Shown here one piece after another: positions 1 to 48,272 of a stretch of DNA of 48,272 bases; positions within the stretch are counted from its first letter, which is position 1; the number at the start of each line of letters is the position of its first letter. The translations under genes and the position numbers were made by a program. Under the pieces are notes generated by a model. The model saw only the letters and a list, made by a program, of their open reading frames with translations, was not told where the DNA came from and ran no database searches. The DNA comes from Bacilli bacterium (GTDB lineage: Bacteria; Bacillota_I; Bacilli_A; RF39; UBA660): contig JAQUWE010000011.1 of assembly GCA_028693035.1 (NCBI GenBank), positions 1-48,272 of the forward strand. Reading direction: 5' to 3'.

Positions 1-73
1 CAAAACCATAATGAATATTTTGAGTCATATATTGAATAAGTTGGTCAGGAGTCACAGTTTCTTCATATTTCAT
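1..73 (-). CDS. N-terminal fragment of an unidentified protein (runs off the left edge)
   Basis: Only the first 24 codons are inside the window. They read MKYEETVTPDQLIQYM and continue TQNIHYGF. The ATG is preceded by an AGGG ribosome binding site about nine bases upstream. The N-terminus resembles small transglutaminase-like or unnamed proteins of gut Firmicutes, but this is a weak impression and too little is visible to assign a function. The 3' part lies outside the window. Confidence 0.55.
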   Translation of the reverse strand, partial: MKYEETVTPDQLIQYMTQNIHYGF

Positions 74-116
74 ATGTATCATCCCTCACGTTCTATTGCA
101 ATTATAACATAAAAAT

Positions 117-144
117 CAAAAAAAAACCTTATATAAATAAGGTT
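117..144 (-). terminator. Rho-independent terminator after tRNA-Pro
   Basis: On the minus strand an 8-bp stem AACCTTAT/ATAAGGTT with a 4-nt loop is followed by a run of T. It lies directly downstream of the tRNA-Pro 3' end. Confidence 0.75.
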
Positions 145-154
145 AAATTCATAA

Positions 155-231
155 TGGTCGGGAAAACAGGATTTGAACCTGCAACCCCCTGGTCCCAAAC
201 CAGGTGCTCTACCAAGTTGAGCCATTTCCCG
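155..231 (-). tRNA. tRNA-Pro(UGG)
   Basis: A cloverleaf is visible on the minus strand with a 7-bp acceptor stem CGGGAAA/TTTCCCG, discriminator A and an encoded CCA. The anticodon loop TTTGGGA gives anticodon UGG. It ends at its own terminator. The ACCA end matches the TGGT bulge sequence of the T-box-like element further right, which would be the expected tRNA partner. Confidence 0.95.
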
Positions 232-459
232 AATATACTCCTAATAGAAGATAATTTGATTATAGCACTCAACACTAACACTGTCAATATATAATATGTA
301 TCTTTCTTTAAAAAATGCTAAAACAATTATAATTTTCATATATATTTTAGCTGATTTCTTACAAAGTGATTTCCATCTATAATACGAGTATTCTTTGACT
401 TTTACTCCATATTATGATAAACTAACCCTATTGTAGGTGACGAAAATGAAGAGTTTAAA
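232..459. other. AT-rich intergenic stretch between tRNA-Pro and the proS leader
   Basis: No ORF with coding character is seen. An inverted repeat GCTAAAA (317-323) / TTTTAGC (345-351) could be part of a leader stem or a weak terminator. A TATGAT hexamer near 413 could be a -10 box, but its -35 is poor. It probably contains the promoter of the ybaK-proS transcript. Confidence 0.4.
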
Positions 460-520
460 ACTAAAAACAAGACAGTGCCCAGCACCAAGTTATACAAAGG
501 TGGTTCCACGACCCATATGC
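460..520 (+). promoter_or_regulatory. T-box-like element upstream of the proline tRNA synthetase operon
   Basis: The core at 496-512 reads AAAGGTGGTTCCACGAC, close to the T-box consensus AGGGTGGNACCGCG. The TGGT in the bulge position is complementary to the ACCA acceptor end expected of tRNA-Pro, and the downstream genes are a Pro-tRNA deacylase and proS, which makes biological sense. Against it, I could not find a convincing 3' arm that would complete an antiterminator, nor a terminator before the ATG, and a proline specifier loop is not obvious. It may be degenerate, act on translation, or be a chance match. Confidence 0.35.
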
Positions 521-563
521 TTATTTTTATAATATTTTAAAATAGAAATATAAGGGTGATAAA

Positions 564-1043
564 ATGCAAGAGGTCCTAGACTTATTAAATAAGAAAAATA
601 TCAAATATGAACTAATTGAACACGAAGAAGTACATACAATAGAGGATATGGATAAAATAAATCTTTTAGAAAATGGATATGTATGTAAAAATCTTTTTTT
701 AAGAGATGCCAAAGGTAAAATTCATTTTTTACTTTCTTGTCACCATAGTAAAGAAGTCAAACTAGATGAAATTGCTAAAAAAATTGGTTCATCTAGACTT
801 AGCTTTGGTTCTGCTGAACGATTAGACAAATATCTAAAACTTGAAAATGGGTACGTTTCGCCCTTTGGTGTCATTAACGATGAAAGTGAATCTGTAATCT
901 TTATCTTTGATAGAGACTTAGAAAATCAAACAAAAGTAGGATTTCATCCAAACACAAATAAAGCAACAATCTTTTTACCTTTTAAAGATGTAAAAAAAAT
1001 AATTGAAGATCATGGAAATGATGTTATCTTTATTAGGATATAA
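564..1043 (+). CDS. YbaK/ProX-type aminoacyl-tRNA deacylase (prolyl-tRNA editing protein)
   Basis: This 159-aa protein matches the single-domain YbaK/PrdX family, which hydrolyses mischarged tRNA such as Ala-tRNA(Pro) or Cys-tRNA(Pro) in the cytosol. Family-like features are the N-terminal helix followed by the block HEEVHTIEDM, the segment KNLFLRD, and the C-terminal VSPFGVINDE block with the FHPNTN segment that contributes to the substrate pocket. The length is normal for a free-standing enzyme. It lies 39 bases upstream of proS on the same strand, so the two are almost certainly co-transcribed. The archaeal-type ProRS encoded next lacks the INS editing insertion, so this protein plausibly supplies editing in trans. 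The ATG has an AAGGGTG Shine-Dalgarno. Confidence 0.85.
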   Translation: MQEVLDLLNKKNIKYELIEHEEVHTIEDMDKINLLENGYVCKNLFLRDAKGKIHFLLSCHHSKEVKLDEIAKKIGSSRLSFGSAERLDKYLKLENGYVSPFGVINDESESVIFIFDRDLENQTKVGFHPNTNKATIFLPFKDVKKIIEDHGNDVIFIRI

Positions 1044-1082
1044 TACAAAAATGAATAATATACTTAACTATAGGAGGAAAAT

Positions 1083-2525
1083 ATGTCAAACGATAAAAAA
1101 TTTATACAAGCCATTACAGCCCGTGATGAAAATTTTGCACAATGGTACACAGACGTTGTAAAGGAAGCCAAACTGTGTGATTACACTTCCGTTAAAGGTT
1201 GTCTTATCTATGAACCAAATGGATACGCAATCTGGGAAAATATACAAAATAATTTAGACAAACGCTTTAAAGCAACTGGAGTACAAAATGTATACCTACC
1301 TCTTCTCATTCCAGAAAGCCTATTACAAAAAGAAGCAGATCATATAGAAGGATTTGCTCCTGAAGTAGCGTGGGTAACACGTGGTGGACTAGAAAGATTA
1401 GAAGAAAAACTTTGTATCAGACCAACTTCAGAAGTTCTCTTCTGTGACCACTGGGCTAAAACAGTAAAATCATATAGAGATTTACCAAAAATATACAACC
1501 AATGGAACTCTGTACTTAGATGGGAAAAAACAACAAGACCATTCTTACGTTCAAGAGAATTCCTATGGCAAGAAGGACATACCATTCATGCGACTGCGGA
1601 AGAAGCGAAAGAAAGAACCCTTATGATGTTAGAAGTCTACCGTGACTTTGTTGTAAGCGATTTAGCCATCCCACTTATTTGTGGCCGTAAAACAGATAGT
1701 GAAAAATTTGCAGGTGCAAAAGAAACCTATACAATTGAAGCTATGATGCATGATGGAAAAGCATTACAATCAGGAACAAGTCATTTCTTTGGAAACGGAT
1801 TTGCAGATGCTTTTGATATAAAATATTTAAATAAAAACAATGAACTTTCTAGTGTTCATGAAACTTCTTGGGGATTATCTACAAGAATCATTGGAGCCCT
1901 TATTATGGTTCATGGAGATGACAGTGGCCTTGTTCTTCCACCAAGAATTGCACCAACACAAGTAAGAGTCATTCCGATTGCGCAGCACAAAGAAGGCGTA
2001 ATTGAAAAAGCACAAGAAATTGTAAATACATTATTACAAGCAAATATTAGAGTGGATATGGATACAAGTGATAAAACACCTGGATGGAAATTCAGTGAAC
2101 AAGAAATGCTTGGTATACCAGCACGTATTGAAATAGGTCCAAAAGATATAGAAAATAATACTGTTGTTATTGTAAGACGTGATACAAGAGAAAAAATCAC
2201 AGTCGCAATCGATGCTATTCAAACAGAATTGCCAAAGATTTTTGAAGAGATTCAAGCAAATATGTATAATAAAGCTGAAAAATTCTTAAATGAACATATT
2301 GATTCTGCAACTACATTAGAAGAAATGATCACAAAATTCACTAATAAACGTGGTTTTATTAAAGCAATGTGGTGTGGCAGTGAAAAATGTGAAGATGAGA
2401 TAAAATACGAAACAGGAGGCGCTGGAAGCCGTTGTATTCCATTTGAGGAAGAACATTTATCTGATACTTGTATTTACTGTGGAAAACCTGCTAAACATAT
2501 GGTTATCTGGGGAAAATCATACTAA
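1083..2525 (+). CDS. proS: Prolyl-tRNA synthetase, archaeal/eukaryote-like type
   Basis: This class II synthetase charges tRNA-Pro with proline. At 480 aa it has the length of the archaeal-type enzyme, not the roughly 570-aa bacterial type, and there is no INS editing insertion. Class II motifs are visible: the RPTSE block at about residue 113 and the motif 2 segment FLRSREFLWQEGHT at about 154. The C-terminal zinc domain is recognisable from WCGSEKCEDE (about 430) and CIYCGKP (about 463), and the chain ends in the typical aromatic WGKSY. The start follows a strong AGGAGG site. It is the second gene of an operon with the YbaK-type deacylase, downstream of a T-box-like element. Confidence 0.97.
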   Translation: MSNDKKFIQAITARDENFAQWYTDVVKEAKLCDYTSVKGCLIYEPNGYAIWENIQNNLDKRFKATGVQNVYLPLLIPESLLQKEADHIEGFAPEVAWVTRGGLERLEEKLCIRPTSEVLFCDHWAKTVKSYRDLPKIYNQWNSVLRWEKTTRPFLRSREFLWQEGHTIHATAEEAKERTLMMLEVYRDFVVSDLAIPLICGRKTDSEKFAGAKETYTIEAMMHDGKALQSGTSHFFGNGFADAFDIKYLNKNNELSSVHETSWGLSTRIIGALIMVHGDDSGLVLPPRIAPTQVRVIPIAQHKEGVIEKAQEIVNTLLQANIRVDMDTSDKTPGWKFSEQEMLGIPARIEIGPKDIENNTVVIVRRDTREKITVAIDAIQTELPKIFEEIQANMYNKAEKFLNEHIDSATTLEEMITKFTNKRGFIKAMWCGSEKCEDEIKYETGGAGSRCIPFEEEHLSDTCIYCGKPAKHMVIWGKSY

Positions 2526-2531
2526 AAAAAG

Positions 2532-2560
2532 AAAAAGTCATTGTTTATGACTTTTTTATT
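2532..2560. terminator. Bidirectional terminator between convergent proS and the 301-aa gene
   Basis: The stem AAAAAGTCAT/ATGACTTTTT with a short loop has A- and T-runs on both sides, so it can terminate either strand. Its right arm touches the stop codon of the minus-strand gene. Confidence 0.7.
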
Positions 2561-3461
2561 TCAATATTTTTTGTTTATACTGTGGAAAACTATCTGTATA
2601 GAGTTCTTTTTCTATATTCTGAAAGACAGTCTGTACATAAGAAGACAGTGCTGTAATTTGATCAGGCTCAGGCATCCCTGATAGCATTTCTTTGAACATC
2701 TCTAATAGTTCTTCTCTTTTTCCAGGCAATTGACAGCCATTTATGAAAACTCTCTCTAAATAGGCCTCTAATAAGGAAATCGTAGGTAAACAAGTTGTAC
2801 TTTTACAAAAACAACTTTTTATAGAAGACAATACATTCTTTTCACAAAAACTTTTTCCTAAATCAAATATTCTATCCGCCTGGTCATATATCTGTAAATT
2901 GGCTGGGTTATATATTGATATATTTTTTTGAAAACTATAGCGTGCACAATCCCTAAAGAAACGTGGTGTTAGACCACTATCTATACATACATCAAATGTA
3001 CTATCATTTGCAAAATACGCCGAAAACTTATTTATAGTACCAATACCGTCAATCCCACTTATAACAAGTTGTATTTTTTCAGAAGAATATACAGGATGTT
3101 CTTTTTCTTTTTTTTGAATATCCTTATATATTTGTATGAGACTATTTTTTATATCTTCAAAACAAGGATAATCAATATAGACATGTCCTTCTCTACTGAG
3201 TTTATTTCGGTAATCTTCATTTCCAAAGCGGGTGTAATTCCAATTATAATGCATAGAACTTTCAATACGCATATCAGTTTCAGAATTTTCATGAAGTTTC
3301 TGATTCCATGGTAATCCTTTACTTTCTAACCAGCATATTTGATATCCCTTATTTCTATAGCGTCTTTGTATGGTTTCCTCTAAAAGCCTTTTTTCATTTG
3401 TAGATGCTCTTTCTAAGTAGGTTCCTTTACTAAGAGGATAAAAAAACAAAAAAAATTTCAT
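2556..3461 (-). CDS. Hypothetical protein, 301 aa, unknown family
   Basis: I do not recognise this protein. It starts with an ATG behind an AAGGAAG ribosome binding site and shares a terminator with convergent proS. It has no signal peptide or membrane segment beyond a mildly hydrophobic first strand (MKFFLFFYP), so it is probably cytosolic. It is rich in aromatic and charged residues. Its middle section (about residues 130-165) alternates hydrophobic residues in the way of an alpha/beta fold (KIQLVISGIDGIGTINKF), and a Cys-containing stretch FCKSTTCL lies near 215. It is transcribed alone. It could be a metabolite-binding or phosphoribosyltransferase-like fold, but no catalytic motif supports this. 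Confidence 0.7.
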   Translation of the reverse strand: MKFFLFFYPLSKGTYLERASTNEKRLLEETIQRRYRNKGYQICWLESKGLPWNQKLHENSETDMRIESSMHYNWNYTRFGNEDYRNKLSREGHVYIDYPCFEDIKNSLIQIYKDIQKKEKEHPVYSSEKIQLVISGIDGIGTINKFSAYFANDSTFDVCIDSGLTPRFFRDCARYSFQKNISIYNPANLQIYDQADRIFDLGKSFCEKNVLSSIKSCFCKSTTCLPTISLLEAYLERVFINGCQLPGKREELLEMFKEMLSGMPEPDQITALSSYVQTVFQNIEKELYTDSFPQYKQKILK

Positions 3462-3504
3462 AACAGCACTTCCTTATACTACACATTGCTGTCATTATAG
3501 CACA

Positions 3505-3532
3505 TAAAAATTGCTCTTACAAATAAGAGCAA
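3505..3532 (-). terminator. Terminator downstream of the GNAT relic
   Basis: On the minus strand a perfect 9-bp stem TTGCTCTTA/TAAGAGCAA with a 4-nt loop is followed by TTTTT. It lies about 57 bases past the stop codon of the acetyltransferase relic. Confidence 0.8.
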
Positions 3533-3588
3533 CTCTCAACACTATTATTTAGAATAAAAAATAAGAATATCTACTACATATTGCCTTG

Positions 3589-4058
3589 TTAGCTTTTGAC
3601 TTTAACATATATATGATCCCTATTGTTAACTTCATGAAAATCAAGTTTATTGGCGATTTTCTTACCCCTTTCATTCCATGGAGAAATACATAAGGAAGCA
3701 GACACAGCACCATTATTAAATGCATAATCCATCGTTTCTTTGACTATTTTTGTTCCATACTCTTTCCTTCTATGTTCTGGTAAAACTGCACATATTAAAG
3801 AAATCGTATTTGGATATTGCTTATATATAGCTACCCTGGAAGAGGTTTGTAGGTATCCCACAGGTATATCTTGATTATATACAATAAACTGTGACATATA
3901 AATATCTTGGCTCTTTACAAATTTTAACTGACTACGAAACTTCCATAGATAGGCTTTAACCTTTGATCTTCATTTAATGTCTCTAATACTTGCATATGTT
4001 CTTCAAAATCAGCACTAAGTCTACTTAATAATAATGTATCTAATCTTATCAAATTCAT
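3589..4058 (-). pseudogene. GNAT-family N-acetyltransferase, broken by a frameshift
   Basis: An ATG at 4058 with an AGGGAG ribosome binding site and a good promoter opens a reading frame of about 44 codons (MNLIRLDTLL... to KPIYGSFVVS) that stops at 3924-3926. From about 3945 the other frame continues the protein as FRSQLKFVKSQDIY and then MSQFIVYNQDIPVGYL, with the GNAT acetyl-CoA motif VLPEHRRKEYGTKIVKE and a normal C-terminus. The ATG at 3897 has no ribosome binding site. The simplest reading is one GNAT gene of about 155 codons with a 1-base deletion (or 2-base insertion) near 3935-3945. GNAT enzymes transfer acetyl from acetyl-CoA to amines; the substrate here is unknown. A sequencing error would give the same picture. 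Confidence 0.75.
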
Positions 4059-4081
4059 ACTTTTCTCCCTTTTTTTGTTCT

Positions 4082-4109
4082 ATTATAATATATAATTTTT
4101 ATTTGTCAA
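4082..4109 (-). promoter_or_regulatory. Sigma-A-type promoter of the GNAT gene
   Basis: On the minus strand TTGACA (4104-4109) and TATAAT (4082-4087) are separated by 16 bases and lie just upstream of the ribosome binding site and the ATG at 4058. Both hexamers are perfect. Confidence 0.8.
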
Positions 4110-4210
4110 TAAAAACAAAAATTTATTGGTATTTAAACAGCACGACCTAATAAATACATCATTACTCAAATTTCCTTTTCTTCATATAGTATTTAAAAGA
4201 GGCGGTATGT

Positions 4211-4372
4211 ATGTTTTTTCTTTGTTTTATATTTTTTATTATATTTTTACCATTTTGGATTATTATATTTCCAATTATCTTACTTATTTCTTTCCTTAAT
4301 TTTATTTTTAGTGGTGGAAATAATTGTAACTGCAATCCAAACCGTAACTGCGGAAGCTGTAGAAGATATTGA
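4211..4372 (+). CDS. 53-aa membrane miniprotein with Cys/Asn-rich tail
   Basis: This short ORF has a strong AGAGGCGG ribosome binding site and ends in TGA. Residues 2-33 are almost entirely hydrophobic (MFFLCFIFFIIFLPFW and so on) and would make one or two membrane passes. The last 18 residues are polar and Cys-rich: SGGNNCNCNPNRNC then GSCRRY, with four Cys. A terminator begins inside its last codons, so it is a single-gene transcript. I do not recognise the family. The tail could bind a metal or form disulfides, depending on which side of the membrane it faces. The dedicated ribosome binding site and terminator argue that it is a real gene. Confidence 0.6.
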   Translation: MFFLCFIFFIIFLPFWIIIFPIILLISFLNFIFSGGNNCNCNPNRNCGSCRRY

Positions 4373-4384
4373 TCTTCTTTTTTT
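4361..4384 (+). terminator. Terminator overlapping the end of the 53-aa gene
   Basis: The stem AGAAGAT/ATCTTCT (4361-4367, 4372-4378) with loop ATTG is followed by a run of T. The stop codon lies in the loop and right arm. Confidence 0.75.
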
Positions 4385-4464
4385 GTATGCTACCTGCGTG
4401 CTACCATCATATATTGAACACATTTATATGAATTCTATCAAAAATCAATCATAATTTAGAGTAC

Positions 4465-4489
4465 TAAAAAAACCTTAATTTATAAGGCT
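4465..4489 (-). terminator. Terminator after tRNA-Arg
   Basis: On the minus strand the stem CCTTA/TAAGG is followed by seven T, directly downstream of tRNA-Arg(ACG). Confidence 0.65.
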
Positions 4490-4505
4490 TTTATTTACAA
4501 ATTTA

Positions 4506-4582
4506 TGGTGCATCCGAAGGGATTCGAACCCCTGACCTTTTGGTTCGTAGCCAAACACTCTATCCAGCTGAGCTACGGATGC
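4506..4582 (-). tRNA. tRNA-Arg(ACG)
   Basis: A 77-nt cloverleaf on the minus strand includes encoded CCA. The acceptor stem is GCATCCG/CGGATGC and the anticodon loop CTACGAA gives ACG. It is the last gene of the first tRNA cluster, separated from tRNA-Phe by a terminator. Confidence 0.95.
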
Positions 4583-4695
4583 AAATTCAATATTGCTAAT
4601 ATAGTATAACACTTTTTAAAATAAAAATCAATAATTTATTTAGAAAACCATTTCTATGGACAGTATGGACAAATACAGAGTACTATTTTGTGGAC

Positions 4696-4731
4696 AAAAA
4701 AATCAACGTCATCTTAGAAAACGTTGATTTT
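4696..4731 (-). terminator. Terminator between tRNA-Phe and tRNA-Arg
   Basis: On the minus strand a 9-bp stem AATCAACGT/ACGTTGATT with an 11-nt loop is followed by a T-run. It suggests that tRNA-Arg has its own promoter or is read through at a reduced level. Confidence 0.75.
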
Positions 4732-4743
4732 GCTTACATATAA

Positions 4744-4819
4744 TGGTGGCTCCGAATGGAATCGAACCATCGACACAGGGATTTTCAGTCCCTTGCTCTA
4801 CCGACTGAGCTACAGAGCC
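4744..4819 (-). tRNA. tRNA-Phe(GAA)
   Basis: A 76-nt cloverleaf on the minus strand includes encoded CCA. The acceptor GGCTCTG pairs with CGGAGCC with one G-T pair. The anticodon loop CTGAAAA gives GAA. Confidence 0.95.
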
Positions 4820-4888
4820 ATGATGTTTAAATCTATTAAATTCAAACTATATATATCTAAATCTCACACAATATATAAAAAAATTTAT

Positions 4889-4910
4889 TAACTGAATGAG
4901 CTACAGATTC
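4889..4910 (-). other. Possible decayed 5' piece of a tRNA gene
   Basis: On the minus strand GAATCTGTAGCTCATTCAGT resembles the 5' acceptor and D-arm of a tRNA (compare CTGTAGCTCAGTCGG of tRNA-Phe about 80 bases away), but no anticodon arm or T-arm follows. It may be a relic of a duplicated tRNA gene. The similarity is short, so confidence is low. Confidence 0.3.
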
Positions 4911-4922
4911 AAAAAAAAATAA

Positions 4923-4998
4923 TGGCGGTCCCGACGAGAATTGAACTCGCGATCTTCTGCGTGACAGGCAGACGTGATAACCGCTACACCACGGGACC
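4923..4998 (-). tRNA. tRNA-Asp(GUC)
   Basis: A 76-nt cloverleaf on the minus strand with encoded CCA and discriminator G. The acceptor is GGTCCCG/CGGGACC and the anticodon loop CTGTCAC gives GUC. Confidence 0.95.
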
Positions 4999-5003
4999 AT
5001 TAT

Positions 5004-5078
<75 letters not shown>

Positions 5079-5101
5079 ATATTAATAATAAAAATAAATA
5101 G

Positions 5102-5192
5102 TGGCGGAGAAAGAGGGATTCGAACCCCCGCGCCGTCTCCGACCTCCCGGTTTTCAAGACCGGTCCCTTCAACCAGACTTGGGTATTTCTCC
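5102..5192 (-). tRNA. tRNA-Ser(UGA)
   Basis: A 91-nt class II tRNA on the minus strand with a long variable arm and encoded CCA. The acceptor is GGAGAAA/TTTCTCC and the anticodon loop CTTGAAA gives UGA. Confidence 0.95.
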
Positions 5193-5195
5193 ACC

Positions 5196-5284
5196 TGGTG
5201 CCTAAGGCCGGACTTGAACCGGCATGGGATTTGACTCCCGAGGGATTTTAAGTCCCTTGCGTCTACCAATTTCGCCACTCAGGC
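5196..5284 (-). tRNA. tRNA-Leu(UAA)
   Basis: An 89-nt class II tRNA on the minus strand with a long variable arm and encoded CCA. The acceptor is GCCTGAG/CTTAGGC and the anticodon loop gives UAA. It is the first gene of the cluster, about 60 bases downstream of a strong promoter. Confidence 0.95.
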
Positions 5285-5347
5285 ATTTTATATACAGTTC
5301 CACTTTTTATTTTAAAACAATCACTTCCAACAACTGAAAGCACATTA

Positions 5348-5377
5348 ATTATAATATAAATAACCTATGGTTGTCAA
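5348..5377 (-). promoter_or_regulatory. Promoter of the Leu-Ser-fMet-Asp-Phe tRNA cluster
   Basis: On the minus strand TTGACA (5372-5377) and TATAAT (5348-5353) have an 18-base spacer and lie upstream of tRNA-Leu. Perfect hexamers are expected for a stable-RNA promoter. Confidence 0.75.
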
Positions 5378-5465
5378 TACAAACTCTTCAATTTCTTTTA
5401 TTTATCTTATTAAAATAAATTTTGTTCTTTCAAAAAAGGAATATTTTATGAAGATATGTAAATAG

Positions 5466-5513
5466 AGAAGAAACATTCTACTAAATATTAGCTTGTTATA
5501 GGATGTTTCTTTC
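5466..5513 (-). terminator. Probable terminator of the cls operon
   Basis: On the minus strand a 9-bp stem AAGAAACAT/ATGTTTCTT with a long, partly paired loop lies just past the YfhO-family stop codon. The following T-run is weak. Confidence 0.45.
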
Positions 5514-5521
5514 TATATCTA

Positions 5522-8008
5522 CTATATGTTTTTTTTATTTCTTTTATACCCTCTTTTGCTTTGGTAAACCAATATACCAAAGCATAAAAAGCCAATTATA
5601 CTTACATATTTTCCTTCTTTAAATAAAGGAGAACTATATTTCATTGTGATTTGATGTGTTCCTTCTTTGATCGAAAAACCAATAAAAGCTGTATTTACTT
5701 TGGTATAAGAAATTTCTTTACCGTTGTCATAAATATGAAATCCTTTATCATAAGGTATGCTGGTAACAAAATATCCTGCCTTCTCATTTTTCACTTCTAC
5801 AGTAAATTGATCTCCAAAGGTTTTATTTTTTACTCTCTTGGCTGGAACCACATTGTTTTTGATGTCTTTAATATCTTGATAAGAAGTAGTATAAAGTTTT
5901 ATATTTCCAATTTTGTAGTTTCCCTTCGCAAAAGTAACCTTTAAATCTTTGATATTTTGATCAGATAGAACAAAATGAAATACTTTATTTTCATTTTTAT
6001 AAATCCAACTTTGACAAGTTAAAGTATTCGAAACGTTATTAATTGTAATTTTAGCATCTCCATTTTTACAAGACCATTCTTTCCCAATGCTAAATTCTAA
6101 TAAAAGAATTTTATCTTGTAAAGAATTATCTAAATGAAAAGTCAATTGATTTTTCTTTTTTGCGTTAATATGGTAAAAATCTTCTTTCTTCTCTACTTGA
6201 AGACCTTTTTTGTTTGTGACTTCACCACTGAGGACTTCCTCAGTTAAACTGGTATCTATCACATTTTTGGTTTGATTTCCTACAACTGTATTCTTAAGAA
6301 GGGTTTCAGCTGTGTAAGGGTATTTTAACTGTGCGAAATCCTTTTCACTTATAATATGGTCTGTTACATAAAATACAGGTAGAACATCTTTATTTTGGTA
6401 AAGATTATCCTCTATCTTCTCGTATCCCTGCATCCCACTTTTCGCATACATATACTTGCCACCCATAAACATTTGATAAAAAAGATTGTTGTTGGAAGCA
6501 GTAATAAGCTTATTACGGTAAGATAAAGGATTTTTAAATGTATCTTTATAGAAATTACGATATTCATTATTATAAATAGAGGAATATACAGAATCTGTAT
6601 AATATCCATTCATATATATTTTATTTACATTATATAAACTTTCTTCTAAATGATACGTCCTTACAAAATCTGCTTCACTTTTTAATTCTTTTTCTAAGTT
6701 CTTATTAACTTTTATAGAATCATCATATAATTTTTTAGAGACATAGCTTTCATTATAATTAATACCAAAAAATAGAATAAGGGATGGAAGTACTAAAAAC
6801 CACAAACTATTGCTAGACCACTTCTTCTTCTGATAAAAGTAAGTAAATAATAACACAATTGCGATATCAAGATAAAATGGATAATAAGAAAGTCCCCAAA
6901 TCGCGCACCATAAAATACATACAATTACAGCAATACTAAAATACTTTGGTATTTTTTTGTGCATTAAATCTTCTAAGAAAGAAGCAATAAAGTAAATAAA
7001 TAAAGGAAGAAAAGGAATAAATACCTTATCTCTAATATATAAAGTACCATTCAGGAGATAAGAAAAAATAGGAAAAAGTAAAATCACAAAAATACTGATA
7101 GATAAAAATTTGTCTTCCCTTTTATGACTTAAAAACGAATAAAATAAAGAAACAATAGCAAGGGCGGTTAAACCAATCGCATAATTTCCATATAAAATAT
7201 TACTAAAATCAAAATCAGGAATAAAAAGGGATAAAAGAGAGGTTGCCCCTCCAGCACTCCTTCCTTCTATTAAAGTATAAAAAGTAGGAAGAAGCAATAA
7301 ACCAGCCATCATTACACCCACTATAATAGGAAGGATAAAACAAAAACCATCTATAATAAATTTCTTGACTGTCATTTTCTTTGTATATTTCATATATACA
7401 TAAATACCATATAAAACGAAGACTAAAATAGAAGGTATACTATAATAATAACTAATTAAAATAATCAAAAAAGTAGAAAGTGCTAAAGCCCATTTATTTC
7501 CTTTTTCAAAATAAGATTCAATACTCATAAGTCCTATAAAAAGAAATGGCATATAAGATACAAACATAAAATGTCTGTGAAAATGAAAAAGTAAAGGAGC
7601 AGCAAGTAACAATAGGATTGTACTTATAAAAGATACTTTAGTAGAAAAATGTCTTTTTAAGAACATATAACCAAGTAATCCTGTACTTACATATAAAACG
7701 ATATTAGCACCTATTAAATAAGTAGTCATATCTATAAAAGGAAGTAGATAAGATATTAAAATAATTGGATTAAAAAGTCCATAATAAGAGAAATTAAAGA
7801 TATTTTGACCTGCCCCTAAGGCAGCTGCAAAGTTTGGAAATAAATTTCCTGTTTCATAAAATAACTTACGGAAATAATCTGGAAACACCACGTGCTGTGG
7901 AAGCCAGTCTACCAAAGATCCAAATAAACTTCCCATAGGGATTATTATACATACAAGTGCAACACTTATTAAACATAACCAAATATAATTTTTATCTATC
8001 TTTTTCAT
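5522..8008 (-). CDS. YfhO-family multi-pass membrane protein (probable GT-C glycosyltransferase)
   Basis: This 828-aa protein has about a dozen hydrophobic segments in its first 430 residues, a large polar domain (about 430-790) that would lie outside the membrane, and one last membrane helix (about 797-815) before a Lys/Arg-rich tail. The opening block, with an acidic DWLPQH segment in the first extracytoplasmic loop (about residues 33-38) followed by FPDYFRKLFYETGN, is characteristic of the YfhO family. Bacillus YfhO is reported to take part in glycosylating lipoteichoic acid, and the fold resembles GT-C enzymes that use polyprenyl-linked sugars. It is the last gene of an operon with cls and a DUF308-like gene, which fits an envelope role. 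The acceptor and sugar here are inferred only. Confidence 0.85.
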   Translation of the reverse strand: MKKIDKNYIWLCLISVALVCIIIPMGSLFGSLVDWLPQHVVFPDYFRKLFYETGNLFPNFAAALGAGQNIFNFSYYGLFNPIILISYLLPFIDMTTYLIGANIVLYVSTGLLGYMFLKRHFSTKVSFISTILLLLAAPLLFHFHRHFMFVSYMPFLFIGLMSIESYFEKGNKWALALSTFLIILISYYYSIPSILVFVLYGIYVYMKYTKKMTVKKFIIDGFCFILPIIVGVMMAGLLLLPTFYTLIEGRSAGGATSLLSLFIPDFDFSNILYGNYAIGLTALAIVSLFYSFLSHKREDKFLSISIFVILLFPIFSYLLNGTLYIRDKVFIPFLPLFIYFIASFLEDLMHKKIPKYFSIAVIVCILWCAIWGLSYYPFYLDIAIVLLFTYFYQKKKWSSNSLWFLVLPSLILFFGINYNESYVSKKLYDDSIKVNKNLEKELKSEADFVRTYHLEESLYNVNKIYMNGYYTDSVYSSIYNNEYRNFYKDTFKNPLSYRNKLITASNNNLFYQMFMGGKYMYAKSGMQGYEKIEDNLYQNKDVLPVFYVTDHIISEKDFAQLKYPYTAETLLKNTVVGNQTKNVIDTSLTEEVLSGEVTNKKGLQVEKKEDFYHINAKKKNQLTFHLDNSLQDKILLLEFSIGKEWSCKNGDAKITINNVSNTLTCQSWIYKNENKVFHFVLSDQNIKDLKVTFAKGNYKIGNIKLYTTSYQDIKDIKNNVVPAKRVKNKTFGDQFTVEVKNEKAGYFVTSIPYDKGFHIYDNGKEISYTKVNTAFIGFSIKEGTHQITMKYSSPLFKEGKYVSIIGFLCFGILVYQSKRGYKRNKKNI

Positions 8009-8032
8009 TTTCTGACCTCCTTTCTCTATTTT

Positions 8033-8569
8033 CTATTCTTCACTTACTTCTTTAGAAAGATTTATCCCAATAAAGAAATGAAGCCCACCAAAGGCAATTA
8101 AAAAGACACTAAGTAAAATACCTTTCATAATTTGATTGATATTAAAAAGAACCATAATACTACCTAAAAAACACAGTACCTCTACCACAAGAAAAGTGAT
8201 ATATTTTTTACCTAAATCTTTTCCGTTTGTAAAGATAGATTCCACATGTAAAATAATAAAGGCTATCATACATAAACCAATCAATCCTTTTAATAAAGAT
8301 TCTGTAAGGGTTGGAATAAAAAGAAATAGAATTCCAAAGCCTAAACTAAATACCATGAATAAAATGCTTAAATCAAATGTCTGCATCATATTTCGGTTCA
8401 TAATATATTTAATGAGAAAAAATAGTGCGACTGCTAAAAAGATAATACCAATTAAAACAGATCCTCTTTTCATTACAGTTTCATAATTAAATAGTAACAA
8501 TATCGCAAATAAAATCATCAATATAGAAAATACCTTTGACATAAATAATAATTTTTTTCTATTTAACAT
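8033..8569 (-). CDS. DUF308/HdeD-like six-helix membrane protein
   Basis: This 178-aa protein is mostly hydrophobic, with six predicted membrane helices in three hairpins and short polar ends (MLNRKKLLF at the start, SKEVSEE at the end). Length and helix spacing match the DUF308/HdeD-type family, whose biochemical role is poorly defined outside enterobacterial acid stress. It sits between cls and the YfhO-family gene. Its ribosome binding site AGGAGG begins in the stop codon of cls, so the genes are translationally close. The family call rests on general pattern, not on a unique motif. Confidence 0.6.
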   Translation of the reverse strand: MLNRKKLLFMSKVFSILMILFAILLLFNYETVMKRGSVLIGIIFLAVALFFLIKYIMNRNMMQTFDLSILFMVFSLGFGILFLFIPTLTESLLKGLIGLCMIAFIILHVESIFTNGKDLGKKYITFLVVEVLCFLGSIMVLFNINQIMKGILLSVFLIAFGGLHFFIGINLSKEVSEE

Positions 8570-8579
8570 AGATTACCTC

Positions 8580-10109
8580 CTAAAGTAGTGGAGAAAAGAA
8601 CTGGATAATATTTCGTACCCATCTCTTATGCCAAGGCATATTCTCTACCATTTCCTTTTTAATTCGAATACATTTGTGCAATGTTTTTTGATAATCTTCT
8701 TTCATATCTAAAATAGCACTATTTTTATATAACCAAACACCATCTTCAAAATGATGAATCAAACTTCTATAATCTAAATTAATGGTTCCAATTACAGCTG
8801 CTACATCATCTACTACAAAGCTTTTGGCATGATTAAAGCCTGGCTTATATTCATAGATTTTAACGCCTGCTTCCATCAAAACCTTATAGTGAGATTGTGT
8901 CACAATATGTACATACCATTTATCTGGAATATAAGGTGTTGTAATTCTTACATCTACCCCTCTTTTAGCAGCAATACACAAGGCTTGTATCATTTCATAA
9001 CTAACAATAAGATAAGGACTATTGATATATATATAATCTGTAGCACCATAAATAAGATTTAAATAGATCGTTTCACCAAGCAATTCTTTATCGATAGGGG
9101 TATCTCCAAAAGGTTGTACAAATCCGTCACTTTTAAATCTTTCTTTGTGATAGACATGTGGAAGATACTTATCTAGTTTTTCAGTAGCTTTTCCAAAGTA
9201 ATTCCACGATAATAGAAAGATATCTGTTAGGTTTTCAACCGCTTCTCCTTCTAATCGGACAGCGGTATCTTTCCAGTGTCCATATTTAGGATATTCATTA
9301 ATATATTCATCTGCAATATTAATACCGCCTGTATAGCCAATATAACCGTCTATAACCATGATTTTACGATGATCACGGTTATTGTGTCCGATTGATAAAA
9401 CCGGCTTAAATGGGTTAAATATAGCTGTTTCAATGCCTAGGTCTTTCATAAAGTGTGCATAGCCACTAGGAAGTGTACAAATGCACCCAATATCATCGAA
9501 AATAAGTTTGACTTTTACGCCTTCTCTTACCTTCTCTACAAGTATATCTAATATACCATCCCACATTTTTCCTTCTCCAATAATAAAATATTCTATAAAA
9601 ATAAAATGTTTGGCTGCTTTTAAATCTTCCAACATTTGTTTATACATTTTTTCTCCAACAGAAAAGTATTTTACAGTTGTATTTTTATGAGCAGGTGCCA
9701 ATGCTTTTGTCGCAATATAATAAGATTGTCTTCCATATATCTTACTTGCTTTATCAATATCCTTTTGATAGGTATCTAACGCTGTTTTATTTCTACGATT
9801 ATACATTTTGGTGTATTTTTCTCTATCTTTTTTATAAAAGCGATTTTGGGCAAACATAAGATAAAAAGCGCCTCCAAAAACAGGAAGTAAAAATATTAGT
9901 AAAATCCATGGCAATTTTAGAGAGGGAGATCTGTCCTCATTCATGACATAGATCAAAATTAAAAAACTAAGTAGGATAAAACCAATATAAATATATACAA
10001 AATAATCACTCAAGAACCATAGAGCATAAACAATGACTAAAATTTGTAATAAGATGAGTAGACATGTCATAATAAGTCTACTAAATAGTAAGCTGAAGAT
10101 CTTTTTCAT
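8580..10109 (-). CDS. cls: Cardiolipin synthase (phospholipase D family)
   Basis: This enzyme condenses two phosphatidylglycerols into cardiolipin and glycerol at the membrane. At 509 aa it has normal Firmicutes Cls length. The N-terminus has two to three membrane helices (about 8-55 and 66-86). Two HKD motifs are seen: H247-x-K249-x4-D254 in the block DHRKIMVIDG, and H427-x-K429-x4-D434 in NHAKSFVVDD, each followed by the Gly/Asn-rich GGINIADEY and GTINLDYRS segments. It is the first gene of the operon cls, DUF308-like, YfhO-family. The start has an AAAGGGTG site. Confidence 0.95.
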   Translation of the reverse strand: MKKIFSLLFSRLIMTCLLILLQILVIVYALWFLSDYFVYIYIGFILLSFLILIYVMNEDRSPSLKLPWILLIFLLPVFGGAFYLMFAQNRFYKKDREKYTKMYNRRNKTALDTYQKDIDKASKIYGRQSYYIATKALAPAHKNTTVKYFSVGEKMYKQMLEDLKAAKHFIFIEYFIIGEGKMWDGILDILVEKVREGVKVKLIFDDIGCICTLPSGYAHFMKDLGIETAIFNPFKPVLSIGHNNRDHRKIMVIDGYIGYTGGINIADEYINEYPKYGHWKDTAVRLEGEAVENLTDIFLLSWNYFGKATEKLDKYLPHVYHKERFKSDGFVQPFGDTPIDKELLGETIYLNLIYGATDYIYINSPYLIVSYEMIQALCIAAKRGVDVRITTPYIPDKWYVHIVTQSHYKVLMEAGVKIYEYKPGFNHAKSFVVDDVAAVIGTINLDYRSLIHHFEDGVWLYKNSAILDMKEDYQKTLHKCIRIKKEMVENMPWHKRWVRNIIQFFSPLL

Positions 10110-10228
10110 ATGGTTTCACCCTTTCTTTCTACATATAATTCACTATTCCTATTTTATCACAGAAACGATAAAGAGAAAAGAAACACAAGGCAATTCTTCT
10201 CCTTTTATTTTGTGTTCATTCTTTATAT

Positions 10229-10257
10229 TTGTATTCATACCTACTATCATGTATAAT
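10229..10257 (+). promoter_or_regulatory. Promoter of the two accessory genes
   Basis: TTGTAT (10229-10234) and TATAAT (10252-10257) are separated by 17 bases and lie 54 bases upstream of the 169-aa ORF. Confidence 0.65.
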
Positions 10258-10310
10258 TGGTAGGGAAATATAAAAAAGACCTGCTAGTATAGAGGCAAGT
10301 AGGAGGATTT

Positions 10311-10820
10311 ATGAATATTATTTCAAATGTGGTTTTTACCTTAAAAGAATCGGTAAAAAGAAAAACCCATACATGTCAGAAATGTGGTAAAGTTTTCCAC
10401 AATAAAAAAGAAAATTTCAATATATGTAACGAGTGTGAATATTTAATAACGATTGATGCTAGTAACAAATACGATTCTATTAATAAAATGAAAGAAGATA
10501 TTAACAGAGGATTCAAAAATATAGACGCATACCTGTCTAGATATAAAATAATATTAGATGAATACAAAACATTGTATGAATATGCACAATATGTACCTGA
10601 TAAAATACAATTAAAACCTGATACCTTTGAAGAATTAAAAACGTGGTTTAATAAAGATATTAGAAAACTCATGGACGAAAAGAATCTTATAATAACTAAA
10701 AAAATGGAAGTACTTGGAAAATATAAAATCGAAAAACAATATAATAAACTTGTTGAACAAGCGATTGAATTAAGTATTGAATATCCTGATTTTGAAGAAG
10801 GGTTGACTTTTTATAAATGA
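10311..10820 (+). CDS. Zinc-ribbon protein of the accessory element, 169 aa
   Basis: I do not recognise a named family. Residues 22-42 contain a zinc-ribbon-like pattern, CQKCGKVFHN then CNECEYL, with two CxxC pairs about 14 residues apart. The rest is strongly charged and helical (Lys, Glu, Tyr, Ile rich), suggesting a coiled-coil or helical bundle. No signal peptide or membrane helix is seen. It overlaps the next gene by four bases (ATGA), so the two are translationally coupled. An AGGAGG-type site precedes the ATG. Its place next to a tyrosine integrase marks it as element cargo. Nucleic-acid or protein binding is plausible from the ribbon, but no activity can be inferred. Confidence 0.65.
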   Translation: MNIISNVVFTLKESVKRKTHTCQKCGKVFHNKKENFNICNECEYLITIDASNKYDSINKMKEDINRGFKNIDAYLSRYKIILDEYKTLYEYAQYVPDKIQLKPDTFEELKTWFNKDIRKLMDEKNLIITKKMEVLGKYKIEKQYNKLVEQAIELSIEYPDFEEGLTFYK

Positions 10821-11119
10821 AAATAGGAATTAGAACTCCAAGCATATCGAAATCAATAAAGGCTAGAACGACAGGAAGAATCAAAAGAGCCTTAAAAAGA
10901 AGCATAAATCCATTGTATGGAAGAAAAGGAATGGGTTTAATCAATAACCCTAAAAAAGCAGTGTATAATAAAATATACAATAAAACTTCTGTGGGTATAA
11001 CAGAAATATTCAATATAGAAAATACGAATAAAGGTTTATATATATTTATGAGTATTATTACATTAGGCCTGTGGATTCCGATTTATTTTTTATCACAGAA
11101 TTGGAAAAAAAACCATTAA
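10817..11119 (+). CDS. Basic N-terminal motif protein with one membrane helix, 100 aa
   Basis: The first 55 residues are very basic and carry a pattern I associate with small phage or element proteins of Firmicutes: RTPSISKSIKARTTGR, then NPLYGRKGMG, NNPKKAVYNKIYNKT. A single membrane helix follows near the C-terminus (about 73-93, GLYIFMSIITLGLWIPIYFL), with a short basic tail. It is coupled by a 4-base overlap to the zinc-ribbon gene, so the two probably act together. The function is unknown. A membrane-anchored basic protein could contact nucleic acid or the membrane surface. Confidence 0.6.
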   Translation: MKIGIRTPSISKSIKARTTGRIKRALKRSINPLYGRKGMGLINNPKKAVYNKIYNKTSVGITEIFNIENTNKGLYIFMSIITLGLWIPIYFLSQNWKKNH

Positions 11120-11142
11120 TTTTCGTTTGCCGAGCAAAACGC

Positions 11143-11163
11143 CATTTCGTCGGAAGCGAAATG
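11143..11163. repeat. 7-bp inverted repeat in the integrase upstream region
   Basis: CATTTCG (11143-11149) and CGAAATG (11157-11163) form a perfect stem with a 7-nt loop, about 25 bases past the stop of the 100-aa gene. No T-run follows, so it is more likely an operator or recombination-related site than a terminator. Confidence 0.4.
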
Positions 11164-11210
11164 TGTAAAATTTGTGTTTTGAGGCATTAAAACAAAGTTT
11201 TCAAACAATT

Positions 11211-11235
11211 CTTTGCTATAGTGATTATAGCAAAG
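11211..11235 (+). promoter_or_regulatory. 10-bp perfect hairpin overlapping the ribosome binding site of the 40-aa ORF
   Basis: CTTTGCTATA (11211-11220) and TATAGCAAAG (11226-11235) are perfect inverted repeats around a 5-nt loop. The last bases of the right arm are the first bases of the Shine-Dalgarno AAAGGAGG. In RNA it could occlude ribosome loading; as DNA it would be a palindromic operator. Confidence 0.5.
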
Positions 11236-11248
11236 GAGGAAATAAAAA

Positions 11249-11371
11249 ATGGTGCAGTTAGTTATAAAATTAGGAAATAAAACAAAAATTGTCTATTTAG
11301 ACGAAAAAAAAGAGTGCAAGCCTGGCAGCAAAGACACTCTTACACATAATCATAAAAACCAGGATAGGTAA
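11249..11371 (+). CDS. 40-aa ORF upstream of the integrase
   Basis: This short ORF starts with ATG eight bases after an optimal AAAGGAGG site and encodes MVQLVIKLGNKTKIVYLDEK followed by a Lys/Asn/His-rich tail ending in KNQDR. The first half would form beta strands and the second half is polar. It lies between a 10-bp hairpin and a 14-bp inverted repeat. It does not resemble a known excisionase (there is no winged-helix or MerR-type helix-turn-helix), but its place beside an integrase fits a small regulator. A leader peptide is the alternative. Confidence 0.5.
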   Translation: MVQLVIKLGNKTKIVYLDEKKECKPGSKDTLTHNHKNQDR

Positions 11372-11411
11372 TTACTTTTTGTGTACCCTTATTATATCAC
11401 AAAAAGTAATT
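11370..11411 (+). promoter_or_regulatory. 14-bp perfect inverted repeat just upstream of the integrase gene
   Basis: AATTACTTTTTGTG (11370-11383) and CACAAAAAGTAATT (11398-11411) are perfect inverted repeats with a 14-nt AT-rich loop, starting inside the stop codon of the 40-aa ORF and ending 26 bases before the integrase ATG. The short TTGTTT after it is a poor terminator tail, but attenuation of integrase transcription is possible. An operator or recombinase arm site is equally plausible. Confidence 0.45.
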
Positions 11412-11437
11412 TGTTTGCAAGATAAGGGGGCTTTTTA

Positions 11438-12562
11438 ATGGGTTATAATGAATATATAAAAAAGAACAAGAAGATTTCAAATACAAAACATTCAAAATTA
11501 AAAAATGGATTTGGTTCTATTTCTTATTTAGGAGAAAAAAGAAGCAGACCTTTTATGCTAAGAGCTTCAGCAATGTACGATGATGTAGGAAAAGAAAAAC
11601 GGAAAATAATAGGATACACAGATGATTATTATTCTGGTATCGAAACTTTAATTCGTTACAATAAAGATACTACTTGTATTGAAAAAGAAAATATCACTTT
11701 TGCTGAAATTTTTAAACTATGGACAGAACATGAAAAAAGAAGAAATAACTCCCTGCCACCCGAAAAAAGAAAAAAGAAGGCGTTTGCTGACAACTATACT
11801 TCCACATATAACAATCAATGTCAAAATTTATATGACATACCAATCACAAAATTGTCTATTGCTGACATACAAGATTGTGTAGATTCTTGTGAATATGGTT
11901 ATTCGACAAAAAAGTATATTAAGCTTCTTTATGGAAAATTGCTAAAATACAGCAAGTTTATAGGAATACCTGTTGATCTTGATTTAGCAAAAATGATTGA
12001 CCTAGGGGTTCCTGATGTTTCTGACATTCACACTTTCTTTACACAAAAAGAAAAACAGAAGTTATGGAATAACCTAGGAAATCGAAAAATTGATCCTTAT
12101 AAAATTATAGATACCGTTTTAATGGAAATTTACATGGGACTTCGACCCACCGAATTGTTACAGTTAGAGGTTGAAAATATAAACATCTATGAAAAGGTAG
12201 CTATTGGTGGAATCAAATCAAGAGCAGGAATTGGCAGAGAAATACCTCTACACGACAGAATTATACCTCTTATTGAGTCAAGAATGCAAAATAGGTATAA
12301 ATACTTAATTACAAACAAAAATGGCTTAAAAGTCAATTATAGGCATTATTTAGATATATATAAACAATTAATGGCAAGGCTAGGCATGGAACACCTTCCA
12401 CATGACGGACGAGATACTGCAACAACCGAAATGTTCAATGCAAATGTTCCACCACTAATTTATAAATTAATTGTAGGACACACTATCCATGACGTTACAG
12501 AAAAGCATTATATTAAAATCACGTTAAAACAAAAAATAGATGCAATAAATAAAATATTATAA
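11438..12562 (+). CDS. Tyrosine recombinase / phage-type integrase
   Basis: This 374-aa site-specific recombinase has an N-terminal AP2-like arm-binding region (about 22-65), a SAM-like core-binding domain (about 85-180) and a C-terminal catalytic domain (about 195-374). The catalytic set is visible: Arg in MGLRPTELLQL (about 236), Lys in IGGIKSRAG, the HxxR box in HDGRDTAT, the GHTIHDVT box, and the nucleophile Tyr in EKHYIKIT. Length and layout match integrases of prophages and small integrative elements. It reads towards a tRNA cluster and ends at a terminator, with a tandem repeat between it and tRNA-Lys. The ATG follows AAGGGGG. Confidence 0.93.
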   Translation: MGYNEYIKKNKKISNTKHSKLKNGFGSISYLGEKRSRPFMLRASAMYDDVGKEKRKIIGYTDDYYSGIETLIRYNKDTTCIEKENITFAEIFKLWTEHEKRRNNSLPPEKRKKKAFADNYTSTYNNQCQNLYDIPITKLSIADIQDCVDSCEYGYSTKKYIKLLYGKLLKYSKFIGIPVDLDLAKMIDLGVPDVSDIHTFFTQKEKQKLWNNLGNRKIDPYKIIDTVLMEIYMGLRPTELLQLEVENINIYEKVAIGGIKSRAGIGREIPLHDRIIPLIESRMQNRYKYLITNKNGLKVNYRHYLDIYKQLMARLGMEHLPHDGRDTATTEMFNANVPPLIYKLIVGHTIHDVTEKHYIKITLKQKIDAINKIL

Positions 12563-12592
12563 AATTCACTATAAGTACAAGTGAATTTTTTT
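12561..12592 (+). terminator. Integrase terminator
   Basis: A 10-bp stem AAAATTCACT/AGTGAATTTT (12561-12570, 12580-12589) is followed by T. It begins right at the integrase stop codon. Confidence 0.85.
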
Positions 12593-12620
12593 ATGTTTTA
12601 TCCTTTGGCGAAAATATAAA

Positions 12621-12642
12621 GTGTTGCCAACGTGTTGCCAAC
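12621..12642. repeat. Tandem 11-bp direct repeat, possible integrase arm sites
   Basis: GTGTTGCCAAC occurs twice head to tail with no spacer. Such short tandem repeats just downstream of an integrase gene are typical of arm-type binding sites at an element end. Confidence 0.55.
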
Positions 12643-12714
12643 GCAAATAAAATAGCATGTTTTCTATACTATATTAATATATTTGTCTTTTTTTATAAAT
12701 ATATCAAGGCATAA

Positions 12715-12741
12715 AAAAAACCTTATAAATAAAGGTTTTTT
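12715..12741. terminator. Bidirectional terminator at the end of the second tRNA cluster
   Basis: AAAAAACCTT/AAGGTTTTTT (12715-12724, 12732-12741) with a 7-nt loop lies 12 bases past the 3' end of tRNA-Lys on the minus strand. It could also stop plus-strand read-through from the integrase. Confidence 0.75.
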
Positions 12742-12752
12742 AATTTTTAAAA

Positions 12753-12828
12753 TGGTGTCCCGCCCGAGATTCGAACTCGGGACCCTTTGATTAAAAGTCA
12801 AATGCTCTACCAGCTGAGCTAACGGGAC
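12753..12828 (-). tRNA. tRNA-Lys(UUU)
   Basis: A 76-nt cloverleaf on the minus strand with encoded CCA. The acceptor is GTCCCGT/GCGGGAC and the anticodon loop CTTTTAA gives UUU. It is the last gene of its cluster and the nearest tRNA to the integrase, hence the most likely attachment target, although I found no second copy of its 3' end. Confidence 0.95.
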
Positions 12829-12834
12829 ATTATA

Positions 12835-12909
12835 TGGCTGCCTCGGCTAGATTCGAACTAGCGCATGCCACAGTCAAAGTGTGGTGCCTTACCGCTTGGC
12901 TACGAGGCA
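12835..12909 (-). tRNA. tRNA-Gln(UUG)
   Basis: A 75-nt cloverleaf on the minus strand with encoded CCA and discriminator G. The acceptor is TGCCTCG/CGAGGCA and the anticodon loop CTTTGAC gives UUG. Confidence 0.95.
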
Positions 12910-12935
12910 AACTAAATCTCACCAACAACATAAAG

Positions 12936-13019
12936 TGGTGGAAGGAGATGGATTTGAACCATCGAACCCGAAGGAACAGATTTACAGTCTGCCGCGTTTG
13001 ACCACTTCGCTACCCTTCC
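12936..13019 (-). tRNA. tRNA-Tyr(GUA)
   Basis: An 84-nt class II tRNA on the minus strand with a variable arm and encoded CCA. The acceptor is GGAAGGG/TCCTTCC and the anticodon loop CTGTAAA gives GUA. Confidence 0.95.
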
Positions 13020-13028
13020 AAATAAAAG

Positions 13029-13104
<76 letters not shown>

Positions 13105-13107
13105 ATA

Positions 13108-13184
13108 TGGTGGGCGATGTAGGACTCGAACCTACGACCCCCTGCTTGTAAGGCAGGTGCTCTAACCAACTGAGCTAATCGCCC
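13108..13184 (-). tRNA. tRNA-Val(UAC)
   Basis: A 77-nt cloverleaf on the minus strand with encoded CCA. The acceptor is GGGCGAT/ATCGCCC and the anticodon loop CTTACAA gives UAC. It is the first gene of the second cluster, 28 bases downstream of the cvfD-like gene, so it may share that transcript. Confidence 0.95.
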
Positions 13185-13212
13185 GGAATGTGCGTTGACG
13201 TAATTAAATATA

Positions 13213-13605
13213 TCATTTAATACTTTCTTTGTCAATAGAGTTTTTTATTTTTTCCTGTTTTTTTTCATATTCTTTTATCCATAGTGGTAATTTTTTAGCA
13301 AGAGTGCTAAAACCTGTTGGTGTTTCAACAATTCCCTTTCTAAATCTTTTCTTTTTACCTTCTTGGTATTGAATGTTTTTAATGCTTAATTTTAGCTTAT
13401 CTTGTTGTTCTACATTGTCTAATATTTGTACATAAATAGTTTCACCCATTTTTACAAAATCATTCATGTCCCTTACAAATCTATGCGAAATTTCTGAAAT
13501 ATGAACAAGTCCACTAGAAATATCATCTATAGAAACAAATATACCATACTCTGTAATACCTGTTACTGTTGCTTTTACTATCTGCCCTTTTTCATATTTT
13601 CCCAT
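13213..13605 (-). CDS. S1-domain RNA-binding protein of the CvfD/YugI (GSP13) family
   Basis: This 130-aa protein has one S1 RNA-binding domain in residues 1-75 (GQIVKATVTGITEYGIFVSI, then GLVHISEIS, KLKLSIKNI). The C-terminal tail carries ETPTGFSTLAKKLPLWI, the conserved ending of CvfD-type proteins in Gram-positive bacteria. Relatives bind ribosomes or mRNA and act as post-transcriptional regulators under stress. The last 25 residues are Lys-rich. It stands directly upstream of the Val-Thr-Tyr-Gln-Lys tRNA genes on the same strand with no clear terminator between, so the tRNAs may be processed from its message. It is divergent from nfu. Confidence 0.85.
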   Translation of the reverse strand: MGKYEKGQIVKATVTGITEYGIFVSIDDISSGLVHISEISHRFVRDMNDFVKMGETIYVQILDNVEQQDKLKLSIKNIQYQEGKKKRFRKGIVETPTGFSTLAKKLPLWIKEYEKKQEKIKNSIDKESIK

Positions 13606-13675
13606 ACCAACACCTCATATATAGTATAACACGAATGAGGCAAACCATAAATATTTTTTATAAAGAGAAGAAATA

Positions 13676-13704
13676 TTTACTTTATAAGAACAATAGGTTA
13701 TAAT
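13676..13704 (+). promoter_or_regulatory. Promoter of nfu
   Basis: TTTACT (13676-13681) and TATAAT (13699-13704) have a 17-base spacer. Transcription would begin near 13711, which rules out the in-frame GTG at 13709 as start and supports the ATG at 13721. Confidence 0.75.
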
Positions 13705-13720
13705 AACGGTGGTGATGAAA

Positions 13721-13975
13721 ATGGATAAAGAACAAAGTATTCTTGAAGAAGAAAAAATCAAAGAAATATTAGATACATTAAGACCTTTTTTAATAAACGA
13801 TGGGGGAAATATTGAATTTGTTAAATATGAAGACCATAAAGTTTATATTAAGATGATGGGTGCTTGTGCCAATTGTCATATGTTAGATTTAACTCTTAAA
13901 GAAGGTATTGAAGCTGCTATCAAAGAAGAAATTCCTACTGTAGAAGAAGTAATCAATCTACAAACAGCTGAATAA
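13721..13975 (+). CDS. nfu: Nfu-type iron-sulfur cluster scaffold (NifU C-terminal domain)
   Basis: This 84-aa single-domain protein carries the NifU-like C-terminal fold: LRPFLINDGGNIEFVKYED, then the cluster-binding CxxC at C49-C52 (GACANCHM), and DLTLKEGIEAAI. Such proteins (YutI in Bacillus) bind a [4Fe-4S] cluster at a dimer interface through CxxC and hand it to client proteins. The start chosen is ATG 13721, because GGTGGTGA upstream is a good ribosome binding site and the promoter is too close for the GTG at 13709. It is convergent with the YutH-like gene, with one base between the stop codons. Confidence 0.92.
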   Translation: MDKEQSILEEEKIKEILDTLRPFLINDGGNIEFVKYEDHKVYIKMMGACANCHMLDLTLKEGIEAAIKEEIPTVEEVINLQTAE

Positions 13976-13976
13976 T

Positions 13977-14867
13977 TTAAAGCCATTCTGGTTTTATAAT
14001 GGTTACAGTATTGCTCATATAAGAGTGAATATCTTTTAAAAACTGTTCATACTCTGTCATTTTATGAATAATGCGTAAAAGTTCCTTTTCAGGAGCTTTT
14101 TTTTCGATTACATCTTCATATAAATCAAAGTAAAAGCTAGGAAAAAGCATTCTTGTATAAAAAGTATCGTATTCCTCTTTATCGAGATGATATGATAAAT
14201 AATAAGACACTTCCTCAAAAGAAAGATATCCATAAAAGAATTTGTCTTTGAAATATTCAGTAGCGTCTCTTACTTTATAGTCTACAATAAGTGTTAATGG
14301 GTTATAGAGTTCTATTTGCATCATATTTTTATGAATTCTTTTGTGCGCTACACACAATGTCTTTTTCTGCATCATATTTGTATACGCAATCGCATTTTCT
14401 GCAAGCCCACAAAAGTAACTAAAACTTTCACGAATTACAGGAAATTTCTTACCAAATTGACTTACTTGGTATGCAAAATAATCAATCTTAGTACTCCATA
14501 GTGTATTCCAATCATTGCGATATAGTGACTTATAAGGGGTTAAATCCATAATAACTTTAGAAAAAGATAGAATTTCTCCTAAACAAATTTTGTCTTTTTT
14601 TTCAGCTGTTATTTGTAATAATACATATAATTCTTGGTTTATTGTAGTAAACAATTGTTGTTCACGGTTACTGACAAGCATATGCATAGGAAGCCCCATA
14701 ACACGTAATTGTTCTGATATCGTATGGATATCTTTCAGTTCTTTTATGTCTCTATCATAAGGAAGAAGAAGGTATGTATCTTCTCCCACCATAAAACGAT
14801 ATTGCTTACCTGTCTGGTGAATATCTATAGGTTCTAGTCCATAATAATACATGATCGCATTTTTCAT
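13977..14867 (-). CDS. YutH-like protein (kinase-fold, spore-coat-associated family in Bacillus)
   Basis: This 296-aa cytosolic protein resembles Bacillus YutH: an N-terminal YYYGLEPIDIHQTGKQYRF block, a beta-rich half with ELYVLLQ, then a helical half with paired Tyr/Trp segments. YutH belongs to the CotS-type relatives of aminoglycoside phosphotransferase kinases. The canonical catalytic HxDxxxxN of those kinases is not intact: the matching region reads VAHKRIHKNMMQIELYNP and then LIVDYKVRD. It may therefore be a pseudokinase. In Bacillus, yutH and the nfu homologue yutI are chromosomal neighbours, and here the genes are adjacent, which supports the call. Sporulation cannot be concluded from this gene alone. 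Confidence 0.55.
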   Translation of the reverse strand: MKNAIMYYYGLEPIDIHQTGKQYRFMVGEDTYLLLPYDRDIKELKDIHTISEQLRVMGLPMHMLVSNREQQLFTTINQELYVLLQITAEKKDKICLGEILSFSKVIMDLTPYKSLYRNDWNTLWSTKIDYFAYQVSQFGKKFPVIRESFSYFCGLAENAIAYTNMMQKKTLCVAHKRIHKNMMQIELYNPLTLIVDYKVRDATEYFKDKFFYGYLSFEEVSYYLSYHLDKEEYDTFYTRMLFPSFYFDLYEDVIEKKAPEKELLRIIHKMTEYEQFLKDIHSYMSNTVTIIKPEWL

Positions 14868-14932
14868 AGATTCACCCCTATCTTAGTATATGAAAAGGTA
14901 GGAAAAGATATGAAAAAAAGGGTATAAATACC

Positions 14933-15334
14933 TTATTCAAGTGGGGCTAAAATAGAAAACATAGGAATATTTCTTAAAATCATAAAAAGGAAAGCAATTA
15001 TAATTAAGCCATACCAAAAGAACCTTGGTATTTTATGAAGTATTTGATCTTCTTTATTGCCAATATAAAGATATAGTTTATATAGAAAATAAGGAATAAA
15101 GATAGGTAAAAGAGCAAAAACCAAGGAATTGTATCTAAAAGCTAAAGCAAAATCAAATTTTAAAATAGCCAAAATACATCTTGTAATACCACAGCCTGGA
15201 CAATAAATACCCGTAACTTCATGGAAAATACAAGGAATATAAAACCCATATTTTGTATGTAAATAAAGAAAAGCAAAAAAGGAAAGAATAGCTAAAAAAA
15301 GAAGAATAAGTACTCTACATATTCTTTTTTTCAT
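14933..15334 (-). CDS. DUF2752 membrane protein
   Basis: This 133-aa protein has four predicted membrane helices and the DUF2752 signature YCPGCGITRCILAIL near residues 45-59, in which two Cys lie two residues apart beside Gly and Arg. The family's role is unknown. Its start overlaps the stop codon of the preceding DUF4234 gene by one base (TAATG), so the pair is translationally coupled and probably forms a small membrane complex. Confidence 0.85.
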   Translation of the reverse strand: MKKRICRVLILLFLAILSFFAFLYLHTKYGFYIPCIFHEVTGIYCPGCGITRCILAILKFDFALAFRYNSLVFALLPIFIPYFLYKLYLYIGNKEDQILHKIPRFFWYGLIIIAFLFMILRNIPMFSILAPLE

Positions 15335-15678
15335 TATGCCTCATCTAATTCATTTAATTCTGATTGAATCAAACAGTAATTGACGATATCTAATTGTAAA
15401 ATACTTAAAATCAAATATAAAACAGAGTTATCTGTAGCACGCATATCACGGTCAACTCTTGCATTATACATTTTTTTGCCCATTTGATAACTCCAATAAA
15501 AACGGTAAATTCCGCAAGTAATAAGGATTAACAGGAAAGACATCCCACCACTCATGGTGTTGTCTTCACTCGCATAAGCTACATCATCTGTAAGCATAAT
15601 AAACCATATAATTCCGTAAATACCGCAAGTAATAATACTTAAAACAACGGATACTGCTATATCTCTTTTTCTTATCAT
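15334..15678 (-). CDS. DUF4234 membrane protein
   Basis: This 114-aa protein contains the DUF4234 pattern: an N-terminal helix ending in ITCGIYGIIWFIMLTDD, a second copy-like helix ITCGIYRFYWSYQMG, and a third helix near the C-terminus. The repeated TCGIY motif before an aromatic pair is characteristic. The function is unknown. It is first in a two-gene unit with the DUF2752 gene, downstream of trpS. Confidence 0.85.
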   Translation of the reverse strand: MIRKRDIAVSVVLSIITCGIYGIIWFIMLTDDVAYASEDNTMSGGMSFLLILITCGIYRFYWSYQMGKKMYNARVDRDMRATDNSVLYLILSILQLDIVNYCLIQSELNELDEA

Positions 15679-15728
15679 TTCTTTTCCTCCTAGCTCTTAT
15701 ACATAGTATACACTACTTTATTTATACT

Positions 15729-16739
15729 TTATTCAAAATAATCAATTTTTACGCTTTTTTTCACTCTATCTAGAACTTCTGCTGCTTTTTTATTGGCTCT
15801 TTCTGTTCCTTCTTTTAAAATAGTATCCACTTCTTCTGGATGTTCTTCATAATATTTACGTTTATTACGAATCGGTGTTAAAAATTCTTCCATTTTTTCA
15901 ATTAGCTCTTTTTTACAAGAAACACATCCACGAAGGCCTTTTTTACATTCGTTGCATACGTTTTCTACATTTGGGTTGTTTAATAATTTATGATAGTAGT
16001 AAACCATACATATTTCAGGATTGGCAGGGTCATCTTTACGTATTTTGGAAGGGTCTGTCAAAGCATTCATAATTTTTTTAGAAACGACTTCTGTTGTATC
16101 ATTTAAAAAGATGGCATTTCCAAGACTTTTCCCCATTTTTTCATTGCCATCTAATCCTTTAATTCTTGGTGTTTTACTTAGAACCGCTTCTGGTTCTTTT
16201 AGTGTCTCCCCATATATATGATTGAATTTTCTTACGATTTCTCTAGCTTGTTCCAAGTGAGGAAGTTGATCATCTCCTACTGGACAAACTTCACAGTCAA
16301 AGGCTGTTAAATCAGCGGCTTGGCTAACAGGATATCCTAAGAAACCATAGGTAATACTTTCTCCATCATTTCCAAAAACACTCTTTTTTTGTCCAAGTTC
16401 TGCTTTGGTCGTTGGATTTCTATAAAGTCTAGAAACTGTTACCATATTAGAATATAAAACAGTCAGTTCCGCAATCGCTGGAATCATAGACTGGATAAAA
16501 ATATGACTATGGGTAGGATCTATTCCTACTGATAGGTAGTCAAGTGCTAATTCTTTGACATTTTTTCTTACTTTATCAGGGTTTTCGAAATTATCAGTTA
16601 GTGCTTGCACATCTGCAATAATAATATAGGTATTATAGTCATACTGCATTTCTACTCTTTTTTTAACAGCCCCAAAATAATGTCCAATATGTAAATTCCC
16701 TGTCGGTCTATCTCCCGTTAATATTACTTTTTGACTCAT
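15729..16739 (-). CDS. trpS: Tryptophanyl-tRNA synthetase, with a four-Cys cluster motif
   Basis: This class I synthetase charges tRNA-Trp. The 336-aa length is normal. The HIGH motif is H17-I-G-H20 (GNLHIGHYF) and the KMSKS loop reads KMGKS at about 201-205. A C-terminal cluster C244-x20-C265-x6-C272-x2-C275 (with an extra C262) resembles the C-x22-C-x6-C-x2-C set that binds a [4Fe-4S] cluster in Thermotoga TrpRS, where it helps tRNA recognition. Many bacterial enzymes keep only part of this motif. The gene lies 14 bases downstream of the patatin gene and is probably co-transcribed with it. No T-box is seen before it. Confidence 0.96.
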   Translation of the reverse strand: MSQKVILTGDRPTGNLHIGHYFGAVKKRVEMQYDYNTYIIIADVQALTDNFENPDKVRKNVKELALDYLSVGIDPTHSHIFIQSMIPAIAELTVLYSNMVTVSRLYRNPTTKAELGQKKSVFGNDGESITYGFLGYPVSQAADLTAFDCEVCPVGDDQLPHLEQAREIVRKFNHIYGETLKEPEAVLSKTPRIKGLDGNEKMGKSLGNAIFLNDTTEVVSKKIMNALTDPSKIRKDDPANPEICMVYYYHKLLNNPNVENVCNECKKGLRGCVSCKKELIEKMEEFLTPIRNKRKYYEEHPEEVDTILKEGTERANKKAAEVLDRVKKSVKIDYFE

Positions 16740-16753
16740 ATATATCCTCCTTT

Positions 16754-18025
16754 TTAATCTGAAATTGTATATAAATAAAGAGCTGCTAAAAATTCTTTAG
16801 AAAAGACAAGTGCTAAACTTGCAAGTTCTTTTTTATATTTATTATTTTCTTCTGTATGTTTTGTTTTTACAAAAATGTATTCAATAATTTGTTTGGTATT
16901 GATGAGTTTCTTTACATTACCAAGTTTGATTAATTTATCGATGTTTTTTACTTCTTCTAAATCTTCTCTTGCTACTTTATCTAACAAAACTCTATTATAC
17001 ATATGTATATCATATATGTTCTCTTCATTCATGTCAAATATTTTTCCTAAGTATTCAATGGTTTGTAGCATGATTTTATGAATTTCTTTTTCTTTAGAAT
17101 CTTTAAATAATTTATGAAAAGCAGATACTGTTACGATTTTATCCATTAAACTTTTATTTCGATTAAAATGAAAAATAGTATGTGCAATTCCTAAAAAACG
17201 TGTAGAATATTTCTTATAATTTTTAGCCAAATGTCCTTTTTTAAAAGTAAATGTATTTCCATCTAATTTATGAAATGTTTTCATAGTATCATTGTATCCC
17301 AAATGAATGGCTCTATTAGAAGCTGCCTTATCAAAGACAAGAAAGGACTGAATCCTATTTCTTGGAGAAATGGTTGTTACTTTTACACTTGTATCTTTTA
17401 CTTTTTGTTTGATTCCAACTGCTTTTAAGTCAACTGCAATGATTTCTTCAGCACCCATTTTTATAGCTAAATTAACAGGTAGATTGTCATACATACCACC
17501 ATCAATATATGTTTTCTCCCCAATTTCTTTTTTCTTAAATACTGGATAGCACGTAGCGGATGCCATCAAGTAATCTTTTACTTTTCCTTTTGGAATTTCT
17601 TTTTTAGTAAGTTCGATTGGTTTGAATTCACTTAAATTCACCGTAACAAGTCCAAAATCTATGTTTGATTTTCTGAATTTTTTTTCATTGAATGTTTTTT
17701 CTACAAGCATTTCTAGATTATGAATATCCATTCCACCATCTACAATAATACCTTTTGCGTACATAGAAGCTACTTCTTTCATACCTTCTATTGTATTGAC
17801 ATCACCTGCTACCACCTTGTTGTATACTTGTCCAAAATTCATTTGTTTCCAAACAATTAAAGCTTTTATGTAATCTTTTTGAACCATATAAGCCCCATTT
17901 AAAGCCCCTACGGAAGTTCCTGTTACAATATCATAGGAAATATGCATTTTTCTTAATGCTTTCCATACACCAATTTGATAAGCACCTTTGCCGCCTCCAC
18001 CAGAGAGAACAATTGCTCTTTTCAT
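16754..18025 (-). CDS. Patatin-like phospholipase (RssA-type serine hydrolase)
   Basis: This 423-aa protein has a patatin domain in its first 210 residues: the oxyanion loop SGGGGKGAYQIG (8-19), the nucleophile elbow GTSVG with S38, and the catalytic D175 in YIDGGMYDN. The Ser-Asp dyad is therefore complete. Patatin enzymes hydrolyse acyl esters of membrane lipids. The remaining 200 residues are charged and helical, much longer than minimal RssA proteins, and may regulate the enzyme or bind membranes. There is no signal peptide. It is the first gene of a unit with trpS, behind its own promoter. Confidence 0.9.
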   Translation of the reverse strand: MKRAIVLSGGGGKGAYQIGVWKALRKMHISYDIVTGTSVGALNGAYMVQKDYIKALIVWKQMNFGQVYNKVVAGDVNTIEGMKEVASMYAKGIIVDGGMDIHNLEMLVEKTFNEKKFRKSNIDFGLVTVNLSEFKPIELTKKEIPKGKVKDYLMASATCYPVFKKKEIGEKTYIDGGMYDNLPVNLAIKMGAEEIIAVDLKAVGIKQKVKDTSVKVTTISPRNRIQSFLVFDKAASNRAIHLGYNDTMKTFHKLDGNTFTFKKGHLAKNYKKYSTRFLGIAHTIFHFNRNKSLMDKIVTVSAFHKLFKDSKEKEIHKIMLQTIEYLGKIFDMNEENIYDIHMYNRVLLDKVAREDLEEVKNIDKLIKLGNVKKLINTKQIIEYIFVKTKHTEENNKYKKELASLALVFSKEFLAALYLYTISD

Positions 18026-18043
18026 AAGAAATCACCTTTGTTT

Positions 18044-18073
18044 ATTATACCACGAATTTTGTTTATTAGTAAA
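18044..18073 (-). promoter_or_regulatory. Promoter of the patatin-trpS unit
   Basis: On the minus strand TTTACT (18068-18073) and TATAAT (18044-18049) are separated by 18 bases and lie 19 bases before the ATG. Confidence 0.7.
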
Positions 18074-18177
18074 TAAATGATAGGTTTTACAAGGAAAGGA
18101 TACAATTCTTATCTACATTTCAAAATGTAAAGTTTTATTTTGTTTGATCAAATTTAAATACCTGTTTAAAAAGAAAA

Positions 18178-18186
18178 TGATATAAT
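18178..18186 (+). promoter_or_regulatory. Extended -10 promoter of the P-type ATPase gene
   Basis: TGATATAAT fits an extended -10 (TGnTATAAT) and no good -35 is present. The start codon is only 18 bases downstream, leaving no room for a riboswitch. Confidence 0.55.
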
Positions 18187-18203
18187 AATGATGGTGAGAA
18201 TAT

Positions 18204-20822
18204 ATGATACAAATTTTTAATATAAAAAAAAGAAAAGATTTATCTTCCCATGATACTTCCCTATTTGAAGAGTATGTAAAACTATCAAAAGTACCTAGGG
18301 AAGATTGGGTCCAAAATTATGGATTTAAAGAAAAGGGTTTATCGCAAATACAGGCACAGGAAAGATTAGAAAAAGATGGTCCCAATGTTGTTGTAAAAGA
18401 TGACAAAAAATCATGGTTTTACTTTTTTCTGATTTCCTTTAAGGATCAATTTATTATTATCCTCTTTTTACTTGCCCTAATCAATTTTTCATTAGGAGAC
18501 CGTTTGGGGTCTTTGATTATTGTTGGCATCGCTATCATTAGTTCTCTTCTTCGTTTTACGCAGGACTATTCAACTTATAAATTTAATCGAAAACTAAAAG
18601 CAAGTATTTATAGTAGTGCGAATATTGTAAGAGATGGCAAAGAACAAAACATTCGTACAGAGAAAATAGTGATAGGAGATATTGTAAAACTAAATGCGGG
18701 TTCTATTATACCTGCGGATTTACTTCTTATCGAAAGTAAAGATTTATTTTTGAATCAATCTGTTTTTACAGGAGAAAGCATTCCTACAGAAAAGAAATCT
18801 AACATAGAAGAAGCCAAAACAATGTTTGAAATTTCTAATATTTGTTTTATGGGTTCTAGTGTTGTAAGTGGTTCCGCAACAGGGCTTGTTGTACGTACAG
18901 GCTTTCATACTTATTTAGGTACAATGGGAAAGGAAATAGATAATAAAAAAGAACTTACCAATTTTGATAAAGGAATGCGTAACATTACCAAAATGTTGAT
19001 AAAATATATGATTGGTGTCTGTCTATTTGTACTGGTTGTAAACGGTCTCATCAAAGGCAATATGAAAGAAGCCGTTTTATTTGCATTATCAGTAGCGGTC
19101 GGTATTACACCTAGTATGCTTCCTATGATTGTCAATGTGAACTTAACAAAAGGTAGCAAAACACTTGCCCATAAAAAGACTCTAGTAAAAAGAATTGAAT
19201 CTATTCAAAATCTAGGTGCGATTGATATTCTCTGTACTGATAAAACAGGCACTTTGACAGAAGATCACATTACTTTGCAAAAATATATTGATATAAATGG
19301 AGATGAAGATCTTTCTATTTTAAATTATGCCTACTTAAATAGTTATTTTGGAACAGGTATGAAGAATCTAGTAGATAGAGCCATTCTACAATATGGGAAA
19401 GAAAATAACATAGATACAATCGTCACTTCTTACCAAAAAGTAGATGAAATCCCTTTTGATTATGATAGAAAGAAAATGTCCATCATAGTACAGCAAAACA
19501 ATGCCTATAAAATGATCACAAAAGGGGCATTAGAAGAAGTCATAAAAAGTTGTACACAGGTAAAGGTAGGAAATCAAACAGTACCTATTCAGTCGACCTT
19601 AATTGAAACCGTTACGGCCAAAGCAAAAGAACTTGCGGAAACAGGTATGCAGGTCATCGCGCTTGCCGCTAAAGAAGAATACCCTGGAAAGGATACTTTT
19701 AATAAAACACATGAACAAAATATGACCTTTGTCGGTTTTGTAGGATTCTTAGATCCTCCTAAAAAAGATGTTCAAAAAACATTAGCAGCCCTCAAAAATA
19801 TGGGTGTAAAAACAAAGATATTAACAGGGGATAATCCCTATGCTGCCAAAAATATTGGTACAATTGTAGGTTTGCAAACCAATGATATGATTTTAGGAAG
19901 TGAGATAGATGCTTTAAGCGATGAAGAACTTTCTATTAAAATAGAGAAAACGGATATTCTAGCACGTTTAAATCCTTTGCAAAAAGAAAGGGTTGTAAAT
20001 CTATATAGAAAAAAAGGACATGTCGTTGGTTACATGGGAGACGGTGTCAATGATGCCCCCTCTTTACACCAAGCAGACATTGGTATCTCAGTCGATAGTG
20101 CCACAGATATTGCCAAAGAAGCTTCTGATATCATCCTCCTTGAAAAAGACTTACATGTTATCTATGAAGGCGTTATCGAAGGAAGAAAAGTATATGGAAA
20201 TATCATAAAATATATGAAAATGGCCTTAAGTGCTGATTTTGGAGATGTTTTCAGTATTATGATAGCCAGTATCTTTTTACCTTTCTTACCGCTTCTGCCT
20301 ATTCAAATGTTATTACAGGACTTTATTTATGATTTCTCTCAAATAGGAATTCCTTATGATACAGTAGACAAAGAATTTTTAGAAAAACCAAAAAAATGGA
20401 ATACAAGAGATATCTCCTCTTTTATGAAAGTCATGGGGATTACAAGTTCTATTATCGATATAGTTTCCTTTATTATTTTCTGGTTTGTCTTCAAATACAA
20501 TACCCCATCCGAAGCAGCATACTTTCAAACTGCTTGGTTTGTAATGTGTTTGATTACGGAACTCATGATTATTCATAATGTAAGAACAGCAAAAAAACCA
20601 TTTATAGAATCATGTGCTAGTAAACCCTTGCTATATTTAACAGGACTATCTTTAGTACTTACGGTAATAACCCCTATTCTGCTTACTAAGATATCTTCCT
20701 TCCACTTTGTAATTCTACCTATTCCCTATTATGGTTTTGTCTTCTTATTCGTTATCATTTACTATATGATGGTAAGTGGTATTAAATATATTTATAAAAA
20801 AAGGAAGAAGGAATGGTTATAA
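18204..20822 (+). CDS. mgtA: Magnesium-type P-type ATPase (MgtA-like, P3B)
   Basis: This 872-aa membrane pump imports or moves Mg2+ using ATP. In order are seen an N-terminal cytoplasmic segment, the first membrane pair (about 72-115), the actuator TGES motif (in VFTGESIPTE, about 195), the second membrane pair with VGITPSMLPMIVN, the phosphorylation site D346 in DKTGTLTED, the nucleotide-binding KGALEEV, the hinge MGDGVNDAPSL, and six C-terminal helices. The NYAYLNSYFGTGMKN segment after the phosphorylation site is typical of MgtA/MgtB and separates it from Ca2+ pumps. It is transcribed alone. Unlike many Mg2+ transporter genes of Firmicutes it has no long leader. Confidence 0.92.
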   Translation: MIQIFNIKKRKDLSSHDTSLFEEYVKLSKVPREDWVQNYGFKEKGLSQIQAQERLEKDGPNVVVKDDKKSWFYFFLISFKDQFIIILFLLALINFSLGDRLGSLIIVGIAIISSLLRFTQDYSTYKFNRKLKASIYSSANIVRDGKEQNIRTEKIVIGDIVKLNAGSIIPADLLLIESKDLFLNQSVFTGESIPTEKKSNIEEAKTMFEISNICFMGSSVVSGSATGLVVRTGFHTYLGTMGKEIDNKKELTNFDKGMRNITKMLIKYMIGVCLFVLVVNGLIKGNMKEAVLFALSVAVGITPSMLPMIVNVNLTKGSKTLAHKKTLVKRIESIQNLGAIDILCTDKTGTLTEDHITLQKYIDINGDEDLSILNYAYLNSYFGTGMKNLVDRAILQYGKENNIDTIVTSYQKVDEIPFDYDRKKMSIIVQQNNAYKMITKGALEEVIKSCTQVKVGNQTVPIQSTLIETVTAKAKELAETGMQVIALAAKEEYPGKDTFNKTHEQNMTFVGFVGFLDPPKKDVQKTLAALKNMGVKTKILTGDNPYAAKNIGTIVGLQTNDMILGSEIDALSDEELSIKIEKTDILARLNPLQKERVVNLYRKKGHVVGYMGDGVNDAPSLHQADIGISVDSATDIAKEASDIILLEKDLHVIYEGVIEGRKVYGNIIKYMKMALSADFGDVFSIMIASIFLPFLPLLPIQMLLQDFIYDFSQIGIPYDTVDKEFLEKPKKWNTRDISSFMKVMGITSSIIDIVSFIIFWFVFKYNTPSEAAYFQTAWFVMCLITELMIIHNVRTAKKPFIESCASKPLLYLTGLSLVLTVITPILLTKISSFHFVILPIPYYGFVFLFVIIYYMMVSGIKYIYKKRKKEWL

Positions 20823-20835
20823 CCTTTTTTCTTTT
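20796..20835 (+). terminator. Weak terminator after mgtA
   Basis: AAAAAAAGG/CCTTTTTT arms with an 18-nt loop overlap the stop codon and are followed by CTTTTT. Confidence 0.45.
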
Positions 20836-20845
20836 TAAAATGGAC

Positions 20846-20874
20846 TAGACAAATAGTAAATAGCCATGTACAAT
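20846..20874 (+). promoter_or_regulatory. Promoter of the CmpB-type membrane protein gene
   Basis: TAGACA (20846-20851) and TACAAT (20869-20874) are spaced by 17 bases, 30 bases before the ATG. Confidence 0.65.
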
Positions 20875-20904
20875 GGTAATGTTCGGTAGAAAAGGAGTAA
20901 AAAG

Positions 20905-21594
20905 ATGTATGACATTTTAATTTATTTTACACTGTTTTTAATTATTTCTTTTATAGGATGGGTTACTGAAATTGTATATACAGGAATTGATCAAAAAGTT
21001 TTCACAGATCGTGGCTTTTTACTAGGACCTTACTGCCCTATCTATGGAAGTGCTTCTCTACTTATGATGCTTTTCCTTCATAAATATGTAAACGATCCTG
21101 TTGTTTTATTTGTAATGGCAGCTAACATTTGCTCCGTTATGGAATATATTACAAGTTATATTATGGAAAAATTATTTAAAGCAAGATGGTGGGATTATTC
21201 ACAACTGCCCTTTAATGTAAATGGCAGAATTTGTTTAAGCAATTCTATTTTATTTGGGATTGGTGCTGTCTTTCTTTTAAAATATATTCAACCCTTTTTA
21301 TTAGAAAATCTATATCATTTTCCAAAAGAATATTTCTTCTATATTGCCTACCCATTGCTTATTATTTTTATTTTAGATGTAATCCTATCAGGTAATATTA
21401 TTGTGCGTTTTAAACATACTGTTGAAAATATTCAAAAAGATTATACTGGTGAAATCAGTGATAAGGTAAGAAAAGTAATTATGAATAAATCTTATCCATT
21501 TAGAAGACTATTTATGGCTTTTCCTAATCAAATTATTGTTGGATTAAAAAAGACAATTTGGGAGAAAATTTTCCCTAAGAAAAAGAAACATTAA
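20905..21594 (+). CDS. Putative ABC-transporter-like membrane protein (CmpB family)
   Basis: This 229-aa protein has about five membrane helices. Family features of the CmpB-type proteins (Pfam ABC_trans_CmpB) are clear: FIGWVTEIVYTGI, RGFLLGPYCPIYG, the helix with VMEYITSYIMEKLF, RWWDYSQLPFNVNGRICL. The polar C-terminal tail is Lys-rich. The name 'ABC transporter permease' in databases is not backed by biochemistry, and there is no ATPase next to it. It is monocistronic with its own promoter and a shared terminator. Confidence 0.85.
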   Translation: MYDILIYFTLFLIISFIGWVTEIVYTGIDQKVFTDRGFLLGPYCPIYGSASLLMMLFLHKYVNDPVVLFVMAANICSVMEYITSYIMEKLFKARWWDYSQLPFNVNGRICLSNSILFGIGAVFLLKYIQPFLLENLYHFPKEYFFYIAYPLLIIFILDVILSGNIIVRFKHTVENIQKDYTGEISDKVRKVIMNKSYPFRRLFMAFPNQIIVGLKKTIWEKIFPKKKKH

Positions 21595-21608
21595 TACATG
21601 TTTCTTTT
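21581..21608. terminator. Bidirectional terminator between convergent genes
   Basis: A perfect 11-bp stem AAAAGAAACAT/ATGTTTCTTTT (21581-21591, 21598-21608) with a 6-nt loop lies over both stop codons, with A- and T-rich flanks. Confidence 0.85.
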
Positions 21609-22845
21609 ATTTTATATACGTAAATGTTTTTAAATCATTATTAAAGTTCATTTCAGATTGGTATCCTAGTGTGCGTAGTCCTGTCTGATCACTATAATAT
21701 TTTAAATATCCTTCTTCTGAAAAGTAAATAAATCCTTTTCCAAAAGAAATGTTTTTTAATTCATTTGTTTTAAATAGAAAGACAATTTGATTTGGATAGG
21801 AAGGATTGACACGACTGACTTCTATTTTTCCATTTCTTTTTTTGGTTAAATAATAAAGGCCATCTGTACTTTTGTATATAGAATCATACTCTTTATTTTG
21901 ATATTCTAACTTATTACTAAAGCTTTTATCTTTATGAACTTCGTTCATATCTTTTTGTATCCATTCTCCATTTTCATAAAAAGGTATTGTATTTCCACGA
22001 CCTGTTTCTGTGACTACTTTTTTCTTACTATCAATTTTGTATTGTACACGGTTGCTTTTATCAAGTAAATAAACAGAATGATCTATATTTCCTTGTATAA
22101 AACTATCTAAGGAAATGGATTTTGTAGTTAATTCCTTTTTACTGTTGTTGGTTACATCAATAATATAAATTTCATTGAAATCATAAGAACGATTATAAGA
22201 AGCCGTTATAAAATATTTAGAGGCAAGAGCGGCTATTTTAGGTTCATATACATCAGAATTGTAGTAAGAAAGAGTATTGATAGGTTTTTCTTTACTTTGT
22301 TTAATATTGTAAATTCCTCTATAATTTTGAACGACTGTATAATGCCCTGCTTGTATATTATTTTTATATACAGTTAGAAAGGGTTCTTTTATTGTATCTA
22401 CTTTACTATCTATAAAATCATTTTGATTATATGCAGGTAAATTTTCTACAAAAGCATCTAGTTTTTTATCTTTACCCACAATGTTTTGATAATAAACATA
22501 ATAACTTCCTTTACAAAGAACATCTTTTTTTATTTTTTTGTTCTTAAAAACAGGATATACACATTCATACTGTTCATCTTTAAAGGAATGTATTTCTTTT
22601 ATAATTTCAGAATCTTTATTTAAAGAATCAAAGACTTTAAAAGAAAAGTTTTGATCAATCAAAAGTGTATAAGAAGCAGGTTCTATACTTGTTTTTGATC
22701 TATATTTTTCATAAATAACATGAGATTTTTTCTTTTCTTTTCTTGTATAAGTTCTTTCATATCCTTTTCCAAAAAAGACAAAAAAACCTTGTATTATTAA
22801 AGAAAAAACAAATAAAAGCAAAAGTAATTTTAAAACTTTTTTCAT
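21607..22845 (-). CDS. Membrane-anchored hypothetical protein, 412 aa
   Basis: I do not recognise a family. An N-terminal helix (about 5-27, KLLLLLFVFSLIIQGFFVFF) would anchor it or act as an uncleaved signal, with most of the chain outside the cell. The rest is beta-rich with repeated Tyr/Lys/Asp strands of about 40-45 residues, which suggests a propeller-like fold. Two Cys (in YECVYP and DVLCKG) could pair. It is the last gene of the ecfA1-ecfA2-ecfT-truA operon: its TAGGAGG site lies within 15 bases of the truA ATG side and it ends at a strong terminator. A role connected to transport or the surface is only suggested by its position. Confidence 0.7.
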   Translation of the reverse strand: MKKVLKLLLLLFVFSLIIQGFFVFFGKGYERTYTRKEKKKSHVIYEKYRSKTSIEPASYTLLIDQNFSFKVFDSLNKDSEIIKEIHSFKDEQYECVYPVFKNKKIKKDVLCKGSYYVYYQNIVGKDKKLDAFVENLPAYNQNDFIDSKVDTIKEPFLTVYKNNIQAGHYTVVQNYRGIYNIKQSKEKPINTLSYYNSDVYEPKIAALASKYFITASYNRSYDFNEIYIIDVTNNSKKELTTKSISLDSFIQGNIDHSVYLLDKSNRVQYKIDSKKKVVTETGRGNTIPFYENGEWIQKDMNEVHKDKSFSNKLEYQNKEYDSIYKSTDGLYYLTKKRNGKIEVSRVNPSYPNQIVFLFKTNELKNISFGKGFIYFSEEGYLKYYSDQTGLRTLGYQSEMNFNNDLKTFTYIK

Positions 22846-22854
22846 TTGTACCTC

Positions 22855-23598
22855 CTATCTATAAAAAACATCTTTTAAATAAAGTCCATTAGGAAGAGCT
22901 GTCTTTCCTGCATACATTCTATTTTCTTCTTTTAAAATAGGAATCATATCTTCACTTTTTCTTTTTCCCTCTCCTATTTCAATAAGAGTTCCTACTATAT
23001 TACGCACCATATAACGCATAAAACCAGTTCCTAAAAAAGAAAGTGTTAATGTATTTACATGTTTAACATCACGAATTAAATTCGCACTTACAAGGGTTCT
23101 TTCATAAGATTCTTTTTCTTCATCTATTTTTACAAAAGATCTGAAGTTATGAGTACCTTCTAAATACTTTAAAGCTCTTTCCATTTCCACAACATCTAAA
23201 GGCTTGTTGTATTGTAAAATGTAATCTTTTTCAATAGGATTGTATTCTCCTAAATTGATTTTATAAACGTATTCCTTCGCAACTACATCAAATCTAGCAT
23301 GAAAACTATCATCGACAATTTCTGCCTTTTTGATATAAATAGTATCAGGAATCATACTATTTAAAGCTTTTTGTAATTTCTCAGGTGTTATTTTAATTTG
23401 TAAATCAAAATGGGCTTTCTGATTTAAAGCATGCACACCAGCATCTGTTCTACCAGAAGCATTTAATACAACTTTGGTATTGTCATTTAGTGTTTTTAGA
23501 GCTTTTTCAAGTTCTCCTTGTACCGTCTTCATTTTAGGTTGTTTTTGATAGCCACTATATTTAGAACCATCATAAGAAAATGTAATTAAATATCTCAT
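22855..23598 (-). CDS. truA: tRNA pseudouridine synthase A
   Basis: This enzyme converts U38-U40 in the anticodon arm of tRNAs to pseudouridine. The 247-aa length is normal. The catalytic Asp lies in GRTDAGVHALNQ (about 49-60). Other family blocks are YDGSKYSGYQKQP at the start, ARFDVVAKEYVYKI, and FLGTGFMRYMVRNIVGTL near the C-terminus. It overlaps ecfT by four bases (ATGA), so they are coupled. The order ecfA1-ecfA2-ecfT-truA is the classic Firmicutes arrangement. Confidence 0.96.
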   Translation of the reverse strand: MRYLITFSYDGSKYSGYQKQPKMKTVQGELEKALKTLNDNTKVVLNASGRTDAGVHALNQKAHFDLQIKITPEKLQKALNSMIPDTIYIKKAEIVDDSFHARFDVVAKEYVYKINLGEYNPIEKDYILQYNKPLDVVEMERALKYLEGTHNFRSFVKIDEEKESYERTLVSANLIRDVKHVNTLTLSFLGTGFMRYMVRNIVGTLIEIGEGKRKSEDMIPILKEENRMYAGKTALPNGLYLKDVFYR

Positions 23599-24341
23599 AA
23601 AAATACCTCACTTACTGTTAATACTATCATTATACCATGAATTATTATAAATACGATATCTAAAATATGCCAGGTATTCATTTGATAATTGGTTCTTACT
23701 TTACCAATTTCAAAATTTCTTAATTTCATAGATTCTTCTACACGGTGACATTCTTTTCTAGATAAAGAAAATAAAGGTCCTATAATCGATTTGAATACAA
23801 ATAATTTACCTTTTCTACTAGAGTGATTGTAATCAATTCCAAGAGAAGAAACGGTATATAAAAGCTCTTTCTTTTTATTGATAAAAGAAGGAATGAACTG
23901 AGAATATAAAGCTAATTTAATAGCTATTTTAGAAGGAGATAAATGTATTTTAGATAAAGGAAACAAGAAGATTTCATAGGTATATGTCATTTCTGTAATA
24001 GGAGTTGTTAAAGTAAATACAAAAACAGATAAACAAAGTATAACAATCCTTACTAGATAAAGACAAATAAGTATGAAAGGAACTTGCATGAAAAGGAAAA
24101 CAAGAACCAATAAAAGAAAGAGAAGACGAAGTACATAAAGCATTTTAAAATAAGTAGACAAGGAAATCTTAGAAAATAACATACTCCATAAAACGAACAA
24201 AAATAGAAAAGCTAGAAGGTACCATGTAGAAAACAAAGTACAAAAAGTAAAAAGAAGTAAACAAATAAATTTACAAATAGGATTCATTTTGTGTATAGGA
24301 GGCGCTCCAGTACGCTCTTTTTTATTTATATTATTTAACAT
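23595..24341 (-). CDS. ecfT: ECF transporter transmembrane subunit T, divergent
   Basis: This is the T component that couples the two ATPases to vitamin-binding S subunits in the membrane. About five to six hydrophobic helices lie in the N-terminal two thirds (ICLLLFTFCTLF, LFLLLVLVFLFMQ, and so on), followed by the cytoplasmic coupling helices. Typical EcfT proteins carry two Ala-Arg-Gly motifs there; here the equivalent places read TVSSLGID and SMKLRNFE, so only one Arg is kept. I prefer the ATG at 24341 because the AAAGGA site is too close to the ATG at 24353. It overlaps ecfA2 and is coupled to truA. Confidence 0.8.
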   Translation of the reverse strand: MLNNINKKERTGAPPIHKMNPICKFICLLLFTFCTLFSTWYLLAFLFLFVLWSMLFSKISLSTYFKMLYVLRLLFLLLVLVFLFMQVPFILICLYLVRIVILCLSVFVFTLTTPITEMTYTYEIFLFPLSKIHLSPSKIAIKLALYSQFIPSFINKKKELLYTVSSLGIDYNHSSRKGKLFVFKSIIGPLFSLSRKECHRVEESMKLRNFEIGKVRTNYQMNTWHILDIVFIIIHGIMIVLTVSEVFL

Positions 24342-25161
24342 ATCTATATACATCCTTTATTAAATCATTGATATCATTGCGGTATCCTATTTTGATGCCT
24401 TTATTTTCTAGTACCATATTAGAAAATCTAATAAAATCAGGAATTTTTACACCATACTTATAAAGTGTTTTTTCTTCTTTTAATACTTTATATTTGGTAC
24501 CCTCTAACTGTATTTTTTTATCCCCTAAAAGATAGATATAATCGGCTAATTCTAAAGCACTATCCGTATCTTTTGTTGTAATTACAATTGTCTTTTGGTA
24601 TTCTCTTTTCAGTTGTTTAAAAAGTTTAATAAAATCTTTCTTTGCTTTAGAACAAAGACCTAGAAAGGGTTCATCGATTAAAAATATTTCTGGATTTTTA
24701 AGTAACGCAATCGCAAGCGCTACTCTTTTTTGTTCTGTAAAACTAAGAGATAAAGGAGATTGTTTTTTTATGGAACTATCCAATTCTACCATCTCTAAAA
24801 CACGTTCTATTTTTTCTTCTTTTTCCTCTTTGATTCCAGAAGAAGCAAGGGCAAATAAAAGTTCTTTATAGACAGTTTTACAAAAGAAATGAGCGGAAGG
24901 ATCAGAGAAAACATAACCAATGTGTGTTCTTAACGTATTAAATAAGCGATTACTCCTTTTTTGAATGACGAAACTATCAATAATAATTTCTCCTTTTGTA
25001 GGAAGTTTTAAAGCATCAATCAGATTTAAAAGAATTGTTTTTCCAGAGCCACTTTTTCCTATACAAACTGTAATTTTATTTGCTTTACAAGTCATGTTAA
25101 TATTTTCTAAAATGGTGTTTTTAGATTCTTTATATGTTACATCTTTTATTTTTATTTCCAT
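24331..25161 (-). CDS. ecfA2: ECF transporter ATPase, A2-like, with degenerate motifs
   Basis: This 276-aa ABC ATPase has an intact Walker A GKSGSGKT (35-42) and Walker B with catalytic Glu, EIFLIDEP (158-165). Other motifs are altered: the Q-loop Gln is S86 (VFSDPS), the LSGGQ signature reads LSFTEQ (139-144), the D-loop Asp is C170, and the H-loop His is K197 (TTKDTD). It still has the family's overall length and position between ecfA1 and ecfT. It should pair with the A1 partner on the cytoplasmic face of EcfT. ATP binding looks possible; hydrolysis may be slow or lost. Confidence 0.85.
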   Translation of the reverse strand: MEIKIKDVTYKESKNTILENINMTCKANKITVCIGKSGSGKTILLNLIDALKLPTKGEIIIDSFVIQKRSNRLFNTLRTHIGYVFSDPSAHFFCKTVYKELLFALASSGIKEEKEEKIERVLEMVELDSSIKKQSPLSLSFTEQKRVALAIALLKNPEIFLIDEPFLGLCSKAKKDFIKLFKQLKREYQKTIVITTKDTDSALELADYIYLLGDKKIQLEGTKYKVLKEEKTLYKYGVKIPDFIRFSNMVLENKGIKIGYRNDINDLIKDVYRYVK

Positions 25162-25958
25162 AAAGCATCCACCATCTCTTTCATATCAAAAATAGGTTTT
25201 TCTAACAATTCATAATAGGAAAGACGGTGCGATAAATCTGCTAAAAAAGGAAGAGATAAACCAATTTCTGTAAGTTTTTTTTCTTCTTGCAAGAAGAGAG
25301 ATAAAGACCCTTTTAATAAAATATGGGTATCATGTAAAACCATAATACTGGTACCATATAAGGCATCTTCTACATTGTTTGTAAAATGTATAATTGCCAT
25401 TTTCTTTTCTTTATTCAGTTTTTGTAAAGCTGTAAAGGCAGTACTTTTATCGATATCATCCATGTAAACAAAGGCATCATCTAAGACAAGAACCTTTGGA
25501 TTATGGATAACAGCAGAGGCTACTCGAAGTAATGATTTTTTACTATCATTTAGTTCATTTGGACTTAAATGGTAATATTTTTGTAAATTAAACAAGGTCC
25601 CAATCTCTTCTACTCTATTAGAAATGTCCTGCTTTGCCATGCCTAGATTTTCTAGTATATAAATAAGGTCATTCAGAACGGTTTCACCTGCAAAATAGGA
25701 ATAAGTTGGATTCATCACAAATCCCATGATTTTTCTTAACTGGTGTATCTGCGATTTATCTAAAACAGTGCGATTGATGTTTATGTAGCCTTTATGGGGC
25801 AAAAGTCCTGCTAAAATAAGAGCAAATGTTGTTTTTCCAGAACCACCTATTCCTAAAATAGTTGTAAAAGACCCTTCTTCTAAATCAAAATTAATAGAAT
25901 TTAGGATTTTTTTATTTTTATAAGAAAAGGAAAGTTCTCTAACAATGACTTCATTCAT
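25152..25958 (-). CDS. ecfA1: ECF transporter ATPase, A1-like, strongly degenerate
   Basis: This is the first gene of the ecf-truA operon. Walker A is intact, GIGGSGKT (36-43). The Q-loop (normally VFQNP) reads VMNP and lacks the Gln, the signature LSGGQ reads LNDSK (136-140), the catalytic Glu after Walker B is D161 (VLVLDDAF), and the H-loop His is N194 (HFTNNVED). The start is taken as ATG 25958, with GGTGAT upstream; an in-frame ATG at 25970 has no ribosome binding site. It overlaps ecfA2 by ten bases. Together with the A2 changes, this module departs from normal ECF energisers. Confidence 0.82.
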   Translation of the reverse strand: MNEVIVRELSFSYKNKKILNSINFDLEEGSFTTILGIGGSGKTTFALILAGLLPHKGYININRTVLDKSQIHQLRKIMGFVMNPTYSYFAGETVLNDLIYILENLGMAKQDISNRVEEIGTLFNLQKYYHLSPNELNDSKKSLLRVASAVIHNPKVLVLDDAFVYMDDIDKSTAFTALQKLNKEKKMAIIHFTNNVEDALYGTSIMVLHDTHILLKGSLSLFLQEEKKLTEIGLSLPFLADLSHRLSYYELLEKPIFDMKEMVDALWK

Positions 25959-25978
25959 ATACATCACCATAGTAATTT

Positions 25979-26007
25979 ATTATAATATAAAACACGTATT
26001 AGAGCAA
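25979..26007 (-). promoter_or_regulatory. Promoter of the ecfA1-ecfA2-ecfT-truA operon
   Basis: On the minus strand TTGCTC (26002-26007) and TATAAT (25979-25984) are spaced by exactly 17 bases, about 20 bases before the ecfA1 ATG. The module therefore has its own promoter and does not depend on the ribosomal operon. Confidence 0.75.
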
Positions 26008-26017
26008 TGATTTTCCT

Positions 26018-26152
26018 TTAATTTAGGCGATTTGTATAGATTCTTTAGCAAATATTCTAACTTTATAAAAAAAGAACCAAGATTATTTTCTTGATTCATT
26101 ATTTTTAACTTGTATTTGAATACTTTGATATATTTTTTGTTTTAATTTTTTA
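26018..26152. repeat. Direct repeat copy 1 (about 135 bp), 3' end of the pentapeptide-like gene
   Basis: This stretch is about 85-90% alike by eye to 27016-27152, same orientation, 999 bases apart. It contains the last ~23 codons of the pentapeptide-like gene, its terminator and a downstream block starting TTAATTTAGGCGATTTGTAT. Confidence 0.85.
26066..26096 (-). terminator. Terminator of the pentapeptide-like gene
   Basis: On the minus strand the stem AATCAAGA/TCTTGGTT (one G-T pair) with a 6-nt loop is followed by CTTTTTTT. The stem begins inside the last codons. Confidence 0.8.
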
Positions 26153-26934
26153 TACGATTTTTCCACTTCTTCTTTTGAAATAATTGTGTAATTTCTTAGC
26201 TTCCCAGTTTCTAAACATTCATTATACTGCTCTATAGATCTCTGATTATCTATCCTTCTATCCATTTCCAAGAAGGTTGGTATAACTCTAATCCCAGTAT
26301 CAGAAAAATCACAGTCTAGTGCAGATCTATTGTAACAAGGATTTGTATTTTTAAAATCTTCTACAAAAAAGGATAAATCTACAAAAAAGTCAGAAAGATC
26401 GTTTCCTACAAATTTTGAATCAAACAATGTTTGTGGAACAGCTTTATTTTGTTCAAAGTGTAAATTACAATAGGAAAAATCTGATTCACTTACGTGATCA
26501 ATCATATCAAAATGAGAATTTGATAGATTCATATGCGAAAAGTCGCAACTACTTACTTGAATACCCTCTTTACTTCTGAAAGCATTTGCAAAATTTATAT
26601 AAGCGTTTGTACCACTTAAATTAATATTTTCAACATGATGTTCCCCATAATGATTATCTTCTGATAACAATTCATAATAAACATTCCAATTCACATGGTC
26701 AAAAGAGATTTCACTTAAATCTAGTTTTCTTAAAAAAGGGCCTGACCACATAACATATTTGACTGGGGTCATTTCATAAGAACAATCATTGTTCTTACTT
26801 TTATACTCTGTATGAAAAAGTAAAGTTTCAATTATTTTATTATCTAAATAAATTTGTTGATTATCTGGAACCTCCTCTAACATTTCTTCTACATCTTTTC
26901 TCAATTGCTTTGTTTTTCCTTTACCTAACTTCAT
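26083..26934 (-). CDS. Pentapeptide-repeat-like protein, 283 aa
   Basis: The middle of the protein (about 75-205) has degenerate pentapeptide repeats of the A(D/N)LxX type: LDLSEISFDHVNW, NINLSGTNAYINFANAF, SSCDFSHMNLSNSHFDM, SDFSYCNLHF, SKFVGNDLSDFF. These would fold as a right-handed quadrilateral beta helix, a scaffold known from DNA-mimic and unassigned proteins. The N-terminal 40 residues are acidic/basic and helical, and the C-terminal 50 are Lys-rich and helical. The function is unknown. An AAGGAG site precedes the ATG. It is flanked by 135-bp direct repeats that include its own 3' end, a sign of past tandem duplication. Confidence 0.75.
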   Translation of the reverse strand: MKLGKGKTKQLRKDVEEMLEEVPDNQQIYLDNKIIETLLFHTEYKSKNNDCSYEMTPVKYVMWSGPFLRKLDLSEISFDHVNWNVYYELLSEDNHYGEHHVENINLSGTNAYINFANAFRSKEGIQVSSCDFSHMNLSNSHFDMIDHVSESDFSYCNLHFEQNKAVPQTLFDSKFVGNDLSDFFVDLSFFVEDFKNTNPCYNRSALDCDFSDTGIRVIPTFLEMDRRIDNQRSIEQYNECLETGKLRNYTIISKEEVEKSYKKLKQKIYQSIQIQVKNNESRK

Positions 26935-27065
26935 ACAATCACTCCTTTTTGATGGGTATTACTATATACTTTCTATGTTCCTTTGTCAAGTTATTATATT
27001 CTACAGATAACCTTCTTAATTTAGGCGATTTGTATAGACTTTTTTAGCAAATATTCTAATATTAC

Positions 27066-27095
27066 AAAAAAAGAACCAAGATTATTTTCTTGATT
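27066..27095 (-). terminator. Duplicate terminator in repeat copy 2
   Basis: The same 8-bp stem and T-run as at 26066-26096. It now serves the SDR gene, which ends about 85 bases upstream. Confidence 0.7.
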
Positions 27096-27152
27096 CATTA
27101 TTTTTAATTTGTTTTTGAATACTTTAATATACTTTTTTTCTCATTTTTTTAT
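27074..27152 (-). pseudogene. 3'-terminal relic of a paralogue of the pentapeptide-like gene
   Basis: On the minus strand the frame reads KKVY, stop, SIQKQIKNNESRK, stop. This aligns with QKIYQSIQIQVKNNESRK at the end of the intact gene. The Gln codon CAA has become TAA. No upstream part of the gene remains before the SDR gene, so the copy was truncated by deletion. Confidence 0.75.
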
Positions 27153-27179
27153 CCAAATTCATTATATTTTAAAATAAAT

Positions 27180-27932
27180 TTATTCTGTTTTCTTTTTCTG
27201 AAACTTATAAGCAATACGCATTAATAATTTAGTAGGAAGTAAATGCTCTACCCAAAAAGTAAGCTTCATTGTTGTACCTGGAATAATCACAAGTTTTCTT
27301 TGAAACATTTTTTTAACAGCATATATAGCAACTTCCTTACTTGTAAGTGGTTTGGCACTAAAACGAACTCCCGCAACTGTATTAAAATTGGTATCAACAG
27401 GTCCTGGGCAAAGGCATCCAACGTAGACATTACTCTTATCTACCCTTAATTCTTCATATAAAGCCTCTGTAAGGCGCAAAACATAAGATTTGGTTGCGTA
27501 GTAGGTTGCCATTAAAGGACCTGGTAAAAAGGCTGCAGATGAGGCTACATTCAGGATATATCCTTTGTCCTTTTCTTTAAAGTCTTTATAAAAGAGTTTA
27601 GTTAGAATATGTACGGCTTTTATATTGACATCAATCATATCTAATTCTTTATCAATATTGGTATCCTCGAATTTTCCCCATACACCAAAACCAGCATTAT
27701 TAATAACAACATCAATATCTTCACTCTTTATTTTATTATATAATTTTATACAATTATAAGAAGAAGATAAATCCATCACATGTACTTCTACTTTTGTTTT
27801 GATTTCTTTTCTTAATTTTTCCAATGCTTTTTTATTACGTGCTACTAAAATAACATCATATCCTTGTTCACTTAAAGTAAGTGCGATGTCTCTTCCTATA
27901 CCACTACTAGCGCCTGTTATCAATGCTTTCAT
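27180..27932 (-). CDS. Short-chain dehydrogenase/reductase (classical SDR)
   Basis: This NAD(P)-dependent oxidoreductase has a Rossmann fold with the cofactor motif TGASSGIG (about 6-13), the NNAG motif (about 82-85), a catalytic Ser in LNVASSAAF and the YxxxK pair in TYYATKSYVL, then the PGPVDT loop. Substrate specificity cannot be read. I take ATG 27932 (MKALITG) because AGGTGA lies six bases upstream; ATG 27950 has no ribosome binding site. The length of 250 aa is typical. The C-terminal end FWVEHLLPTKLLMRIAYKFQ is basic and amphipathic, as in membrane-associated SDRs of the YqjQ/DltE type. Confidence 0.9.
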   Translation of the reverse strand: MKALITGASSGIGRDIALTLSEQGYDVILVARNKKALEKLRKEIKTKVEVHVMDLSSSYNCIKLYNKIKSEDIDVVINNAGFGVWGKFEDTNIDKELDMIDVNIKAVHILTKLFYKDFKEKDKGYILNVASSAAFLPGPLMATYYATKSYVLRLTEALYEELRVDKSNVYVGCLCPGPVDTNFNTVAGVRFSAKPLTSKEVAIYAVKKMFQRKLVIIPGTTMKLTFWVEHLLPTKLLMRIAYKFQKKKTE

Positions 27933-28008
27933 ACTATCACCTATTTTCATTATAACATGAAATAAGAAAAGTTCTAATTTAAAAAGAATTATTAAGTGTC
28001 ATAGAATG

Positions 28009-28035
28009 TAAAAAAACAAGTATTTTTATACTTGT
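28009..28035 (-). terminator. Terminator of the pilin-like gene
   Basis: On the minus strand a perfect 8-bp stem ACAAGTAT/ATACTTGT with a 4-nt loop is followed by TTTTTT. Confidence 0.85.
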
Positions 28036-28055
28036 CTTATTTACCACATTTTTTA

Positions 28056-29090
28056 TTAAGAAGCCTTGATTTGATATGCAGTAGCGGCTGCTACACCGTC
28101 ACCACCAGTAATTTGAACACCTGGTTTTAAAGTAATAGCAAGCATAATTCCTTTAGCAGCACCACCTGTACCAGAAAGATCTTGTTTATAATTACTGAAA
28201 TATGCGATTTGACGACCATAGTCATACGTGTTGGTTAACCAGAAACTCAATCCTTCTAGTAAGAAATGATTGACTTTATTTGTCGCTGCAATTGAACAAC
28301 TATAAGTTGTTTCACACAATTTAAATCCTGGGTTCATAATTTTTAATATACTGTCATTGACAACTATCACTTTTGATGCAACTGTTGCATTCATTTGCGA
28401 TGTAACTAAAGCATTTGCATAATCTACAACATTTACCATATTAGTACCACTAGATTTTACACTACCGATTGGGGTTGCACTTAATATTTGTACTGTTCCA
28501 GTAGAACCTGTACCCGTAGTCTTTAATACACGATAATTTTTAGAATCTGCACCATCGTAATACACATAATCTCCTTGTTTTACTGTATCTGCCAAATAGT
28601 TAGCAGGAACAGGAGTAGGTGTTGGGGTTGGCTCTGGCGTTGGCGTTGGTTCTGGAGTAGGTGTTGGGGTTGGTTCCGGTGGAGCCTCACAAGCACTCTT
28701 TTTATAGGCAACAACTGTTACCTTTTCTTCTTCCAACTTTTTAGTAGCACACCAATTTTTACCTTTATCCGTAATAGCAAGATCTTGTTTACCTTTTGCA
28801 GTGATCTCTAAAGTACCACCACCAATTTTTTCTCCTGATAGTTTTAAATCATCAGCACCATCTGGGAAAGTAAAGGTAGTACCTGTAAAAGCATCATTAT
28901 TAAAATTTTTCGCATAATAAAGCTTTCCTGCATCTAATACACCATAGGCTGTATCCATAAATGCATTCTTTTTAGATTTATTAATGACACCTACTATAAT
29001 AGGGGTCGCAATCAAAGCAATGATAGCGAGTATGACGATAACTGCTAAAAGCTCTATTAATGTAAATCCTTGTTTCTTATTCGTTTTCAA
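28056..29090 (-). CDS. Type IV pilin-like protein with Pro/Thr/Glu linker
   Basis: The N-terminus MKTNKKQG|FTLIELLAVIV is a class III signal: cleavage after Gly8, Phe as first mature residue, Glu at position 5, then a hydrophobic spine. The body has a pilin-like region, a linker of alternating Pro-Thr and Pro-Glu (about 134-160), and a C-terminal domain with two Cys (LCETTYSC). I place the start at TTG 29090, because AAGGAG lies eight bases upstream; a GTG at 29099 overlaps that site. At about 345 aa it is longer than most pseudopilins. No prepilin peptidase, pilus ATPase or platform protein is nearby, so it must use machinery encoded elsewhere. Confidence 0.85.
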   Translation of the reverse strand: MKTNKKQGFTLIELLAVIVILAIIALIATPIIVGVINKSKKNAFMDTAYGVLDAGKLYYAKNFNNDAFTGTTFTFPDGADDLKLSGEKIGGGTLEITAKGKQDLAITDKGKNWCATKKLEEEKVTVVAYKKSACEAPPEPTPTPTPEPTPTPEPTPTPTPVPANYLADTVKQGDYVYYDGADSKNYRVLKTTGTGSTGTVQILSATPIGSVKSSGTNMVNVVDYANALVTSQMNATVASKVIVVNDSILKIMNPGFKLCETTYSCSIAATNKVNHFLLEGLSFWLTNTYDYGRQIAYFSNYKQDLSGTGGAAKGIMLAITLKPGVQITGGDGVAAATAYQIKAS

Positions 29091-29216
29091 TATATACACT
29101 CCTTTATTTTAAACTATCTATAGTTTACCATTTATTGCAATATTTTACTATTATTTTTCACAAAAAAGTGCAATATATACAAAGAATTTCCATATCGTAT
29201 ACTTTTATTATTTCAC

Positions 29217-29244
29217 ACAAAAAAAAGATGCTTATTTAGCATCT
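29217..29244 (-). terminator. Terminator of the S10-spc-alpha supercluster
   Basis: On the minus strand AGATGCT/AGCATCT (7 bp) with a 5-nt loop is followed by eight T. It overlaps the rplQ stop codon and separates the ribosomal genes from the pilin gene. Confidence 0.9.
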
Positions 29245-29585
29245 CCTTCAACTAATTCTAAAATAACCATTAAAGCATCGTCTCCTCTGCGTTCTGTTAA
29301 TTTTAGGATTCTTGTATAACCACCATTTCTAGATGCATAACGAGGTGCTAAATCATCAAATACTTTTTTAGCAACTGTTTTGTCATTATGTAAGAAGGCA
29401 ACTGCTTGTCTTCTAGCTACAAGTGAACCATTTTTTCCATATGTAATCATTTTATCAACAAATTTACGAACTTCTTTAGCTCTTGTTTCTGTTGTTTGAA
29501 TTCTTTCATTCATGATAAGGTCTTTAGTAAGGTTCGCAAGCATACTTTTTCTATGTTTATTAGTACGTCCTAATTTTCTGTACAT
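29232..29585 (-). CDS. rplQ: Ribosomal protein L17
   Basis: This 117-aa protein of the large subunit begins [19 protein letters not shown], the family's basic N-terminal block, and ends [15 protein letters not shown]. It lies 17 bases after rpoA and closes the alpha operon. The stop codon is inside the terminator stem. Confidence 0.98.
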
Positions 29586-29602
29586 ATTCTTCCTCCTAAC
29601 TA

Positions 29603-30553
29603 TTAATCATCTTCGCGGAATCTAAGTCCCATATCTTTAATTTTATCAATAACTTCTTTTAAAGATTTTTTACCTAAATTACGAATTTTCATCATTTCTA
29701 ATTCTGATTTTTCAGTTAAATCACCTAAAGTATTAATGTTTGCTCTTTTTAAACAATTATAAGCTCTTACTGAGAAATCTAATTCATCAATTGGAGTTTC
29801 CAATTTTTTAAGTTTACTATCTTCTTGTTTTGCATTCATAATACCTGTTTTATCAGCAATTTCACTTAAATTGGTAATAATATTTAAATGTTCAATTAAA
29901 ATCTTAGCACCAAGAGCCATAGCTTCCTCAGGTCTAATAGAACCTTTGGTATGCACATCCATAATTAATTTATCGTAATTGGCATCCTGTCCTACACGAG
30001 CATCTTCTACTTCTAAACTAATTCTTTCAATAGGTGAATAAATAGCATCGATTGGAATAAATCCAACAGCTGCATCTTCAATGAATTTTTTGTTTTCGCT
30101 AGAAGGAACGTATCCTCTTCCACTTCCAACAATAATTTCCATATCCAGTTTTCCACCTTTAGATAAAGTTGCGATTACTTGGTCTTTATTCATGATCTCA
30201 ATATTTGGATTGCTTTCGATATCAGCAGCAGTTACAGTTCTTTCTTCTGAAACAGAAAGTTTCAAAGTTTGTGCTTCTTCACTACTGTTTTTTACAACAA
30301 TATTTTTAAGATTTAAAATGATTGCTGTAACATCTTCGTATACACCTTCGATTGTTTGAAATTCATGCATAATACCATCGATTTTAACAGCTACGATAGC
30401 AGAACCTGGCATACTAGATAACATCACTCTTCTAAGTGCGTTTCCAATAGTTGTACCAAAACCTCTTTCCAAAGGTTCTAATTCAAATCTACCATAGTTA
30501 TTTTTTTCAATATAATCAGTTATTTTGTATATTGGTTTTTCAAAATTTAACAT
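29603..30553 (-). CDS. rpoA: RNA polymerase alpha subunit
   Basis: This 316-aa protein has the N-terminal assembly domain (about 1-230, with [20 protein letters not shown] and the [10 protein letters not shown] block) and the C-terminal DNA- and activator-binding domain (about 250-310, with [20 protein letters not shown] and IRNLGKKSL). It scaffolds the polymerase core. It is in its usual place between rpsK and rplQ; rpsD is not in this operon. Confidence 0.98.
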
Positions 30554-30577
30554 TTGCTTCGTTCCTCCTTCTTTACC

Positions 30578-30961
30578 TTATCCACGAGGGCGTTTTGGTG
30601 GACGACATCCGTTATGTGGTATAGGTGTTTCATCAGAAATTGTCGTAACTTCAAGACCAGCTGTTTGAAGCGAACGAATCGCTGTTTCACGTCCAGAACC
30701 AAGTCCTTTTACAAATACTTCTACTTTCCTCATACCCATATCAAAAGCTGCTTTTCCAGCTGCTTCAGCTGCCATACCAGCGGCAAATGGAGTAGATTTT
30801 TTACTTCCTTTAAATCCAAGTGTACCAGCGGAAGCCCAACTCACTGCATTTCCTTCTTTATCACTAAGTGTTACAATAGTGTTATTAAAGGTAGAATGAA
30901 TGAAAGCTTTTCCTTCAGGTACATTCTTTTTCACTTTACGCTTTCTTGCTTTATAAGCCAT
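30578..30961 (-). CDS. rpsK: Ribosomal protein S11
   Basis: A 127-aa small-subunit platform protein. Family blocks [47 protein letters not shown] and the C-terminal [12 protein letters not shown] are all present. It follows rpsM by 25 bases. Confidence 0.98.
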
Positions 30962-30986
30962 GCCTATAACCTCCTTTATCTATGCA

Positions 30987-31352
30987 TTATTTTTTCTTGT
31001 TTGCTACAGTTTTTCCTTTACCCTTACGAGTTCTAGCATTTCTGCTTGTTCTTTGTCCTCTTACAGGAAGTCCTCTTTTGTGACGAGTTCCTTCATAAGA
31101 ATTGATTTCCATTTTTGTTTTGATGTTCATATTGACTTCACGACGTAAATCACCTTCTGTGATATGTTTGTCTACTTCGTTACGAATTGCAATAAGTTCA
31201 TCATTTGTTAATTCTCCTGCTTTTTTATCAGGATTTACTTTTGCATCTTTCAAAATTGTTTCTGAAAGACTAGTTCCAATACCGTAAATATAAGTAAGTG
31301 CGATTACACTTCTCTTATTATTTGGTACATCTACACCTTTAATACGTGCCAT
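30987..31352 (-). CDS. rpsM: Ribosomal protein S13
   Basis: A 121-aa protein of the small-subunit head that contacts tRNA and the large subunit. It starts [20 protein letters not shown] and carries YIYGIG and the basic tail [18 protein letters not shown] followed by KGKGKTV. It lies in the standard order infA, rpmJ, rpsM. Confidence 0.98.
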
Positions 31353-31366
31353 AATTTCGCCTCCTA

Positions 31367-31480
31367 TTAACCTTGTCTTTGTTTGTGTTTAGGGTTCTTA
31401 CAAATTACGCGTAAGGTACCTCTTCTTTTAATAACTTTACAATCTGGACAGATTGTTTTTACTGATGATTTTACTTTCAT
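31367..31480 (-). CDS. rpmJ: Ribosomal protein L36 (zinc-binding form)
   Basis: A 37-aa ORF reads [20 protein letters not shown], then [17 protein letters not shown]. The zinc ligands C-x2-C, C and H are intact, so this is the C+ form. It lies between infA and rpsM at the usual place with a good AGGGAGG site. Confidence 0.97.
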
Positions 31481-31492
31481 CTCTATCCCTCC

Positions 31493-31708
31493 CTACTTTC
31501 TATAGGTTATACGCCCATGTGTTAAATCGTATGTTGAGAGTTCAACGGTTACTGTATCACCTGGTAGAATGCGAATGTAGTGCATTCGGATTTTACCAGA
31601 AACATGAGCAATTACAGTATGTTTATTTTCAAGTTCTACTTTGAACTTGCCACCTGGTATCTTATCGATAACCTTTCCTTCAACTTCTATTGTATCATCT
31701 TTTGCCAT
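31493..31708 (-). CDS. infA: Translation initiation factor IF-1
   Basis: A 71-aa OB-fold protein that binds the A site of the 30S subunit during initiation. [39 protein letters not shown] and [11 protein letters not shown] are typical. It follows map by four bases. Confidence 0.98.
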
Positions 31709-31712
31709 TTTT

Positions 31713-32459
31713 TCACCTCTTTGTTAAAATTGTATACCCATCTTTTTCTACGAGTACCGTATGTTCAAAATGAGCGGATGGTTCATCATCAAGTGTGACG
31801 ATGGTCCAATCGTTTTCTAATATGCCTATATCGGCAGTGCCCAAATTTAACATCGGTTCAACAGCAAGTACCATACCTGCTTTAAGAATTGGTCCTGTAC
31901 CTTTTATTCCATAATTTGGAACATCTGGTTCTTCATGTACGTCTCTTCCTACACCGTGTCCTACAAGTTCTTTGACAACACCTAAACGGTGTTTTAAAGC
32001 ATAAGTTTCTACAGCATATCCAATATCACCTACATGAGCTCCTTCTTTGATTACAGAAAGTCCTTCAAATAAAGCTTTTTCGGTATGTTCCATCAAATAT
32101 TGTTTGTTTTTATCTACTTTTCCTACTGTGTAGGTCCAAGCAGAATCTCCATGGTAACCCTTATAACAGGCCCCAATGTCTATAGAGATAATATCACCTT
32201 CTACAAGGCGTCTATTATCAGGAATTCCATGTACGACTTCTTCATTGACTGATGCACAAATGGAAGCTGGGAATCCATCATATCCAAGAAAAGAAGGGGT
32301 TGCATCATGTTCTAAGATAAAGTCATATGCGAGTTTATCAAGCTCTTTTGTAGTGATACCAGGTTTTATGTATGGTTTTAAATAAAGATGCGTTTGTCCT
32401 GTAATATCGCCTGCAATTTTTAAAAGTTCAATTTCTCTTTTTGATTTTATCTCAATCAT
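31713..32459 (-). CDS. map: Methionine aminopeptidase, type I
   Basis: This 248-aa metalloenzyme removes the initiator Met from nascent proteins. Metal-binding residues are seen as the two Asp in [16 protein letters not shown], His in [12 protein letters not shown], Glu in [10 protein letters not shown] and the C-terminal FEHTVLV Glu. It has no zinc-finger extension. It overlaps adk by eight bases, as is common in this operon. Confidence 0.98.
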
Positions 32460-33117
32460 GTTTTGGCTCTCCTAGAATCTTTTTGATATCGGCAAAGATT
32501 AGATAGGCATCACGTTTACTATTTATATGTGATACAATGTCTTTCTCTTTGTAATACGCTATCAAAGGTTCTGTTTCTTTTAAATAAGTTTCATAACGTT
32601 TTTTAAAAGTTTCTTCGTTATCATCTTTTCTTTGGATGAGTTTGGATTTACAATAATCGCAAACTCCTTGTTTCATTGGTTTTAATTCCTCGATGTTGGT
32701 ATTATATACATGCCCACATCTTTGGCAGGTAAACCTCCCTGTAATACGCATTTTTGCTGTATCATAATCTAAATCTAGAACAAGTACATGTTCTACTTTT
32801 TTACCACTTTCAGCTAAAAGTGCATCATACACTTTTGCTTGTGCCACATTTCTTGGATAGCCATCTAAGATGTAACCATCCTTGCAATCTTCTTTGGCAA
32901 GTCTTTCTTTAAGAAGGGTTAATACCACTTCATCATCGATCAAAGTGCCCAGTGTCATCTGGTTTTTAATCTGATTTCCTATTGTTGTACCAGATTCTAC
33001 TGCTTCTCTAAGAAGATCACCTGTTGAAATATGTGGAACATTGTAGGCGGCGCAAATCATTTTAGACTGTGTTCCCTTTCCCGCAGCGGGAGGGGCAATA
33101 AATACTATATTTTTCAA
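32452..33117 (-). CDS. adk: Adenylate kinase, zinc-LID type
   Basis: This 221-aa enzyme interconverts ATP, AMP and ADP. The P-loop is PPAAGKGTQ (about 8-16), with AMP site STGDLLREAV and DGYPRN. The LID domain carries CQRCGHVYN and CDYCKSKL, a four-Cys zinc site typical of Gram-positive enzymes. It starts one base after the secY stop codon, so translation is coupled. Confidence 0.98.
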   Translation of the reverse strand: MKNIVFIAPPAAGKGTQSKMICAAYNVPHISTGDLLREAVESGTTIGNQIKNQMTLGTLIDDEVVLTLLKERLAKEDCKDGYILDGYPRNVAQAKVYDALLAESGKKVEHVLVLDLDYDTAKMRITGRFTCQRCGHVYNTNIEELKPMKQGVCDYCKSKLIQRKDDNEETFKKRYETYLKETEPLIAYYKEKDIVSHINSKRDAYLIFADIKKILGEPKHD

Positions 33118-33118
33118 T

Positions 33119-34393
33119 TTATCTTCGTCTTCTTCCTCTTACATATTCGCCTGTTACTAATTTACTTTCAATTTGCTTGTATGTTTCAAGTGCTACACCT
33201 ACAACGATCAAAAGTCCAGTACCACCAATTCTAACACTACTTGGTAGATTTGATATCATTCCAAATACGATTGGTAGAGCAGCGATAAATGCTAAGAATA
33301 AAGCACCTACTGTTGAAATTCTTTTTAATATCTTATTGATATATTTTACTGTTTCATCTCCAGGTCTTACCCCAGGAATAAAACCACCTTGTTTATTTAA
33401 GTTTTCAGATAATTCTTTTGGTTTTATCTGCATAAATGTATAAAGTAATGTAAATAATATAATAAGTATTAGATAAAGAATAAATCCAGGTATGGTATTT
33501 AACGTCATCCATTTACTTACAAATAAACTAAATCCTTCATTCTTGATCACACCTGCTAATAACCCTGGAATAGAGATAATCGCTGATGCGAAGATAACTG
33601 GCATAACACCAGATGAATTTAATTTAAATGGCATATAGTTCTTATTAGCTCCATATACACTATTGCTTTTGTTGGCATATTGTACAGGGATTCTTCTTTC
33701 TGATGTCTCTTCATATACAACAGCTAAAATAATAGCTAAGTATATAATTACAAAAAGGACAAATTTGGTAATACCAAGTAGAAGTACTTGTAAATCTCCA
33801 TTTACCACTAGGGCTGCAAATGCATCTTTAAACATATTTGGTAAAGTTGCAATAATACCTGCCATAATGATTAAGGAAATACCATTTCCAATTCCTTTTG
33901 AAGTAATTTGATCACCGATCCAAAGCAAGAATGCAGTTCCTGCAGTTAGAACGGTTGAAAACATCATATAATCCATTGCACTTCCGTTTGGAAGTAATGT
34001 GAAAGATAGGATATAACCTTGTATAAACGCTAATACAATACCAAGAACTCTGGTAATTTGATTGAGTTTGTTTCTTCCTACACCACCTTGTTTTGATAAT
34101 TCAGCAAGGTATGGAATAAGTTCCATTTGTGAAAGAAGTTGTGTGATAATAGATGCGGTGATGTAAGGCATAACCCCTAGAGATAGAATGGAAAATTTTT
34201 CCATTGCACCTCCACCCATCGCATTTACTAAGTCAAGGAAACCCAAACCATTTCCTAGTGCACTTGTATCTACCCCAGGTACGATAATAGCAGTACCTAG
34301 TTTAAAAACAAATAAACATAGAAAAGTAAATAAGAGTTTATTTCTTAGATCTTTGTTACGGTCATTTCCTAATAGTTTAAGTTTGGCAAACAT
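33119..34393 (-). CDS. secY: Protein translocase subunit SecY
   Basis: This 424-aa channel protein forms the Sec pore. Ten membrane helices are recognisable. The signature blocks are GVMPYITASIITQLL (helix 2), KGIGNGISLII, ERRIPVQYANKS (cytoplasmic loop C4) and the C-terminal ETYKQIESKLVTG followed by basic RGRRRR. It is in its usual place between rplO and adk. Confidence 0.98.
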   Translation of the reverse strand: MFAKLKLLGNDRNKDLRNKLLFTFLCLFVFKLGTAIIVPGVDTSALGNGLGFLDLVNAMGGGAMEKFSILSLGVMPYITASIITQLLSQMELIPYLAELSKQGGVGRNKLNQITRVLGIVLAFIQGYILSFTLLPNGSAMDYMMFSTVLTAGTAFLLWIGDQITSKGIGNGISLIIMAGIIATLPNMFKDAFAALVVNGDLQVLLLGITKFVLFVIIYLAIILAVVYEETSERRIPVQYANKSNSVYGANKNYMPFKLNSSGVMPVIFASAIISIPGLLAGVIKNEGFSLFVSKWMTLNTIPGFILYLILIILFTLLYTFMQIKPKELSENLNKQGGFIPGVRPGDETVKYINKILKRISTVGALFLAFIAALPIVFGMISNLPSSVRIGGTGLLIVVGVALETYKQIESKLVTGEYVRGRRRR

Positions 34394-34394
34394 A

Positions 34395-34838
34395 TTAGAT
34401 CACCTCTACTTTTCCACCTAATTTTTCTATTTGTTCTTTAGCAACACCTGAAAATTTGTGTGCTTTTACAGTTACTTTTTTTTCTAAAGTTCCGTTTCCT
34501 AAAACTTTAATTCCATCTAATTGATTTTTAACAAGTCCCATTTCTTTTAAAATTTCTGGTGTCACAACAGCACCATCTTCAAATTTATTTAAATCACTCA
34601 TATTAATTACAGCATATTCTGTCTTAAATCTAGCATTGGTAAATCCTCTTTTTGGAAGTCTTCTGTAAAGTGGTAATTGTCCACCTTCAAAACCAGCTTT
34701 GTGGCTATAACCACTTCTTGATTTTTGTCCGTTTTCTCCACGACCTGATGTTTTTCCAATTCCTGTTCCAACACCACGTCCAACGATTTTTCTTCTATGT
34801 CTAGAACCTTCGTTAGGTTTTAACTCATGTAATTTCAT
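34395..34838 (-). CDS. rplO: Ribosomal protein L15
   Basis: A 147-aa large-subunit protein with the basic Gly-rich N-terminal extension ([20 protein letters not shown] and onwards) and a globular C-terminal domain. It directly follows rpsE with no rpmD (L30) gene in between, unlike Bacillus. Confidence 0.98.
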
Positions 34839-35342
34839 CTAGATAATCTCCTCTACTTTTTTTCCTCTAAGACGAGCTACTTCTTCTACTGTTCTTTGTG
34901 ATTTAAGTGCTTCTAAAGTTGCATATGCTGTGTTAAGTTTTGTATTTGAACCAAGTGATTTAGATAAGATATCAGTAATTCCAGCCATTTCTAGAACTGA
35001 ACGAACAGGTCCACCTGCTTTAACTCCTGTACCTTTTTTTGCTGGTTTAAGCATAACGCGGCTTGCGCTTCTTACACCAATTGCTTCATGTGGGATTGTT
35101 CCATCTACGATAGATACAGTTACTACATTTTTAGTTGCAGATTGTACAGCTTTTTTGATAGCATCTGGTACTTCATTTGCTTTTCCAGTACCAAGACCAA
35201 CTCTACCTTTTTTGTCACCAACAACTACTGTAGCTGTGAAACGGAAAGTACGACCACCTTTGGTTACTTTTGTAACTCTACCAATATTGATGACTTCTTC
35301 TTCAAATTGTTTTGGGCGTGGTTCTCTTCTTCTTTTTTCCAT
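34839..35342 (-). CDS. rpsE: Ribosomal protein S5
   Basis: A 167-aa small-subunit protein. The double-stranded RNA-binding N-domain ([20 protein letters not shown]) and the S5 C-domain ([39 protein letters not shown]) are intact. Its stop codon is adjacent to the rplO ATG region, leaving no room for L30. Confidence 0.98.
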
Positions 35343-35357
35343 CTAGTTCCCTCCTTA

Positions 35358-35720
35358 TTAGAATTCTAATCCATTTTCACGTGCAGCTTCTGCTAAAGCT
35401 TTTACACGACCATGATATAGGTATCCACCTCTATCAAATGTTACTTTTGTAATTTTTGCTTCTTTTGCTCTTTTTGCTAATAATTCTCCAACTTTGGTAG
35501 CAGCTTCTGCATTGCTACCATTTTCAAGTTTTAACTCTTTGTCGATTGAAGAGGCACTAACTAAAGTAATAGCTTTTTCATCGTCGATGATTTGTGCAAA
35601 AATATTACTATTTGATCTAAACACGTTTAATCTTGGAATCGCAGTAGTACCTGATACTTTTGCTCTTACTCTTGCGTGTCTAGCTTTACGTACATCATTA
35701 CGAATTACTTTTTTTATCAT
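35358..35720 (-). CDS. rplR: Ribosomal protein L18
   Basis: A 120-aa 5S rRNA-binding protein. [20 protein letters not shown], the [12 protein letters not shown] strand and [20 protein letters not shown] are typical. It lies between rplF and rpsE. Confidence 0.98.
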
Positions 35721-35742
35721 AGTAAATTCTCCTTTACTTTAA

Positions 35743-36276
35743 TTATTTAGATGCTTTTTTTCCTTCTTTACGACGGATTTGTTCATCTTTGTAACGAATT
35801 CCTTTACCTTTGTAAGGTTCTGGTTTTCTTATTTTACGAATATTAGCTGTAAATTCTCCTACTTTACATTTATCAATTCCTGAAATGGTTAATTCTGTAT
35901 TACTTGTAGCTTCTACTTTAATATCAGAAGGTATTTCCACTTCTACAGGATGTGAGTAACCAGCAGTTACAACTAATGTAGTTCCTTTGATTGCAAAACG
36001 GTACCCAACACCGATTGCTTCTAATTTTTTTTCGAATCCTTCTGTTACACCTTTGATCATGTTTGCAATATTCGCATTTGCTGTACCATGAAAGTTTTTG
36101 AAGTTATCGTTTTTTCTTTCAACAATTACTTTGTCTTCTTTTACTGTAACAGTAATATTTTTGTTAATTTCAGTAGAAAGTTCACCTTTAGGACCTTTAA
36201 CTGTAACAATATTACTGTCAGTAGTAAGTGTAACATTCTCTGGTAGAGATAATTCTCTGTTACCAATTCTACTCAT
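35743..36276 (-). CDS. rplF: Ribosomal protein L6
   Basis: A 177-aa large-subunit protein with two similar alpha/beta domains. MSRIGNRELSLPENVTL opens it, and the C-terminal signature KPEPYKGKGIRYKDEQI is present. It binds 23S rRNA near the factor-binding site. Confidence 0.98.
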   Translation of the reverse strand: MSRIGNRELSLPENVTLTTDSNIVTVKGPKGELSTEINKNITVTVKEDKVIVERKNDNFKNFHGTANANIANMIKGVTEGFEKKLEAIGVGYRFAIKGTTLVVTAGYSHPVEVEIPSDIKVEATSNTELTISGIDKCKVGEFTANIRKIRKPEPYKGKGIRYKDEQIRRKEGKKASK

Positions 36277-36295
36277 GTTATTTCCTCCTAACTTT

Positions 36296-36697
36296 CTACC
36301 AAATGTATGCTAAAACTTCGCCACCAAGTTTTGCATTTCTTGCTTCTTTATCAGTTATAATACCTTTAGAAGTAGAGATGATTGCAATTCCAAGTCCACT
36401 TAGAACTCTTGGTACATCTTCTGTTTTTGCATATACACGTAATCCTGGTTTAGAAATTCTTTTAAGACCAGTGATAACACGTTCTTTCTTTTCTCCATAT
36501 TTTAGAGTAAGAATAATTGTATCTTGTACATCGTTTTTTCTAATTTTATAATCTACTATAAATCCTTGTTCTTTTAGGATTCTAGCGATTTCTTTTTTTA
36601 TGTTTGAAGCGGGTACTTCAACTTCAGTATAACGCATTTGATTCGCATTACGAATTCTCGTAAGCATGTCTGCGATTGGATCTGACACTACTGCCAT
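36296..36697 (-). CDS. rpsH: Ribosomal protein S8
   Basis: A 133-aa 16S-binding protein. [18 protein letters not shown] at the start and the C-terminal [20 protein letters not shown] are diagnostic. In other bacteria S8 represses the spc operon; no obvious mimic site was examined here. Confidence 0.98.
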
Positions 36698-36718
36698 AAC
36701 TATATCCTCCCTTCCTAA

Positions 36719-36904
36719 TTACCAGCTTGATTTTCTCACGCCTGGTATTTGTCCTTTGTAAGCTAGTTCTCTAAAACAAATACGGCAAATTCCATATTTT
36801 TTAAGTACTGCATGTGGTCTTCCACAACGTGTGCAACGAGTGTAAGCGCGTACTTTATATTTAGGTGTTCTACTAGCTTTTACTTTTATGCTTGTTTTAG
36901 CCAT
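36719..36904 (-). CDS. rpsZ: Ribosomal protein S14, zinc-binding type
   Basis: A 61-aa S14 of the short C+ type. Zinc ligands are the two CxxC pairs in [11 protein letters not shown] and [12 protein letters not shown]. This short form is standard in Firmicutes, here in the spc position between rplE and rpsH. Confidence 0.97.
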
Positions 36905-36925
36905 AATTTCCTCCTTATTTTAGAG

Positions 36926-37465
36926 CTATTTTTTAAAAGGCATACCAAAACCTTTTAATAAATCGTGCGCTTCTTCGTTTGTTTTTGCTGTTGTAACGAA
37001 AACAATATCCATTCCGCGTACTTTTACAACGTCATCAAAATTAATTTCTGAGAAGATGAGTTGTTCTGTAAGTCCTAAAGTGTAATTTCCTCTACCATCA
37101 AATGATTTATTAGAAATTCCTCTAAAGTCTCTTACACGTGGAAGGGTAATGCTGATAAGTTTATCTAAGAAGTTATACATATTTTCTCCTCTTAGTGTTA
37201 CTTTACATCCGATTCCTTGCCCTTCTCTAACTTTGAATCCAGCAATTGCTTTTTTAGATTTTGTTACAACTGCTTTTTGTCCAGTAATGATTTCTAAATC
37301 TTTTACGGCTGCATCTAGTAATTTACTATTGTCTGTTGCATCTCCAACACCCATGTTAAGCACGATTTTATCTAATTTAGGTATTTCCATAACTGAATTG
37401 TATTTAAATTTTGTCATTAACTCTTTGCTGATTTCATCATTATATTTTGCTTTTAGGCGGTTCAT
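36926..37465 (-). CDS. rplE: Ribosomal protein L5
   Basis: This 179-aa protein binds 5S rRNA and the P-site t[35 protein letters not shown] and [19 protein letters not shown] are typical. I use ATG 37465 (MNRLKAK), seven bases after AGGAGGG; the in-frame ATG at 37483 precedes that site and is unlikely. Confidence 0.97.
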
Positions 37466-37482
37466 TGTTTGCCCTCCTTCCA

Positions 37483-37788
37483 TTAATCAATTTTACTATT
37501 TGATTTTTTAGCTACTCTTACTTTTTTATCTTTATCGATTGTATGTCCAATTCTTGATCTTTTTCCTGTTTTTGGATCTTTGATCATTACATTTGATGCA
37601 TGAATTGGTTTTTCCATTTCTTCGATGCTTCCAGCTGATTGTCCGTTGCTTTTGATATGTTTTTTAACAACGTTTACGCCTTCTACAACGACTTTGTTCT
37701 TGTCTCTTAATACTTTAATGATTTTGCCTTCTTTACCTTTGTCTTTTCCGGCAATCACAAGTACTGTGTCTCCTGTTTTAAAGTTCAT
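37483..37788 (-). CDS. rplX: Ribosomal protein L24
   Basis: A 101-aa assembly-initiator protein with an N-terminal KOW motif ([20 protein letters not shown]) and the [13 protein letters not shown] block. It lies between rplN and rplE. Confidence 0.98.
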
Positions 37789-37803
37789 GCTTTTCCCTCC
37801 AAA

Positions 37804-38178
37804 CTATAACACTTCTTTAGCAAGTGATACAATTTTCATATAATCTTTTTCGCGTAATTCACGCGCAACTGGTCCAAAAACACGTGTTCCGACTGGTGTC
37901 TTATCTTCTCTAGATTTAATAATAACAGCTGCATTATCATCAAATTTAATATAAGAACCATCTTCTCTTCTTAGACCTTGTTTTGTTCTTACGATAACTG
38001 CTCTTACAACCTTACCTTTTCCAATGTTTCCATTTGGAATAGATTTTTTAACGCTTGCAACAACAATATCTCCAATATTTCCCGTTTTAACTTTGCTTCC
38101 ACCCAATACTCTAATTACAGATATTTCTTTGGCACCGGTGTTGTCAGCAACAGTAAGACGGCTTTCTTGTTGAATCAT
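37804..38178 (-). CDS. rplN: Ribosomal protein L14
   Basis: A 124-aa large-subunit protein. [20 protein letters not shown] and the C-terminal [20 protein letters not shown] are diagnostic. It is in its usual place after rpsQ. Confidence 0.98.
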
Positions 38179-38197
38179 ATTAAATCCTCCTTATAGC

Positions 38198-38455
38198 CTA
38201 TAAAATAATTGCTTCTTCAATAACTTCTACTAAACGATATCTCTTTAATTTAGAAATAGGTCTTGTTTCTGTTATACGTACTTTATCGCCAACTTTTGCT
38301 TGGTTTTTTTCATCGTGTGCTGTGTATTTTTTAGAATATTTAACACGTTTTTTGTATAATGGGTCTACTTTGTAAGTTTCTACTAAAACTTTGATAGTTT
38401 TATCTTCTTTATCGCTTACAACTCTGCCAATTAATTCTTTGGTTTTCTTTTCCAT
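38198..38455 (-). CDS. rpsQ: Ribosomal protein S17
   Basis: An 85-aa OB-fold 16S-binding protein. [41 protein letters not shown] and [15 protein letters not shown] are typical. Confidence 0.98.
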
Positions 38456-38466
38456 ATATACCCTCC

Positions 38467-38664
38467 TTAATTATTTTCTAGTACACGTTCTTTTATGATT
38501 GTTTTCATACGTGCTACTAACTTTCTAAGTTCTTTAATGCGTGCTGGTTTTTCTAAATTACCTGTTGCTTGGCTAAAGCGTAAATTAAATAGTTCTTCTT
38601 TACTTTCCTCTATTTTTTTAAGTAGGTCTTCGCTTGTTAATTCTCTAAGTTCTTTATTCGTCAC
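38467..38664 (-). CDS. rpmC: Ribosomal protein L29
   Basis: A 65-aa helical hairpin protein near the exit tunnel. I place the start at GTG 38664 (MTNKELREL...), five bases after GGTGA, because L29 proteins begin near ELREL. An earlier in-frame GTG at 38676 is possible. It overlaps the 3' end of rplP by 11 bases. Confidence 0.95.
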
Positions 38665-39085
38665 GAGCTTCACCACTTTCTTTCATCACAAATTTACATT
38701 TGATTGGAAGTTTGTGCATCGCTAAACGTAATGCTTCACGTGCAACTTCTTCTGATACACCATCAATTTCAAACATAATTTTGCCTTTTTTAACAACTGC
38801 AACCCATTTTTCTGGTTGCCCTTTACCTTTACCCATACGAGTTTCTAATGGGATTTTTGTAAGAGATAAATGAGGGAAAATATTAATCCATACTTTTCCA
38901 CCACGTTTCATATAACGAGTCATAGCAACACGAGCTGATTCGATTTGGTTTTGTGTAATCCAAGCACCACCCATTGCTTTAAGTCCGTATCTTCCGAAGT
39001 GTAATTCTGTATTTCCTTTTGCTTCTCCATCATAACGTAAACGGTGTGGTCTACGATATTTAGTTCTCTTTGGAATGACTGCCAT
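38654..39085 (-). CDS. rplP: Ribosomal protein L16
   Basis: A 143-aa protein near the A-site tRNA elbow. [58 protein letters not shown] are typical. It overlaps rpsC by 26 bases; its GGGAGG site lies inside the rpsC end. Confidence 0.98.
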
Positions 39086-39746
39086 TTACATTACCTCCCT
39101 TACCATTTTTTTGAGGAAGGATTTCTCCTTTGTAAATCCATACTTTAACGCCGATTTTTCCATAAGCAGTATCTGCTTCTTTATTTGCATAATCAATATC
39201 TGCTCTTAAAGTATGTAATGGAATATTTCCTTCTGTATAGCCTTCGCTTCTTGCCATATCAGCTCCACCAAGTCTTCCAGATACAGAAGTTTTAATTCCT
39301 TTAGCTCCTGCTTTCATCGTATTTCTAATGGTTCTTTTTTGTGCCATTCTGAACGATACTCTTCCTTCGATTTGACGTGCGATATTTTCAGCAACAAGTG
39401 CTGCATCCATATCTGGGTTTTTAATTTCTTTAATAGAAATATTTACGTTTTCATCAACAAGTTTAGATAATTGTTTTTTGATTTTTTCGATTTCTTCTCC
39501 ACCGTGACCGATTACGACACCTGGTTTTGCTGTATTGATAATAACTTCTGTCTTATCTTTGGTTCTTTCAATTAGAACGCTTGAAACAGCTGCATCTTTT
39601 AACTTTTTACCTAAAAATTCTCTAATTTTGTTATCATTATTTAAGTATTTCGCAAAGTCTTTTTCTGCATACCAATTTGATTGCCAAGTTTTTGTTTGAC
39701 CTTTGATGCCTAATCTAAGTCCGTTTGGACTAACTTTTTGTCCCAC
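39060..39746 (-). CDS. rpsC: Ribosomal protein S3
   Basis: A 228-aa mRNA-entry protein. [14 protein letters not shown], the KH domain core ([18 protein letters not shown]) and the C-terminal block [17 protein letters not shown] are intact. The end is Gly/Asn/Ser-rich and overlaps rplP. Confidence 0.98.
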
Positions 39747-39765
39747 TTAAGAACTCCTCCTTTGC

Positions 39766-40098
39766 TTATTTTTCGCCAACAACAACTGTTATATGACTTG
39801 TTCTTTTACGAATTGGATCTACGTGTCCACGTGAACCAAAACGCATTCTTTTCATTGTAGCTCCTTCATTAATAAAGGCTTGTTTTACTACTAATTTATT
39901 TTTATCTAACCCTAAGTTATTTTCAGCATTTGCTGTTGCTGAGATAAGTACTTTACGGATAAGACGTGAAGCTTCTTTGTTTAAGTTTGCTAAAATTCTG
40001 TCTGCTTCAGCTACGTCTTTATCACGTATTAAATCTATAACTAAACGAGCTTTACGAGGTGCAATTCTAACTGTTTTTGCAATCGCTTTTGCTTCCAT
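39766..40098 (-). CDS. rplV: Ribosomal protein L22
   Basis: A 110-aa protein whose beta hairpin lines the exit tunnel. [20 protein letters not shown] and [20 protein letters not shown] (the hairpin region, site of macrolide effects in other species) are present. Confidence 0.98.
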
Positions 40099-40123
40099 TT
40101 TAGTCCTCCTTCCTGGTTACTTA

Positions 40124-40396
40124 TTATTTTTTCCCTTTGTTGTCACCATGTCCACCGAATTTACGAGTTGCCGCAAATTCTCCAAGTTTATGACCAACCA
40201 TATCTTCTGTTACATAAACAGGAATAAATTCTTTTCCATTATGAACAGCAAATGTAAGTCCAATAAAGTTTGGAAATATTGTGGAACGGCGAGACCAAGT
40301 TTTAATTACTTCTTTTTTACCTGACTCATTTGTCTTTGCTACTTTCTTTAATAAAGCTTCTGCAGCGTAAGGGCCTTTTTTTAAACTTCTAGCCAT
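40124..40396 (-). CDS. rpsS: Ribosomal protein S19
   Basis: A 90-aa small-subunit head protein. [39 protein letters not shown] and [19 protein letters not shown] are typical. Confidence 0.98.
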
Positions 40397-40414
40397 TTAT
40401 AACCATTCCTTTCA

Positions 40415-41248
40415 TTATTTCTTTTTACGACGGCGTACGATTAATTTATCAGATGCCTTTTTCGTAGAACGTGTTTTATATCCAAGTGCAGGTTTACCCC
40501 ATGGAGTAAGAGGTCCCTTACGTCCGATTGGTGCTCTACCTTCACCACCACCATGAGGGTGATCATTAGGGTTCATAACAGAACCACGTACAGTTGGACG
40601 AATTCCCATATGTCTTTTACGTCCAGCTTTTCCGATATTAACAAGTTCGTGATCTGCATTTCCTACTTCTCCGATAGTTGCTCTACAAGTACTTAGTACT
40701 TTACGAACTTCTCCACTTGTTAAACGAAGTAATGTGTATTTTCCTTCACGTCCAAGGATTTGTACAGAAGCGCCAGCACTACGTGCAAGTTCTGCTCCTT
40801 TTCCTTGTTTTAGTTCAATATTGTGAACCATAGTACCAACAGGTATACTTGCTAGTGGCATTGCATTTCCGATTTGGATATCAACGCTTTCTCCACTTAC
40901 AATTTTGCTTCCTACTGCAATACCTTTTGGAGCGATAATATATCTTTTTTCTCCATCAGCATATTTAATTAAAGCAATGTTAGCACTTCTATTTGGATCG
41001 TATTCAATAGTAGCTACAGTACCTACAACACCATCTTTATTTCTTTTGAAATCAATAAGACGATATTTTCTTTTTTCTCCACCACCACGGTGTCTTACTG
41101 TAATTCTACCTTGGTTATTACGACCACCATTTTTTTTGAGTGTAACGACCAATGACTTTTCTGGTACAGATGTTGTGATTTCTTCATTTGTTAGTTTAGA
41201 CATTCCACGAGTACCAGGAGTCATAGGTTTCATTTTCTTAATAGCCAT
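40415..41248 (-). CDS. rplB: Ribosomal protein L2
   Basis: A 277-aa protein essential for subunit joining and peptidyl transfer. [20 protein letters not shown], and the C-terminal [20 protein letters not shown] with the conserved His residues, are intact. Confidence 0.98.
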
Positions 41249-41265
41249 ATATATCCTCCTTTAGA

Positions 41266-41541
41266 TTAGAGTTCAATTGAACTGCCTTCGCTTAGTTTAA
41301 CAATTGCTTTTTTCACTCTATTTGTTTTACCAGTGTAACGACCAACTCTTTTTTTCTTTGGTTTTACATTGATTGTATTTACATTTTCTACTTTTACTCC
41401 AAATACATTTTCAATTGCTTGTTTGATTTGGGTTTTGTTTGCTCTAAGATCAACACTAAATACATAAGTATTGTGTGATGCTAAGTCACTACTTTTTTCA
41501 GTAATGATTGGCGCTTTAATGATATCTCTATAATTATTCAT
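41266..41541 (-). CDS. rplW: Ribosomal protein L23
   Basis: A 91-aa exit-tunnel protein that docks trigger factor and [23 protein letters not shown] and [20 protein letters not shown] are diagnostic. Its start overlaps the rplD stop by one base (TAATG). Confidence 0.98.
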
Positions 41542-42164
41542 TAAACAAGCACCTCCTCAATTTGTTTTACAGCTGCTTCTGTAATGATTAAGTGATCTAC
41601 TGATACTAAATCTAAAACATTGATTTCGCTAGCTTCTAATAATAATAAGTTTCCTAAGTTTCTTGTTGCTAAAATTAGACTTTCTGTAAGTTCATCTGTA
41701 ACAATTAAAGTTTTTCCTTCAATTTTTAGATTTGCTAGAAGTCCTTTCATATCTTTTGTTTTATTGCTTTCTAGATTTAAGTTATCTAAAACAACAATTT
41801 CACTTCCGATTGCTTTATATGCTAAAGCTGATTTTAGAGCAAGTCTTCTTTCTTTACGGTTTTGTTTTTTATCGTAAGATCTTGGTTTAGGTCCGAATAC
41901 GATGCCACCATGATACCATTGAGGTGAACGAATACTACCTTGTCTAGCACGTCCTGTACCTTTTTGTTTCCATGGTTTTCTTCCTCCACCACTTACTTCT
42001 GCGCGTGTTTTTGTTGAGCTTGTTCCTTGACGCATAGATGCTCTTGCAAGAATAATTGCATCATATAGAACAGCATCATTTGGTTCAATACCCCAAATTT
42101 CTTTGTTTAAGGTAATATCACTGACTTTTTCACCTTTAATATTTAATACAGATAATTTTCCCAT
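41541..42164 (-). CDS. rplD: Ribosomal protein L4
   Basis: A 207-aa protein with an extended tunnel loop: [39 protein letters not shown]. In E. coli L4 represses the S10 operon, so it is a candidate ligand for the leader at 43242-43374. Confidence 0.98.
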
Positions 42165-42179
42165 CTATATGCCTCCCAA

Positions 42180-42920
42180 CTAGTTTTCAGTAGTAGCTTC
42201 TGCTACTTCTGTACTTTCAGTTTTTTCGATTGCGGTTTCAGTTGCGTCAGCTACAGGAGCATAAGAAATCAATTCATCTTTCTCATTTATTTTACCTGGA
42301 TTTTTAATAGCTGTTTTAATTACAACTAATGATTTTTTAGCACCTGGAACATTTCCTTTTACTAAAATAACATTTTCTTCTGGGATAACAGCTACTATTT
42401 CAAGATTTTGAACAGTAACAGTAAGTCCTCCCATATGTCCTGGTAAGTTTTTACCTTTGAAAACACGCATTGGTCTCATTGTTCCCATTGAACCTGGTCT
42501 TCTGTGATAATGAGATCCATGTCCCATAGGTCCACGGCTTTGTCCATGACGTTTAATAACACCTTGGAAACCATGTCCTTTGGTAGTACCTGTTACATCT
42601 ACTACTTCTCCAGCTTCAAAAACTGAACATGTAACTTCTTGTCCAAGTGTATAATCACTTGTATTTACTCCTCTAATTTCTCTAAAGAAGCGCTTAGGTG
42701 CAGAGCCAGCTTTAGTCGTATGTCCGATTGAAGCTTTGGTTGCTAATTTTTCTCTTTTAGTATCGAAACCAAGTTGAATAGCTTCGTAACCGTCAGTTTC
42801 TTTTGTTTTTAATTGTGTTACCACATTTGGTTCAACTGAAACAACTGTTACGGGAACTAATTTGCCTGATTTTGTAAATACTTCGGTCATTCCTACTTTA
42901 CGGCCTAAGATTCCTTTCAT
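42180..42920 (-). CDS. rplC: Ribosomal protein L3 with acidic C-terminal extension
   Basis: This 246-aa protein starts [20 protein letters not shown] and carries [20 protein letters not shown] and [10 protein letters not shown]. The standard protein ends near residue 210; here a further stretch rich in Glu, Thr and Ala ([13 protein letters not shown] and beyond) is added, probably unstructured and exposed on the ribosome surface. Confidence 0.97.
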
Positions 42921-42932
42921 AATTTATTCCTC

Positions 42933-43241
42933 CTATAATTTTATTTGGATATCAACACCACTTGGTATTTCAACATGAGTTAAAGCCTCAATAGTCTCTT
43001 TACTTGGGTTGTTAATAACAATAAGTCTTTTGTGTGTTCTTTTTTCAAATTGTTCACGAGAATCTTTATATTTATGAACAGCTCTAAGAATTGTTATTTT
43101 TTCAATATCGGTTGGTAATGGAATTGGTCCACTTACGTTCCCACCAGTTCTTTTTACTGTATCGATGATTTTCGTGCAAGCACTATCGATTTTTTTGTGG
43201 TCGAATGCTTTTAATTTGACATTCACTTTCTTGTTTGACAT
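42933..43241 (-). CDS. rpsJ: Ribosomal protein S10
   Basis: A 102-aa protein of the small-subunit head, also known as NusE for its part in antitermination. [52 protein letters not shown] are typical. It is the first gene of the supercluster. Confidence 0.98.
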
Positions 43242-43374
43242 TTTTCTTCCTCCCTTCGCCTACATCTGGTATAGACTAGCTCCGTGTAAAAACCTGATTG
43301 TCGGTTTAAATTACTTAACAACTTATCCCGGCGTATCAGCAACCTCACACATCAATGCATACCACACATTCAAA
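43242..43374 (-). promoter_or_regulatory. Structured 5' leader of the S10 operon
   Basis: About 130 bases of untranslated leader precede rpsJ. TGGTAT (43364-43359) and ATACCA (43272-43267) can close a large domain; inside it CTGAT and ATCAG can pair again around a 36-nt region. The layout recalls autoregulatory ribosomal leaders of Firmicutes. The ligand is not known; L4 is the candidate by analogy. Confidence 0.5.
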
Positions 43375-43403
43375 ATTATACCGAAATATTATATGAAATG
43401 CAA
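43375..43403 (-). promoter_or_regulatory. Promoter of the S10-spc-alpha supercluster
   Basis: On the minus strand TTGCAT (43398-43403) and TATAAT (43375-43380) have a 17-base spacer. It is the only good promoter I see upstream of rpsJ. Confidence 0.8.
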
Positions 43404-43509
43404 GCTTTTTTTATGCTTTTTTTAAATTTGTTTTGCTTAAACATTCTATTTACATTTTTTGGTATTTTTATATTCTATATATTTATATATGTGGATAAAA
43501 ATAAGTAAA
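43404..43509. other. AT-rich spacer between the rpsR terminator and the S10 promoter
   Basis: No gene is seen. The sequence is AT-rich and may act as an UP element for the S10 promoter. Confidence 0.4.
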
Positions 43510-43540
43510 CAAAAAAATCACCAGCTTTAACTAGTGATTG
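43510..43540 (-). terminator. Terminator of the rpsF-ssb-rpsR operon
   Basis: On the minus strand a 9-bp stem AATCACTAG/CTGGTGATT (one G-T pair) with a 6-nt loop is followed by seven T, just past the rpsR stop. Confidence 0.85.
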
Positions 43541-43546
43541 TATTTA

Positions 43547-43765
43547 TTATTTAACAAATGGTACTAAACCCATAAAACGAGCTTTTTTAACTTCATTTGC
43601 AATATGTCTTTGGTGTCTAGCACAAGCACCTGTAACTCTTCTTGGTAAAATTTTACATCTATCAGCACTCATGTATTTTTTGATAATTTCAGTATCTTTA
43701 TAATCTACTGATTTACCAGCACACATTTGACATATTTTTTTTCTTTTTCTACGAAACTCTGCCAT
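43547..43765 (-). CDS. rpsR: Ribosomal protein S18 with Cys residues
   Basis: A 72-aa protein that binds S6 on the platform. MAEFRRKRKKICQMCAGKSV, then DRCKILPRRVTGACARHQRH. Four Cys suggest the zinc-binding (C+) form. I use ATG 43765, eight bases after GGAGG; the ATG at 43771 is too close to that site. Confidence 0.97.
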   Translation of the reverse strand: MAEFRRKRKKICQMCAGKSVDYKDTEIIKKYMSADRCKILPRRVTGACARHQRHIANEVKKARFMGLVPFVK

Positions 43766-43781
43766 TTTCATTTCCTCCTTA

Positions 43782-44258
43782 TTAGTCTAAGAAGTTATCG
43801 TCGATTGAAACGCTATCTCCAAAGTCTGCAAATGGATCTTCATCCACATTTACTTGATTTGTATTTTGATAATCATAAGGACTTGGTCCAGATGATGCTG
43901 GAGCTCCATAAGAGCTATTTCCATCTTCTCTTGATCTTTGTGCTTTACTTTCTAAGAATTGCACAGAATCAGCAACCACTTCCACAGTATATCTTTTGTT
44001 TCCATCTTTGTCATCATAACTTCCAGTTTGAATTCTTCCTTCTACACCAACTAAACTTCCTTTGTCTAGGAAATTGCATACATTCTCAGCTTGCTTTCTC
44101 CAAACAACAATATTGATAAAGTCTGTTTCTCTTTGTCCATCTCTTCCCGCAAAAGTACGGTTAATAGCGATTGAAAATCTTGCAAAAGGTAAATTGCTAC
44201 TTGTATATCTTAGTTCTGGTTTAGCCGTTAAACGGCCAATCAACATTGCTCGGTTCAT
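43782..44258 (-). CDS. ssb: Single-stranded DNA-binding protein
   Basis: This 158-aa protein coats single-stranded DNA during replication and repair. The OB fold is in residues 1-105 ([41 protein letters not shown]). A Gly/Ser/Pro-rich linker follows, and the acidic tip that recruits partner proteins ends in DDNFLD. It sits in the classic rpsF-ssb-rpsR operon. Confidence 0.97.
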
Positions 44259-44274
44259 CTTATTACCTCTTTTC

Positions 44275-44565
44275 TTATTTCTCGATCTTAGTAATTAAGT
44301 GACGAACGATATCGTTACTAATTAAAGATAAACGGTCAAATTCTTTAATGGCTTTGTCATCAGTAGCTTCGATATTATAAACGAAGTAGTATCCACTTTT
44401 CATTTTTTTGATTTCGTAAGCAAATTCTTTTTGACCCATTTCTTTAAAATCAACTACTTTAGCCCCGTTTGAAGTTAAGATGTTTTCAAAGTTTTTAACA
44501 ACTTCTTTAATTTCTGTTTCTCCAAGTGTAGGTCTAACGATAAACATGATTTCATAGTTTCTCAT
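44275..44565 (-). CDS. rpsF: Ribosomal protein S6
   Basis: A 96-aa protein: [20 protein letters not shown], then [21 protein letters not shown] use ATG 44565, nine bases after AAGGAGGTGG. An in-frame ATG at 44622 would add 19 residues (MKLLLAFIRK...) that belong to the untranslated leader, not to S6. Confidence 0.97.
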
Positions 44566-44633
44566 TTTTTCCACCTCCTTATGGTCTCTGGCTTTTCTTA
44601 TAAAAGCAAGGAGTAATTTCATACTCGTTATAG
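44566..44633 (-). promoter_or_regulatory. Leader of the rpsF operon with two hairpins
   Basis: On the minus strand GAGTA/TACTC and GCTTTT/AAAAGC form consecutive hairpins before the AAGGAGG site. A leader that binds S6-S18 is known in several bacteria; this one may be such a site, but the conserved core was not confirmed. Confidence 0.35.
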
Positions 44634-44662
44634 ATTATAGCAAATATTATGTTAAAAGTAAA
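44634..44662 (-). promoter_or_regulatory. Promoter of rpsF-ssb-rpsR
   Basis: On the minus strand TTTACT (44657-44662) and TATAAT (44634-44639) are separated by 17 bases. Confidence 0.7.
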
Positions 44663-44723
44663 CAAAATATTAGGAAATAAGGAAGGTTCTTCTGTTTTAG
44701 AAGCCTTTCCTTCTTTTTTATTC

Positions 44724-45263
44724 TTATGATTCTTTTTTTATACCATTTATAAAGGTATGAAAAGCCCCTAGTACTTTTTCTTTTGTATAAGCATCTGTAA
44801 TATTTCCATTTTCATCAATTTTTTCACTTGCTTTACTAATAAATACTTCTGGTTTATTCATGGTAATTACATTAAGACATACTAACACTTGTCTTAAATG
44901 ATATTGTACCCTAGCCCCACCAAAAATGCTTAAAGAAGCGCTCATTAAGCAAGCTGGCTTGCTATCAAAAACTGCCTCTCTACTTCTTGATCCCCAATCC
45001 AAAGCATTTTTTAAAAGAGCAGGAATGGAATAGTTATATTCTGGCGTAATGATTACAAAACCATCTGCTTGTTTTAATTTTTCCACATATTCTATTACTT
45101 CTTTTGGTAAATCACTTTCTAAATCTTGGTTATACATAGGCAGTGTTGTTAAATCTAAAATTTCTAATTCAATATTTTCTTTATGATTTTCTTTTATATA
45201 TTGTAAAACAGCTCTATTATATGATTTTTTTCTTGCACTTCCACATAGTCCTATAATTTTCAT
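44724..45263 (-). CDS. NADPH-dependent FMN reductase (flavodoxin-like fold)
   Basis: This 179-aa oxidoreductase resembles the NADPH_dep_FMN_red family (azoreductase/chromate reductase types). The N-terminal phosphate-binding loop is GLCGSARKKSYNRAVL (5-20), and the flavin-contacting block is VIITPEYNYSIPALLKNALD (about 75-94), followed by SRSREAVFDSKPACLMS. It is expected to reduce quinones or other electrophiles with FMN as cofactor; the physiological substrate is not readable. It is monocistronic with a good promoter. Confidence 0.92.
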   Translation of the reverse strand: MKIIGLCGSARKKSYNRAVLQYIKENHKENIELEILDLTTLPMYNQDLESDLPKEVIEYVEKLKQADGFVIITPEYNYSIPALLKNALDWGSRSREAVFDSKPACLMSASLSIFGGARVQYHLRQVLVCLNVITMNKPEVFISKASEKIDENGNITDAYTKEKVLGAFHTFINGIKKES

Positions 45264-45325
45264 ATGGTTCCTCCTTTATTTCCTTTTATTATTTTGTTAT
45301 ATAAAAAGGATATTGTTATAGCAAA

Positions 45326-45354
45326 ATTATATCATGTACATAGGGAGTTGTAAA
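45326..45354 (-). promoter_or_regulatory. Promoter of the FMN reductase gene
   Basis: On the minus strand TTTACA (45349-45354) and TATAAT (45326-45331) have a 17-base spacer, just past the terminator of the nucleotidyltransferase genes. Confidence 0.75.
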
Positions 45355-45358
45355 TGCA

Positions 45359-45387
45359 AGAAAAAAAGATAGTTATTCTATCTTTTA
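45359..45387 (-). terminator. Terminator of the nucleotidyltransferase pair
   Basis: On the minus strand AAAAGATAG/CTATCTTTT with a 5-nt loop is followed by a T-run. It lies at the end of the second copy. Confidence 0.8.
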
Positions 45388-45391
45388 TCGT

Positions 45392-46294
45392 TTAATTCCA
45401 CAAATGAGAAGGATATATTCCTTTTTCAATCTGTCCTTTTATATAAGAAACAACAAGGTCTTTATCTTCTTTATAGGTAACCCCTTGCCATATAGATGTA
45501 GTTTTGATCACTTCTACTTCTGCATATCCTTTTTCTTGTGCTCCACAAATTACATCTGGAATAAAGTATTCTGCTGTTTCTATATTGTTTTTACTTTTTT
45601 CTAAAAAGTTTGAAAAATCTGATTTTATATAATCAAATAAGTTTTTTCTAAATCCTAGCATATTCATACATACTAGGTCATTTTCCCCTACATAGAAAGG
45701 CGTTTCTCCATTTAAAGGAGTGGCCTTGATACCTTCTGTCTCTTTTTGAATAGAACTTTCCATTAAAGAAATTAGTTTTCCACAGGTTTCTTTACAAACA
45801 CCTCTTTTTACGGAACCATTTTCTGATAAGGTGTTTTTTACAAGATATCCTACAATACAGTAGTTGTTTTCTTTTTGCATTAAGAAGTCTGCCACTGTTT
45901 TATAAGCATCGCCTCCATAAAAGTCATCTGCATTGATAACAGCAAAAGCGCCATTTACAAAGTTTCTCGCTGCATAAACAGCATGTGCGGTTCCCCATGG
46001 TTTTTGTCTTTCTTTTGGAACTACAAATCCTTCTGGTACATCTTGTATATCTTGGAAAGCATAAGCCACTTCAATATATTTAGAAACCCTATTTCCAATG
46101 GTTTCTTTAAAAACTTCTTCATTTTCTTTCTTAATAACAAATACAACTTTTGTAAACCCTGCTTCTATTGCATCATATATAGAGTAATCAATTAAGAATT
46201 CTCCATTAGGTCCTATCGGTTCTATTTGTTTAAGTCCTCCAAAACGGCTTCCTATACCGGCTGCCATAATAACAAGTATTAAATCTTTTTTCAT
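45392..46294 (-). CDS. Sugar-nucleotidyltransferase-like protein, copy B
   Basis: This 300-aa protein has the nucleotidyltransferase GT-A fold: the NTP-binding loop MAAGIGSRFGGLKQIEPIGP (about 10-29), PWGTAHAVYAA, and the metal-binding VINADDFYGG (about 118-127). Relatives attach NMP to sugar phosphates or related acceptors such as phosphocholine; the substrate here is unknown. It is the downstream member of a tandem pair with 12 bases between the genes. The first 60 residues are almost identical to copy A, whereas the C-terminal half differs widely, for example in the YFIPDVICGAQEKGYAEVEV region. Confidence 0.85.
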   Translation of the reverse strand: MKKDLILVIMAAGIGSRFGGLKQIEPIGPNGEFLIDYSIYDAIEAGFTKVVFVIKKENEEVFKETIGNRVSKYIEVAYAFQDIQDVPEGFVVPKERQKPWGTAHAVYAARNFVNGAFAVINADDFYGGDAYKTVADFLMQKENNYCIVGYLVKNTLSENGSVKRGVCKETCGKLISLMESSIQKETEGIKATPLNGETPFYVGENDLVCMNMLGFRKNLFDYIKSDFSNFLEKSKNNIETAEYFIPDVICGAQEKGYAEVEVIKTTSIWQGVTYKEDKDLVVSYIKGQIEKGIYPSHLWN

Positions 46295-46306
46295 GTTTTT
46301 TTCCTT

Positions 46307-47218
46307 CTATCTTTCCCAAAGTGGAGAGGGATATTCTCCTTCTTCTGTAAGTGATTGGATTGTGTGCATTACTTTTTCTTTATCTTCTTTATAGGTAATA
46401 CCTTGCCATAAAGCACTTGTTTGAATCACTGATACTTTCGCAAATCCTTCTCTAATAGCATTATACATAGAGTCTGGTATTAAATATTCGCATTTTAAAA
46501 TTTGTTCTTTGTTTTTTTCTAAGAAAAGTGGAAACCTTTCTTTTAAATAAGGAAATAAAGAAGGTGTAAAACCTAACATATTCATAGAACTCAAACTAGT
46601 ATCACTTACTTTAAAAGCTTCACTTCCATCTAGTGGTGTAGCAATAATATCTCCATTTTTTCTTTCGACACTACTTTCAATCAATTTTTCTAAAAGTCCG
46701 TCTTTGGTAATACAGATTCCTCTTTTTACAGATCCATTTTCTGATAGAGTATTATGAATTTGATATCCAATTAAACAGTATTGATTTTCTTCTTCGTTTT
46801 CTCTAAGAAATGTTGCCATTTTTTGATATGCATCTCTTCCATAAAAGTCATCTGCATTGATAATAGCAAAAGGTTCATTGATAAGCGATTCAGCTGCCAT
46901 GATTGCATGAGAAGTGCCCCATGGTTTGACTCTGTCTTCTGGAAAAGTAAAGTCTTGTGGTACCTCTTTTATATCTTGAAAAGCATAGAACACTTTCATT
47001 GTATTTGGAATTCTTTTTCCAATCGTTTCTTTAAATACTTCTTCGTTTTCTTTTTTGATAACAAATACAACTTTTGTAAACCCTGCTTCTATTGCATCAT
47101 ATATAGAGTAATCAATTAAAAATTCTCCATTAGGTCCTACTGGTTCTATTTGTTTAAGTCCTCCAAAACGGCTTCCCATTCCGGCTGCCATAATAAGTAA
47201 CGTCATATCTTTTTTCAC
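46307..47218 (-). CDS. Sugar-nucleotidyltransferase-like protein, copy A
   Basis: This 303-aa paralogue of the next gene has the same motifs: MAAGMGSRFGGLKQIEPVGP, PWGTSHAIMAA and IINADDFYGRDAY. The C-terminal half carries its own variants (CEYLIPDSMYNAIREGFAKV). It is the first gene of a two-gene operon with its own promoter. The pair probably acts on different acceptors, or forms a hetero-oligomer. Neighbours do not reveal a pathway. Confidence 0.85.
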   Translation of the reverse strand: MKKDMTLLIMAAGMGSRFGGLKQIEPVGPNGEFLIDYSIYDAIEAGFTKVVFVIKKENEEVFKETIGKRIPNTMKVFYAFQDIKEVPQDFTFPEDRVKPWGTSHAIMAAESLINEPFAIINADDFYGRDAYQKMATFLRENEEENQYCLIGYQIHNTLSENGSVKRGICITKDGLLEKLIESSVERKNGDIIATPLDGSEAFKVSDTSLSSMNMLGFTPSLFPYLKERFPLFLEKNKEQILKCEYLIPDSMYNAIREGFAKVSVIQTSALWQGITYKEDKEKVMHTIQSLTEEGEYPSPLWER

Positions 47219-47241
47219 ATAATCACACTTTCTATGATTCT

Positions 47242-47270
47242 ATTATCTCAAAGCTACTCTTTTTAGTCAA
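47242..47270 (-). promoter_or_regulatory. Promoter of the nucleotidyltransferase pair
   Basis: On the minus strand TTGACT (47265-47270) and GATAAT (47242-47247) have a 17-base spacer, 24 bases before the ATG. Confidence 0.7.
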
Positions 47271-47287
47271 CTGTAGACTTTTATCCA

Positions 47288-47318
47288 CAAAAAAAGTAGT
47301 GCTGATTTAGCAACTACT
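47288..47318 (-). terminator. Terminator of the cohesin-like gene
   Basis: On the minus strand a stem AGTAGT(T)GC/GCACTACT with one bulged base is followed by seven T. Confidence 0.75.
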
Positions 47319-47321
47319 GTT

Positions 47322-48071
47322 TTATGCAAATATAGAATCTATAAGAGAAGTAAAGAAGGAAACAACTGAATCAATAATGTTTTCTTTCTTTTGTTTTTTC
47401 TTTTCTTCTTTTACTTCTTTTACTTCTTTTTTGTCATCTTTTTGTTCTTGTTTGTCTGTATTTGTTTTTTCTTCTGTTGTAGAAATAGAAGTTTCTTGAC
47501 TAGAATCTTCTTTCTTTTCTTGTGTAACACTTTCTGTATTTGTTACTTGTTTTACTTTGGCTTGAACAGGTTTAGTAGGTTCTACTTTTGTTTCAATAAC
47601 AGGTTCTACTATATGAAGTAGTTTAGAAGATATATAAGCTGTTTCTACTTGTTCATTACGATTTCCTATAATAGGATTTACTAATGAAATAGTAGCATCT
47701 CCTGTTTTTTTAGCTTTCAAATAAATTTTTAAGATGTTTTGTTCTTTATAAATATTTTCTCCATTCATACCTAAGATAATAAATGTTTTACTGTTTGCCC
47801 CATAGCTACCATATAAGGAAGACATATTTTCATAACTTACGTAATCAAAGGCTGCTGTATCATAGGATAAGGTGCCTTGAATGGTTGCGATTCCACTTTC
47901 AATATTTTGAATATTTCCTACAGCTACAGTAACAGCAATGGTATCCCCTACAAAAACTGTATCATTTCCTTTAATACTTAAAGAAGCACTTCCTGCGGAT
48001 ACATTTGAAACAGTTCCAAGAGATAAGAAAGTAATAAATAAAAACATTGTTTTTAAAAGAACTTTTTTCAT
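47322..48071 (-). CDS. Secreted cohesin-domain-like protein with charged linker
   Basis: A signal peptide (MKKVLLKTMFLFITFLSLG and on, likely cut after VSNVSA near residue 26) leads to a beta-sandwich of about 130 residues with the cohesin pattern: VFVGDTIAVTVAVGNIQNIE, IQGTLSYDTAAFDYVSYE, ILKIYLKAKKTGDATISL. Then come about 75 residues rich in Lys, Glu, Thr and Gln, and a C-terminal amphipathic or membrane segment (IIDSVVSFFTSLIDSIFA) with no LPXTG. No dockerin gene is nearby. The domain may bind a dockerin-like partner or simply be a carbohydrate/protein adhesion module. I prefer ATG 48071, since GGGGG is only two bases from the ATG at 48080. Confidence 0.75.
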   Translation of the reverse strand: MKKVLLKTMFLFITFLSLGTVSNVSAGSASLSIKGNDTVFVGDTIAVTVAVGNIQNIESGIATIQGTLSYDTAAFDYVSYENMSSLYGSYGANSKTFIILGMNGENIYKEQNILKIYLKAKKTGDATISLVNPIIGNRNEQVETAYISSKLLHIVEPVIETKVEPTKPVQAKVKQVTNTESVTQEKKEDSSQETSISTTEEKTNTDKQEQKDDKKEVKEVKEEKKKQKKENIIDSVVSFFTSLIDSIFA

Positions 48072-48106
48072 AAAATTCATAACCCCCTTTTTGAATTTGT
48101 GCTATA

Positions 48107-48134
48107 CTCTAACACAAAAAAAAAGAAAAGTCAA
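48107..48134 (-). promoter_or_regulatory. Possible promoter of the cohesin-like gene
   Basis: On the minus strand TTGACT (48129-48134) is followed after 17 bases by TAGAGT. It is weak in the -10. It lies 12 bases from the end of the IS element. Confidence 0.4.
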
Positions 48135-48145
48135 TTTACTCATTT

Positions 48146-48170
48146 TGAACTAGTCAAGAAAAAGTAGACA
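48146..48170. repeat. Terminal inverted repeat of the IS element
   Basis: The 25 bases form the outer end of the IS; the partner repeat is out of the window, so the pairing could not be checked. Confidence 0.65.
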
Positions 48171-48183
48171 GATAAAAAACATT

Positions 48184-48272
48184 TTAGAATCCCAATTCAG
48201 ATTTATACTGGATTGGGGTTTTATAATTTAATGAATATGCTAGTCGCTCATTATTGTAGTAGTAAATATAAA
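48184..48272 (-). CDS. C-terminal end of IS3-family transposase OrfB (partial)
   Basis: The visible codons read YIYYYNNERLAYSLNYKTPI then QYKSELGF, stop. The pattern YYNxxRxxxxLNYxTPxxY is the invariant C-terminus of IS3-family DDE transposases (integrase core). The start and catalytic domain are outside the window, so whether the transposase is intact cannot be told. Confidence 0.88.
   Translation of the reverse strand, partial: YIYYYNNERLAYSLNYKTPIQYKSELGF

Follow-up and report, generated by a model that had tools for sequence, protein, structure and literature searches.

Three perfect inverted repeats stand upstream of an integrase gene in the 48,272-nt stretch of DNA analyzed in this study (hereafter the window, to which all positions refer), and the question raised by this locus is what such a set of structures does for the integrase. 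A preliminary description had read them as layered control, in which a hairpin gates the translation of a small ORF, possibly a leader peptide, and a longer stem gates the integrase itself. All three stems proved to be present and perfect on the plus strand: a 7-bp stem with a loop of 7 nt (11143-11163), a 10-bp palindrome with a loop of 5 nt (11211-11235) and a 14-bp stem with a loop of 14 nt (11370-11411), which ends 26 nt 5' of the integrase ATG (11438). Our analyses suggested, at a probability of roughly two in three, that in this region a cis-encoded antisense RNA attenuates translation and thereby silences a prophage integrase.

The controlled gene (11438-12562, plus strand) encodes a tyrosine recombinase of 374 aa (PF00589, E=2e-14; phrog_1, E=6.6e-28). 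Its frame is open, and R236, K260, R325, H348 and Y358, which we take to be the catalytic residues, were invariant in five aligned proteins. The Shine-Dalgarno (SD) segment of the gene, GATAAGGGGG, lies at 11421-11430 (plus strand). Upstream of the integrase are two plus-strand ORFs, one of 169 aa without a confident family (10311-10820) and one at 10817-11119; because they overlap, they probably form one operon. The N-terminal 72 residues of the latter product match phrog_10934 (E=1.6e-32), and a tblastn search with it returned 87 phage records, mostly from Streptococcus and Paenibacillus, with at least 80% protein coverage in 12 of them. Among five phage records viewed, the relative of this ORF adjoined the integrase in three, all Streptococcus phages, and did not in the other two.

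A tRNA-Lys cluster lies downstream of the integrase. The interval from the YfhO gene to this cluster (8009-12752) is a variable site in the genus: the window carries DUF308, PLD and the integrase stretch here, the same-genus locus L037 carries PLD, GNAT and an unnamed ORF, L040 carries a different, interrupted integrase, and in L038 YfhO stands directly at the tRNA-Lys site with nothing between. Given such varied cargo, the integrase lies in a short segment of prophage-like character at a site whose content varies within the genus. A comparison of 12601-12830 with 9901-10330 for att repeats gave nothing beyond an 11-nt AT run. An inverted repeat over the integrase stop (12549-12601; ATAAAATATTATAAAATTCACT / AGTGAATTTTTTTATGTTTTAT, 86% complementary) resembles an integrase terminator, and elsewhere in the window the minus strand at 43256-43363 matches the Rfam S10-Clostridia ribosomal protein leader (RF03136) at 35.6 bits against a cut-off of 35.1 bits. 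With the window protein as the only query, no integrase relatives were found in the genome contigs and viral contigs, and relatives were then sought by whole-genome searches and with phage integrases as queries.

To estimate the chance occurrence of such stems, the whole window was shuffled 10 times for each class with its dinucleotides preserved. Stems of at least 7 bp with loops of up to 8 nt numbered 53 in the window against a shuffle mean of 34.1, so that in this AT-rich sequence the 7-bp stem alone, of a size common within the window, is unremarkable. Stems of at least 10 bp with the same loop limit numbered 6 against 1.0, and those of at least 14 bp with loops of up to 16 nt numbered 1 against 0.0; stems of these two sizes are thus not common here, and the 14-bp stem is the sole member of its class. 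In addition, the leader as a whole (11120-11440) folds better than its shuffles (z -2.72). No second copy of the 7-bp stem sequence occurs in the window with up to two mismatches allowed. The preliminary description had regarded relatives that keep the integrase and lose the stems as speaking against its proposal, and this is how the 10-bp stem and, in the upstream regions of relatives that were read, the 7-bp stem behaved. The outcome for the 14-bp stem was divided: its sequence is not common to the relatives, while a stem that competes with anti-SD pairing is.

What does recur is an element absent from the preliminary description, a predicted promoter with its terminator, both on the minus strand and placed around the 14-bp stem. 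A predicted -35 box TTGCAA (11415-11420, minus strand) and an extended -10 box TGATATAAT (11391-11399, minus strand), the latter with equivalents in L040, L051-L053, L095, L097 and the order relatives, enclose a spacer within which lies the right arm of the 14-bp stem (11398-11411). Transcription would start at about 11384 on the minus strand, 7 nt downstream of the extended -10 box, and would end at an intrinsic terminator composed of a hairpin (11310-11341, minus strand), probably also the target hairpin in the sense mRNA, and a T8 tract (11304-11311, minus strand; A8 on the plus strand). The predicted product is an antisense RNA of about 81 nt with two hairpins (11304-11384, minus strand). 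Its fold reached -22.2 kcal/mol (z -3.63), and none of 200 shuffles was equally stable; four such predicted RNAs were folded including that of the window, and all folded well (L040, z -3.43; L053, -5.26; L051, -4.85). At the sequence level, then, a promoter and a terminator of its own, 81 nt apart, oppose the integrase leader, and a predicted antisense RNA to this leader is the best-supported explanation of the region. The working part of the region is very probably this antisense RNA, acting most likely through an SD switch. No Rfam family reached its gathering cut-off in the region, the sub-threshold matches were only to unrelated families, and the Rfam antisense families gave no match.

The element was traced through the same-genus locus L040. 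The window integrase had no match in the L040 genome at E<=0.001, and the integrase frame of L040 is interrupted in its contig, with PF00589 in the second piece. Both leaders carry the motif ACACATAAT...CTTTTTGTGTACCC, and the SD of L040 complements the segment directly after it. A BLAST search of the L040 leader against phages returned 12 records (E 0.7-8), two of which (E ~8) lie directly 5' of Latilactobacillus phage integrases; the features common to these leaders and that of L040, read on the minus strand, amounted to an extended -10 promoter followed by an intrinsic terminator. The leader motif had no matches in the viral contigs and seven in the genome contigs, one of them the L040 contig itself. 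By eye, three matches in Paenibacillus resembled ordinary terminators and three in Bacteroidota-named records looked like chance, and these six were set aside. The leader DNA of the window gave one match among phages (E=0.2) and none among plasmids.

The recurrence of the unit was assessed with a scanner that required an extended -10 box with a partial -35 box and then a terminator 50-150 nt on, within 330 nt around integrase starts. The order set comprised 19 loci picked by similarity to the window integrase alone, one of which was dropped as it lacked a start codon; a repeat of the search with the L007 integrase returned the identical 19 genomes. The unit was found on the minus strand in 11 of the 18 loci, compared with 1/18 on the plus strand, 0/36 inside the integrase and 0/18 further upstream. 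A mixed set of the window, L040 and phage and viral-contig loci (144 loci, 92 of them non-redundant) gave 33/92 on the minus strand, against 1/92 on the plus strand, 0/184 inside the integrase, 4/90 further upstream and 6/460 in shuffles. Because its queries were mostly integrases whose loci were known to be positive, this set carries a bias; when the seven loci known before the scan were removed, 26 of 85 were positive, and when loci were clustered by a looser similarity rule, 14 of the 53 clusters were, every cluster being all-positive or all-negative. In a third set of 11 phages among the matches listed (20 of the 30 phage records matching the window integrase), the minus strand gave 4/11, the plus strand 1/11, the interior of the integrase 0/22 and the region further upstream 0/11, and in some negatives, such as L217, the scanner rule recognized a terminator on the minus strand without a promoter. 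The strict scan found no unit before 59 of the 92 integrases in the mixed set and 7 of the 18 in the order set. Many positives are related, so that the 43 loci carried into the tests below (33 from the mixed set and 10 of the 11 from the order set, L011 being left out for its doubtful start) form 21 clusters. The unit is thus frequent without being universal. It was found in the same-genus L040, in Latilactobacillus and Streptococcus phages, among them the S. pyogenes phages Str01 and 315.6, and in the order relatives, and it precedes both tyrosine and serine integrases (the latter in Str01, L095 and relatives).

This distribution bears on whether the repeats act as DNA. Perfect palindromes beside an integrase are typical of attachment, arm-binding or operator sites, and the repeats of the window could be attachment sites, Int/Xis arm-binding sites or repressor operators, with the 10-bp palindrome as an operator over a sense promoter. 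Against this, the recurring feature is strand-specific (1/92 on the plus strand, 33/92 on the minus strand) and precedes two unrelated enzyme classes. In addition, a search of the genome (93% complete) that tolerated up to three mismatches found the palindrome nowhere else, which speaks against a repeated operator. A DNA-level site is thus quite improbable. The palindrome does include TATAGT and could overlap a sense promoter; no sense promoter of the integrase was identified.

The same 43 loci speak to the leader peptide. The right arm of the 10-bp palindrome had been said to enter the SD of a small ORF, and this overlap was indeed seen: the palindrome spans the SD AAAGGAGG (11232-11239) of a 40-aa ORF at 11249-11371 (plus strand). 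A good SD overlapped by a perfect 10-bp stem, and an ORF that spans the target hairpin up to the start of the 14-bp stem, would suit a model in which translation of the ORF, gated by the 10-bp hairpin, controls the integrase via the 14-bp stem. The same-genus L040 has no such ORF, however, and an ATG ORF of at least 20 aa with a good SD exists in the window and in none of the other 42 unit loci; short frames across the unit in those loci amount to a 29-aa TTG frame in L063 and frames of 8-11 codons in L121, L131 and L133, with no others. Moreover, the best match of the 40-aa peptide in the phage collection had an E of about 2. A leader peptide is thus extremely unlikely here, and the ORF, which is not common to the relatives, may be incidental. 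From the proposal of layered control, post-transcriptional control of the integrase with the 14-bp stem as a part of it is retained as very probable, and the layered leader-peptide system is not supported.

We return to the antisense-RNA attenuator, which would work as follows. In free integrase mRNA, the 14-bp stem (11370-11411) would hold the anti-SD (11386-11393, plus strand; hereafter the mid arm) off the ribosome-binding site. The promoter inside this stem would give rise to the minus-strand RNA of about 81 nt, which would end at its intrinsic terminator about 130 nt upstream of the integrase and would pair with the leader over a stretch that begins at the target hairpin and includes the left arm of the stem (11370-11383, plus strand), so that the 14-bp stem would be blocked. 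The anti-SD, just beyond the antisense RNA, would then close on the SD at 11421-11428, and the integrase would therefore go untranslated. The left arm, a competing arm that resembles a pre-emptor, lies exactly under the predicted antisense RNA (start at ~11384), and the mid arm is left free; in the fold with the antisense target masked, the mid arm pairs with 11421-11428. This reading draws on sequence features, recurrence, non-random complementarity and folding, from which we infer transcription in this organism, RNA pairing, repression and the biological role. Since the stretch is remnant-like and the L040 integrase is interrupted, the switch may be a relic in this organism.

The complementarity was tested by taking the segment under the antisense -10 region as the mid arm and comparing its own partners with those of other loci in 10000 permutations. 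Twenty-six of the 43 loci were usable, and 17 were dropped because the SD was too near the antisense promoter or the left segment was too short. Pairing between the competing upstream arm and the mid arm averaged -8.35 kcal/mol against -5.48 +/- 0.41 kcal/mol with swapped partners, a value reached in none of the 10000 permutations, and pairing between the mid arm and the SD averaged -6.90 against -5.81 +/- 0.33 kcal/mol (8 of 10000), a weaker signal than that of the competing arm. When a single locus was drawn from each cluster (18 clusters, 20 draws), the median p was <0.001 for the upstream arm and 0.001 for the SD, and the largest p was <0.001 and 0.005, respectively. Clear three-arm examples are L010 (TTGGAGC / GCTCCAATT / AATTGGAGG) and L040 (GATTAGGG / CCCTAAT / GATTAGAGGG). 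Unlike in these two, the competing stem in the window flanks the mid arm and has no pairing with it.

Folding gave a graded picture. In the window, the modelled SD accessibility was 0.37 in the free leader, 0.09 with the antisense stretch masked and 0.50 with a shuffled mid arm. The corresponding means over 43 loci were 0.365, 0.274 and 0.430 (Wilcoxon p=0.0016 for masked against free and 7e-8 against the control), and over 21 clusters they were 0.396, 0.263 and 0.437 (p=0.010 and 0.0007); a weaker trend was observed for 12 order loci (p=0.046 against free, 0.076 against the control). Masking lowered the accessibility by at least 0.05 in 15 of the 43 loci, left it within 0.05 in 24 and raised it in 4; many of the loci without a change have an SD that is mostly paired already in the free fold, which short-leader folding cannot resolve. 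Mutually exclusive leader structures with sequestration of the SD are thus predicted for the window, and in the wider set for those 15 loci only. In an alignment of the closest leader set, the hairpin appeared, by eye, out of register in two of seven rows (L063 and L064).

These results also bear on a simpler action of the same RNA, in which a plain duplex would act through RNase III decay, transcriptional interference or direct blocking of ribosomes, with no two-state SD switch. The promoter-terminator unit (11/18 and 33/92) is indeed better supported than the switch (folding, 15/43). Yet both arm complementarities exceed what partner permutation gives (0 and 8 of 10000) and hold per cluster, and the predicted antisense RNA of the window ends short of the mid arm and the SD, which speaks for an induced structure rather than direct blocking of the SD. 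We consider a plain duplex rather unlikely, and continue with the attenuator as the preferred reading.

Several known systems resemble the predicted unit in part. First, differential RNA-seq of Streptococcus pyogenes S119 recorded antisense sRNAs upstream of four prophage integrases (SP119_SR034, SR071, SR086 and SR106; PMC6431027), and that article proposes that they help silence the integrase in lysogeny. Like the window unit, which is known by prediction, they are antisense and lie in the gap upstream of a prophage integrase; they come from one Streptococcus strain, whereas the window belongs to another lineage, and the available text of PMC6431027 gives no mechanism. From their position, with phages Str01 and 315.6 as stand-ins, we infer that they are the same kind of unit. 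An S169 RNA antisense to int of ICEBs1 is mentioned in passing in PMC12288471; this too would be an antisense transcript at an integrase gene, in a mobile element with a Bacillota host. Furthermore, the Lacto-int motif, a candidate structured RNA of Lactobacillales and their phages (Weinberg et al., 2010; PMC2864571), has a name that points to an integrase; judged by its row in a table, which carries question marks and shows no Rfam number, it may be the same element on one strand. No Rfam match named Lacto-int was found in L051-L053.

Second, plasmid copy control offers the closest likeness in mechanism. According to PMC5703833, RNAI of pSK41 is a counter-transcribed RNA of about 83 nt with two stem-loops, and an induced stem-loop is proposed to hide the rep ribosome-binding site. 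RNA length, two stem-loops and a sequestered SD are similar in the window unit as predicted; pSK41 controls a plasmid replication initiator whereas the window unit would control an integrase, and the likeness in predicted parts does not imply kinship. In pT181, an 87-nt RNAI acts with a pre-emptor in the transcription attenuation of repC (PMC5703833), and as in our model for the window, the antisense RNA frees the pre-emptor-paired arm, which closes just upstream of the start codon. The pT181 system as described there mainly terminates transcription, whereas the SD hairpin of the window is followed only by a short T-run, GCTTTTTAATG, at which transcription termination is possible. Rfam RF00242 (ctRNA_pT181) had no match in 10800-12760 up to E=5, and L053 scored 33.2 bits against it (E=0.37), below the cut-off of 56 bits. 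Because the controlled gene is a tyrosine integrase, the window unit would work like the pSK41 and pT181 systems but is not one of them. Among the literature matches listed, covered by titles and abstract openings in a scope that mostly lies outside subscription journals, no paper was found to state how such an antisense RNA of an integrase would act.

The placement of the unit suggests why such a lock would be of use. In related phages it follows the final gene of the repressor operon and precedes the integrase, and in six annotated phages viewed the same-direction upstream genes include a repressor. In 29 of the 43 loci, the window not among them, an upstream ORF of at least 50 codons stops 4-14 nt before the terminator hairpin, a count that is partly built in because the A-run favours TAA. 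The natural reading is that the integrase is read from the repressor mRNA and that the antisense RNA silences the integrase alone; with the unit so placed, a lysogen would keep its repressor mRNA yet silence the integrase.

Comparisons between loci indicated that leaders can be swapped without their neighbours. Between L051 and L052, DNA identity was 84% in the leader, 45% in the integrase and 36% in the upstream region, and between L066 and L067 it was 91, 62 and 31%, respectively; L099 and L106 share 96% of the integrase and 67% of the leader. The hairpin loop contained TTGG or CCAA in 24 of the 43 loci, against 6.7 expected from shuffled loops, in which it resembles loops found in known antisense RNAs. 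It differs between L053 and L058, which are closely related, and this variation suggests specificity types. The strand of the UUUGG-type loop differs among serine-integrase phages: L098 and L106 carry it in the sense orientation and L095 in the antisense one, as would follow from an inversion of the loop.

A broader proposal, which we put forward tentatively and hold to be possible rather than probable, is that many temperate phages and prophage remnants, in Bacillota and Fusobacteriota alike, have in common an exchangeable antisense SD lock between repressor operon and integrase, whatever the integrase class, with kissing-loop types; in lysogens this lock would uncouple the integrase from the repressor mRNA. 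A resident antisense RNA could then silence an incoming integrase of the same type and block integration, which would amount to a prophage RNA incompatibility group.

In a lysogen the integrase must be silent while the repressor operon, which in the annotated phages viewed points straight into the integrase gene, remains active. This problem would have a simple solution in an antisense attenuator placed exactly between the two, whatever the class of integrase. It would extend a principle of plasmid copy control to the control of integration, and would suggest a function for the antisense sRNAs of S. pyogenes prophages. If the loop types act in trans, they would predict which prophages allow superinfection and integration.

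Follow-up and report, generated by a model that had tools for sequence, protein, structure and literature searches.

We propose that the ECF genes of this bacterium descend from a FAD exporter, and that its ATPase pair is kept, with a probability of roughly 0.6, as a heterodimer that mostly holds ATP but does not hydrolyse it. The module would be the remains of an ECF transporter in a lineage that lost the substrate subunit EetB, and the A1-A2 pair, rather than being simply discarded, would be in conversion. In this large family, whose members have small genomes, the pair is kept intact despite the loss of both the pump and ATP burning, suggesting a different job, and the results thus favor the module with a new job that the initial annotation had listed among its options.

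An ECF locus in its classic place with degenerate ATPases

The window, meaning the whole stretch of 48,272 nucleotides analyzed here, comes from a MAG of 36 contigs that is 93% complete with 6% contamination. Its rplQ…truA position, the classic placement, holds intact frames for EcfA1, EcfA2, and EcfT:

25152..25970, minus strand: EcfA1 homologue, degenerate ECF ATPase, 272 aa (ORF; the alternative start is the in-frame Met at 25958, used in the initial annotation)
24331..25161, minus strand: EcfA2 homologue, degenerate ECF ATPase, 276 aa (ORF; 10-nt overlap with A1)
23595..24353, minus strand: EcfT homologue, 252 aa (PF02361, E 1.4e-7; the sole EcfT of the genome)
22855..23598, minus strand: truA (TIGR00071 above cut-off), the conserved neighbor downstream of EcfT

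Both ATPases have the EcfA fold within an ecfA1-ecfA2-ecfT operon, and their NCBIfam scores lie well below the equivalog cut-offs: EcfA1 reaches 164.8 bits against TIGR04520, far below the 315-bit cut-off, and EcfA2 192.8 bits against TIGR04521, where the cut-off is 330. Their closest solved chains are EcfA 4huq_B (E 2.6e-26) and EcfA2 4mki_B (E 1.6e-33), respectively. Motif residues were placed by gapless alignment to relatives, outgroups, and solved EcfA chains:

25830..25853, minus strand: A1 Walker A GIGGSGKT, kept; the half of composite site 1 that binds nucleotide
25704..25721, minus strand: A1 Q-loop region FVMNPT, without Gln (Asn at that column)
25539..25553, minus strand: A1 signature position, LNDSK for LSGGQ; half of site 2 lost
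25473..25490, minus strand: A1 Walker B LVLDDA; the Asp that ligates Mg is kept, and a second Asp stands in for the catalytic Glu (D161 in the initial annotation's numbering)
25374..25388, minus strand: A1 H-loop position HFTNN, with Asn in place of His
25155..25292, minus strand: A1 C-terminal tail domain, the most conserved part of A1 family-wide
25036..25059, minus strand: A2 Walker A GKSGSGKT, kept here and gone from most relatives without EcfT
24730..24747, minus strand: A2 signature LSFTEQ, of which the family as a whole retains L, S, and E
24652..24663, minus strand: A2 D-loop LGLC, Asp lost
24334..24480, minus strand: A2 C-terminal tail
23832..23849, minus strand: EcfT first coupling motif SSLGID (X-Arg-X reads SLG, Arg lost)
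23709..23726, minus strand: EcfT second coupling motif KLRNFE (X-Arg-X reads LRN, Arg kept)

Every ATPase residue named in the initial annotation proved to be as described, and its picture of a coordinated loss of catalytic motifs with frames and operon intact holds. A1 lacks the Q-loop Gln, the signature, the catalytic Glu, and the H-loop His, and A2 has Ser86 for the Q-loop Gln, no canonical signature, and Lys197 for the H-loop His, with Glu164 kept, so neither protein has complete ABC motifs and the pair has no canonical composite ATP site. In EcfT, one of the two X-Arg-X arginines is gone, as had been claimed, but LRN departs less than it appears to, because the second motif is mostly V-R-L even among EetB-positive relatives. 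Alignment slips, which the initial annotation had named as a possible explanation, are excluded by drift of the same columns across 122 loci of the window's family, our comparison set, and by canonical outgroups from the same class. An artefact of assembly, contamination, or alignment might be suspected in a contaminated MAG of many contigs, but it is hardly conceivable given that the same locus, order, and drift recur in independent MAGs of more than 100 genera and that the AlphaFold2 model of A1 (pLDDT 92.9) folds as EcfA, with EcfA folds as its top PDB matches.

The membrane-anchored 412-aa protein, to which the initial annotation had tied a possible new function, was rejected as a new partner: it was detected in the window's genus alone, including a genome without EcfT (G005), whereas the ATPase drift is family-wide.

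Loss of EetB and of EcfT across the family

No S component was found in the window's genome, a 93% complete MAG, with PF12822, PF07155, PF07456, or PF02632, the four S families searched, and a family-specific (f1) profile for EetB, checked against two positive controls, found no EetB either. The second canonical ecfA1A2T set that the initial annotation had advised looking for was not found either, as the other ECF-ATPase-like matches are other ABC proteins beside a single CbiQ/EcfT, and a search of genome contigs with A1 returned distant ABC matches only. The genome does carry an ApbE homologue:

L362:4000-4977, minus strand: ApbE homologue without LDLGGIAKGY and HIIDP-type motifs

Judged by these motifs, this ApbE is degenerate and no functional client of FAD export. 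A divergent EetB beside it was considered and rejected, the neighbors being lspA, rluD, a helicase-like gene, and a glycosyltransferase. In several EetB-positive relatives, EetB (PF07456) adjoins ApbE, FMN-lipoprotein-like, and NusG-II-like genes, and since EetB is the only substrate subunit detected in the family, its transporter was most likely a FAD exporter feeding ApbE.

EetB is present in the genomes of 49 of the 122 compared loci. EcfT is kept in all 49 of these, versus 26 of the 73 loci without EetB (Fisher p 3e-15, phylogeny not corrected for), and it is undetectable in the other 47; motifs erode where EetB is absent, and EcfA1 and EcfA2 persist there as an intact overlapping pair. 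The state of EcfT changed at least 17 times on the TruA tree, 7 times on strongly supported branches. The A2 tail was detected in 240 of 291 family genomes and 131 of 150 genera; its absence from the remaining 51 genomes means either that some lineages can do without the pair or that incomplete assemblies hid it. An apparent lack of A1 in one genome (G156) is a masked run of N. Across these alignments, motif drift is a trajectory of the whole family and not peculiar to the window, whose genome is in mid-transition: EcfT drifts but has not disappeared, and site 2 is half preserved, through A2.

The initial annotation had also considered a slow or regulated energiser, which would here require a highly divergent S component missed by the profiles. 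The intact EcfT frame, an A2 with Walker A and catalytic Glu, and the many relatives that have EcfT but no S component and still carry both X-Arg-X arginines would all fit such a transporter. Nevertheless, in a MAG that is 93% complete, four Pfam families and the family-specific profile detected no S component, the expected client ApbE lacks its motifs, both H-loops, one catalytic Glu, and the first coupling Arg of EcfT are lost, and relatives repeatedly drop EcfT while keeping A1 and A2, making a working energiser very doubtful.

Ordered loss at the two ATP sites

Composite site 1 pairs Walker A and the Walker B Asp of A1 with the signature L-S-x-x-E and the D-loop Asp of A2. In loci without EcfT, the A1 Walker A Lys and Walker B Asp are each kept in 94%, and the A2 signature Ser, E/Q, and D-loop Asp in 98%, 91%, and 87%, each residue having changed 3-8 times on the tree. 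The catalytic Glu and His of A1 remain in 6% and 2% (22-23 changes), and site 2 residues in 21-70% (16-24 changes). For reference, mean retention of outgroup-invariant sites is 32% in A1 and 29% in A2. Nucleotide binding is not certain, because two glycines of site 1 are also mostly lost in these loci (A1 Walker A G47 kept in 15%, A2 signature G149 in 17%). Separately, the window's own A2 already carries Cys for the D-loop Asp, an observation that counts against the proposed conversion.

The C-terminal tails, by alignment, go from the most variable part of the proteins in the outgroups to the most conserved part in loci without EcfT. Mean pairwise identity of core and tail changes from 0.63 and 0.34 to 0.26 and 0.48 in A1, and from 0.62 and 0.23 to 0.30 and 0.46 in A2. 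Because the loci without EcfT were sampled via strong A2-tail matches, conservation of the A2 tail is overstated there; for A1 the effect is only indirect. Since the tail shows no excess of conservation over the core at four-fold sites, the conservation acts at the protein level, and a nucleotide-level signal such as an RBS or gene overlap was rejected. Among other solved proteins, the A2 tail has no homologue, and the A1 tail has only EcfA1, through a distant match to the C-terminal domain of 5jsz_A (E 0.005).

Selection on the retained pair

With truA as the evolutionary yardstick (dN/dS 0.21), dN/dS within the window's genus (G000/G004) is 0.40 for A1 (bootstrap 0.25-0.60), 0.58 for A2 (0.37-0.80), and 0.80 for EcfT (0.52-1.12). 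The earlier statement that selection persists therefore stands for the two ATPases but not for EcfT, which evolves near-neutrally in this genus.

These values bear on plain decay, in which the transporter died with EetB and the ATPase genes erode, their frames held mainly by coupling to downstream truA translation. Once EetB is lost, the evolutionary rates of A1 and A2 in many genera exceed that of truA several-fold, as relaxed selection predicts, which counts against conversion. EcfT has been lost repeatedly and its dN/dS in the window's genus is indistinguishable from 1, the proteins shrink (A2 is below 240 aa in 13 of the 47 loci without EcfT), and overlaps with adjoining genes are tight. 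Against decay, the pair is retained in 131 of 150 genera, dN/dS of A1 and A2 is below 1 in all nine bootstrapped pairs, and loss is very uneven, sparing one binding site and the C-terminal domains, whose tails are conserved as protein. In one genus (g8), both P-loops are lost and the resulting mini-proteins have dN/dS of 0.07 and 0.09 versus 0.06 for truA, so a pair whose ATP site is gone is under constraint as strong as truA. Polarity on truA also gives no explanation for the conserved lysines and tails, and we consider decay improbable.

The comparison thus shows a derived state in which site 1 keeps most binding residues without the catalytic Glu, His, and Gln, site 2 is dismantled, and the C-terminal domains are now under the strongest selection. 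Under conversion to a non-hydrolysing heterodimer, A1-A2 may close around one ATP that serves as glue or as a slow sensor, with the C-terminal domains possibly offering a docking surface for a partner. There is an even chance, in our estimate, that this is a new ECF-derived kind of protein: a pseudo-ATPase heterodimer that is soluble, does not hydrolyse ATP, and was released from its transporter many times independently. In it, the C-terminal domain pair would be the functional part acting on a partner, and ATP would be structural or sensory, with at least one genus able to dispense with it.

Research on ECF modules treats them as vitamin pumps and antibiotic targets, and their genes are annotated accordingly wherever they occur, but in this family, which spans at least 150 genera, ecfA1 and ecfA2 beside truA mostly do not signify a transporter. 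Should the pair have a second job, this may reflect an older, hidden role that EcfA C-terminal domains also have in ordinary bacteria, and the graded series running from full FAD exporter down to stripped mini-pair offers a natural experiment in which to look for it.

Comparison with known systems

We found no description of degenerate or EcfT-less ECF ATPases in the literature searched. With group II EcfA1-EcfA2-EcfT modules (e.g., L. delbrueckii ECF-FolT2, PDB 5jsz and 8bms), the locus shares gene order up to truA, the EcfA fold, the C-terminal domain, and the EcfT coupling-motif region. Unlike them, the window has no detected S component, both ATPases lack catalytic residues, one EcfT coupling Arg is gone, and relatives lack EcfT altogether. 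In 8bms, both Glu were artificially mutated to trap ATP (PMC10368641), whereas Glu loss is natural in the window's family.

The Listeria EetB-type ECF FAD exporter comprises EetB, FmnA, EcfA, and EcfA' (PMC9973259). EetB-positive relatives resemble it, several having ApbE, FMN-lipoprotein-like, and NusG-II-like neighbors and all having EcfT, whereas the window's genome has no EetB and a degenerate ApbE.

The ABC exporters TM287/288, TAP, and MRP1 have one degenerate nucleotide-binding site, where ATP has been proposed to act as permanent glue (PMC7756269). Like them, the pair is an asymmetric heterodimer in which Asp or Asn replaces the catalytic Glu at the site keeping Walker A, and since binding residues are mostly kept in relatives without EcfT, site 1 may likewise bind ATP without hydrolysis. 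Those exporters combine one canonical hydrolysing site with membrane domains, whereas the pair has no canonical site at all and, in the derived state, no membrane subunit any more.

A further comparison is with ABC-F, SufC, and UvrA, soluble ABC proteins that have no membrane domains, form separate families, and hydrolyse ATP. The pair shares with them an ABC ATPase fold without a transporter and differs in that it derives from EcfA1 and EcfA2 and has lost its hydrolysis residues.

Gene order and neighbours of the ECF module

The ATPase genes ecfA1 (A1) and ecfA2 (A2) and the membrane-subunit gene ecfT form an overlapping series upstream of truA, with rplQ, an SDR gene and a pentapeptide-free 283-aa protein upstream of A1. 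The features of the region are:

20905-21594 (+), PF06541 (ABC_trans_CmpB) membrane protein, oriented towards the operon
21607-22845 (-), 412-aa protein with a membrane anchor at its N terminus, directly downstream of truA
22855-23598 (-), truA
23595-24353 (-), EcfT
24331-25161 (-), A2
25152-25970 (-), A1, overlapping A2
26083-26934 (-), 283-aa protein, between the SDR gene and A1
27180-27950 (-), SDR oxidoreductase gene, between rplQ and ecfA1

NCBIfam assigns A1 and A2 to the ECF ATPases with scores about half of the curated cut-off, and EcfT has a weak Pfam match (E 1.4e-7). The AlphaFold2 model of A1 is a confident EcfA fold (pLDDT 92.9), and EcfA and CbiO chains rank first among its PDB matches (TM 0.82-0.87). 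The motif losses that the initial annotation had claimed for the ATPases and EcfT are genuine at the residues named, as judged from alignments and solved chains. Its suggested tie to the 412-aa protein found no support, as this protein is genus-specific: it has no match in Pfam or NCBIfam, and its homologues were seen only in the window's genus (34% in G004, partial in G005).

The 283-aa protein has no Pfam or NCBIfam match and was not seen at the equivalent place in most relatives. The SDR gene keeps its position in much of the window's family, f1, and is absent there in class outgroups. The PF06541 protein has homologues close to the locus in G004 and to rplQ in G023.

Repeated loss of EcfT

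The arrangement ecfA1-ecfA2-(ecfT)-truA occupies the same place throughout the GTDB-type family f1, and a profile of the A2 C-terminal tail detects A2 in 240 of 291 genomes and 131 of 150 genera. We fetched 122 loci and sorted them by the presence of EcfT and of EetB, the FAD-exporting substrate (S) subunit, scoring one weak EetB match (G224, E 2.5e-4) as negative. EcfT was present in 49/49 EetB-positive loci; the EetB-negative loci comprised 26 with EcfT, the window included, and 47 without detectable EcfT (T-less), all of which have EcfA1. No space for EcfT, or a short gap only, lies between A2 and truA in 41 of the 47, and the other six have a hydrophobic frame of 189-217 aa at that place (L320, L352, L114, L331, L308 and L300). 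These frames are hardly recognisable with an EcfT profile; they are probably eroded EcfT, perhaps retained as small, stripped membrane proteins.

On a TruA tree at least 17 changes of EcfT state are required, and strongly supported branches force 7 of these. Losses are also seen within individual genera, the window's own among them (its member G005 has no EcfT), indicating that EcfT was lost many times at this locus; elsewhere in the T-less genomes it was sought by a single-sequence query, which failed to find at least one divergent EcfT (that of G010). An identical 10-nt overlap joins 112 A1/A2 pairs.

Ordered residue loss at the two ATP sites

Both sites of an ABC dimer are composite: one subunit supplies the Walker A/B motifs and the Q- and H-loops of a site, and its partner supplies the signature (PMC7756269). 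T-less loci keep on average 32% of 75 outgroup-invariant A1 positions, with the A1 Walker B Asp, Walker A Lys and two Walker A Gly kept in 91-94%, and in A2 the signature Ser (98%), Leu (91%) and Glu/Gln (91%) and the D-loop Asp (87%). These residues belong to a single site (site 1), which has lost its catalytic residues (Glu kept in 6%, His in 2%, Gln/Glu in 15%). The opposite site has lost P-loop, Walker B Asp, partner signature and D-loop (21-70% kept). On the TruA tree, site 1 binding residues require 3-8 changes and the others mostly 16-26. ATP binding at site 1 of T-less pairs is likely rather than proved, because two of its glycines, one each in the P-loop and signature, are mostly lost.

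Conserved C-terminal tails

Mean pairwise identity of tail versus core in class outgroups is 0.34 versus 0.63 for A1 and 0.23 versus 0.62 for A2. This order is reversed in f1, with 0.53/0.45 (A1) and 0.54/0.51 (A2) in EetB-positive loci and 0.48/0.26 (A1) and 0.46/0.30 (A2) in T-less loci, which were chosen through strong A2-tail matches, so that A2 tail conservation is biased upward and more decayed cases were perhaps missed. Four-fold degenerate sites vary as much in the tail as in the core, so the constraint acts on the protein. The A1 tail matches the EcfA1 C-terminal domain (E 0.005).

Both P-loops are deleted in one genus (g8), and the shortened proteins, of 149 aa and 181-183 aa, are no longer identified by Pfam as members of the ABC group. 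The g8 A1 model has a confident C-terminal domain (blocks of 90-96) matching the C-terminal part of CbiO and EcfA. The dN/dS of the pair (0.07 and 0.09) equals that of truA (0.06), and no other single result argues as strongly that the pair has a use even though it is not an ATPase.

We propose that A1 and A2 would form a heterodimer through their C-terminal domains, held together in most genera also by one bound, non-hydrolysed ATP. Lacking a membrane subunit to drive, such a dimer would serve as a scaffold or nucleotide-sensing adaptor, and a putative partner would bind the C-terminal domains.

The window's lineage and FAD export

The second ecfA1A2T set and S subunits that the initial annotation had suggested looking for did not appear in the window's genome (a 1.36-Mb MAG, 93% complete, 6% contaminated), which has a single EcfT and no match to PF12822, PF07155, PF07456 or PF02632. 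Class-level outgroups, a few excepted, have 1-7 PF12822 matches per genome, showing that the search works. An f1 EetB profile (E up to 0.1; both positive controls recovered, at 1e-69 and 1e-77) detected no EetB in this genome or in 47 other EetB-negative genomes. The genome's ApbE homologue (L362:4000-4977 (-), contig C9), adjoining lspA and rluD, has lost the LDLGGIAKGY and HIIDPxT motifs, and G001, G004 and G007 have the same kind of divergent ApbE.

In the window, A1 contributes an intact half of site 1 apart from one substitution, G for the N of GxNGxGKT. A2 has retained L-S-x-x-E together with its own Walker A and Glu, but its D-loop Asp is Cys. Against the congener G004, dN/dS is 0.40 for A1, 0.58 for A2, 0.21 for truA and 0.80 for EcfT (interval 0.52-1.12); these ratios, like those of g8, are rough, with synonymous sites close to saturation. 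From the EcfT ratio, the site residues and the ApbE motif loss, we read this lineage as one in which FAD export has been lost, EcfT is being lost and the ATPase pair is at or near a non-hydrolysing state.

EetB occurs in 57 of 291 f1 genomes (two matches weak or partial). Three relatives (L155, L156 and L157) have a compact flavinylation island of FMN-binding lipoprotein-like gene (seen in two of them), EetB, NusG-II-like protein and ApbE. The handful of PF12822 matches within f1 proved to be EetB-type proteins (PF07456), with ApbE, a NusG-II-like gene and an FMN-lipoprotein-like gene as neighbours. As the EetB of Listeria, an FAD-binding ECF-S-like subunit, exports FAD with FmnA and EcfA/EcfA' (PMC9973259), the FAD-exporting type is the sole S-type subunit detected in f1.
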